Part shown: in pieces, positions 1-32,327 of the stretch
Layout of the letters: the number at the start of each line of letters is the position of its first letter
Position numbering within the stretch: the stretch's first letter is position 1
Assembly (NCBI GenBank): GCA_947165675.1
Contig: CAMVBJ010000032.1
Coordinates: 1-32,327, forward strand
Reading direction: 5' to 3'
Origin: an uncultured Prevotellaceae bacterium
GTDB taxonomy: Bacteria; Bacteroidota; Bacteroidia; Bacteroidales; Muribaculaceae
DNA length: 32,327 bases
Notes under the pieces: generated by a model
What the model was told of the DNA's origin: nothing
The model's input: the letters and a program-made list of their open reading frames with translations, nothing else
The model's database searches: none
Position numbers and translations under genes: made by a program

Positions 1-45
1 TCATAAATCTACCCTTAATCGTGTATTGGATGATAGTTGCGGATT

Positions 46-759
46 TTAGGATAAATAAATGATGTAACATTCGTATAACCCTATCAGAATGAACAACACA
101 CCTACGATGATAGTTGCCCACCGTTCAATGCCTTTCAGCCAGCCGTAGAATTTGCCTACCTTCTGCATGCTGAAAGCCAACAGCCAAGCGACAACAAGCA
201 CGGGCAAGGCGGTGGCAAAGGCATAGACCGCTGGCAGCAGGTAGCCCAACGTGGCTGTTGCTGACATGGGAATGAGCATTCCGAAGTAGAACATACCGCT
301 CGTAGGGCAGAAGGCCATTGCAAACAATACACCTAAGAGGAATGCTCCCCAGCCGCCACGCTTTTTCAATCCTTCGGCGTTGCTTCCATTGAAGCCGAAT
401 TGTGGCAAGTTGAGCCGGTGGCTGAATAGCATCAGTAGTCCGATGACGATTAGTGCCGGGCCAAGCAACAGCTCGCCCCAAGTGCCGATGAACTTCTGGA
501 TGCCGAACATGGATGCACCTTGCCGAATAACCAGTATCAGCACAAGTCCCAACACCGTATAGGCTACTATGCGCCCTGCCGTGTAGAGCAATCCGTTCAG
601 GAACACATGGCGGCGGCTTTCCATATCCTTGCCGATATAGCCGATGGCGGCGATATTTGTTGCCAGCGGGCAGGGTGATATAGCCGTCAGCAGACCCAAC
701 AGGAATGCCGTCAGCACAGGTGTCGAACTATTGTCGAGCAATGCCTGTAACCATTCCAT
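46..759 (-). CDS. arsG: ArsG-family / CcdA-like transmembrane thiol transporter
   Basis: This is a polytopic inner-membrane protein of 237 residues with about six hydrophobic segments. It carries the DsbD/CcdA signature: one cysteine in the first membrane segment within SPCPLATN (Cys30) and a second in FCPTSG (Cys151). Family knowledge: Bacteroidales proteins of this type beside an ArsF-like protein are annotated as ArsG-family permeases, from the arsDABEFG operon of Bacteroides vulgatus, and are related to cytochrome c biogenesis CcdA. The cysteine pair suggests that it carries electrons across the membrane to a periplasmic thioredoxin-like partner, which is inference. It starts 4 bases after the ArsF stop, so the two are one operon. 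About 40 bases beyond its stop an ATG at 4-2 on the same strand may open the next gene, cut by the window edge. A plain CcdA is the alternative name. Confidence 0.82.
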   Translation of the reverse strand: MEWLQALLDNSSTPVLTAFLLGLLTAISPCPLATNIAAIGYIGKDMESRRHVFLNGLLYTAGRIVAYTVLGLVLILVIRQGASMFGIQKFIGTWGELLLGPALIVIGLLMLFSHRLNLPQFGFNGSNAEGLKKRGGWGAFLLGVLFAMAFCPTSGMFYFGMLIPMSATATLGYLLPAVYAFATALPVLVVAWLLAFSMQKVGKFYGWLKGIERWATIIVGVLFILIGLYECYIIYLS

Positions 760-763
760 AGCC

Positions 764-1198
764 TTACTTCAATGCTTGGTTGATCTTCTCTGCCAAACCT
801 TTCTTGAACGCTTCTGGCTGAGTGCGCGAATGTCCGAAGGCAAATTCCGTCAGGTTCTCAGCCTTCTCCTTGCCGTTCTTGTGCTGGACAAGAAATAACG
901 ACGACCAGGTAACTTCGTACTTCTCCGCTATCTGGGCATTCTCCTTCTTCGAAATGTCTATCACGCGATAGACTACTTTGCCCGCCTTCATCTGCTGGGT
1001 GAACTTGGCTTCCAACAGTTCTTTCGTGTTCTGCTCGATGGAGCGACAAGTCACGCAACGCTGCTTGCCGTGGAAATAGAGTACTTCCACGAAATCCCTC
1101 ACTTGTCCCGACTGTTCCTTAACGGTCACGGCGTTCGATTTCTCACCACAGGCCAGCAACATGAGGCTGACCATCATTAAAATTAATGTTCTTTTCAT
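764..1198 (-). CDS. arsF: ArsF-family thioredoxin-like lipoprotein
   Basis: This 144-residue exported protein has a lipoprotein signal (MKRTLILMMVSLMLLAC, lipobox cysteine 17) followed by a thioredoxin-like domain. The domain has FHGKQRCVTC, with Cys48 and Cys51 as a CxxC pair placed where thioredoxins keep theirs. Proteins of this length and motif next to ArsG are annotated in Bacteroidales as the ArsF family ('nitrophenyl compound nitroreductase subunit'). That catalytic name is poorly supported by the fold seen here, and a periplasmic thiol oxidoreductase fed by the CcdA-like neighbour is the simpler reading. The gene lies between arsR and arsG in the same direction, with a palindromic operator copy in its 107-base leader. 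Confidence 0.78.
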   Translation of the reverse strand: MKRTLILMMVSLMLLACGEKSNAVTVKEQSGQVRDFVEVLYFHGKQRCVTCRSIEQNTKELLEAKFTQQMKAGKVVYRVIDISKKENAQIAEKYEVTWSSLFLVQHKNGKEKAENLTEFAFGHSRTQPEAFKKGLAEKINQALK

Positions 1199-1220
1199 TT
1201 TAAGTTACATTTATTGTTTG

Positions 1221-1242
1221 TTGTTTGTAGAACTACGAACAT
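1221..1242. promoter_or_regulatory. Operator-like palindrome upstream of arsF
   Basis: This 22-bp imperfect palindrome has half-sites TTGTTTGTAG and CTACGAACAT. It matches the two palindromes at the arsR promoter in length, spacing and half-site (GTTCGTA/TACGAAC). No TAnnTTTG box lies between it and arsF. It may therefore act as a second binding site of the same repressor inside the operon rather than at a separate promoter. Confidence 0.55.
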
Positions 1243-1305
1243 AAGGGATATAATAATCTCTTATAATGATATTATTTGATACTACTTCACTTATGTATTA
1301 TAGGA

Positions 1306-1638
1306 TTACTTATTGCAACCGCAATCTGATTTCGCCATTTCCTGGTTGAAGAACTCTTGAAAGAGCATCTTGGCCAACATCCAATTGTCACGGTTGATAC
1401 AATACTTCACCTTAGGTATTTCTATGGTCCCTTGTATCAGCCCAGCATCCTTCAATTCCGTCAGATGTTGTGAAACGGTGGCCTTGGCGATGGGCAGTTC
1501 TTCGTGAATGTCGCCAAAATAACATTGCTCCTGCCTGGCCAGAAATTGCATGATGGCAATCCTTGCCGGATGACCCAAAGCCTTGGCAAATCGGGCAATC
1601 CGCTCCTGTTTCTCTGTATATACTTTCTTGTTCTCCAT
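1306..1638 (-). CDS. ArsR/SmtB-family winged-helix repressor
   Basis: This 110-residue protein has the ArsR winged-helix layout: helix LGHPARIAIMQFLA, recognition region IAKATVSQHLTELKDAGLI and a wing ending at KVKYCINRD. The usual ELCVCDL metal box of classical ArsR is replaced by EQCYFGDI, leaving Cys39. There are also Cys80 and a C-terminal Cys-Gly-Cys (106 and 108). These could form a thiolate metalloid or redox site, which is inference. It is the first gene of the arsR-arsF-arsG unit and is preceded by a clear promoter overlapped by two palindromes, so autorepression is likely. Family assignment is secure; the inducer is unknown. Confidence 0.88.
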   Translation of the reverse strand: MENKKVYTEKQERIARFAKALGHPARIAIMQFLARQEQCYFGDIHEELPIAKATVSQHLTELKDAGLIQGTIEIPKVKYCINRDNWMLAKMLFQEFFNQEMAKSDCGCNK

Positions 1639-1654
1639 ACTGAAACATTTGATT

Positions 1655-1676
1655 TTGTTCGCAAAGTTACGAACAA
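1655..1676. promoter_or_regulatory. arsR operator 1 (overlaps the -7 box)
   Basis: Perfect 7-bp arms TTGTTCG and CGAACAA are separated by 8 bases. The -7 hexamer of the arsR promoter (TAACTTTG read on the minus strand) is the central spacer, so a bound repressor would block polymerase directly. Confidence 0.7.
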
Positions 1677-1693
1677 TAATCTAAACAGCCAAA
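1662..1693 (-). promoter_or_regulatory. Bacteroidetes-type promoter of arsR
   Basis: Read on the minus strand, TTTG (1693-1690) is followed after 20 bases by TAACTTTG (1669-1662). This is an exact match to the Bacteroidetes -33/-7 consensus with the preferred spacing. It lies about 24 bases upstream of the arsR start codon. Confidence 0.8.
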
Positions 1694-1695
1694 TA

Positions 1696-1717
1696 TTATT
1701 CGTAGTTTTACGAACAA
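1696..1717. promoter_or_regulatory. arsR operator 2 (upstream of the -33 box)
   Basis: This second 22-bp palindrome has half-sites TTATTCGTA and TACGAACAA. It is centred 41 bp (about four helical turns) from operator 1 and sits against the -33 TTTG. The equal layout suggests two dimers on one DNA face. Confidence 0.65.
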
Positions 1718-1776
1718 TTAACATTTTCTATCTCCTAAAAAAGTTATCTTTAAAAATGGAACAGCGGTTTCTTTTG

Positions 1777-1843
1777 CTTCGTTTCTTTCTCGCCCCCTGC
1801 TCATGAAAGAAACGAAGTCGGGCGGAATTTTCGTCCGTCCGAC
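1777..1843 (-). repeat. Double-hairpin cassette, copy 1, 3' of the DUF3873 gene
   Basis: There are two adjoining stem-loops. The first has a perfect 13-bp stem (CTTCGTTTCTTTC, 1777-1789, with GAAAGAAACGAAG, 1805-1817). The second is a 10-bp stem (1817-1826 with 1834-1843) containing one G-T pair. The same cassette follows radC at 5928-5995. There the first stem is one base pair shorter on both sides, so pairing is kept. It may be a terminator or processing signal, but there is no good U-tract on the minus strand. Confidence 0.7.
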
Positions 1844-1851
1844 TTGCTCAG

Positions 1852-2070
1852 TTAGTTCTTCAGTCCTTTCTCTCTGAGCCATTCGTCCCGCTTCGCCCTG
1901 CATTGTTCCAGTGTAGGGCGGACGATGGTGAACAACTCGCCAGTCTCTGCGCTTCGGTAGTCGTACTGCACAGCCTTCCTCTTGGGTCGGGTGCTGATGA
2001 CAAAGGTCTCATACTGTTCTTGCCCTTTCTGAGTGGTGCTTACTCCGTTCTCTGTCATTCTTGTTGCCAT
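1852..2070 (-). CDS. DUF3873-family small conjugative-element protein
   Basis: This 72-residue soluble protein has the pattern GVSTTQKGQEQYETF, RKAVQYDYRSAETGELFTIV and RPTLEQCRAKRDEWL. I recognise these as the DUF3873 family, found almost only in Bacteroidales conjugative transposons. Its function is unknown. The start at 2070 is chosen for its distance from the preceding gene; Met5 is an alternative. It is the last gene of the minus-strand run and is followed directly by the double-hairpin cassette. Confidence 0.7.
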   Translation of the reverse strand: MATRMTENGVSTTQKGQEQYETFVISTRPKRKAVQYDYRSAETGELFTIVRPTLEQCRAKRDEWLREKGLKN

Positions 2071-2081
2071 AATCTGTAGTG

Positions 2082-2333
2082 TTAGTTGAGTTGATAAATG
2101 TCGATGATGGTATCTTCGTCATAATGGAGTGAAATGGTCGGCTCAAACTTGCCGATGAAGTTGAAATGCTCCCTCCTTTCACGGTAAACATAGAGGAACT
2201 TCCCCAAAAGGTCTTTGTTCTCTTGTGCGCCAAGGTGTACCGAAGTGTTGAAGTCCTCGGCTACTCCCCAAACATCGTTTGCCACACCTTCACGGCAAAC
2301 GGCATCAATTAGTTTGAATGTCTCTTGTGTCAT
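2082..2333 (-). CDS. Small conserved hypothetical protein of the conjugative element
   Basis: The open frame runs back to 2411, but that would overlap the preceding gene. The ATG at 2333 gives 83 residues beginning MTQETFKLIDAVCREG. The protein is acidic and soluble, with no signal or membrane segment. Its C-terminal half (FLYVYRERREHFNFIGKFEPTIS) contains mixed strand and helix. It ends 11 bases before the DUF3873 start, so it belongs to the same transcript. I do not recognise a family. Confidence 0.6.
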   Translation of the reverse strand: MTQETFKLIDAVCREGVANDVWGVAEDFNTSVHLGAQENKDLLGKFLYVYRERREHFNFIGKFEPTISLHYDEDTIIDIYQLN

Positions 2334-2385
2334 TGCTAAATAGTCTAAAGTGGTGGGAGTGCCGAATGCTCCCACCTTGTTTATA

Positions 2386-2619
2386 TTATGCGTGGTAGAA
2401 GTCGGCTTCAACTACCTCTGCTGCTATGCCAAATTCGGGATGGCTTGCGAAATATGGCTGTTCTATGCCCGTCCAGTCCACCATATAGCCGTGTGGAAAG
2501 TTTGCTTCGATAAAGCCGTTTACTAACTCAATGTCTAAGTCTGTCAGTCCCGTGGTATCGCCATATTCCAACATCGGTATGGCATAGGTCGGAATTTGGA
2601 ATGTTCCTGCGTGTCTCAT
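2386..2619 (-). CDS. Small conserved hypothetical protein (DUF6926-like)
   Basis: This 77-residue acidic protein has the features IPTYAIPMLEYGDTTGLTDLDIE near the start and IEQPYFASHPEFGIAAEVVEADFY at the end. Small Bacteroidales mobile-element and phage proteins share this plan of 'IPTYA..GD.SGLTDED' plus 'PYFS..PEFG', recalled as DUF6926; that label is tentative. It sits 12 bases after the 84-residue gene and 52 bases before the next one, in the same direction. Confidence 0.6.
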   Translation of the reverse strand: MRHAGTFQIPTYAIPMLEYGDTTGLTDLDIELVNGFIEANFPHGYMVDWTGIEQPYFASHPEFGIAAEVVEADFYHA

Positions 2620-2631
2620 AATGCGCTCTCG

Positions 2632-2886
2632 TTAAAATTCAACTATCAGTAATCTCTTGTCGGCTGTGCTTCCGTTGTAGGGACAGCGTTGCACTGCCCA
2701 AAGGTGACGGCTTCCCCATCCCCATAACAGATGTTTCCGAAACTGCTCCTTGAAAGGAGAAAAGTCCAGTGCCTGCTCCAGTTCCCTGCGTGTCTTGGCA
2801 AGGGTCAGCAGGTTGAGGAAACGGACAATGACTTGGTCTGTCTCGCTGTCCCACTGGTTGATAACGCTCTCAATCTTTATTGTCAT
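2632..2886 (-). CDS. Small hypothetical protein of the conjugative element
   Basis: This 84-residue soluble protein has a predicted long central helix (LNLLTLAKTRRELEQALDF) and a tryptophan-rich segment (LLWGWGSRHLWAVQ). No family is recognised. It is placed between pcfJ-like (55 bases upstream) and the 77-residue gene (12 bases downstream), all minus strand. That position is the main support for its being a real gene. Confidence 0.5.
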   Translation of the reverse strand: MTIKIESVINQWDSETDQVIVRFLNLLTLAKTRRELEQALDFSPFKEQFRKHLLWGWGSRHLWAVQRCPYNGSTADKRLLIVEF

Positions 2887-2941
2887 AATCTTGGTGTTTT
2901 AGCGGTGGGAGGCTCTTTGCTTCCTCCCACCTTGGTTATAC

Positions 2942-4228
2942 TTATGCTGCCTTTTTCATTCTCTGCCGTATGGCTTCTGCGTTGCTGTTTACAAGGCTGA
3001 CAATGCGGTCGTGATACTCGGTGTTCCTGTTGCAGACACCTCGGCTTTGTACTACTCGGAATTCGTCAAGGCTAAATTCCACTGTCTCCACTCGCTCCCC
3101 ATTGATGGTAGCAGAGAAGATTAGGCTTTCCTCGTTGAGATAGTAGGATGCGCTGAATACGCAATGGTGCATGTGGTTTCCCTCCTGGCGGTGTTCCTCC
3201 ACACTCTCCAACACACGGACATTGATAAGCCCGTCCGTGAACAAAAGACCGAAGAACTTGCCTTTCATTGCCTTGAACTTGGCTTCGCTCTTGGCTGCTC
3301 TTTCCATGTCTTCGGCTCTGCGCTCACGTTCTGCCTGCTCGTCTATCTTCTTCACCAACTTGTCGTGTGTTGCTTGGAGGTCGGTGGGGCAAATGTAGTG
3401 TGCATTACGGATGTCCTTGCCAACCTTGCTGAGCATTCGGATGGTGTCACACCATAGGCTGATGCTGCCAATATGGTAGTGGTTGCGCTTGGCAATCTTG
3501 TAGGAGTTCCAACAGATTTCAAGGTCGGTGGAGTGCATCATGAAGTGGCGGAAGTGGTCGATGCGTCCCGATTTGAGAAGGGTCTCATAGCGGTTGTCAC
3601 GGAGTATCGCCTTGAACATCGCCAATGGAGCCAGTCCGTAGAGGTCACCCGTAAAGCCGTTGCGCTCCAGTTCGGGGATAACGTCCATCTTCGGGTAGAG
3701 GGGGAAGGTGGCGAGGTGGCTGTAGGTGTCGTTGTCATAGCGGAGTGCCATGCCCTCATTGTAGGAAAAACAGTCAAGGTATGGTCCCATCGTACGCTTC
3801 AGTCCTATCACCTCACATTGCCCCTTGCCGTTGATGTAGTAGCGGCATATCTCTCTACAAGTAGCCTTGGAGAGTTCACCCTTGCGGTGCTCGGTCTTGA
3901 CCAGTGCCACACGGAGGACTTGCAGTCCTTTCCTTGTGGTGAGTGTGGTGAAGTAGGCTGACTGGCTGAGGGTGCGGTTTCTCGTCTCTTTCACCTCTAA
4001 CTTGCGTCCACAATGGGGGCAGGTAAGGTGTTTGTTTTTCTTTTCAGCGTCTGTGATAGTCCACTGGTGTCCGCACTCCATGCAGGTATGGCGGAGTGAG
4101 TCGGGGTAGCGGTAGGCATAGTGGTCGGTGAGTTCATCGGCTGCCCACTTGATAACTCTCTTGGCGATGGGTGCCGTGCCCTTGTCGGACTGGCACACCA
4201 TCTTCTGAAATTGCGTTCTCGGTTTCAT
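2942..4228 (-). CDS. PcfJ-like conjugative-element protein
   Basis: This 428-residue protein has an N-terminal zinc ribbon (Cys49-x2-Cys52 and Cys70-x2-Cys73). A long central helical region with a charged stretch around 300-320 follows. The C-terminal PcfJ-type segment contains EGNHMHHCVFSASYY and an ATINGERVETVEFSL motif. PcfJ was named from the conjugative plasmid pCF10; homologues are common in Bacteroidales conjugative elements and phages. The biochemical role is unknown, though the zinc ribbon and basic stretches suggest nucleic-acid binding. It lies 9 bases after the PcfK-like gene, and this pair is usually found together. Confidence 0.85.
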   Translation of the reverse strand: MKPRTQFQKMVCQSDKGTAPIAKRVIKWAADELTDHYAYRYPDSLRHTCMECGHQWTITDAEKKNKHLTCPHCGRKLEVKETRNRTLSQSAYFTTLTTRKGLQVLRVALVKTEHRKGELSKATCREICRYYINGKGQCEVIGLKRTMGPYLDCFSYNEGMALRYDNDTYSHLATFPLYPKMDVIPELERNGFTGDLYGLAPLAMFKAILRDNRYETLLKSGRIDHFRHFMMHSTDLEICWNSYKIAKRNHYHIGSISLWCDTIRMLSKVGKDIRNAHYICPTDLQATHDKLVKKIDEQAERERRAEDMERAAKSEAKFKAMKGKFFGLLFTDGLINVRVLESVEEHRQEGNHMHHCVFSASYYLNEESLIFSATINGERVETVEFSLDEFRVVQSRGVCNRNTEYHDRIVSLVNSNAEAIRQRMKKAA

Positions 4229-4237
4229 AATGCTCTG

Positions 4238-4660
4238 TTAGAAGTTGTCGAATAATGAGGGTTGCTGAATGGCGTAGGTCTGTGCCGTCCTTGCCTTTGG
4301 CTTGCTGCGTTGGGAAATGCGGTTGTAGGTCTCGTTCTCCAGTCTGCGGATGGCATTTCGACGTGCCTCCTGCTTCTCTTCCTCGGTGAGTTCAACTACA
4401 TGGTTCACCTTCACGTCACACTCCACCGGCTTGCCCACTTCCAAGTCCTTTTCCTCGGCTGCGTGGATAGCCAGTGAGTAGATTTCATCGTCATCGAAGC
4501 CGTGGCACTCGCTCTTCATCACTTCGTTGAGGATATAGGTCACGATGTCATCGATGCTGCGGTTCACTGCATGGTACTTCTCAGCGAAGAGCGTGTCCTC
4601 GCTTGCCCTCTGCTCCAGATAGGAGTGGATGGTCTGTTTGAAACTTTCAGTTCCTTTCAT
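4238..4660 (-). CDS. PcfK-like conjugative-element protein
   Basis: This 140-residue protein is mostly helical and acidic in its first half (FKQTIHSYLEQRASEDTLFAEKY, then NRSIDDIVTYILNEV). A basic patch follows (EEKQEARRNAIRRLENETYNRISQRSKPKAR), and the C-terminus ends PSLFDNF. This is the PcfK-like family, whose genes almost always precede pcfJ-like genes, as here with 9 bases between. The terminal SLFDNF resembles a sliding-clamp-type short peptide (QxSLFDxF). Clamp binding is an inference from that motif only. Confidence 0.82.
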   Translation of the reverse strand: MKGTESFKQTIHSYLEQRASEDTLFAEKYHAVNRSIDDIVTYILNEVMKSECHGFDDDEIYSLAIHAAEEKDLEVGKPVECDVKVNHVVELTEEEKQEARRNAIRRLENETYNRISQRSKPKARTAQTYAIQQPSLFDNF

Positions 4661-4696
4661 GTCTGTATGGGTTTTAATGGGTTGTTACTATTCTTT

Positions 4697-4894
4697 TCAG
4701 AGTGACACAATCCAAAGGAAAGTGCCTATAAGCAGGAGGATGGTGAGGATAATCGCCACCCAAGAGAGGATGATGGAGAGGACAGTCTCAATGACTGCTG
4801 CCATCAGGTTGCATACAAGGTTCATCAGCCAGTCCAAGATGCGGAGGGGCATCAGAGCCATCATCATTGCCGTAGAAATTGCCATTTGTCTCAT
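4697..4894 (-). CDS. Small membrane protein of the conjugative element
   Basis: The open frame extends to 5047, but the upstream part is low-quality sequence lying in the structured repeat. The ATG at 4894 gives 65 residues, MRQMAISTAMMMALMPLRILDW onward, with a second hydrophobic stretch IILSWVAIILTILLLIGTFLWI near the end. It probably has two membrane-associated segments. Small hydrophobic proteins in this position beside pcfK-like genes recur in Bacteroidales elements. Function is unknown; it heads the pcfK-pcfJ run. Confidence 0.55.
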   Translation of the reverse strand: MRQMAISTAMMMALMPLRILDWLMNLVCNLMAAVIETVLSIILSWVAIILTILLLIGTFLWIVSL

Positions 4895-4993
4895 ATTGCG
4901 CTTCGGTTTGGTTTGTATATGATTGCGGTTTCCACGAGTCGGAGGAAGTGAGTTTCCTGCCTTTGACCTATATGTATGTACCGCTGAACTTGC

Positions 4994-5260
4994 CATTTTT
5001 TTTGCGTCTGTCCTGTCGCCGTTGTCGTTTCGTTTCGGCGGCTCCACTAAGGCTACGAGGTCGGCTATACAAGTTTTTCGTGGAAAATACTACCTCGTAA
5101 GAGTGTGGAGATTTTCCAGCGAAACGCCTGCGCCCGAACTTGAAGAGCCGAGATCCGTGGCCATAACTTTGCCGCCCAAACGGAACGACCGGAGACGGAC
5201 AGGAAAAAGTGGCGATTCGCGGTCGTGACAACATATATGGGGCTGAAACTCGGCTCTCCG
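4994..5260 (+). repeat. Structured non-coding block 1, copy 1
   Basis: The first part aligns with 7346-7517: a T-run then GCGT, CAAGTTTTTCG, and AATACTACC...GTGTGGAGATTTTCC. A stem TCGGCT/AGCCGA corresponds in place to TTGGA/TCCAA of copy 2, with two compensatory changes. Further perfect inverted pairs lie beyond: AGAGCCGAG (from about 5144) with CTCGGCTCT (to about 5260), and ACGACCG with CGGTCGT. No convincing reading frame runs through it. It lies between the small membrane gene and structured block 2. Confidence 0.6.
5139..5171 (+). promoter_or_regulatory. Candidate promoter reading into structured block 2
   Basis: CTTG (5139-5142) is followed after 21 bases by TAACTTTG (5164-5171). The equivalent point of copy 2 keeps a -7 match, TACCTTTG at 7510-7517, despite surrounding divergence. 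It would drive plus-strand transcription against the neighbouring genes. The -33 box is one base off consensus. Confidence 0.45.
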
Positions 5261-5370
5261 ACTTGGTGGGAAGCCGATAGTCTCGTCACTGTTATGTGAT
5301 AGGATAGAATATGAACCGTGTAAAATGGACTCGCGTGTCAATGGGGACTATCTGGCAGTGAACAGAGAAA

Positions 5371-5822
5371 GCGGGAACGGCAAGCCCAAGAAACAAGTGT
5401 ACATCGGAAGGGACGGACAAATGCTTGTCATCTGCCCGGCACTTCCGATGTACTCTTGTGGGGATTGCCCATCAGCAGACAACTCTCTGTATCTTTCCCG
5501 TCGTACCTGCTACGATGCGAGAAATACAGAATGTTGGATGCCTGGATGCTTTTCCTTTAGTTCCTCCTAAACCTCATAGCCGACAGCCATCATTGAGGGG
5601 TGTTCTTTTAGGAGTGGCAACTGGAGAAGTGAGCCAAGCGGGAGAGTCTGCCCGAAGGCTTTCAGGCAGGTATTCGCTGGGCTTTCTTCTCGCCGCTCCG
5701 CTGCCATGCCATTCTCTGAGGCTCGTCCCCAGAGTATGAGATGGCAGAAAAGGACAGCACCAACGACGAAGCCATCGGCTATGAGGTAACTGGAGGAACT
5801 TGAACAACTCTACAAAAGCAAT
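5371..5822 (+). ncRNA. Triplicated structured non-coding element, copy A
   Basis: This is about 450 bases without a conserved reading frame and is repeated at about 7.70 and 8.27 kb. Hairpin 1 has an 18-bp stem with one mismatch (5393-5410 with 5442-5459). An inner GACAA/TTGTC loop lies between its arms. Hairpin 2 is a double stem, CTGCCAT/ATGGCAG (5701-5707, 5741-5747) enclosing ATTCTCTG/CAGAGTAT (5711-5718, 5730-5737). Middle stems TCCTAAA/TTTAGGA, CCTCA/TGAGG and CTGCC/GGCAG are also present. Strand is inferred from the upstream -7 box. It could be an RNA, or a single-stranded DNA structure used in transfer or replication. Confidence 0.6.
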
Positions 5823-5927
5823 AACAATGAAAAAAAGGAACGGGCTGTATAATTGAAAACATTGAATATGAGAACAAACATATCTCCTTAAACAAGCCTT
5901 CTGCAAGAACGGAACAAGGTTTCTTTG

Positions 5928-5995
5928 CTTCTTTCTTTCTCGCCATGCGTGCTCATGAAAGAAAGAAGTCGGGCGGCATCTTTCATCCGTCCGAC
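5928..5995 (-). repeat. Double-hairpin cassette, copy 2, 3' of radC
   Basis: CTTCTTTCTTTC (5928-5939) pairs perfectly with GAAAGAAAGAAG (5957-5968). An immediately adjoining 9-bp stem GTCGGGCGG/CCGTCCGAC (5968-5976, 5987-5995) has one G-T pair. Both stems match the cassette at 1777-1843. The run GAGCA-(n)-GGCGAGAAAGAAA on the minus strand is also shared. It begins about 20 bases after the radC stop. Confidence 0.7.
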
Positions 5996-6014
5996 TTCTC
6001 TGCTCATTCATTGC

Positions 6015-6710
6015 TTACAACTTGCCATTTTCTGCGTATGAGTAATAATTTCCGTCCGTCACGATAACATGGTCGAGGAAGTGGATGCGCATGACCTCAC
6101 AGGCTTTCTTCACGCTCTGCGTCAGTGTATCGTCAATTCTGCTGGGACGTATGCTGCCGCTGGGGTGGTTATGGCAGACTGCCATGATGGTCGCATTGTT
6201 AAGAACTGCCTCACGTATCATAATCCGTATATCTGCGCTCACCTCGGTTATACCTCCTTGGCTGATTCGCTCAGACTTGATAAGGCGGAAGTTCTGATTT
6301 ATCAGCAGGATGTGAAACTCTTCCGTTGCGAGGTCTTGCATCTTGGGCAGCATGTAGTTGTAGATACGGGTGGCAGTGCTCATTTCGGGATGCAGTTCGG
6401 GTGTCGCTATCTGCCTGCGCTTGCCCAACTCAACTGCTGCGAGTATCTTGCAGGCTGTCTGTGTGCCAACTCCCTCGATGTTGAGGATTTCATCGAAACG
6501 AGCCTTGCCCAAAGTGTTGAGGTTGTGGTTGAACCTGCCCAATACTTGTTTGCCAATATCCACTGCGCTGTACTGCTGCGTACCGCTGCCAATGAGGATG
6601 GCAAGTAACTCTGCGTCAGTTAGTGACTCTGCGCCTAAACGCTGTAATTTCTCTGTGGGTCGGTCTTCGGGTGCCCACTGCTTAATGCTCATTCTTAATG
6701 CTGTGTTCAT
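6015..6710 (-). CDS. radC: RadC-family JAB/MPN-domain protein
   Basis: This 231-residue protein has a helix-hairpin-helix region (ILNIEGVGTQTACKILAAVELG, about 76-97). A C-terminal JAB/MPN domain follows with the metalloprotease-like signature HNHPSGSIRPSRID: His180, His182 and Asp193. RadC-family proteins are not established repair enzymes despite the name, and copies on mobile elements are very common. The ATG at 6710 follows the upstream phosphoribosyltransferase stop by 2 bases, indicating coupling; Met7 (6692) is an alternative start. A double-hairpin cassette follows the stop codon. Confidence 0.88.
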   Translation of the reverse strand: MNTALRMSIKQWAPEDRPTEKLQRLGAESLTDAELLAILIGSGTQQYSAVDIGKQVLGRFNHNLNTLGKARFDEILNIEGVGTQTACKILAAVELGKRRQIATPELHPEMSTATRIYNYMLPKMQDLATEEFHILLINQNFRLIKSERISQGGITEVSADIRIMIREAVLNNATIMAVCHNHPSGSIRPSRIDDTLTQSVKKACEVMRIHFLDHVIVTDGNYYSYAENGKL

Positions 6711-6712
6711 AA

Positions 6713-7246
6713 TCAGTTGTATTTATAATTGTTTGTTCTACGATAGTTCTTTGTCTTGGCGAGGAACATAGCCATTCTGACGTGTGCCCCTGCCGATTCC
6801 ATCCGCTCCTTGAATGCGTCCGATGTCCTGCCCGATGTGCAGATGTCGTCAATGAGCAGGATGCGCTTGCCCTTGAAGAAATCCTCGTCTATCCACACGT
6901 TGTCCTCGGCTGCGTATTCTCCGCAAATGTGTACCTTCTCTCGCTTTCCGATGACATGTATATGCTCGAACCCGTCTATAGCACCACACATGGCGGACAA
7001 CTTGGCAGAGAAATTGCGGAACCTGCGGGTATAGGTCTGTTGACAACTTGCAGGGATGCAGACTATCACAGTGTCCTTCAAGTCCATCAATGAGAGAGCC
7101 TTGCCGATGAGCCGTGAAGCCTTGTCGGTAGCATAGCGTCTGCCTGACTTGAAGTCGAGGATGAAGCGGTCGTTCTCCAGTGTATCGAATGATGCACGAC
7201 GGAGGTAACGCTGTGGCACATAGTCGAGAAGGGCGTACTTAAACAT
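6713..7246 (-). CDS. Phosphoribosyltransferase-domain protein
   Basis: The PRPP-binding loop is clear in KRILLIDDICTSGRTSDAF: two acidic residues then TSGRT. An earlier strand, DTVIVCIPASCQQTYTRRF, fits the ComF-like/PRT fold. The ATG at 7246 gives 177 residues; a longer reading would need a TTG at 7270. The substrate is unknown. ComF-like proteins help DNA uptake, and PRT proteins on conjugative elements often sit beside radC, as here with a 2-base gap. A conserved inverted repeat GATTCAG/CTGAATC (7286-7292, 7314-7320) lies just upstream. Confidence 0.75.
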   Translation of the reverse strand: MFKYALLDYVPQRYLRRASFDTLENDRFILDFKSGRRYATDKASRLIGKALSLMDLKDTVIVCIPASCQQTYTRRFRNFSAKLSAMCGAIDGFEHIHVIGKREKVHICGEYAAEDNVWIDEDFFKGKRILLIDDICTSGRTSDAFKERMESAGAHVRMAMFLAKTKNYRRTNNYKYN

Positions 7247-7345
7247 ATTCAATCTGCTTTTGATGTTCAACTTTTGTTTTTTGCGGATTCAGGAGCTGTG
7301 AAGTGAGTTCCTACTGAATCAAATCCGTACTCCGTGAATCCTTCG

Positions 7346-7517
7346 TTTTTTTTTGCGTATTTCTATCGCCGTTTGTTTCGTTCCTGTGGCTTCATCAAAG
7401 GTTGCAGATTGGATACGGCAAGTTTTTTCGGCAAAATACTACCCCTTGCGGTGTGGAGATTTTCCCGAAAACCCATGTGGCTTGAACTTTCCATTCCAAT
7501 CTGCAGGTTTACCTTTG
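7346..7517 (+). repeat. Structured non-coding block 1, copy 2
   Basis: This aligns with about 4996-5171. A perfect 11-bp stem TGCAGATTGGA (7403-7413) with TCCAATCTGCA (7495-7505) encloses the conserved core CAAGTTTTTTCGGCAAAATACTACC (interrupted by small differences in copy 1). The stem sequence differs from copy 1 but pairing is retained. It ends at the plus-strand -7 match TACCTTTG (7510-7517). It lies directly upstream of the phosphoribosyltransferase gene, pointing away from it. Confidence 0.6.
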
Positions 7518-7698
7518 CCACGGGAACGTATCTAACGGGCGTACTGAAATACCTGCGAAGGTTCACGGGTCGGATTGCAACCAAGTGGCTTGCCCTTCCT
7601 CCAGGCAATGCCTGAGAAAACGAGAGTTTTGGATGTCGAAGAGTAAATACAAGAACGGCATACTGAAAAGGAACACCCCTAACGATGAACAAAGAAAA

Positions 7699-8150
7699 GC
7701 AGGGACAGCAAGCCCATGAAGCAAGTGTGCATCGGAAGGGACGGACAAATGCTTGTCATCTGCCCGGCACTTCCGACGTACTCTTGTGGGGATTGCCCAT
7801 CAGCAGACAACTCTCTATGTCTCTCCCTTTGACCGTGGGCGAAGAGAAAGACATGGAATGTTGGAAGCCTGAATGCTTTTCCTTCAGTTCCTCCTAAACC
7901 TCATAGCCGACAGCCGTCATTGAGTGCTCTCCTTTTAGGAGTGGCAACTGGAGAAGTGAGCCAAGCGGGAGAGTCTGCCCGAATACTTTCAGGCAGGTAT
8001 TCGCTTCGCTATCTTCTCGCCAATCCGCTGCCATGTCATTCTCTGAGGCTCGTCCCCAGAGTATGAGATGGCAGAAAAGGACAGCACCAACGACGAAGCC
8101 GTCGGCCATGAGGTAACTGGAGGAACTTGAAATACCTCTACAAAAGCAAA
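7699..8150 (+). ncRNA. Triplicated structured non-coding element, copy B
   Basis: This is close to copy A over its whole length. Hairpin 1 (7721-7738 with 7770-7787) keeps pairing with G-T wobbles and one A-C mismatch. Hairpin 2 (8028-8034 and 8068-8074, inner stem 8038-8045 and 8057-8064) is identical in its stems. The open frames across copies A and B are in different registers in the 5' half, so no common peptide is preserved. The end GAGGT...ACCTC can form a closing stem. Confidence 0.6.
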
Positions 8151-8270
8151 ATACGTGAAATGGAAAACATCTACGGATAGACAAGGACAGGAAAGAAAAT
8201 GGAAACAAAGCGTGTTTAGTGCCAAATGGACTTCTGTGTCAAATGGACAGCATAAACAAAAGGATATTAG

Positions 8271-8640
8271 AAAGCATGGACAGCAAGCCCAAAAGACAAG
8301 TGTGCATTGGAAAGGTAGGCAAGCCTGCTCGTCTGCCTTTCCAACGCATTCTTGGCAGGGATTGCCCCCTCCAGCATCCAACTCTCTGTATCTCGCCCTT
8401 CACACCAGTGGGATGAGCAAAATACAGAATGTCGGATGCCTGAATGCTTTCCACCTCCGCCTTTTCCTCACGACAGACTGCCGTCATTGAGGCCGTCCGA
8501 AAGGAGTGACATTAGGAGAAGTTAGCAGGCTATCTTCTCGTCGCTCCATTGCCATAGCATTCTCTTCGGCTTGCCCAAGAGTATGTTACGGCAATAAAAG
8601 GACAGCCCAATAACGAAGCAGTCTGCCGTGGGGATAATGG
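8271..8640 (+). ncRNA. Triplicated structured non-coding element, copy C (diverged)
   Basis: This is a shorter, diverged copy lacking the CTGCC/GGCAG arm. Hairpin 1 (about 8297-8315 with 8336-8354) is built from TTGGAAAGG and CCTTTCCAA where copies A and B have TCGGAAG and CTTCCGA. Hairpin 2 is TTGCCAT/ACGGCAA (8549-8555, 8588-8594) enclosing ATTCTCTT/AAGAGTAT (8559-8566, 8577-8584). These base changes occur on both arms together. No block 1 or -7 box is seen directly upstream. Confidence 0.55.
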
Positions 8641-8671
8641 ACGGACAATGAACCTATCGTAAGAAAAAGGA

Positions 8672-8940
8672 AATCGTTACCAAATGGAAACAGGTAACTA
8701 AAAGACATAAAATAGCCAAGGAAAAGGTAACAAAAACCTATAAAAATATTAAGTTTCTGCCCATTTCTTTGGTGGTAACAGAATAAATGATTATCTTTGC
8801 ACTCACTAAGAAGCGTTCTTTGGAAATGTGTATAACGAGACAGAATATGTAATTCAGCTCGTTTCTAAATCGTTACCTAATTACCATTCGAAGCGAGGTA
8901 ACAAAATGATTTCTAAAGAGTTATAATTTTCCCCGTAACA
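8672..8940. other. Probable terminal region of the conjugative element with GGTAAC repeats
   Basis: GGTAAC occurs at 8693, 8726, 8774 and 8897, its complement GTTACC at 8676 and 8872, and CGTAAC at 8934. That is seven near-identical hexamers in about 260 bp of otherwise non-coding, A/T-rich DNA. This density at the point where conjugative-element DNA gives way to a truncated chromosomal-type gene resembles arm-type recombinase sites at an attachment end. That role is inferred; neither the core site nor the other end is visible here. Confidence 0.45.
8768..8799 (+). promoter_or_regulatory. Outward-reading Bacteroidetes-type promoter
   Basis: TTTG (8768-8771) is followed after 20 bases by TATCTTTG (8792-8799), an exact consensus match. 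Transcription would run out of the presumed element end into the truncated LRR gene. No long reading frame starts just downstream: the first ATG gives eight codons. Confidence 0.6.
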
Positions 8941-10011
8941 AGATATGGAGAATATGCTTTTGGCAATTGTTACTATCTATCGAGCATTGTTATTCCAAAT
9001 TCGGTTACATCAATTGGTAATTTAGCATTTGATAAATGTAATAGTCTAAGAACTGTATATTTAACTGGTAAAAATGAATGGATAGCTGGAGAATTACCAA
9101 ACACAACATCAAATCTTTATCTTGAGGGAGGTATTACATCTGTAAAAGGAATGTATCTCAATCCCTCAAATATATATTGCTATGCAACAGTACCTCCTGA
9201 ATGTGATGGTTATTCATTTACTGATTATTCAGGTACTCTACATGTACCGGCAAGTTCACTTGCATTGTATTTTACAGCCCCTTACTGGTGCAATTTTGCA
9301 AATATTGTAGGTGATGCTATTGGTGCCAATTCGATCAATTTGAATAAGACCTCACTTGAATTAATAACTGGAGATCAAGAAGTATTAGTAGCCTCGGTAC
9401 AACCTTCAAATGCTAATCCTAAAATAATTACTTGGAATTCAAGTAATGAAGATGTTGCGACTGTGATAAATGGAGAAGTCACTGCAATAGGACAAGGTGA
9501 ATGTGATATCAAGGTAACTTGTTTTAATAATGTTGAAGCATATTGTCATGTAATAGTAAAAGACAATGTAGCAGACGAAATCACAATTTATCTTGACACA
9601 AATGAAGTCCAGATGTTGCCTAATCACATTATTACACTAACACCTAGTGCATCACCCATTTTGCCTGACCTAACAGTATCTTCAAGCGATCCTACAGTAG
9701 CAGCGGCTCGTGTAGTGAGCAATAAAGTTCAGGTCGTAGGTATTAAAGAAGGAACTGCAACAATTACTGTCGGCTCTGTTGATGGTACTGCTATTCCTGC
9801 TACTTGTCTTGTAACTGTCTATACCGAACCTGGCGACATTAACTGTGATGGTTTCGTTAATATCAGCGATGTGACTTCTCTAATTGATTACCTGCTTAGT
9901 GGTGATGAATCTCAGATAAGTACCAAGAATGCCGATGTTAATGATGATGAGAGCATTAATATCTCAGATGTAACAGAACTTATCGATATCCTTCTAAGTG
10001 GGAATGGTTAA
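8929..10011 (+). pseudogene. 5'-truncated BspA-like LRR / Big2 / dockerin surface protein
   Basis: The frame is open from 8917. Recognisable protein begins near 8935 with VTRYGEYAFGNC and IPNSVTSIGNLAFDKC, two LRR_5 (BspA-type) repeats. The conserved part thus extends well upstream of the first ATG at 9151. After the repeats come a Big2-like Ig domain (SINLNKTSLEL ... WNSSNEDVATV), a second Ig-like region, and two dockerin-like repeats (GDINCDGFVNISDVTSLIDYLL and DVNDDESINISDVTELIDILL). There is no signal peptide or start codon in frame, so the 5' end is lost. The likely cause is insertion of the element to the left. A good terminator follows. Confidence 0.75.
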
Positions 10012-10032
10012 TTAGATCTATACACATTAACG

Positions 10033-10071
10033 ACTGGGATGAGGTAATAATTCTTGTCCCAGTTTTCTTTT
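10033..10071 (+). terminator. Rho-independent terminator after the truncated LRR gene
   Basis: Stem ACTGGGA (10033-10039) with TCCCAGT (10057-10063) is followed by TTTCTTTT. It is placed about 20 bases after the stop codon. Confidence 0.75.
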
Positions 10072-10125
10072 GTAGTTCCGCTCAATTATTCTCATCTTGT
10101 GACTGTAACACCATAGTCCGTTCTT

Positions 10126-10380
10126 ATGTCCAGCCCTCCCACCAAACATGAGCTAATATCCCTGGTCGAATCTATGTGTGAAGTCCAGGATAGAATGCTC
10201 GGCGCTAGAGGAATGCCTGAACATATCCAAAGACCTCACGTGGATAATATGGAGGCATTAAAAGCGCCGGTATTTTTCCTGTGGGAGTTGCTTGGATATG
10301 GAACGCCAAGAGAATTGTCCGAAAAGGGCATTAGGAGGGTCTGGATTGACTCAAAAATATCGCCATTGAAAATCAGATAA
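10126..10380 (+). CDS. Possible small hypothetical protein
   Basis: This is an 84-codon open frame with balanced composition, including RMLGARGMPEHIQRPHVDN and APVFFLWELLGYG. It has no family that I recognise. Its end overlaps the 3' end of the convergent integrase gene by 8 bases. No promoter or clear ribosome site is visible. Because about 300 bases here would otherwise be empty, it may be real, but it could equally be a remnant or chance frame. Confidence 0.3.
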   Translation: MSSPPTKHELISLVESMCEVQDRMLGARGMPEHIQRPHVDNMEALKAPVFFLWELLGYGTPRELSEKGIRRVWIDSKISPLKIR

Positions 10381-11746
10381 CTTCTTTCTTGTTGATGAAG
10401 TCCAACAGCCTTTGCAGGTCTTCGTCATTTGCTCCATTCAGATAGTTGATGATCTTTTGCTTGCATGGGTTAGTGTTCCACTTCTGCATCTCACGTGTTT
10501 GTGAAGAAGATTCACTGTCGATATAGGGTTGCATAGTTTTGTACGAACTATGGCCAGTACATTTCATGATGGACGGAGCAGACATATCCTTAGCAAAAGA
10601 GTTGGTAACGAACGATCTTCTACCAACATGGCATGAGATGATATCATAGAAAAATCGTTCCTCTGTTACGATTTCACTCCCGACATAATACTCATCCAAG
10701 ACCTTGCGATCAAGCTCCGCTGCCTTGGCTGCATCTTGAATCGCCTTGTTCAGTTTTTGGCTGCTCGGTACTTCAAAAACATGGCCATCTTGGGTTTCCT
10801 GCCCCTCATATTTGGCTAAAATCATGAGCGCACCATCATTCAGCGGAATTGTAAGGGATTTTCCCGTTTTATGAGCATGCATCACAATCCGATTGTTTGA
10901 GATATGGGCAGGGCGCAGGTTACTCAGGTCAGAATAGCGAAGTGACGTATAGCACATGAAACAAAACAGATCTCTTGCATGGCTAAGCCGTTCGTTTTGT
11001 TTAAAGTCATAATCCATGAAAAACTGCAGTTCATCATCAGTAACATAGGTCACTGTTTTAGGCAGCACTTTCAGATTTGACCTATAATGGAGAACGGTCC
11101 TGGGTAAGGAATACCCGACTTGATCATTTATCCAGTTTAAAAAACTTCTCAACATAACGAATTGCTTGTTGGCAGTACGATTCCTATATCGGTTCTCAAC
11201 ATACCAGTCGCGTAGATTAAACATAGTTTCTTGTGTGACATCTGAAGCCCATGTGGCCTTAGGATTTGCTGCCGTAAATTGATTGAAGGCTTGAGTGTAT
11301 TTCTCGATGCAGAGCTTAGTCCAATTGCGTTCCCGTCCACGTGTTGCAATGAACTCATCAAAAAGAGTTTTTAGCGTCTTCCTTTTGACGACATTGGTCT
11401 CTATTTCCTTTTCGTTTCTACCCAAATGCTCATTGACCAACTTCTTCAATTCGTCAGGAGTAGGTATCACATTCTTGAGGGAGCAGATATCCATACAATT
11501 CTCAATCTCCTGTCTGAAATCTGCAATAGCGGCATTGATCTCACTTGCTGTGAATCTCATTTTGCGAACATTGTGAGTTGTCCCTCTCTTAGCCTTTTGG
11601 GCATCGTTATCCCATTTAGCCTCTTCGGCATACAACCCAGTAATGAACGTCACCTCGCTTTGTTTGGAGTTCCACCTCACGCGAACAGCAACCTTTCCGG
11701 TGTCCTTCTTTATAAATACTCGTATTGAATACTTAATTCTTATCAT
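10373..11746 (-). CDS. Tyrosine recombinase / integrase
   Basis: This 457-residue Bacteroidetes-type integrase has an N-terminal arm-binding segment (about 1-110). A SAM-like core-binding domain follows (about 125-225, TLKTLFDEFIATRGRERNW), then a catalytic domain. All catalytic positions are present: Arg270 (CYTSLRYSDL), Lys296 (HKTGKSLTI), His373 and Arg376 (CHVGRRSFVT), His399 (GHSSYKTM) and Tyr408 (QPYID). An insertion (DEYYVGSEIVTEERFFYD) lies just before the His-x-x-Arg box. It should be active. The partner att sites are not identified, and it may belong to the small island to its right rather than to the conjugative element on the left. Upstream DNA carries repeated TTAGACA motifs. Confidence 0.9.
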   Translation of the reverse strand: MIRIKYSIRVFIKKDTGKVAVRVRWNSKQSEVTFITGLYAEEAKWDNDAQKAKRGTTHNVRKMRFTASEINAAIADFRQEIENCMDICSLKNVIPTPDELKKLVNEHLGRNEKEIETNVVKRKTLKTLFDEFIATRGRERNWTKLCIEKYTQAFNQFTAANPKATWASDVTQETMFNLRDWYVENRYRNRTANKQFVMLRSFLNWINDQVGYSLPRTVLHYRSNLKVLPKTVTYVTDDELQFFMDYDFKQNERLSHARDLFCFMCYTSLRYSDLSNLRPAHISNNRIVMHAHKTGKSLTIPLNDGALMILAKYEGQETQDGHVFEVPSSQKLNKAIQDAAKAAELDRKVLDEYYVGSEIVTEERFFYDIISCHVGRRSFVTNSFAKDMSAPSIMKCTGHSSYKTMQPYIDSESSSQTREMQKWNTNPCKQKIINYLNGANDEDLQRLLDFINKKEVI

Positions 11747-11835
11747 ACAATTACTATGTGTTTAAAAAAAAATTTGTACTTTTGTGTTGTAAATACTGAT
11801 ATTAACATGGCCTGAGCCGCGTTAGCTGTGCAAAA

Positions 11836-11961
11836 TTAGACATCCAAATTTACATCCACAAGAGGTCCCCCCTTTTGTAAGATTACTTAAGATCAAGTTA
11901 GACAATTTGATATTTTAAGAGTTGTAATTGTCTGAAATTTAACTATTTGTCATATTAGACA
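11836..11961. repeat. TTAGACA repeat cluster upstream of the integrase
   Basis: Exact direct copies lie at 11836-11842, 11898-11904 and 11955-11961, spaced 62 and 57 bp. An inverted near-copy TTGTCTGA lies at 11928-11935. The first overlaps the best minus-strand -7 candidate for the integrase (TAATTTTG, 11838-11831). They could be integrase arm sites or an operator set. Confidence 0.5.
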
Positions 11962-12009
11962 GTTTCACATGGTATTATATCTAACGTCTTGTCCTCTCCG
12001 CTTAATTAG

Positions 12010-12051
12010 GGTTAACGATCGAGAAATCGGATTGTTAACCTTGATTTTTTT
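12010..12051 (+). terminator. Rho-independent terminator, plus strand
   Basis: GGTTAAC (12010-12016) pairs perfectly with GTTAACC (12034-12040) and is followed by TTGATTTTTTT. The T-tract is only on the plus-strand side, so it ends transcripts from the left. No plus-strand gene precedes it, hence the candidate small RNA. Confidence 0.65.
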
Positions 12052-12180
12052 AAATCCCATAGACATGGAATAGACCGTAAACAGGCTCTTCCCCTACCTT
12101 TTATCGGGTGTTATTTCATAGATTGCGGTGATTCATTGTGCTTGAGGCGCTGGTACTCGTCCTGCGCCTGCTATAAGGAA

Positions 12181-12942
12181 TTATTTGTTGAGGTTATCTT
12201 TAGCTTTTTCGAGCACGGAGGAATAAGACTTATATTCCTCGGCCATCTTTTCCATGAGGGTATCGTCTTCCTGCTCGATTGCAGCTGTATGCTGCTGGCT
12301 AAAGCGGGACAAATCGTCTTCGCTCACTTTCATCATCCGCATGCACCTGTCGCGCCGGCGCTTCATGTCGAGCAACCACGAAGAGTTCATGAAGACATAC
12401 TCTGGAAAATTGATATTAAACAGCAATTCCAATGAAGGCTTGTCGCCTGTTCCCGCCCATTGCTCTTTCAATTCGTCCATAAGCATTTCCTTGTATTTGT
12501 GGCGTCCCAGATAGAAGGCTGAAACTTCATTGACGAAATTGACGTCGCCAATGGTGTTGAAGGTCTCGATGCTTGAAGTAAAAATCCGCTCAGTTGTTTC
12601 AGGAAATTCTTCCATGCACCAAGACACCCCAGCCACTAAATGATAATACAGACTATCAAATTGCTCTGGACGAACGGCGATCTTGCCTTACAAATCGCGG
12701 CACAGATGCAGCGCCGTGTCCACTTTCTCAACCAACTGGATGGAATTGTCGATGTCACTGATAATCATCATCACCATTTCCTTCTTGGCCGTTTGTTTCT
12801 TGTTATGGTCGATGATGGCAGCAGTACCGAATGTGAGAATAATCGACACCGATGTAGCGATGAGCGACAACAGGAACTGCTTGGCCGAAGACATTCCGCT
12901 GCCCGTCTTGAGGGTCTTGGGTGTATGTAACTTGATGTTCAT
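12181..12942 (-). pseudogene. Membrane-anchored helical protein gene with an in-frame TAA
   Basis: Residues 1-84 (one membrane segment, FLLSLIATSVSIILTFGTAAII, then IDNSIQLVEKVDTALHLCRDL) end at a TAA at 12690-12688. The same frame continues without shift through GKIAVRPEQFDSLYYHL into 150 more residues (SWCMEEFPETTERIFTSSIETF and onward). I have seen intact relatives of this plan in Bacteroides: short cytoplasmic start, one membrane segment, long helical exterior. They lack a break here. CAA to TAA is the simplest change. Function is unknown. It is followed by the other two membrane genes upstream in the same direction. Confidence 0.7.
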
Positions 12943-12961
12943 CGTGCTTGGAATAATATAC

Positions 12962-13540
12962 TTATTTCCCCTTAATATCTACCAAATCTCTGAGTTGGTC
13001 AACATCATAACAAAAATCATCATCAAGATACCAGTTGCGCATCAATGAGCCCAAAAGGGCACCGAGAACTATCGGGCTACTCATTATGATCAAGAGTGGC
13101 CAGGAATCTGATTCAAGCTTGACTAACAAACTACAAATCACTCCTGCGGCAGTAGGGAGCCAGCATCTCAATTTATGGGCTCTGATTAACCGCATTAGCG
13201 TCTGATAATGCTGTAGAGCTGTTGTGGCGGCATCTTTCATTCTTGAGAGATAGTGCCGCATGATCATTGTGATGATGCGCTCAACAACAAGTGCCGCTCC
13301 GACAAAAGCACATAACCAAATGTTGAATCCCCAAAAATCATTTTTCATGTAGCTATACACTTCGACAGCAACAATGATTGCGACAAAAACGACCGCAAGG
13401 GCGATAGCTATCCCACTCCTGTTTATCCCGGCACTGAATCTTTTGACAAGACTCGCGGCCCCGTCATTGATGCGCTGACGCAGTTCCTGGTAATGCTGCT
13501 CACTGCCCATTACCTGACTTGTTTCATCTTTCACTTCCAT
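12962..13540 (-). CDS. Hypothetical multi-pass membrane protein
   Basis: This 192-residue protein has a soluble helical N-terminus (about 1-40, YQELRQRINDGAASLVKRF). Four hydrophobic segments follow (around 43-65, 73-92, 125-140 and 146-165), then an acidic C-terminus (DDDFCYDVDQLRDLVDIKGK). No family is recognised. It sits 19 bases before the broken helical gene and 48 bases after the frameshifted gene, so the three probably form one transcript. It is the only intact member of the trio. Confidence 0.65.
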   Translation of the reverse strand: MEVKDETSQVMGSEQHYQELRQRINDGAASLVKRFSAGINRSGIAIALAVVFVAIIVAVEVYSYMKNDFWGFNIWLCAFVGAALVVERIITMIMRHYLSRMKDAATTALQHYQTLMRLIRAHKLRCWLPTAAGVICSLLVKLESDSWPLLIIMSSPIVLGALLGSLMRNWYLDDDFCYDVDQLRDLVDIKGK

Positions 13541-13588
13541 AACAAAAATATTTTATTATCAATTACTTATTCCTGGAAAAAGCGGAGA

Positions 13589-14100
13589 TTATCTGTCCTT
13601 ATCAAGATTTTGCAGTTTCTCGATAATCTCAATATCCGCCGAATCTCGGAATCCAGGCTTATAGATACTGTATATCAGGCAAACGGATGCGACAAAGACG
13701 ATACTAAAAAACACATATTCATAATTTAATCTGACTGAACCGAACCAGCCGACAAATAGCGTTAGTATCCATCCCAACGCAGCGACGAGACATATAATGC
13801 GATTGTTTTTGCTTTTCTTTTTATAGTAGTACAACAATCGGTCGGGCATATCCAGGTTGCCGATTTTGTTCTGAAACCAAAAATTAACACTATCCACCAT
13901 CCTGCCAAGCAAGCGATAATTATAGAGAAGATGAAGGATGACATATCAGTAATATCATCATGTTTTGCCCACAACATAATCATCATAATAATGATGATCA
14001 GCCCACAGCAGACTTCTTTCCATGCCTTCGATTTACACTTGCCCTTGAGCAACTGGAACAATTCATCTCGGTTCAGGTTATCTAACTCTTCTGATTTCAT
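13589..14100 (-). pseudogene. Frameshifted multi-pass membrane protein gene
   Basis: The first frame begins MKSEELDNLNRDELFQLLKGK and runs through two hydrophobic segments to IIIACLAG. It then degrades into an unlikely tail (WWIVLIFGFRTK ...). The next frame takes over at RMVDSVNFWFQNKIG and continues through two more hydrophobic segments to the stop at 13589, with no good start of its own. Joining them near 13905 gives a sensible protein of about 170 residues with four membrane segments. A single lost base (or equivalent) around the CTTGCTTG stretch explains it. Sequencing error is possible. Confidence 0.65.
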
Positions 14101-14290
14101 AATGACACGTATTGTTTAGGTCAGTAATTATATACCCCAGGCCTACAAGAGTAACCAATAACTATGCAAAAATAGTGATTTTCTTTAACAAATACGTCAT
14201 TATCCCCAACTTTTTTGTCCGGGGACGAATACCCATGGGGTGGAGCGACAAGGCGCCAAATGATTGCACGAGGAGAGGCTGATAGCTGCT

Positions 14291-14650
14291 TTATCGCTTG
14301 AAATTGTCGAAATTCATCAGCGCCCAGTTGATGAGGTTGCCCACGATGGGCATGAGGCTTTTACCCAAGTCGGTCAACGAGTACTCTACTCTCGGGGGAA
14401 TCTCGGCATACTGGTGACGTTTGGCCAAGCCATCTTTCTCAAGGCTCTTGAGCGTGTCGCTCAGCACCTTGGAGGAAATATCGGGAATGGCCTTGCTGAT
14501 CGCATTGAAACGGGTCACTTCGTTCTCCGAGAGGATGCACAGGATAAGCAGTGACCATTTGCCCGAGAAGTGCGACAGCACGTTCCTGATCGGGCACGAC
14601 TCGATGTGAGTATATTTTTCTAAATTTTCTTGTAACGGTAATGCGCTCAT
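14291..14650 (-). CDS. HxlR-family winged-helix regulator
   Basis: This 119-residue protein has the HxlR hallmarks: CPIRNVLSHFSGKWSLLILCIL near the start, then TRFNAISKAIPDISSKVLSDTLKSLEKDGL and a wing PPRVEYSLTDLGKSL. One N-terminal cysteine (in ESCPIRN) is at the position used for redox or electrophile sensing in some members. It is divergent from the cupin gene and probably controls it. The ATG at 14650 is used; 14656 would be a TTG. An inverted pair GTTAC/GTAAC (14662-14666, 14673-14677) just upstream is a possible operator. Confidence 0.88.
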   Translation of the reverse strand: MSALPLQENLEKYTHIESCPIRNVLSHFSGKWSLLILCILSENEVTRFNAISKAIPDISSKVLSDTLKSLEKDGLAKRHQYAEIPPRVEYSLTDLGKSLMPIVGNLINWALMNFDNFKR

Positions 14651-14696
14651 AATCAATAATAGTTACTTGATGGTAACCGCCTTACTTTTGCGTAAC

Positions 14697-14730
14697 TTCT
14701 TGCAGGAGCCAGAAAATAGCCTTAACTTTG
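14697..14730 (+). promoter_or_regulatory. Promoter of the cupin gene
   Basis: TTTG (14697-14700) and TAACTTTG (14723-14730) are separated by 22 bases, slightly longer than usual. The start codon is at 14796. Confidence 0.6.
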
Positions 14731-14760
14731 CAGTGTTAAAAATAAAGCGGATTACTGCCG

Positions 14761-14792
14761 CAAAGTTACAACATTTTTTAAACTACAACAAA
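14761..14792 (-). promoter_or_regulatory. Promoter of the HxlR-family regulator
   Basis: On the minus strand TTTG (14792-14789) is followed after 20 bases by TAACTTTG (14768-14761). This matches the consensus exactly and gives a leader of about 100 bases. It lies downstream of the cupin promoter, so the two transcripts overlap. Confidence 0.65.
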
Positions 14793-14795
14793 ACA

Positions 14796-15206
14796 ATGAG
14801 CGAATTAAAGGTTCTTAACAGCGGCGACAAGTTCGCCCACACCTCTGTTGGCAAGCTTCACGGCTTCGAGGGTAAGCAGTTTGTAAAAGACGTGGTCGGT
14901 GCCACTTCATGTGAGATTTCTTTCGGCACGCTGCCTACGGGCGCAGCCGTTCCGTTCTATCACAGCCACAAGGAGAATGAGGAGAACTACATCATCCTCA
15001 GCGGTGCAGGCCGTTTCCAGGTGGGTGATGAGGCTTTCGATATCGCCGAGGGGTCGGTGATCCGTGTGGCCACCCATTGCGACCGCAACATCAAGTGCAC
15101 TTCGGCCGAGCCCATGACCTACATCTGCATCCAGGCCAAGGAGGGTTCCTTGAGCCAGTACACTCAGAACGATGCCGAAATCACGGAGCACGAGAACAAG
15201 ATGTGA
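14796..15206 (+). CDS. Cupin-domain protein
   Basis: This 136-residue single-domain cupin has PFYHSHKENEENYIILSGAGRFQVGDE, with metal-binding His, His and Glu in the first cupin motif. A second motif, IRVATHCDRNIKC, follows. The open frame extends upstream to 14667 but would run through the promoter, so the ATG at 14796 is the start. The substrate is unknown. Cupin genes divergent from HxlR regulators are common and usually relate to quinone, aldehyde or redox stress. A strong terminator follows. Confidence 0.85.
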   Translation: MSELKVLNSGDKFAHTSVGKLHGFEGKQFVKDVVGATSCEISFGTLPTGAAVPFYHSHKENEENYIILSGAGRFQVGDEAFDIAEGSVIRVATHCDRNIKCTSAEPMTYICIQAKEGSLSQYTQNDAEITEHENKM

Positions 15207-15231
15207 TCGTTTAATGAAACGTCAAGACAAG

Positions 15232-15259
15232 AAACGCCCTCAACGGGCGTTTTTTGTTT
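15232..15259 (+). terminator. Rho-independent terminator after the cupin gene
   Basis: AAACGCCC (15232-15239), loop TCAAC, GGGCGTTT (15245-15252), then TTTGTTT. Confidence 0.9.
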
Positions 15260-15337
15260 GATGTTATGCGCCAGCACAGTTAAGTAGCCGAGTAAGAGTT
15301 TTAAAACACACTCTATCATGATTACTCAACCACGATG

Positions 15338-15727
15338 CTACTTCTCGTAGAGTTCCAACGGTTGATGGTCGGGGTCGTAGAAGAAGACAAAATGCTTGCC
15401 AGTGTAGCCATCGGTGCGGATAGCCTCGTGAGCAATCCCCATGGAGTCAAGCTCCATGACGGCAGCATCAATATCATCGACCTCAAAAGCGAGGTGGCGC
15501 AGGCCTGCTGCCTCGGGATTGGTGACACGCTTGGGCGGATGATTGAACGAGAAAAGTTCAATCACATACTCACCGCCCAGGGCCAAGTCGGTCTTGTATC
15601 CCCCACTCTCGGGACGGTAATTCTCGGCCTTGACAGTAAAGCCTAACAAGCGGGTATAGAAATCGAGGCTTCGCTGATAGTCCGAGCAAATGATTGCGAC
15701 GTGATGTACCTTATTGAGTTTCAGCAT
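15338..15727 (-). CDS. VOC-family protein, YaeR / glyoxalase-I-like
   Basis: This 129-residue single-domain vicinal-oxygen-chelate protein begins KVHHVAIICSDYQRSLDFYTRLLGF. Likely metal ligands are His8 or His9, Glu57 (YVIELF), His78 (LRHLAF) and Glu125 (PLELYE). This spacing and the ending DPDHQPLELYE place it with the YaeR/SMU1112c group of glyoxalase-like proteins. The true substrate is unknown. The gene follows a 42-residue membrane peptide and a secreted protein on the same strand. Confidence 0.85.
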   Translation of the reverse strand: MLKLNKVHHVAIICSDYQRSLDFYTRLLGFTVKAENYRPESGGYKTDLALGGEYVIELFSFNHPPKRVTNPEAAGLRHLAFEVDDIDAAVMELDSMGIAHEAIRTDGYTGKHFVFFYDPDHQPLELYEK

Positions 15728-15742
15728 GATGCTTTACCAGTT

Positions 15743-15871
15743 CTACTTCTGTTTCTTTTTCTTTTTCAGTTCAGCGGCCAAGGCGATGATGCTCACAACC
15801 ACACCAAGAATGCCGACAAGTAGCATGACAAGATCAAAATTCTCTTTCAGGAATGTTGTGATTGAATCCAT
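15743..15871 (-). CDS. 42-residue single-pass membrane peptide
   Basis: An ATG at 15871 opens a 42-codon frame, MDSITTFLKENFDLVMLLVG onward, ending in TAG. It has one hydrophobic helix (about 14-33) and a strongly basic end (AELKKKKKQK). It fits exactly between the stop of the secreted 364-residue protein and the VOC gene, with 14- and 15-base gaps, so it is probably translated in that operon. Size and plan resemble OadG-like small transporter subunits, but no partner decarboxylase genes are near. Confidence 0.6.
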   Translation of the reverse strand: MDSITTFLKENFDLVMLLVGILGVVVSIIALAAELKKKKKQK

Positions 15872-15885
15872 GTCCACCAGTGGGT

Positions 15886-16980
15886 TTAATTATTCAGTTC
15901 CTTCTTGAAGAGTTGATCGACAGCGGCCTTGAGGTTGGGAGCCAGGGGCGGGATGTGATGATTCTGCTCCAGGCGACGCAACTCGTTGATGTCCATTTCC
16001 ACCTCATTCTCTTTGCGGGTCTGCTTAAATTCTTTCTTGTCGATGTAGTCACGACCGATGGTAAAGGTTTCCAGCAGAATCACGTAGTCTTGATCCATCC
16101 TATCAAAATGTCCCGACACAAGTATCTGCTTCATCACCAGATCGTCGATGCGTGAATTTCCGTTCTCGTCGATATTGTAAACCTCGCAATAGCTATGAGA
16201 AGCCGGGTATTCATCTTCTTTCTTTTTTTGCTTCTTGCCCGTCTTGGCTTCCTTGGCAGCCGCCTTGGTAGCTTCAATGTGATCGCTATAGGTCCAGATG
16301 TCAAAGTTAGTGGTACGTTTCCTTGCCTGGAAATCCATGTCAATATGGCCCAGAACCGATATTGTGTCACTCACCACGCGGCGGCCCGAAGTCTCCTCGG
16401 TAATAAACAGCGAGCCCTTGTCCACGTTCTTCAGAATCTTCTTGTAATAGTTCATCGTGTCGATGCGCGCCCACTTGTCGATGTAACGTCCCACAAGGGT
16501 GCTAATGATGAAACGGTAAAGGCCGTTCTTGCCACGGGCCACACTGCGCGTCTTATCGGAAATCTTCTGCTTGGCAAACTCATAGGTGTTATCTACCACG
16601 CCAGCGCGGAAGTAGATGGGACCCTCGTCGCAAACATAGATGCAACGGTAATAGGTCTGGGCATAGAGCAATTCCTTGGGCTTGACTTCCAATTCCGACA
16701 ACTGGAAATTGGCATCCTGCATCACCACCGTGTGGCTGGGGATGGTGTCAATATTCACGTCCATGGCCTTGAATGCCACGTGTGAGAAATAGAGATGGTT
16801 GATGCCCTTGGCATCCTGGAGCCAGCCTTCATTGTCGGTTGTGCCCACCAGGGCTCCTTTCTCATTGGTTACACACACAGCGGCAATGGGCAATCCATCG
16901 ATATCAACGACCTGGATGCGCTGAGCATAAGCACCTGTCGCCACAAGCAATGACAGGACAAGAACAAAGAACGATTTCAT
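15886..16980 (-). CDS. Secreted carboxypeptidase-regulatory-like domain protein
   Basis: This 364-residue protein has a cleavable signal (MKSFFVLVLSLLVATGAYAQ). A carboxypeptidase-D regulatory-like beta-sandwich follows (about 20-100: IQVVDIDGLPIAAVCVTNEKGALVGTTDNEGWL), a fold common in Bacteroidales surface proteins. The remainder is a mixed domain with a lysine-rich linker (AKTGKKQKKKEDEYP, around 247-261) and no recognised enzyme motif. A periplasmic or outer-surface place is likely. It lies 24 bases after the PorQ-like gene, suggesting a shared transcript. Confidence 0.7.
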   Translation of the reverse strand: MKSFFVLVLSLLVATGAYAQRIQVVDIDGLPIAAVCVTNEKGALVGTTDNEGWLQDAKGINHLYFSHVAFKAMDVNIDTIPSHTVVMQDANFQLSELEVKPKELLYAQTYYRCIYVCDEGPIYFRAGVVDNTYEFAKQKISDKTRSVARGKNGLYRFIISTLVGRYIDKWARIDTMNYYKKILKNVDKGSLFITEETSGRRVVSDTISVLGHIDMDFQARKRTTNFDIWTYSDHIEATKAAAKEAKTGKKQKKKEDEYPASHSYCEVYNIDENGNSRIDDLVMKQILVSGHFDRMDQDYVILLETFTIGRDYIDKKEFKQTRKENEVEMDINELRRLEQNHHIPPLAPNLKAAVDQLFKKELNN

Positions 16981-17004
16981 GAGAGATTTTATAATGCGAT
17001 GATT

Positions 17005-18036
17005 TTATTTCAACAACTCGCCGATACTTGTTGTAAGGTTGAACATGAAAGTGGTTGCTCCCGTGTGAGGACGGGCAAAGGCGGCACCTATGCCGAAGGC
17101 ACGAACCTTCAAACCCGCACCTATCGAAAGCCCTGACATGAAGTCGCGCTTATAGGTAGCCATGTCGGTGCGCGTGCGGTAGTTGTAACCGATGCCCAGG
17201 TAGATGTTGTTGGTGGGCAGAATATCGGCAGCAAAAACGAGGTGGCGAAGCAGATTGGAGCCGAAGGATTCCTTCTTCACCAAGTCGCTGTTGGGATTAT
17301 TGACATCCTCAATCTTGTAGTAAGGGGATTTCCAGCGTGCCAACTCATAGGCCGTGACGTGCAACCTGATGGGCGCCTTGCCCAGCATCTTGCTGAAGCC
17401 CACCTGGATGTCCCACGGCAGGTTATCCTTGTATTCATTGAACTTCTTGACCTGACCACCCAGGTTCTTGCCCACCAGGGATGCCGAGAACTCATGATCG
17501 GGGTCGTAGAAATTGATACCCACATCGGCGGCCACGGCACCAGCGCTGTAGGAATCATACTTGGAGTACAGGTACTTGAGCGTGATACCGCCACGGAACT
17601 TCTCACTGATGTCATGGCTGTAGGTGAGGCTGAAGGCCATGTCACTGGCGCTAAAGGTGCCTGTCCTGGTGCCATCGATGGCTGCGCCCTGTATATTGCC
17701 ATAGCCAAAGTACTGGATGCCCACAGCGAAGGCGCCATGTTCACTCACCCCCTGACCATAGCGCAAGCCGGCAAAATTGGTATCGCCGATGTAACGCATG
17801 TAGTTGATGCCCACCTGATGGTCAAACTCGGGACCCAGAAGGGAGGGGTTCTGCTCGACAAGGTTGATGTCATCGTCGATGATAGTGAGGTTGTGACCAC
17901 CCAATCCATAGACGTGGCTCGACGAGGGCACGTTCAGGAAATTATAGGCTGTAGTCTTGGGACCGTCGTCGGCCATGGCAAAAAGAGCCACACCCACGGC
18001 AGCCAGCAATATCATGTGACGCAGATAGGTTGTCAT
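17005..18036 (-). CDS. PorQ-like type IX secretion / outer-membrane protein
   Basis: This 343-residue exported beta-rich protein has a signal peptide (about 1-22). It then has YNFLNVPSSSHVYGLGGHNLTIIDDDINLVEQNPSLLGPE, the typical opening of PorQ/PorV-family barrels (alanine/glycine, 'NPALL'). Regular aromatic-alternating strands follow to the end. PorQ is a FadL-like outer-membrane component linked to type IX secretion in Bacteroidota. The presence of T9SS-type C-terminal tails elsewhere in the window fits. Confidence 0.8.
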   Translation of the reverse strand: MTTYLRHMILLAAVGVALFAMADDGPKTTAYNFLNVPSSSHVYGLGGHNLTIIDDDINLVEQNPSLLGPEFDHQVGINYMRYIGDTNFAGLRYGQGVSEHGAFAVGIQYFGYGNIQGAAIDGTRTGTFSASDMAFSLTYSHDISEKFRGGITLKYLYSKYDSYSAGAVAADVGINFYDPDHEFSASLVGKNLGGQVKKFNEYKDNLPWDIQVGFSKMLGKAPIRLHVTAYELARWKSPYYKIEDVNNPNSDLVKKESFGSNLLRHLVFAADILPTNNIYLGIGYNYRTRTDMATYKRDFMSGLSIGAGLKVRAFGIGAAFARPHTGATTFMFNLTTSIGELLK

Positions 18037-18097
18037 AGAGTCGTTATTTTATCTTAATTACAATAATATAACGAGAAAATGGCTTGTTTAGTATATT

Positions 18098-18337
18098 TTA
18101 CTCCTCGGCAGGCACGTCGGTGATGGTCTCGTCGGTCTCACTGATCACCTTCTTGGCCAATTCCAAGTCGCGTTCAAAGACCACTACCCTCACTGGAGCC
18201 ATCCAGATGGCGTTGGCGGTACTGTCTCCTATCACGCCAGCGGGAATGCCACTGGCTTCAAGGGCGCCCTTAACGATGTTGGCATCGACGGCGTTGGCGT
18301 ACTTCTGGAGTACAACAATTTTTTCTTCTTTATCCAT
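18098..18337 (-). CDS. DUF2007-family small protein
   Basis: This 79-residue soluble protein, KIVVLQKYANAVDANIVKGALEASGIPAGVIGDSTAN, then VRVVVFERDLELAKKVI, has the plan of DUF2007. That is a small ferredoxin-like alpha/beta domain ('putative signal transducing protein') that recurs in Bacteroidales. Function is unknown. Its start codon lies only 3 bases from a heptamer repeat array that fills the gap to mltG. Confidence 0.75.
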   Translation of the reverse strand: MDKEEKIVVLQKYANAVDANIVKGALEASGIPAGVIGDSTANAIWMAPVRVVVFERDLELAKKVISETDETITDVPAEE

Positions 18338-18340
18338 ATT

Positions 18341-18476
18341 AGTTGTCAGTTTTTAGTTGTCAGTTTTCAGTTGTTAGTTGTCAGTTTTCAGCCATTAGCT
18401 ATTGACTAGTGACTAGTGACTTTTTGACTAGTGACTTTTTGACTAGTGACTAGTGACTAGTGACTGCTAACGCCTA
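18341..18476 (+). repeat. Degenerate heptamer tandem array 1
   Basis: This is a run of 7-bp units: AGTTGTC and AGTTTTC variants (nine units), then GACTAGT units, two of them expanded to GACTTTTT, ending GACTGCTAACGCCTA. The final CTA is the complement of the TAG stop of mltG. Arrays 2-4 (26331, 27331 and 28765) share unit types and the same placement. Confidence 0.85.
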
Positions 18477-19484
18477 CTTAATGCCACGGTTATTCAGGGC
18501 AGCCTGGTAGCGATGGGCATTATCAAGGTGAGAGGCATAGTCACGGGTGAAGTCGTGGTAACCGCTAAAGTCGGCACGGGCACACATGTAAAGATAGTCG
18601 TGCTGCGGAGCGTTGAGCACGGCATCGATGGTCGATTTCTCGGGCAGGCGGATAGGACCAGGAGGCAAGCCGTTCACACGATAGGTGTTGTAGGGTGAAT
18701 TGATTTGGGTCATTGGCACAGTGATGCGCTTGATAGAGAAGTCACCAATAGCAAACTTCACCGTCGGGTCGGCCTGTAGGCGCATACCTTGCTGATAACG
18801 ATTCAGGTACAGTCGCGCTACCTTGCCTCGCTCGTCGGCCTTGCTGGTCTCCTCCTCGACAATCGAGGCAATGGTTGCCACCTCGTCGGGTGTGAGACCG
18901 AGCTTTTGAGCCTTGGACTTGCGGTCGCTGGTCCAGAAGTCGTTATAGTAGTCAAACATGCGGTCGAGCATCTTCTCGGGCGTGATGTTCCAGTAGAACT
19001 CGTAGGTGTCAGGCATCAGCAGGCAGGCGATAGTCTGCGGTGTCTTGCCATACTTGGCGCATGTGGCACTATCCATCAGCGCCTTGCGCATTCCGTCAGG
19101 TCCTTCCATGAAGGTTTCACCCCAACGCTGTGTCCACTCCTCAAGTGTGCGCACGTTGTTGAAGGTGAAGCGTATGCCGTCCTGAACACCGTTCTTGATG
19201 CGACGGGCAGCAGTGAAAGGCGACATCCCCGGGGTGATGTGGAAAGCTCCCTCACGGTTCTCGACCTTGGCATTCATGAGCGATAGCATCGTTGCCACAC
19301 GCTCACCAAATTTCACCTCCACATTGGCCTGGACACTGTCCTTGATGGTCTCGATTGTACTACCCTTGCGCACCTTGACGATGCCATCGGCAGGTGAACC
19401 CGCCAGCAAGTAGGGTGCGGCACAAGCCACCAGGATAAGCACGATAGCGGCGATAACGCCGATGATAATCCATTTTTTCTTCAT
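18474..19484 (-). CDS. mltG: Endolytic murein transglycosylase MltG
   Basis: This 336-residue protein is anchored by one N-terminal membrane helix (about 5-28). The YceG/MltG domain follows, with LLMPDTYEFYW (about 155-165), the catalytic segment TIASIVEEET with Glu210 at the position of the catalytic glutamate, and the substrate-groove motif SPYNTYRVNGLPPGPI. It cuts nascent glycan strands at the inner membrane and sets glycan length. Its TAG stop is the last unit of the adjacent heptamer array. It lies 61 bases after manA on the same strand. Confidence 0.92.
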   Translation of the reverse strand: MKKKWIIIGVIAAIVLILVACAAPYLLAGSPADGIVKVRKGSTIETIKDSVQANVEVKFGERVATMLSLMNAKVENREGAFHITPGMSPFTAARRIKNGVQDGIRFTFNNVRTLEEWTQRWGETFMEGPDGMRKALMDSATCAKYGKTPQTIACLLMPDTYEFYWNITPEKMLDRMFDYYNDFWTSDRKSKAQKLGLTPDEVATIASIVEEETSKADERGKVARLYLNRYQQGMRLQADPTVKFAIGDFSIKRITVPMTQINSPYNTYRVNGLPPGPIRLPEKSTIDAVLNAPQHDYLYMCARADFSGYHDFTRDYASHLDNAHRYQAALNNRGIK

Positions 19485-19545
19485 ATTCTCGTTTCAGTTT
19501 TTAAGTTTCTATTATCAAGAAGCCGTGACATGTCCACGGCACACA

Positions 19546-20523
19546 TTAACCCTTACTATTGGGGACGGTAGCGAGCATCAGGCGGGCGTTACCTGTCAGC
19601 TCTACCCCACCGGCGATGGCGGGAATAAGAGCGGTCTCGCCACGACACACGTTGACGGGCGGCATACCATCGGCTCGGACCATCGTCTCGCCATCGATGC
19701 ACACCATGGCTATAAAGGAGTGTGGTGCGGGTATCTCCAGTCTGTAGCCCTGCTTAAACTCCAGCAGCGACACATTAAACGACGGACACTCGACCAGCCT
19801 CGTCATGCCTGGTGCAATGAGAGGCATGTCGTGCACCTTGCCATCGCGGGCATCAAAGTCGAGTGCCTCACGGGCTTGCTCGACGTGAAGCTGGCGCAGG
19901 TTGCCGTTGGCATCGCGTCGGTTATAGTCCCACATACGATAAGTAACATCACACGACTGCTGAATCTCAGCCAGCAGATTACCAGCCCCGATGGTGTGAA
20001 TCTGACCAGCAGGGATATAGAATGTGTCGCCCGAGCGGGATGGAATTGCGTTAATCACGTCGAGAATCGAGCCATCGGCCAAGCGCCGGTCAAACTCCTC
20101 GAGCGACAACTGTCGATTGAATCCCGTGTGGATGATCGCTCCCTCATCAGCATCAAGGATGTACCACATCTCGTTCTTACCCGAGCAACCATGCAGGCGT
20201 CGAGCCATGTCATCATCGGGGTGCACCTGGATGGACAGGTCTCGACGGGCATCAATCAGCTTGATGAGCAAGGGGAATTGAGTACCATAGCGACGATAGA
20301 CGTCCTCGCCCACCAGATCGGCACCATAGCGCTCGACGAGCTGGGTCAACGTCAAGCCTCGGTCAGCACCATCGGTCACAACCGATTCTCGACCAGGCAT
20401 CGCCGAGAGTTCCCAACTCTCGCCTATAGGTTCAGCCTGTGCTGGCAGTCCCTTGAACGCCAGCAACTTGACACCGCCCCACAAAACGGGCATCAATATG
20501 CTATTGAACTTATAAATCTGCAT
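19546..20523 (-). CDS. manA: Mannose-6-phosphate isomerase, class I
   Basis: This 325-residue cytoplasmic zinc enzyme interconverts fructose-6-phosphate and mannose-6-phosphate. Zinc ligands are visible: Gln99 and His101 (SIQVHPDDD), Glu118 (GKNEMWYIL) and His176 (IPAGQIHTIGAG). QQSCDVTYRMWDYNR after them is also typical. It is of the short Bacteroidetes/Firmicutes type. It follows the AAA-ATPase gene by 27 bases, so the two are probably co-transcribed. Mannose-6-phosphate could feed the polyprenol mannosyltransferase-like enzyme encoded about 6 kb away, an inference. Confidence 0.92.
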   Translation of the reverse strand: MQIYKFNSILMPVLWGGVKLLAFKGLPAQAEPIGESWELSAMPGRESVVTDGADRGLTLTQLVERYGADLVGEDVYRRYGTQFPLLIKLIDARRDLSIQVHPDDDMARRLHGCSGKNEMWYILDADEGAIIHTGFNRQLSLEEFDRRLADGSILDVINAIPSRSGDTFYIPAGQIHTIGAGNLLAEIQQSCDVTYRMWDYNRRDANGNLRQLHVEQAREALDFDARDGKVHDMPLIAPGMTRLVECPSFNVSLLEFKQGYRLEIPAPHSFIAMVCIDGETMVRADGMPPVNVCRGETALIPAIAGGVELTGNARLMLATVPNSKG

Positions 20524-20550
20524 GATAATTTAAATCTTTTTCTGACATCA

Positions 20551-22152
20551 TCACATTCCCCAAACGGTGATTACGCGGCCATTATACTCGCGCTTACCGT
20601 GCCAGATGCGCTCGTCCCACGTCTTGTCGCCCTTGCGGTCAAACAGGATGAAGTGACCCTCATCGACCGAGCCAACCAAGTCCATGTAGTCACTGGTCTG
20701 ACGCAGTCCTTTCTCGATGGTTGTCTCCAGGTCGCCACGCAGGATCTTCAACTCCAGCACAATGCGCTGTACGGGACCACCGTAGCCTTCGGTCAACGGT
20801 TTGCGGATGAGCAGGTCGGTGCGGCGGCGTCCCAAGCCATATTCACGGTCAATATATCCGCCGCCATTGACGATGCGCTGCAAGAAAGCTTGTAACAGCA
20901 ACTGGGGACCTGCCTCGGCATAGTCAAACTTGCCGATCCATGAATCGGCATTCTGGCGGAAGAACTGCTGGAAGTCCAGCATCAGTTTCTCCATGTTGAT
21001 GCTGCCATCAGCATTCATGAACCACTGGGGTTGCTGCGACAATGTCTCCTGGGTGCTCCATGTGAGTTCACGAGGGATGACCTCACGATAGATGCCGTTA
21101 GAGATGCGGATGGTCTGACCCAGTTCCCTCTTGATCAATCCCATATCAACTACATATTGAATATCATCGCTCGGGATTAATCCTTCAACGGCCTCATCAC
21201 TATTAGAAAGTATCGGCTCGATGACACGTTTCACGCGTGGCTCTTTCAGTTTGTCGATCAGGATGTCGATGTGGGTGTCACGACGATAGATGATGCGTTC
21301 TTGGGCGCAGTACATCATCTCCGGAGTGATGCGCACGCTGCGGTCTCGGTTCTCCCTCATCTTGTAGGTCACTTCACGTCCAAGGGCATTGACCAGCCAA
21401 GGTTGGCCTTCGGTAGCCTCCCATATCATCGGGAAACACTCCTCGTCAAATTCTTGACCTGTTTCACGAGTGTGTTGCATGTACAGTTCATGCACCTCCT
21501 CAGGAGTAAAGTTGCCCAGACGCAGAGATTCGGCCTTGATATTGAAAGCAGAGCCTCCGGTGACGATGTCCTGATTGGACAGCACAATGCGGTAATCACG
21601 CACATCGCGCACGCCACATAGCACGATGGATGATGGGAACGACTTAGGACGGTTGGCATAACCGGCACGTATCTGTCGTAGCACGCTCACCAGCGAGTCG
21701 CCCACCAAGGCATCTATCTCATCGATAAACAGGATCAAAGGCTTAGGCAAGGATTGGCTCAACTTCGATAAGAAATTGGATAATCGGCTATCGATACCAT
21801 CCTGCTGAACCTCATTACGGATCTCCCTGATATTCACGTCCTTGATAATCAGTTGTGCCTCACGCACAATTGTATCGATGGTCGAGACAACCACATTCTC
21901 AACACGATTGCGTGACGCCTGGCCACCCTCGACATTGGCATACACGCAGATGTAGTCCTCACGAGCGTTGAGATAGTCGCGCAGGGCAAGCAGGCAGGAC
22001 GTCTTGCCCGTCTGTCGCGGTGCGTGCAGGACGAAGTACTTGTGTTGCCTGATGAGCATCAACAGCTCATCAAGGTCAAAACGGCTGAGCGGATCTACCG
22101 TGTACTCCAGTTCTGGGTTATTGGGTCCAGCAGTGTTGAAAAATCGTTCCAT
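20551..22152 (-). CDS. AAA-like ATPase with C-terminal PD-(D/E)XK nuclease domain
   Basis: This 533-residue protein has Walker A APRQTGKTS (44-52, Lys50) and Walker B LILFIDEID (139-147). A winged-helix-like middle comes next. The C-terminus has the PD-(D/E)XK pattern: Asp446 in GRRRTDLLI, then Glu467-x-Lys469 in RIVLELKIL. Such 'AAA-like/DUF1703-type' proteins are abundant and multi-copy in Bacteroidales; their role is unknown, with defence or mobile-element links suggested. A -7 match TACATTTG (22187-22180) lies just upstream. Confidence 0.8.
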   Translation of the reverse strand: MERFFNTAGPNNPELEYTVDPLSRFDLDELLMLIRQHKYFVLHAPRQTGKTSCLLALRDYLNAREDYICVYANVEGGQASRNRVENVVVSTIDTIVREAQLIIKDVNIREIRNEVQQDGIDSRLSNFLSKLSQSLPKPLILFIDEIDALVGDSLVSVLRQIRAGYANRPKSFPSSIVLCGVRDVRDYRIVLSNQDIVTGGSAFNIKAESLRLGNFTPEEVHELYMQHTRETGQEFDEECFPMIWEATEGQPWLVNALGREVTYKMRENRDRSVRITPEMMYCAQERIIYRRDTHIDILIDKLKEPRVKRVIEPILSNSDEAVEGLIPSDDIQYVVDMGLIKRELGQTIRISNGIYREVIPRELTWSTQETLSQQPQWFMNADGSINMEKLMLDFQQFFRQNADSWIGKFDYAEAGPQLLLQAFLQRIVNGGGYIDREYGLGRRRTDLLIRKPLTEGYGGPVQRIVLELKILRGDLETTIEKGLRQTSDYMDLVGSVDEGHFILFDRKGDKTWDERIWHGKREYNGRVITVWGM

Positions 22153-22213
22153 AAATCAGAGAATCATTGTATCAATCTGCAAATGTAGCATTTTTTCATG
22201 ACATGAAACGAAA

Positions 22214-22246
22214 AATGCCCCCACAATATTAGAGCATGGGGGCATT
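22214..22246 (-). terminator. Rho-independent terminator of the secreted-protein gene
   Basis: Nine-bp perfect arms AATGCCCCC (22214-22222) and GGGGGCATT (22238-22246) are followed on the minus strand by TTTCG after the arm T's. It lies 23 bases past the stop of the gene at 22269. Confidence 0.85.
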
Positions 22247-22268
22247 AGGAATTAGAGTGAAAAATCTT

Positions 22269-23474
22269 TTACTTGATCACCTTGGCGGTGGTGCGTGTGC
22301 CGTCGGTGTAGGTGGTGACGATGATGTTCACGCCATCGACGGGCTGAGCGCTCTGCTGACCAGCCAGGTTGTAGTAAGTCACGTTGGCGACAGCCTTGGT
22401 TGCGTCAATTTCATCTACGGCGCTCTTTTCCTTATCTACATAGACAGCCACATCCTTGGTGATGTCATCAAACGAGATATTGCTTGAATCGGTTCCGTCA
22501 ACAACCAGCACGTAGGTCTGGGTGTGATCCAGGCTGTAGTAGTTGCCATCCTCGGCAGGAGCAACGACGTTGCCTTCAGCATCCTTCAGCACGATTTCGG
22601 CCTCGGCGTTGGTCAGGGTCACACGGATGTCATTGGTGAAGTAAGGAGTGCGGAAAGCGGGCAGACGATGAACAGGCAGTTCATACATAAGAGAAACGCC
22701 AAAGTACTCGTCAATCAGCTCATAAGTATCGTTATTGAAGCAATAGTTGCCCGAACGCATGAGGCTGGCGCACTCGGCCTCGGCCTCGTCAAATGCCATG
22801 TAGCGATACTTCATGTGAATATCCTCCCAGTTGCACATCCACAGGGTGAGGTAGATGTTCTCGCCCTTGTACCAGAACGGTGTGAAAACGCCGTCGGCAT
22901 CAGGATTGTTGAAGGGGATGTCAACAATGGTGCCGGGGTTCTCGGCATTGGCCTCGGGGTCAAAGGTGCAGATGTAGCCAGGATGGTTACGGTAGCCGCG
23001 ATAGGTCACGGTATCGGTAAACAGGTCACCAGCGGGATAGTGCTGTCCATAGCCGTCAAACAGGTCAAGAAAGTCGAGTGACTTTTTGCTCTCGGGAATG
23101 TTGCGGCACCATGCGGTCACCTCAAGGAAGGTGCCGCGGTCGGTCGGGTCACTGGCAACGTCATATCCGTCGAGCGCAAGGCCGGTCACCTTAGCATTGG
23201 CGGGAAGTGTGGCAGTACCCACGTTAGTGTCACCCTTGGTAAAGTCGGTAGCCGTCACGAGATACTCGGGCTGGAACTTCATCATGCGCTGTCCAGGGTT
23301 AGCGTCAGGATAGTTCTGGATATCCTGGTAAACATTCACATCAACAGGCAGTGCGAAAAGCAAGGTGTCATTGGCCGGCTGATCAACGTTAACCGAGGTA
23401 ATGACAACGTCAGCATTAGCCATGCCAGCACAGGCCATGAACAAAGCAATTGTTGAAAGTAACGATTTCTTCAT
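22269..23474 (-). CDS. Secreted protein with T9SS-type C-terminal tail
   Basis: This 401-residue protein has a signal peptide (MKKSLLSTIALFMACAGMANA). A beta-rich body follows, with DDITKDVAVYVDKEKSAVDEI before a short terminal module AVANVTYYNLAGQQSAQPVDGVN ... TTAKVIK. This ending, 'YYNLAGQ..' then a strand ending in basic Val-Ile-Lys, matches the type A sorting tails of Prevotella-type secreted proteins, so export through the type IX system is likely. The body domain is not recognised. The gene has its own promoter and terminator. Confidence 0.7.
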   Translation of the reverse strand: MKKSLLSTIALFMACAGMANADVVITSVNVDQPANDTLLFALPVDVNVYQDIQNYPDANPGQRMMKFQPEYLVTATDFTKGDTNVGTATLPANAKVTGLALDGYDVASDPTDRGTFLEVTAWCRNIPESKKSLDFLDLFDGYGQHYPAGDLFTDTVTYRGYRNHPGYICTFDPEANAENPGTIVDIPFNNPDADGVFTPFWYKGENIYLTLWMCNWEDIHMKYRYMAFDEAEAECASLMRSGNYCFNNDTYELIDEYFGVSLMYELPVHRLPAFRTPYFTNDIRVTLTNAEAEIVLKDAEGNVVAPAEDGNYYSLDHTQTYVLVVDGTDSSNISFDDITKDVAVYVDKEKSAVDEIDATKAVANVTYYNLAGQQSAQPVDGVNIIVTTYTDGTRTTAKVIK

Positions 23475-23524
23475 AGTGCTATTATTAAAAACTGGTTATA
23501 CATTTCTTTTACAAATAATTACCG

Positions 23525-23555
23525 CAAAAGTATATCAAAAAATGGAATTGCCAAA
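23525..23555 (-). promoter_or_regulatory. Promoter of the T9SS-tailed secreted protein gene
   Basis: On the minus strand TTTG (23555-23552) and TACTTTTG (23532-23525) are spaced by 19 bases, about 50 bases upstream of the start. Confidence 0.7.
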
Positions 23556-23570
23556 CGTTTTTTTCAATAA

Positions 23571-26252
23571 TTAAGCATTCTTGACCCGACAAACCAACTG
23601 ACCGAGCACAAATACCGGCGATGTACCCAATATTACCCAGAGCCATGTGTTCATGTCGAGCGGTGCGCAGTTGAACAACGGCGAGAAGAATTGCACAAGC
23701 GCAATCTGACCGACAAAGATGACCAGTGCGACGGCCCAGAACACCTTGCTGTCCTCCATGTTGTTAAAAGCCCATTTACCCGTGGCAAATGCCCTTGCAT
23801 TCAGCATGTTCCAGAACTGAATAAACACAAATGTACTGAAGAACACGCCCATCTCACGGGGATTGATGTTGGGATTGATGCCGCGCACAAACACGGGACC
23901 GCCGTTGGCCTCACGCACGAAGTAATAGTACAAACCTATCATCAACACGGCAAAGACGGTACCGCTGATGAGAATGAACTTCATCATCGTGGACGTGATG
24001 ATGCTCGCACGGGAATCGCGGGGTTTCATACGCATGAGCACACTGTTGGGCGGCAAGGACGCCAACGCCAAGGCTGCAAAGGTATCCATGATCAGGTTGA
24101 CCCACAACATCTGGGTCACCGTCAATGCGGGCTGCTTACTGAAGAATGAACAAACCGCTACGACCAGACAAGCACACACATTGACCGTCAACTGGAACAG
24201 AATGAAGCGCTGGATGTTGCTATATAACGAGCGTCCCCACAGGACGGCCTTGTTGATACTGGCAAATGAGTTGTCGAGGATGGTGATGTCGCTGGCTTCC
24301 TTGGCCACGGCGGTACCATCACCCATCGACAGGCCCACCTGGGCTGCATTGAGGGCTGGCGCGTCGTTGGTGCCATCGCCAGTGACGGCCACCACCTCGC
24401 CCTGCTGCTGGAGCAGGCGCACGAGGCGCGCCTTGTCGTCGGGACGGGCACGCGCCATGATCTTGATGGCGGCAGCACGCTTGGCGGCCTCGGTGTCGTC
24501 GAGGGCTGCAAAGTCGGGGCCATTGATGATGGCGTCGTCAGAGTCCTCGTCGGTCCACAAGCCCACCTGGCGCCCGATCTCACGCGCCGTGGCACCCGTG
24601 TCACCGGTGACAATCTTGACCTTCACGCCTGCATTGCGGCAATCCTGGATAGCTGCCGGCACATCGGGGCGCACGGGGTCGCTGATGGCCACGATGCCCA
24701 GGAAGGTGAGCATCGGGGCTTGACCCGACTTCAGACCCTTGATCACCTGCTGGACATCAATGCTGTCGTCCAGATCGGCGCAGGCAAACGCTAAGGTGCG
24801 CATCGCCTTGGTCTGGTAATTAGTGAGTTCATCATTCACCTGCTGGAATGGCACTTCGCCCACCGTCTTGTCACACAGTCGCATCACTATCTCGGGAGCG
24901 CCCTTGAGCAGGAGGCGGTGCTTGCCATTGTCGGTGACAATGATGGTGGCCATGAACTTGGTCATGGTCGAGAAGGGCAACTGACCCAAAATCTCGTAAC
25001 CCTCGCGCAGGGGCATATAGTCCATGCCCGCATCATGCAGCCACAGCAGCAGCGCACCCTCGGTGGGGTTACCTAATGCCACCACATTGGCGGTGTCGCT
25101 CTCGTCAAGGAAGGCCGTCGTGTTACAAGCGATGCTCTGCTTGACCATCAGGCTGGCCTCGTCATCCGTGAGGTGGTCCCCATGGGGCAGGCCATAGAAA
25201 TGGGCCTGGTAAATCCGCATCTGGTTTTGGGTGAGCGTGCCCGTCTTGTCGGTACAGATGACGGTCGTGGCGCCCATCGTTTCACAGGCGTGCATGCGAC
25301 GCACCAGATTGTTGTGCTTCAGCATCTTGCGCATACTCAAGGCGAGTGACAGCGTGACGCTCATGGGCAAACCCTCGGGAACCGATACAACGATGAGCGT
25401 GACAGCCAGCATGACTGTCTCGATAAAGTACTGGGCATCGGCAACAAGACCTTCGCTACCGGCGACCAGGTACTCGACAACGCGGCCCAGCACCAGCAGG
25501 GCTGCCATGACATAGCTGCCACGGGCGATGACACGCCCCAACCGGTCGAGCTGCTGGGTGAGGGGCGTCTTGATGTTATTGTCAATCTGAGCGTCACGAT
25601 ACACCTTGCCATACTCTGTCTTGTCGCCCACACGGTCAACACGCATGGTGGCATTGCCCTCAATAACGGTGCTGGCGCGCAGGAGCGCATTGACAGGATA
25701 GGCCGACTCGTGATTCTCAAGCGCCGTGTCATGGGTTTTCCATGCCGAGGGCTCGCCCGTGAATGAACTCTCATCCACAGTGAGATTGAAGCTGTCGATG
25801 ACGGTTCCATCGGCAGGGACTTTCTCACCGGTCTCCAGGATAACGATGTCGCCCACTACAATATCGCAGCGTGGCACCTGAGTGACGTGCCCATCGCGCA
25901 TCACTTTGACCATCACGTGATCGTCGGTCTGGTTGAGCAGGCGGAATTTCTTGTTGGCATTGACCTCGACCAGAAACCCCACCAGCGTGGCGAGCACAAC
26001 GGCGATCAAGATGCCTAATGGTTCAAAGAAGATGCTCCCCCCCAAGTCGAGCCAGAAGAATTCATAGATCGACAAGCCGATTGACAAGGCTAATGCAACC
26101 AGCAGAATTTTGATCAGGGGATCATCAAATTTCTTGAGGAACTGCCTCCATAGTGGTTCAGGAGCAGGTGGCGTGAGCACGTTGTCGCCATGCTGTTGAC
26201 GGCTTGCAATCACTTGCTCGCTCGTCAATCCTGTATTGTGTTGATGTTTCAT
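23571..26252 (-). CDS. Calcium-translocating P-type ATPase, PMCA type
   Basis: This 893-residue integral membrane pump has an N-terminal cation-ATPase domain (TGLTSEQVIASRQQHGDNVL) and the actuator TGE (SSFTGEPS). The membrane ion-site motif is VVSVPEGLPMSV, the phosphorylation site DKTGTLT has Asp335, and the hinge is TGDGTNDAPAL. Six C-terminal membrane segments include NLIMDTFAALALASLPP. The PEGL plus NLxMD pair is that of PMCA/SERCA-like calcium pumps. Length fits the family. It stands alone between two divergent-length gaps and has no visible strong promoter. Confidence 0.92.
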   Translation of the reverse strand: MKHQHNTGLTSEQVIASRQQHGDNVLTPPAPEPLWRQFLKKFDDPLIKILLVALALSIGLSIYEFFWLDLGGSIFFEPLGILIAVVLATLVGFLVEVNANKKFRLLNQTDDHVMVKVMRDGHVTQVPRCDIVVGDIVILETGEKVPADGTVIDSFNLTVDESSFTGEPSAWKTHDTALENHESAYPVNALLRASTVIEGNATMRVDRVGDKTEYGKVYRDAQIDNNIKTPLTQQLDRLGRVIARGSYVMAALLVLGRVVEYLVAGSEGLVADAQYFIETVMLAVTLIVVSVPEGLPMSVTLSLALSMRKMLKHNNLVRRMHACETMGATTVICTDKTGTLTQNQMRIYQAHFYGLPHGDHLTDDEASLMVKQSIACNTTAFLDESDTANVVALGNPTEGALLLWLHDAGMDYMPLREGYEILGQLPFSTMTKFMATIIVTDNGKHRLLLKGAPEIVMRLCDKTVGEVPFQQVNDELTNYQTKAMRTLAFACADLDDSIDVQQVIKGLKSGQAPMLTFLGIVAISDPVRPDVPAAIQDCRNAGVKVKIVTGDTGATAREIGRQVGLWTDEDSDDAIINGPDFAALDDTEAAKRAAAIKIMARARPDDKARLVRLLQQQGEVVAVTGDGTNDAPALNAAQVGLSMGDGTAVAKEASDITILDNSFASINKAVLWGRSLYSNIQRFILFQLTVNVCACLVVAVCSFFSKQPALTVTQMLWVNLIMDTFAALALASLPPNSVLMRMKPRDSRASIITSTMMKFILISGTVFAVLMIGLYYYFVREANGGPVFVRGINPNINPREMGVFFSTFVFIQFWNMLNARAFATGKWAFNNMEDSKVFWAVALVIFVGQIALVQFFSPLFNCAPLDMNTWLWVILGTSPVFVLGQLVCRVKNA

Positions 26253-26330
26253 CGTTTACTATTATGCACAATTATTCTCAATTGATAACAGCACGAAACC
26301 CTGCAAAAACCATGCCAAGGTATAGTAGAT

Positions 26331-26413
26331 AGTTTTCAGTTGCAATCCTACAACCTATAACCTACAACCTATAACCTACAACCTACAGCCTACAGCCTAT
26401 AGCCTACAACCTA
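26331..26413 (+). repeat. Degenerate heptamer tandem array 2
   Basis: AGTTTTC AGTTGCA then about ten CTACAAC / CTATAAC / CTACAGC units. The last unit's CTA is the complement of the glycosyltransferase TAG stop. Confidence 0.85.
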
Positions 26414-27181
26414 AGCAGTAATCTGCTTGGGCAAAGGCTGTCTGACAAAGCGCTGCTTGTTGAAGATGGAATCCAGCCTCAACTTGATCACGCCCCACAG
26501 CGCCTCAAAGAAGATACTACTATTCATCTTGCTGGTGCCCAACACACGGTTGACAAACACGATGGGAACCTCCTTGATGACAAAGCCCATGCGATAGGCC
26601 GTGAACTTCATCTCGATCTGGAACGCATAGCCCTTGAACTCGATAGCTTCCAGGTTGATGGATTGCAGCACCTCGCGGCGATAGCACACGTAGCCTGCCG
26701 TAGCATCCCTCACCTGCATTCCAGTCACCAGTCTCACGTAGGCCGATGCAAAGTAGCTCATGAGCATCCTCCCCATCGGCCAGTTGACGACATTTACCCC
26801 TGTCAGGTATCTGGAGCCAACCGACACGTGAGCACCACCCGTGGCACAAGTCCGCTGCAGTTCGGGCAGCTTATCGACAGGATGGGAGAAATCGGCGTCC
26901 ATCTCGATGACATACTCATAGCCATGGTCGAGCGCCCACTTAAATCCGGCAATATAGGCGGTGCCCAGTCCCTGCTTGCCTGCACGCTTCAGGATATTGA
27001 TGCGGTCAGGTCGCTCAGCAATCATCGAGTCCACAATGGCGCCAGTGCCATCGGGTGAATTATCATCAACGATAAGCACATCAAACTGGTGCTCAGTCAG
27101 TTCGAGCACTGCATTGATAATGGCACGGATGTTCTCCTTCTCATTATAGGTAGGGATGATGACTACGCTGTCTGACTTCAT
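26411..27181 (-). CDS. Polyprenol-phosphate mannosyltransferase-like glycosyltransferase (GT2)
   Basis: This 256-residue cytoplasmic-face enzyme has SVVIIPTYNEKENI and VLIVDDNSPDGTG at the nucleotide site, the metal-binding EMDADFSHP (Asp95, Asp97), and GSRYLTGVNVVNWPMGR. These are characteristic of Dpm1-type dolichol/polyprenol-phosphate mannose synthases. No C-terminal membrane domain is present, as in the short subfamily. It would make lipid-linked mannose for surface glycans. A -7 match TACCTTTG (27220-27213) lies upstream with a weak -33. The stop codon belongs to a heptamer array. Confidence 0.87.
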   Translation of the reverse strand: MKSDSVVIIPTYNEKENIRAIINAVLELTEHQFDVLIVDDNSPDGTGAIVDSMIAERPDRINILKRAGKQGLGTAYIAGFKWALDHGYEYVIEMDADFSHPVDKLPELQRTCATGGAHVSVGSRYLTGVNVVNWPMGRMLMSYFASAYVRLVTGMQVRDATAGYVCYRREVLQSINLEAIEFKGYAFQIEMKFTAYRMGFVIKEVPIVFVNRVLGTSKMNSSIFFEALWGVIKLRLDSIFNKQRFVRQPLPKQITA

Positions 27182-27330
27182 TGGTGCTTGGTCTTATCTT
27201 TAAATTTTTATACAAAGGTAGTACTAATTTTTTATATAATGCGCCAATCGCTATCGATATTGCATCTTTTAATCATTATTTTGATGATTTTTCAACGATT
27301 AACAATTTCAATAGTGCAATTATCGTGCCA

Positions 27331-27425
27331 TTTTCAGTTTTCAGTTTTCAGTCGTCAGTTGTAGCCCTTAAGCCTAAAACCTACAACCTATAGCCTACAA
27401 CCTACAACCTACAACCTATAGCCTA
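27331..27425 (+). repeat. Degenerate heptamer tandem array 3
   Basis: TTTTCAG units followed by CCTACAA / CCTATAG units with small length slips near both ends. The CTA at 27423-27425 is the complement of the methyltransferase TAG stop. The last residues of that protein (FRLF) are encoded by array-like sequence. Confidence 0.85.
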
Positions 27426-28136
27426 AAAAAGCCTAAAAACCCTTGCCAAGTAATCGTAGTGCGGGCCACGGGCCACAAGTTCGACCTCGAAGCCATGGGG
27501 ACGGGCCTGCTCGGCAAGAGTCTCAGGATCGATAAACAACCAGGGAAACGGTTCTCCCTTCATGCCCTTGTACTGCATCTGATAGGTCATCTCCCCATAA
27601 TAGCCATCCACGCCCGTGAGATCGATAAAGCCGTCCTCGTCCTCATAGAGGTAACAGATGTCGCTGGAGTCACACAGCAACTGTCCGCCAGGAGCCAACA
27701 GCCGGTCCACCTGCATGAAAAAAGCATCCATCCTCGACAGCGTTCCCACGATGCCGATGCCGTTCATCAGCATCAAGATGGTGTCGTACTGCCCGTCCAG
27801 GGTGAAGAAGTCCTGTTCGCGCGCATCAAGCACGCCCCTGTCGCGCATCGTGGCAACGGCATGGGGCGAAATGTCGATGGAGGTCACCTGCTTGCCCATG
27901 GCTTGCAAGGCCAACGAGTGGCAACCTGCCCCTGCGCCCACATCAAGGATGTGACCACGGGCAAGCTGCAATGCTTCGCGCTCGATGGCTGGCATGTCCT
28001 CCAGCGGGCGGAACAGGGTAGCCACGGGTATCTCATCCTCGTCCAGCATGGGCGAGAACACGCGCAGCCTTGCCGCCTTGCTCGTGGCATGGTAGTCGGC
28101 GATGGCGCGTCCCATCGGGTCCTTGTCGGCTTTCAT
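27423..28136 (-). CDS. Class I SAM-dependent methyltransferase
   Basis: The ATG at 28136 is preferred over a GTG further upstream because it follows the flavoprotein stop by 5 bases. It gives 237 residues. Motif I is HILDVGAGAGCHSLAL (about 62-77), with VTSIDISPHAVATM and YDTILMLMNGIGIVG next, a standard Rossmann methyltransferase. The substrate is unknown. The C-terminal end contains the DPETLAEQARPHGF region. Coupled to the iron-sulfur flavoprotein gene, it may act with it, though nothing in the sequence says how. Confidence 0.85.
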   Translation of the reverse strand: MKADKDPMGRAIADYHATSKAARLRVFSPMLDEDEIPVATLFRPLEDMPAIEREALQLARGHILDVGAGAGCHSLALQAMGKQVTSIDISPHAVATMRDRGVLDAREQDFFTLDGQYDTILMLMNGIGIVGTLSRMDAFFMQVDRLLAPGGQLLCDSSDICYLYEDEDGFIDLTGVDGYYGEMTYQMQYKGMKGEPFPWLFIDPETLAEQARPHGFEVELVARGPHYDYLARVFRLF

Positions 28137-28141
28137 GCGCT

Positions 28142-28759
28142 CTATCGGATGAAGTGCATGCTCTGCCACGGCTCCACCTCGGGCATGGCAGCGCTACCCG
28201 TCTTGAATTGCTTGATCATCCACGCCATGTTGCGGGCCATGGTGCGCATCGTCTGCATGCCCTCGACGTCCTGGGCGGCTTCGCCCTGCTCGCGGCCATA
28301 GGCGATGTTCCAGTACTGTGAGGTCACTAAGGGCATATTCACCATCTGGAAAGGCATCTGCAACGTCTGGAAGGCAGCGGATGCGCCTCCGCGACGGCAG
28401 ATGGTGACAGCGGCAGCGGGTTTGCCGTCCACCTGGGCGCCGGCAAAGAGCATACGGTGAATCAGGTTGAGCACATTGCCCGTGGGCGTGCCGTAATAGA
28501 CGGGTGAGCCCACGATGAGTCCGTCGGCGGCATTCATCTTGTCGATGACCTGGTTACACAGGTCGTCGTTGAACACACAGTGGCCAAGCCCCTTGCTGGC
28601 GCAGGTGCCACAAGCGATGCAGCCCCTCACGGGCTTGGTGCCAATCCACACGATCTCGGTCTCGATGCCCTGCTCATTCAAGACCCGTGCGGCCTCGTTT
28701 AGGGCGGTAAAGGTATTGCCCTGCTCGCGGGGCGAACCGTTGATAAGAAGTACTTTCAT
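28142..28759 (-). CDS. Iron-sulfur flavoprotein / NAD(P)H-dependent oxidoreductase
   Basis: This 205-residue flavodoxin-like protein has VLLINGSPREQGNTFTALN (FMN phosphate loop) and VGSPVYYGTPTGNVL. Between these is a compact cysteine motif, Cys47-x2-Cys50-x2-Cys53-x7-Cys61, matching the 4Fe-4S motif of iron-sulfur flavoproteins. It is a soluble electron-transfer or reductase protein; its donor and acceptor are unknown. Its start codon lies directly beside heptamer array 4. Confidence 0.85.
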   Translation of the reverse strand: MKVLLINGSPREQGNTFTALNEAARVLNEQGIETEIVWIGTKPVRGCIACGTCASKGLGHCVFNDDLCNQVIDKMNAADGLIVGSPVYYGTPTGNVLNLIHRMLFAGAQVDGKPAAAVTICRRGGASAAFQTLQMPFQMVNMPLVTSQYWNIAYGREQGEAAQDVEGMQTMRTMARNMAWMIKQFKTGSAAMPEVEPWQSMHFIR

Positions 28760-28764
28760 TATAT

Positions 28765-28886
28765 TTCAGTTGTCAGTTTTCAGTTGTCAGTTTTCAGTTG
28801 TATAGTTTTCAGCCATTAGCTATTGACTAGCGACTAGCGACTTTTTGACTAATGCCTATCGCCTATCGCCTACAACCTAAAGTCTA
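28765..28886 (+). repeat. Degenerate heptamer tandem array 4
   Basis: It holds AGTTGTC/AGTTTTC units, then a stretch almost identical to array 1 (CAGCCATTAGCTATTGACTA followed by GCGACTAGCGACTTTTTGACTA), then CCTATCG / CCTACAA units. It thus combines all three unit types in one array. The CTA at 28884-28886 is the complement of the next gene's TAG stop. Confidence 0.87.
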
Positions 28887-29411
28887 TAGCCTCACCATCT
28901 GATACCCCATGGCCTTGAGTTGCACCGCCATACCCATCTGGTACATGCATTGCAGGCCACCCACGTAGGCTTTGAAGGCTTCGACCGTGCCAGGCTCTAT
29001 ATCCAGGCCGTAGATGGCACGCTTGGTGCGCTCGGCACAGTCGCCCACCAGCTCCTGCATCTGGTCGGCGGCATCACCGTGCAGGTCCAGCACCTCGTCC
29101 AGGATATACTCATCCAGGTTGTCATATCCCCGCTTGTCCCTCAAGTACAGGTACAAGTCCTCAATTTTGTCATATTTCTCCCAATCCTTGTCCCAGAACT
29201 TGGCGACAGCCATGGCGACAAACATCATCCAGCCCAACGACGCCACTGGATAGTTGGCAAACTCATGCGCACCGTCGGGCAGATAGGCCTCGGCAATAGC
29301 GGGCCACTTGGCCTCCACGTCGGGACATTCGGGCAACCGTTCATCCACCGCACCCCGCTTGACAAGGTAACGGTGCAGGTCGTCCAGCATCTTAGCAGCA
29401 AAATCCTCCAT
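28884..29411 (-). CDS. Conserved hypothetical protein
   Basis: This 175-residue soluble, acidic, mostly helical protein has HRYLVKRGAVDERLPECPDVEAKWPAIAEAYLPDG and ANYPVASLGWMMFVAMAVAKFWDKDWEKY. Similar proteins of this length recur in Bacteroidales without assigned function. No catalytic motif is visible. It has its own promoter, and its stop codon is the first unit of heptamer array 4. Confidence 0.7.
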   Translation of the reverse strand: MEDFAAKMLDDLHRYLVKRGAVDERLPECPDVEAKWPAIAEAYLPDGAHEFANYPVASLGWMMFVAMAVAKFWDKDWEKYDKIEDLYLYLRDKRGYDNLDEYILDEVLDLHGDAADQMQELVGDCAERTKRAIYGLDIEPGTVEAFKAYVGGLQCMYQMGMAVQLKAMGYQMVRL

Positions 29412-29758
29412 TTCCTATTAAAACTATCATTAAAATCAATGAGGGAACAAAGGTACAACAAAAACGCCACATTTCAAAAAAAACCACCCCGACCTGCAAT
29501 AAAGGGGAAAACAACCATTCATGATCATAAAAAGAAGACAATAAATACAATAAAGACAAATGGCATCCGCGTCAATTTTATTTTTGGCATCCGCATGGAT
29601 TGCGAGCCCCTTGCGAGCAATCAACTTAAAAAAACTTAGCGGCTTCGCGACTTTGCGTGAGATAAAAGTGCCGGCGGATGCCTCGCCGATAGGAAATGGT
29701 GTGACCCCCCGCGGGGAGCCACACCATATCTGAACTATATAGGTGGAAAAAAGTGTTA
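29412..29758. other. Intergenic region with short dispersed repeats and a large hairpin
   Basis: This is 347 bases without a gene. It holds the promoter below and two copies of GGCATCCGC (29587-29595 and about 29563). It also holds the phrase CTTAGCGG-CTTCGCGA-CTTTGCGT (29635-29658), three degenerate octamers. A stem-loop ATGGTGTG/CACACCAT (29696-29703, 29720-29727) with inner CCCC/GGGG lies just after the BspA-like gene and may end its transcript, though U's are few. Confidence 0.6.
29448..29478 (-). promoter_or_regulatory. Promoter of the conserved hypothetical gene
   Basis: On the minus strand TTTG (29478-29475) and TACCTTTG (29455-29448) are spaced by 19 bases, about 37 bases upstream of the start codon. 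Confidence 0.75.
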
Positions 29759-31735
29759 TCAATTGCCGCTGAGCAGCATGTCGATCAGGGCCGTCACGTC
29801 GGCGATGCTCACGTTGCCGTCACCGTTCACGTCACAGGCAGGATTAGTGACGCTGCCACCACCGAGCAGCAGGTCGATGAGGGCCGTCACGTCGGCGATG
29901 CTCACATTGTTGTCGCCGTTCACGTCACCCGTCTCGACGGCCTTCTCGGTAACTTTCACGTTATCGACGGCAAAGTAGTCGCCCGTGGGGTGCTGGCTAC
30001 CGTCCTTGCTGTAGGTCCACGTCAACACGTGCGAGCCCACAGGCAGGTCGGCGGTGAAGGTCTCCCAGTCGTTGTCGCGGGCGCCGTAGGTGAACTGCAC
30101 CACGCCATCGATCAGGAACTCACACTTGTCATAGCTGGTGCCCTCGCCCCAGGCCTTGAAGTCAAACGTCACGGTCGAGAGCTTGCTCACGGTCACCTGG
30201 GCAATGATGGTCGAGGTGGAGCTGTGCACGCCCGCGTTGCCCGACATGGCATAGATGCGTGTGCCGTCACCCATAACGACCCACGGGTAGCTGGCCGTGG
30301 TGCTGGAGAAGCTCAGGCTTGAGCCGGCAGCGTTCAACGCATAGTTGAGCTCGGAGCCGTCGTTGGGCAGTATGGTGTAGAAATTCTTCCAGTAGGTGGC
30401 AGCCTTGTAGCTGTTCACGGCCGACATCGAGGGTACATAGACCTTGGTAGTGCTGTAGTGGTTGGAGTCAAACGTGTTGCTCTGGATCGTGGCAGGCGTG
30501 CTGCGCTGGCACGTCACCTTCTGCAGCGCCGTGCAGCCGTAGAAGGCGAGGGTGCCGATGCTGGTCACGCCCGAGCCAAGGGTCACCTGGGTCAGGCCAG
30601 TGCAGTTCCTGAATACCTCCTTCCCGATGGACGTCACGCTGCTGCCCATGGTCACCGACTTCAAGGCTCCCTGTGCGCGCGGTACCGAAGCCCCTGCCGG
30701 ACTGTTCAGGTTTATGGCTACGACCTCATTGAAGGCATAGTCACCGATGGCCGTCACGTTGTAGGTCTTGCCCAGGTCGCTGTAGTAGGCGGTGTTGGGG
30801 ATGGTGATGTTGCCGCTGTAGTTGGTGTCACTTGAGCTGGTAAGGCCGACACTGCTGTTGCGTTTGTTGATTACCTTGACGGTGTTGCTGCCCGTGATCA
30901 GGTAATAGATGCCGCCCGTGTAGAAGTCGTAAGCCTGTGTGTAGTTGATATTGTAGAAGTTCTTCCAGTAGTTTGCGGCCTGGTACAGTGACTTGGCGTA
31001 AGGATTGGTCACCTTGATGCGGTACATATTATAAGGGTTCTGGTAGTAATCGCTATTCGTGACGAAAGAGTTGCTGGCGAGCGTGGGGGGAGTGAGGGAT
31101 TTGCAGATGATGTTCACATTGTTAAGATAGGTCTGCCCATTCACTTCATAGGAGCCTTTGAAATAGAAAGCATAAGCCCCGATCGAAGTTACCGACTTGC
31201 CAAGGGTAATCTCGTTCATGCTTACGCAGTCGTAGAAAGCACCCTCACCGATGGTGGTCACGCCATCACCGATAACAACGGTTTGCAAACTCCAGCAATA
31301 AGAGAAAGCATCTTCACCGATAGATTTTACTGAATTAGGAATGGTGATTGTGGTAATATGCGGGTATTCGAGGTAATTGTCCATTTCACTACCTCTGAAA
31401 GCGTAATCACCGATGGACGTAATCGTATTGGGGAGTGTGATTGACGTCATGCCTGCCGCACCGTGGAATGCTAATTCACCGATGGCGGTGACGGTATAGG
31501 TCGTGCCATTATAATAAACACTGCTGGGAATGGTCACGTTGCCACTATAGACTCCATCACCATCATTCCAGTCACCATTGTTGGTCACCTCTACGGTTTT
31601 GTTGGTTGTACTCGTGATGTTGTAGTAGATCGTCACGCCATTGTAGGCTGATGAGAAGCTGTAAGCGCTGGCGCTTAGGGCACTGGTCAGGCACGCCACG
31701 AGGGCGAGCAGTTTGAAGAAAGTTAAATGTTTCAT
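29759..31735 (-). CDS. BspA-like leucine-rich-repeat surface protein with dockerin-like C-terminus
   Basis: This 658-residue protein has a signal peptide (about 1-24). Many LRR_5 repeats follow (about 75-470) in the form 'VTSIGDYAF..C..L..ITLPNSV', for example SVKSIGEDAFSYCWSLQTVVIG. A jelly-roll-like region (about 455-590, VTFDFKAWGEGTSYDKCEFLIDG) comes next, then two dockerin-like repeats (DVNGDNNVSIADVTALIDLLL and DVNGDGNVSIADVTALIDMLL). BspA-type proteins of oral and gut Bacteroidales bind host proteins or other bacteria. The same end module is found in the truncated gene at 8.9-10 kb, so the two are paralogues. It is preceded by a long leader. Confidence 0.88.
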   Translation of the reverse strand: MKHLTFFKLLALVACLTSALSASAYSFSSAYNGVTIYYNITSTTNKTVEVTNNGDWNDGDGVYSGNVTIPSSVYYNGTTYTVTAIGELAFHGAAGMTSITLPNTITSIGDYAFRGSEMDNYLEYPHITTITIPNSVKSIGEDAFSYCWSLQTVVIGDGVTTIGEGAFYDCVSMNEITLGKSVTSIGAYAFYFKGSYEVNGQTYLNNVNIICKSLTPPTLASNSFVTNSDYYQNPYNMYRIKVTNPYAKSLYQAANYWKNFYNINYTQAYDFYTGGIYYLITGSNTVKVINKRNSSVGLTSSSDTNYSGNITIPNTAYYSDLGKTYNVTAIGDYAFNEVVAINLNSPAGASVPRAQGALKSVTMGSSVTSIGKEVFRNCTGLTQVTLGSGVTSIGTLAFYGCTALQKVTCQRSTPATIQSNTFDSNHYSTTKVYVPSMSAVNSYKAATYWKNFYTILPNDGSELNYALNAAGSSLSFSSTTASYPWVVMGDGTRIYAMSGNAGVHSSTSTIIAQVTVSKLSTVTFDFKAWGEGTSYDKCEFLIDGVVQFTYGARDNDWETFTADLPVGSHVLTWTYSKDGSQHPTGDYFAVDNVKVTEKAVETGDVNGDNNVSIADVTALIDLLLGGGSVTNPACDVNGDGNVSIADVTALIDMLLSGN

Positions 31736-32327
31736 AATGCAAGTTGGTGCCTCCTGAGTCCCCCGAATTCGGCCTTTAATCGTTAATGTATTTGGAAAAT
31801 AAGAGAAAAGCGCAGGGACTTAGTTTGCCTGTTCACTAATTCTGAGGCATCGCCAAACGCCCTTGCTCTGTGAACAGTCATCCCCCACGCTTGGCCTTAT
31901 GGTCAAGCCCTCTCCCAATTGGCGGGGGATGAAGGCGTACCAATCAACCAGCGACGGAGCGTTATTGACTGCTTTTGACCAGAGCAAAAATTTTGGCGAA
32001 ATTTCAGAATTAGGTCAAAAACAAAACGCTTTCGTCTTGTCAAAACAAAATGTCCGCAAGCCCACGGCACACATGCCACAGGACTCACGCTACAAATTTA
32101 GAACAAAAATCTGACCCAAACAAACAAAACCCCAAAAAATCATGCATAAACTTCAACAATTCCCCTGATTTCCCATCCATTTTCCACAAATCCCCCCTCT
32201 CTAACCTGCATAATAAAAAGGAGTCAGATCAGGTCAACCGCACCAAAATAAGGGCCACCCCCAAAACCGTGTAATAAAAGGAAGACAAGCCCTATGTTTG
32301 CACCGTCAAAGTCAAACATAGGGCTTG
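31736..32327 (-). other. Long structured leader and upstream region of the BspA-like gene
   Basis: This is 590 bases with no convincing gene. A promoter candidate (minus strand TTTG 32124-32121, 20-base spacer, TAAATTTG 32100-32093) would give a leader of about 350 bases. The leader contains paired arms: CTGTTCAC (about 31829) with GTGAACAG, CATCCCCC with GGGGGATG (about 31882-31932), and within it GCTTGGCC-TTAT-GGTCAAGC. Protein frames crossing this region are short and unlike real proteins. Confidence 0.5.
32286..32327 (-). terminator. Large perfect hairpin at the window edge
   Basis: CAAGCCCTATGTTTG (32286-32300) pairs perfectly over 15 bp with CAAACATAGGGCTTG (32313-32327). On the minus strand it is followed by TCTTCCTTTTATTA. 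It is probably the terminator of a minus-strand gene lying to the right of the window. Confidence 0.65.

What the first reader, a model, noticed from the sequence alone, without database searches (positions are those of the whole stretch)
5371..8640. Non-coding element present three times, with compensatory changes in its hairpins
Copies at about 5371-5822, 7699-8150 and 8271-8640 share no common reading frame, but the same two hairpins form in each. In hairpin 1, TCGGAAG/CTTCCGA of copies A and B is TTGGAAA/TTTCCAA in copy C, with both arms changed. In hairpin 2, the outer first pair C-G becomes T-A and the inner closing pair G-C becomes T-A. At least four paired substitutions across copies point to selection on structure, either as an RNA or as single-stranded DNA. 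Position between conjugative-element genes, read against them, suggests a role in transfer, replication or regulation of the element. I do not recognise it as a named RNA class.
Basis: partly seen in the sequence, partly recalled or inferred. Interest (0 to 1): 0.85.

Follow-up and report, generated by a model that had tools for sequence, protein, structure and literature searches.

The report
Hairpin DNA promoters beside mobile-element genes
The three repeated hairpin-rich stretches are real and appear to be kept folded by natural selection, and next to two of them sits a second, unnoticed hairpin that carries a Bacteroidota-type promoter where folding of single-stranded DNA could switch on a mobile element's first genes as it enters a new cell.

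Summary
Confirmed: copies A (5368-5822), B (7696-8150) and C (8271-8640) of element "D" share a two-domain fold with many compensatory changes, seen again in 9 related Bacteroidales loci and, pooled, beyond a phylogenetic null. D's pairs do not favour G-U the way an RNase P control does, so a folded DNA strand fits better than an RNA.

D is half of a module. Beside A and B lies another long hairpin, "U" (about 4985-5225 and 7345-7550). Its core also occurs in 26 viral contig loci and 13 of 247 Bacteroidales genomes. Outside the searched core, U carries the Bacteroidota -7 box TAnnTTTG near a fixed place in its 3' arm; its arms co-vary; and beside it lie genes such as ArdA, ArdC, PRTase-RadC or PcfK-PcfJ, placed so that a folded strand would read them. 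As duplex DNA the box points away from them.

Best reading: U is a hairpin promoter resembling the single-stranded-DNA promoter Frpo of F plasmid, with Bacteroidota boxes; D is a companion single-strand structure of unproven job. Against: several U carriers have tailed-phage genes and no known single-stranded entry, no transcript data exist, and D has no promoter box of its own on that strand.

The parts
5368..5822 (.). D element, copy A (two structural domains; drawn on the - strand, it also folds on the + strand)
   Evidence: repeat and fold:
7696..8150 (.). D element, copy B
8271..8640 (.). D element, copy C, diverged and lacking the extra hairpin of about 45 nt that A and B have
4985..5225 (+). 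U element, copy A: long hairpin; proposed single-stranded-DNA promoter firing leftward towards PcfK-PcfJ
7345..7550 (+). U element, copy B: proposed single-stranded-DNA promoter firing leftward towards PRTase-RadC
5086..5114 (+). conserved core of U copy A (AATACTAC...GTGTGGAGATTT)
7435..7462 (+). conserved core of U copy B
5164..5171 (+). Bacteroidota -7 box TAACTTTG in the 3' arm of U copy A, in an internal loop of the stem; CTTG as -33-like element 21 nt before it
7510..7517 (+). Bacteroidota -7 box TACCTTTG in the 3' arm of U copy B; its TA is unpaired in the predicted DNA fold
6713..7270 (-). phosphoribosyltransferase-like gene next to U copy B
6015..6710 (-). RadC-family gene, second in that gene pair
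4238..4660 (-). PcfK-like gene, the first gene with a Pfam match left of U copy A
2942..4228 (-). PcfJ-like gene, following PcfK

Best explanation
The repeats are the D half of a two-part module, U-D, placed before the gene sets PRTase-RadC and PcfK-PcfJ of a CTnDOT-like integrative conjugative element. When the transferred strand (inferred to be the + strand of the window) enters a recipient as single-stranded DNA, U folds into a long hairpin. Its 3' arm supplies the non-template strand of a Bacteroidota promoter (-33-like CTTG, -7 TAnnTTTG) and its 5' arm the template, with pairing loosened at the TA of the -7 box. Host RNA polymerase starts there and runs out of the base of the stem along the single strand, leftward, making PRTase-RadC or PcfK-PcfJ mRNA before the second strand exists; in duplex form the same box points the other way, so the switch turns itself off. 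D is a folded single-strand element on the far side of U; it most likely keeps that stretch free of SSB and/or serves priming of the second strand. Shown by computation: the folds, the co-variation, the box and its place, the neighbouring gene families. Inferred: transferred strand, promoter activity, the job of D.
For: U core: 27 viral-contig loci, one of them (L107) a chance hit, and 17 sites in 13 of 247 Bacteroidales genomes, with 0 hits of the reversed control pattern in the rows listed. The -7 box was not part of the search pattern, yet TAnnTTTG lies within 75 nt of the core in the 3' arm in 19 of 22 non-redundant U; background 0.438 per kb per strand; distances are mostly 43-52 nt, with 57, 67 and 69 as exceptions. 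Later set of 15 sites, not thinned: 11 within 85 nt. Arms co-vary without any alignment: own-arm duplex -45.1 against -28.6 for swapped arms, own partner best in 16 of 22, 0 of 20,000 permutations; later set -36.9 against -25.8, 10 of 14, 0 of 20,000. No TAnnTTTG on the strand facing the left gene in any of 22. Genes on that side: ArdA, ArdC N-domain, SSB, MutS_I and PRTase-like, ArdA twice and PcfK, RadC. The ICE of L014 has relaxase and coupling protein on -, tra genes on +, then the - strand module. D shows no wobble preference and folds well with DNA parameters (z -9.8 for B).
Against: None of 25 viral-contig records has a PF03432 relaxase; L106, L114 and L117 match terminase large subunit, L093 and L126 head maturation protease, so phages carry U, and for them a single-stranded entry stage is not known. 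The module lies about 18-21 kb from the presumed oriT, past the tra genes, not right at the leading end. Openness of the whole -7 box against the rest of the arm is not significant (p 0.27); only the TA step stands out against the spacer (18 of 21), post hoc. L095 and L111 show no folding signal (z 0.0) and L111, the only SSB neighbour with a Pfam match, ranks 21 of 22 in the own-arm test. In the later set 4 of 15 lack a strict box and 3 of 15 have one on the other strand within 300 nt. D has no TAnnTTTG on its + strand and folds better on the - strand with RNA parameters in 15 of 17 copies; with DNA parameters U_B is also better on -. No U core beside a distant PRTase in 3 named Bacteroides plasmids.
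Confidence: 0.5

Rival explanations
1. D is a structured non-coding RNA. Either U is (at least in part) the ordinary duplex promoter that drives it rightward (U's -7 box lies about 190-230 nt before D and points at it), or D is made leftward from promoters of its own.
For: Similar distance from the box to D in the ICE loci; a strongly folded, ORF-poor stretch at the same place (+200 to +700) beside U in phage PRTase loci. For a leftward RNA: D folds better on the - strand in 15 of 17 copies, and a - strand TAnnTTTG lies between 120 nt before and 30 nt inside the D 5' end in 4 of 15 copies, at three different places.
Against: Event counts show no G-U preference on either strand (34 against 47; against the RNase P control p=1e-5 if the RNA is the - strand, p=0.013 if the + strand; a small cobalamin control, 11 to 6 in 11 sequences, cannot separate them). 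U's 5' arm, which a rightward transcript would not contain, co-varies with the 3' arm. 11 of 15 copies have no - strand box there. The folding energies favour the strand opposite to a rightward transcript.
Confidence: 0.25
2. U and/or D are single-strand origins (sso/ssi): RNA polymerase or a primase lays a primer on the folded single strand to start second-strand synthesis, and expression of the neighbouring genes is a side matter.
For: An sso with three stem-loops is known in an ICE (ICEBs1 sso1; PMC4595007, passages seen); Frpo is described as a promoter for both transcription and primer RNA (title of Masai and Arai, seen in a reference list). D would be on the same single strand as U.
Against: A priming site alone would not need to sit beside the start of ArdA, PRTase-RadC or PcfK genes in different elements.
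Confidence: 0.2
3. The palindromes are kept complementary by a mutational process (quasi-palindrome correction or gene conversion between arms), not by function, so compensatory changes do not show selection.
For: The lack of a G-U bias is also what arm-copying would give.
Against: A promoter box near a fixed spot outside the searched core; the same gene order of the module in three loci and loss of one whole inner domain in some copies.
Confidence: 0.05

Closest known systems
Frpo1/Frpo2 (ssi) single-stranded-DNA promoters of F plasmid
   Same: Non-coding hairpin of the transferred strand with promoter boxes inside the stem, before establishment genes such as ssb, in more than one copy, with those genes read from the transferred strand (PMC9849209 and PMC11541004, passages seen).
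   Different: Boxes are the Bacteroidota -33/-7 type, not -35/-10; the conserved core (AATACTACC...GTGGAGATTT) is not among the Frpo features given in those passages; also found in contigs with phage genes; in the ICE it lies past the tra genes; a second structured element D follows it.
sso of rolling-circle plasmids and ICEBs1 sso1
   Same: Stem-loops acting on single-stranded DNA in one orientation, activity depending on structure, present in an ICE (PMC4595007, passages seen).
   Different: No sequence comparison with an sso was made; U sits beside gene starts and carries a promoter box.
Complementary-strand origin of filamentous phage M13 (recalled, from no call)
   Same: RNA polymerase recognises a hairpin of a single-stranded genome.
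   Different: Makes a short primer, not mRNA; small ssDNA phage.

Membership tests
[quoted passage not shown]
   window U_A and U_B as DNA: z -8.3 and -8.0, 0 of 200 shuffles each; arms co-vary over 22 U and 14 later ones; L095 and L111 do not fold
Frpo-type single-stranded-DNA promoter | promoter boxes formed inside the stem | tested here: met
   TAnnTTTG in the 3' arm in 19 of 22 (within 75 nt) and 11 of 15 U (within 85 nt); consensus from PMC7366714 (passages)
Frpo-type single-stranded-DNA promoter | E. coli-type -35 TTGACA and -10 TATAAT | not tested
   no -35/-10 scan was run; the boxes found are of the Bacteroidota type
Frpo-type single-stranded-DNA promoter | upstream of early establishment genes read from the transferred strand | tested here: inconclusive
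   gene families fit; transferred strand only inferred, from the relaxase being on the - strand in one ICE and the coupling protein in a second element, L119
Frpo-type single-stranded-DNA promoter | sequence similarity to known Frpo | not tested
   no Frpo sequence was fetched
Frpo-type single-stranded-DNA promoter | needed for early expression in recipients | not testable with these tools
   needs mating experiments
structured non-coding RNA (for D) | G-U pairs accepted in place of Watson-Crick pairs on one strand | tested here: not met
   34 to G-T against 47 to A-C; RNase P control 51 to 14; cobalamin control too small to tell
structured non-coding RNA (for D) | match to a described family | tested here: not met
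   Rfam 15 scan of the whole window at E<=1: a single match, to mir-3179 elsewhere at 30493-30573 and far below gathering
structured non-coding RNA (for D) | a transcript | not testable with these tools
   no RNA-seq at hand
single-strand origin (sso/ssi) | supports second-strand synthesis in one orientation | not testable with these tools
   needs a plasmid assay

The most novel reading that the evidence does not exclude
Bacteroidota mobile elements, ICEs and phages alike, carry their own class of hairpin promoters, built on the phylum's -33/-7 boxes plus a conserved core, that work when the DNA is single-stranded or extruded and switch on anti-defence and establishment genes in a new host; some come with a second, exchangeable structured block (D in this ICE, an unrelated D' in five related phage loci).
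Probability: 0.45. Interest if true: 0.9.

Novelty: new variant of a known kind. Interest (0 to 1): 0.75.

Why it matters
Single-stranded-DNA promoters are shown to act in F plasmid and predicted in other elements. If U is one, the same strategy exists in a phylum with a different promoter code, found here by a short core motif plus a test for paired arms, so it can be listed across Bacteroidota. It would point to which little-known genes beside U (DUF6943, RadC, PRTase, PcfK/PcfJ) are early anti-defence or establishment genes. Its presence in phage contigs would ask when phage DNA is single-stranded or extruded in these hosts. For D it gives a concrete DNA-against-RNA test.

Tried and rejected
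Coding: no common frame in D by eye. Rfam: nothing for D or U. Plasmid and phage nucleotide collections: no D. D by DNA search: own genome only of 297 family genomes; own plus one of 393 order genomes, the extra one a 39-nt match inside a coding ORF, taken as chance (one search failed for a missing file). First viral-contig scans for D and a strict U core: 0; strict U core in class genomes: own and one more, of 395. Per-pair covariation: none significant at E<=0.05 for D or, of 19,306 pairs, for a MAFFT alignment of 22 U; I then used pooled and alignment-free tests. A 1x1-mismatch strand test was dropped because it did not recognise RNase P (24 to 22). The first event test gave RNase P 30 to 10 and D 34 to 46; the strand-symmetric version replaced it. 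In the RNase P set 5 of 29 loci were dropped for short flanks; of 28 cobalamin loci entered, only 11 with an exact B12-box string were kept. L019_2 was dropped from the event counts as identical to window copy C over its length. For the 22 U, 33 sites were thinned at 90% identity; L107 was left out as chance. The later 15 sites were not thinned, and L130, L131 and L139 are close relatives. An ORF-neighbour table by simple ORF calls was too noisy to use. Relaxase search of 25 viral records: none. U core beside PRTase genes of 3 named Bacteroides plasmids: none. Named phages: one weak PRTase match, not followed. The phage PRTase-like proteins are only distant relatives of the window's (at best 24% identity, E 3e-6; L106 no real match) and match Pfam below its cut-off. 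Papers: no hit for structured RNA with Bacteroides conjugative transposons or for single-stranded promoters with Bacteroid-; 4 papers hold both Frpo and Bacteroid-, and by title none is on this subject.
Full report
The finding names three repeats. They are real: A 5368-5822, B 7696-8150, C 8271-8640. I call the element D. Written on the - strand, D has two domains: a 5' domain with a long stem, a side hairpin and a branched arm, and a 3' domain whose outer helix encloses two hairpins. A and B carry an extra hairpin of about 45 nt that C lacks. B and C fold far better than dinucleotide shuffles on either strand (z -10.4 to -13.5). On the three copies alone there are 156 consensus pairs; 21 pairs show double canonical changes (22 comparisons), 17 comparisons change on one side only.

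D elsewhere. It is rare: own genome only of 297 family genomes, nothing real in the other 392 of 393 order genomes, none in plasmid or phage collections. One scan of the genome collection (one genome for each of 84,980 species, by the tool's description) with a pattern of its invariant helix ends gave 9 loci, all Prevotella or other Bacteroidales assembled from metagenomes; five titles name a ruminant stomach compartment. In three loci long enough to show it (L014, L016, L018; the last begins at U) the order is kept: PcfJ-PcfK, U, D, RadC-PRTase, U, D, D. Some copies are partial; in two of them (L014 third copy, L017 first copy) the inner part of the 3' domain is missing and the outer helix is closed by a short loop (by eye). 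L018 has one copy interrupted by a stretch with a 445-aa ORF without Pfam match.

Is it selection on structure? I aligned 17 copies and partial copies and tested the fold of W_B against 500 null alignments in which substitutions are re-scattered along the tree. Canonical cells 89.1% against 74.7% (sd 1.4); pairs with double Watson-Crick change 42 against 23.5 (sd 4.2); 0 of 500 nulls reach either. On the narrower set of Watson-Crick pairs common to both strands' folds, 2 of 500 reach the doubly-changed pair count, and 0 the share of canonical cells or the doubly-changed cell count. With W_C as reference 0 of 500 reach any of the three. No single pair passes E<=0.05 in an R-scape-like test over 78,210 pairs, so the claim rests on the pooled test.

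RNA or DNA? In an RNA, a Watson-Crick pair may drift to G-U but not to A-C; in folded DNA both are mismatches. Counting such events on the tree with helices chosen symmetrically for the two strands, RNase P from relatives gives 51 to G-U and 14 to A-C on its RNA strand (p 4e-6), so the test works there; D gives 34 and 47 (- strand letters, p 0.18). D differs from RNase P whether its RNA were the - strand (Fisher p 1e-5) or the + strand (p 0.013). The phage analogue described below gives 9 and 16. A small cobalamin set (11 to 6, n=11) is not decisive. Against this, RNA folding energy favours D's - strand in 15 of 17 copies; with DNA parameters the strands are closer, - still a little ahead for B and C. 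A - strand TAnnTTTG lies near the D 5' end in 4 of 15 copies, at three different places, which would suit a leftward RNA in those copies. I read the whole as favouring DNA, not proving it. Strand-biased mutation could also shape the counts.

The neighbour. A shared stretch left of A and B (D8) and a folding scan showed another structured element, U: a hairpin of 200-250 nt with a fixed core, AATACTAC...GYGTGGAGATTT, and stems that differ between copies. Its + strand 3' arm carries TAnnTTTG in each of the ICE copies scanned, the -7 consensus of the Bacteroidota primary sigma factor (PMC7366714, passages).

U elsewhere. Searching only with the core, IMG/VR gave 27 loci, one of them chance. After thinning to 22 non-redundant U including the window's two and L013, TAnnTTTG lies within 75 nt after the core in 19, against a background of 0.438 per kb per strand; of the other three, L111 has it at 69 nt, just past that window, and L095 and L112 have near-matches. 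Distances are mostly 43-52 nt, with 57, 67 and 69 as exceptions. Own 5' and 3' arms pair at -45.1 kcal/mol on average against -28.6 for swapped arms; own is best in 16 of 22; not one of 20,000 permutations reaches it. The promoter spacer pairs best with its own arm in 13 of 21, and the stretch after the box with its own 5' flank in 15 of 21. L095 and L111 do not fold (z 0.0), and L111 ranks 21 of 22. As a later test I searched 247 Bacteroidales genomes: 13 have the core (17 sites, two of them the window's own); the reversed pattern has none in the rows listed. In the 15 new sites the strict box is present in 11; own arms -36.9 against -25.8, best in 10 of 14, 0 of 20,000 permutations. These 15 were not thinned and include three close relatives.

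Is the box open? With DNA parameters the box as a whole is not significantly more open than the rest of the arm (p 0.27). Its TA step is more open than the spacer in 18 of 21, a comparison I chose after seeing the table.

Which gene does it serve? As duplex, the box points right. On the other side, on the - strand, are genes with these domains: SSB (L111), ArdA (L102), ArdC N-terminal domain (L108), MutS_I (L093, second gene), PRTase-like below Pfam's cut-off (L101, L117) (6 of 10 scanned proteins matched a family); PRTase-like below the cut-off (L106, L110) (2 of 10 matched); ArdA (L125, L126), PcfK (L133, second gene), DUF6943 (L127, L130), DUF6266 (L136) (8 of 10 above cut-off, among them a Clp protease and an AAA protein further away); RadC (L013; L106, second gene, 45% identical to the window's over 98 residues); and PRTase-RadC and PcfK-PcfJ in the window. 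The phage PRTase-like proteins are at best 24% identical to the window's. Several left ORFs match nothing. No TAnnTTTG faces the left gene between core and gene in any of 22 (start positions were judged from ORFs, and 400 nt were scanned where none was judged); in the later set 3 of 15 have one within 300 nt. Because the arms are complementary, a folded + strand gives a promoter running left, towards these genes, using the + strand as template.

Transfer. In the genome behind L014 the ICE is on one contig: coupling protein 4844-6856 (-), relaxase 6907-8223 (-), MobC_2-family protein 8208-8663 (-), a gap, tra genes from 9499 to about 22093 (+), a Fic-domain gene (-), then PcfJ, PcfK, U, D, RadC, PRTase, U, D and a partial D, U and D lying about 18-21 kb from the gap. 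Since the relaxase gene typically enters last (PMC11541004, passage), the + strand should be the transferred one, and the - strand genes of this module are then the ones that can be read from it. This is inference; the nick is not mapped. L119, which has T4SS coupling and TraG-type proteins on - and U on +, agrees.

Comparison. Frpo1 and Frpo2 of F are non-coding stem-loops that rebuild -10 and -35 boxes on single-stranded DNA, sit before ssb and other leading genes, are needed in vivo for early expression, and are proposed to be inactivated by conversion to duplex (PMC9849209, passages). A survey of leading regions looked for sigma-70 type boxes, and its main text holds no 'Bacteroid' (PMC11541004, find). 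My searches for such promoters in Bacteroidota found none, in an open-access library only. ICEBs1 sso1 shows that ICEs can carry folded single-strand origins (PMC4595007, passages).

What does not fit. None of 25 viral records has a PF03432 relaxase. L106, L114 and L117 match terminase large subunit, L093 and L126 head maturation protease, and L102 has a Clp-type protease; two presumed portal proteins and one presumed capsid protein matched nothing. Phage DNA enters as duplex as far as I know, so there U would need another trigger, perhaps extrusion as a cruciform. In five related phage loci the stretch right of U is again ORF-poor and strongly folded, with 28 of 164 pairs doubly changed in 5 sequences; blastn of D against the loci finds only one 16-nt match, elsewhere in L093. 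Three other loci scanned the same way (L103, L112, L119) show little or less of it. So U seems at times to travel with a second structured block whose sequence is free to be replaced. What D does remains open; priming of the second strand or keeping SSB away are my best guesses.

Noticed in passing
L101, L106, L110, L114, L117: about +170 to +760 right of the U core: A second strongly folded, ORF-poor region without significant similarity to D, with whole hairpins exchanged between relatives and 28 doubly changed pairs of 164.
   Followed up: partly
L014 6245-6700, L017 660-1100, L021 about 4850-5200: Partial D copies; in the first two the inner hairpins of the 3' domain are gone and the outer helix is closed by a short loop.
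   Followed up: partly
L127 1501 and 1899: Two U cores in tandem, 398 nt apart, same orientation, before a DUF6943 gene.
   Followed up: no
window 8640-9150: Conserved leader right of D copy C with a good promoter (TTTG, 20 nt, TATCTTTG at 8792) before a rightward ORF with Big_2 and dockerin domains; a similar leader lies before a BspA-type leucine-rich-repeat dockerin gene in L018.
   Followed up: partly
window 15101-15300 and 10101-10300: Further stretches with folding z about -5 to -6 on at least one strand, not examined.
   Followed up: no
window 30493-30573: Rfam mir-3179 match at 26.3 bits, far under the gathering score of 90; taken as chance.
   Followed up: no
L018 1396-2733: A 445-aa ORF without Pfam match lies in the stretch that interrupts a D copy; perhaps an insertion element.
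   Followed up: no
G1065:C22 12952-13110: Second, distant PcfJ-like stretch in the L014 genome (72% DNA identity over 159 bases), perhaps another conjugative element.
   Followed up: no
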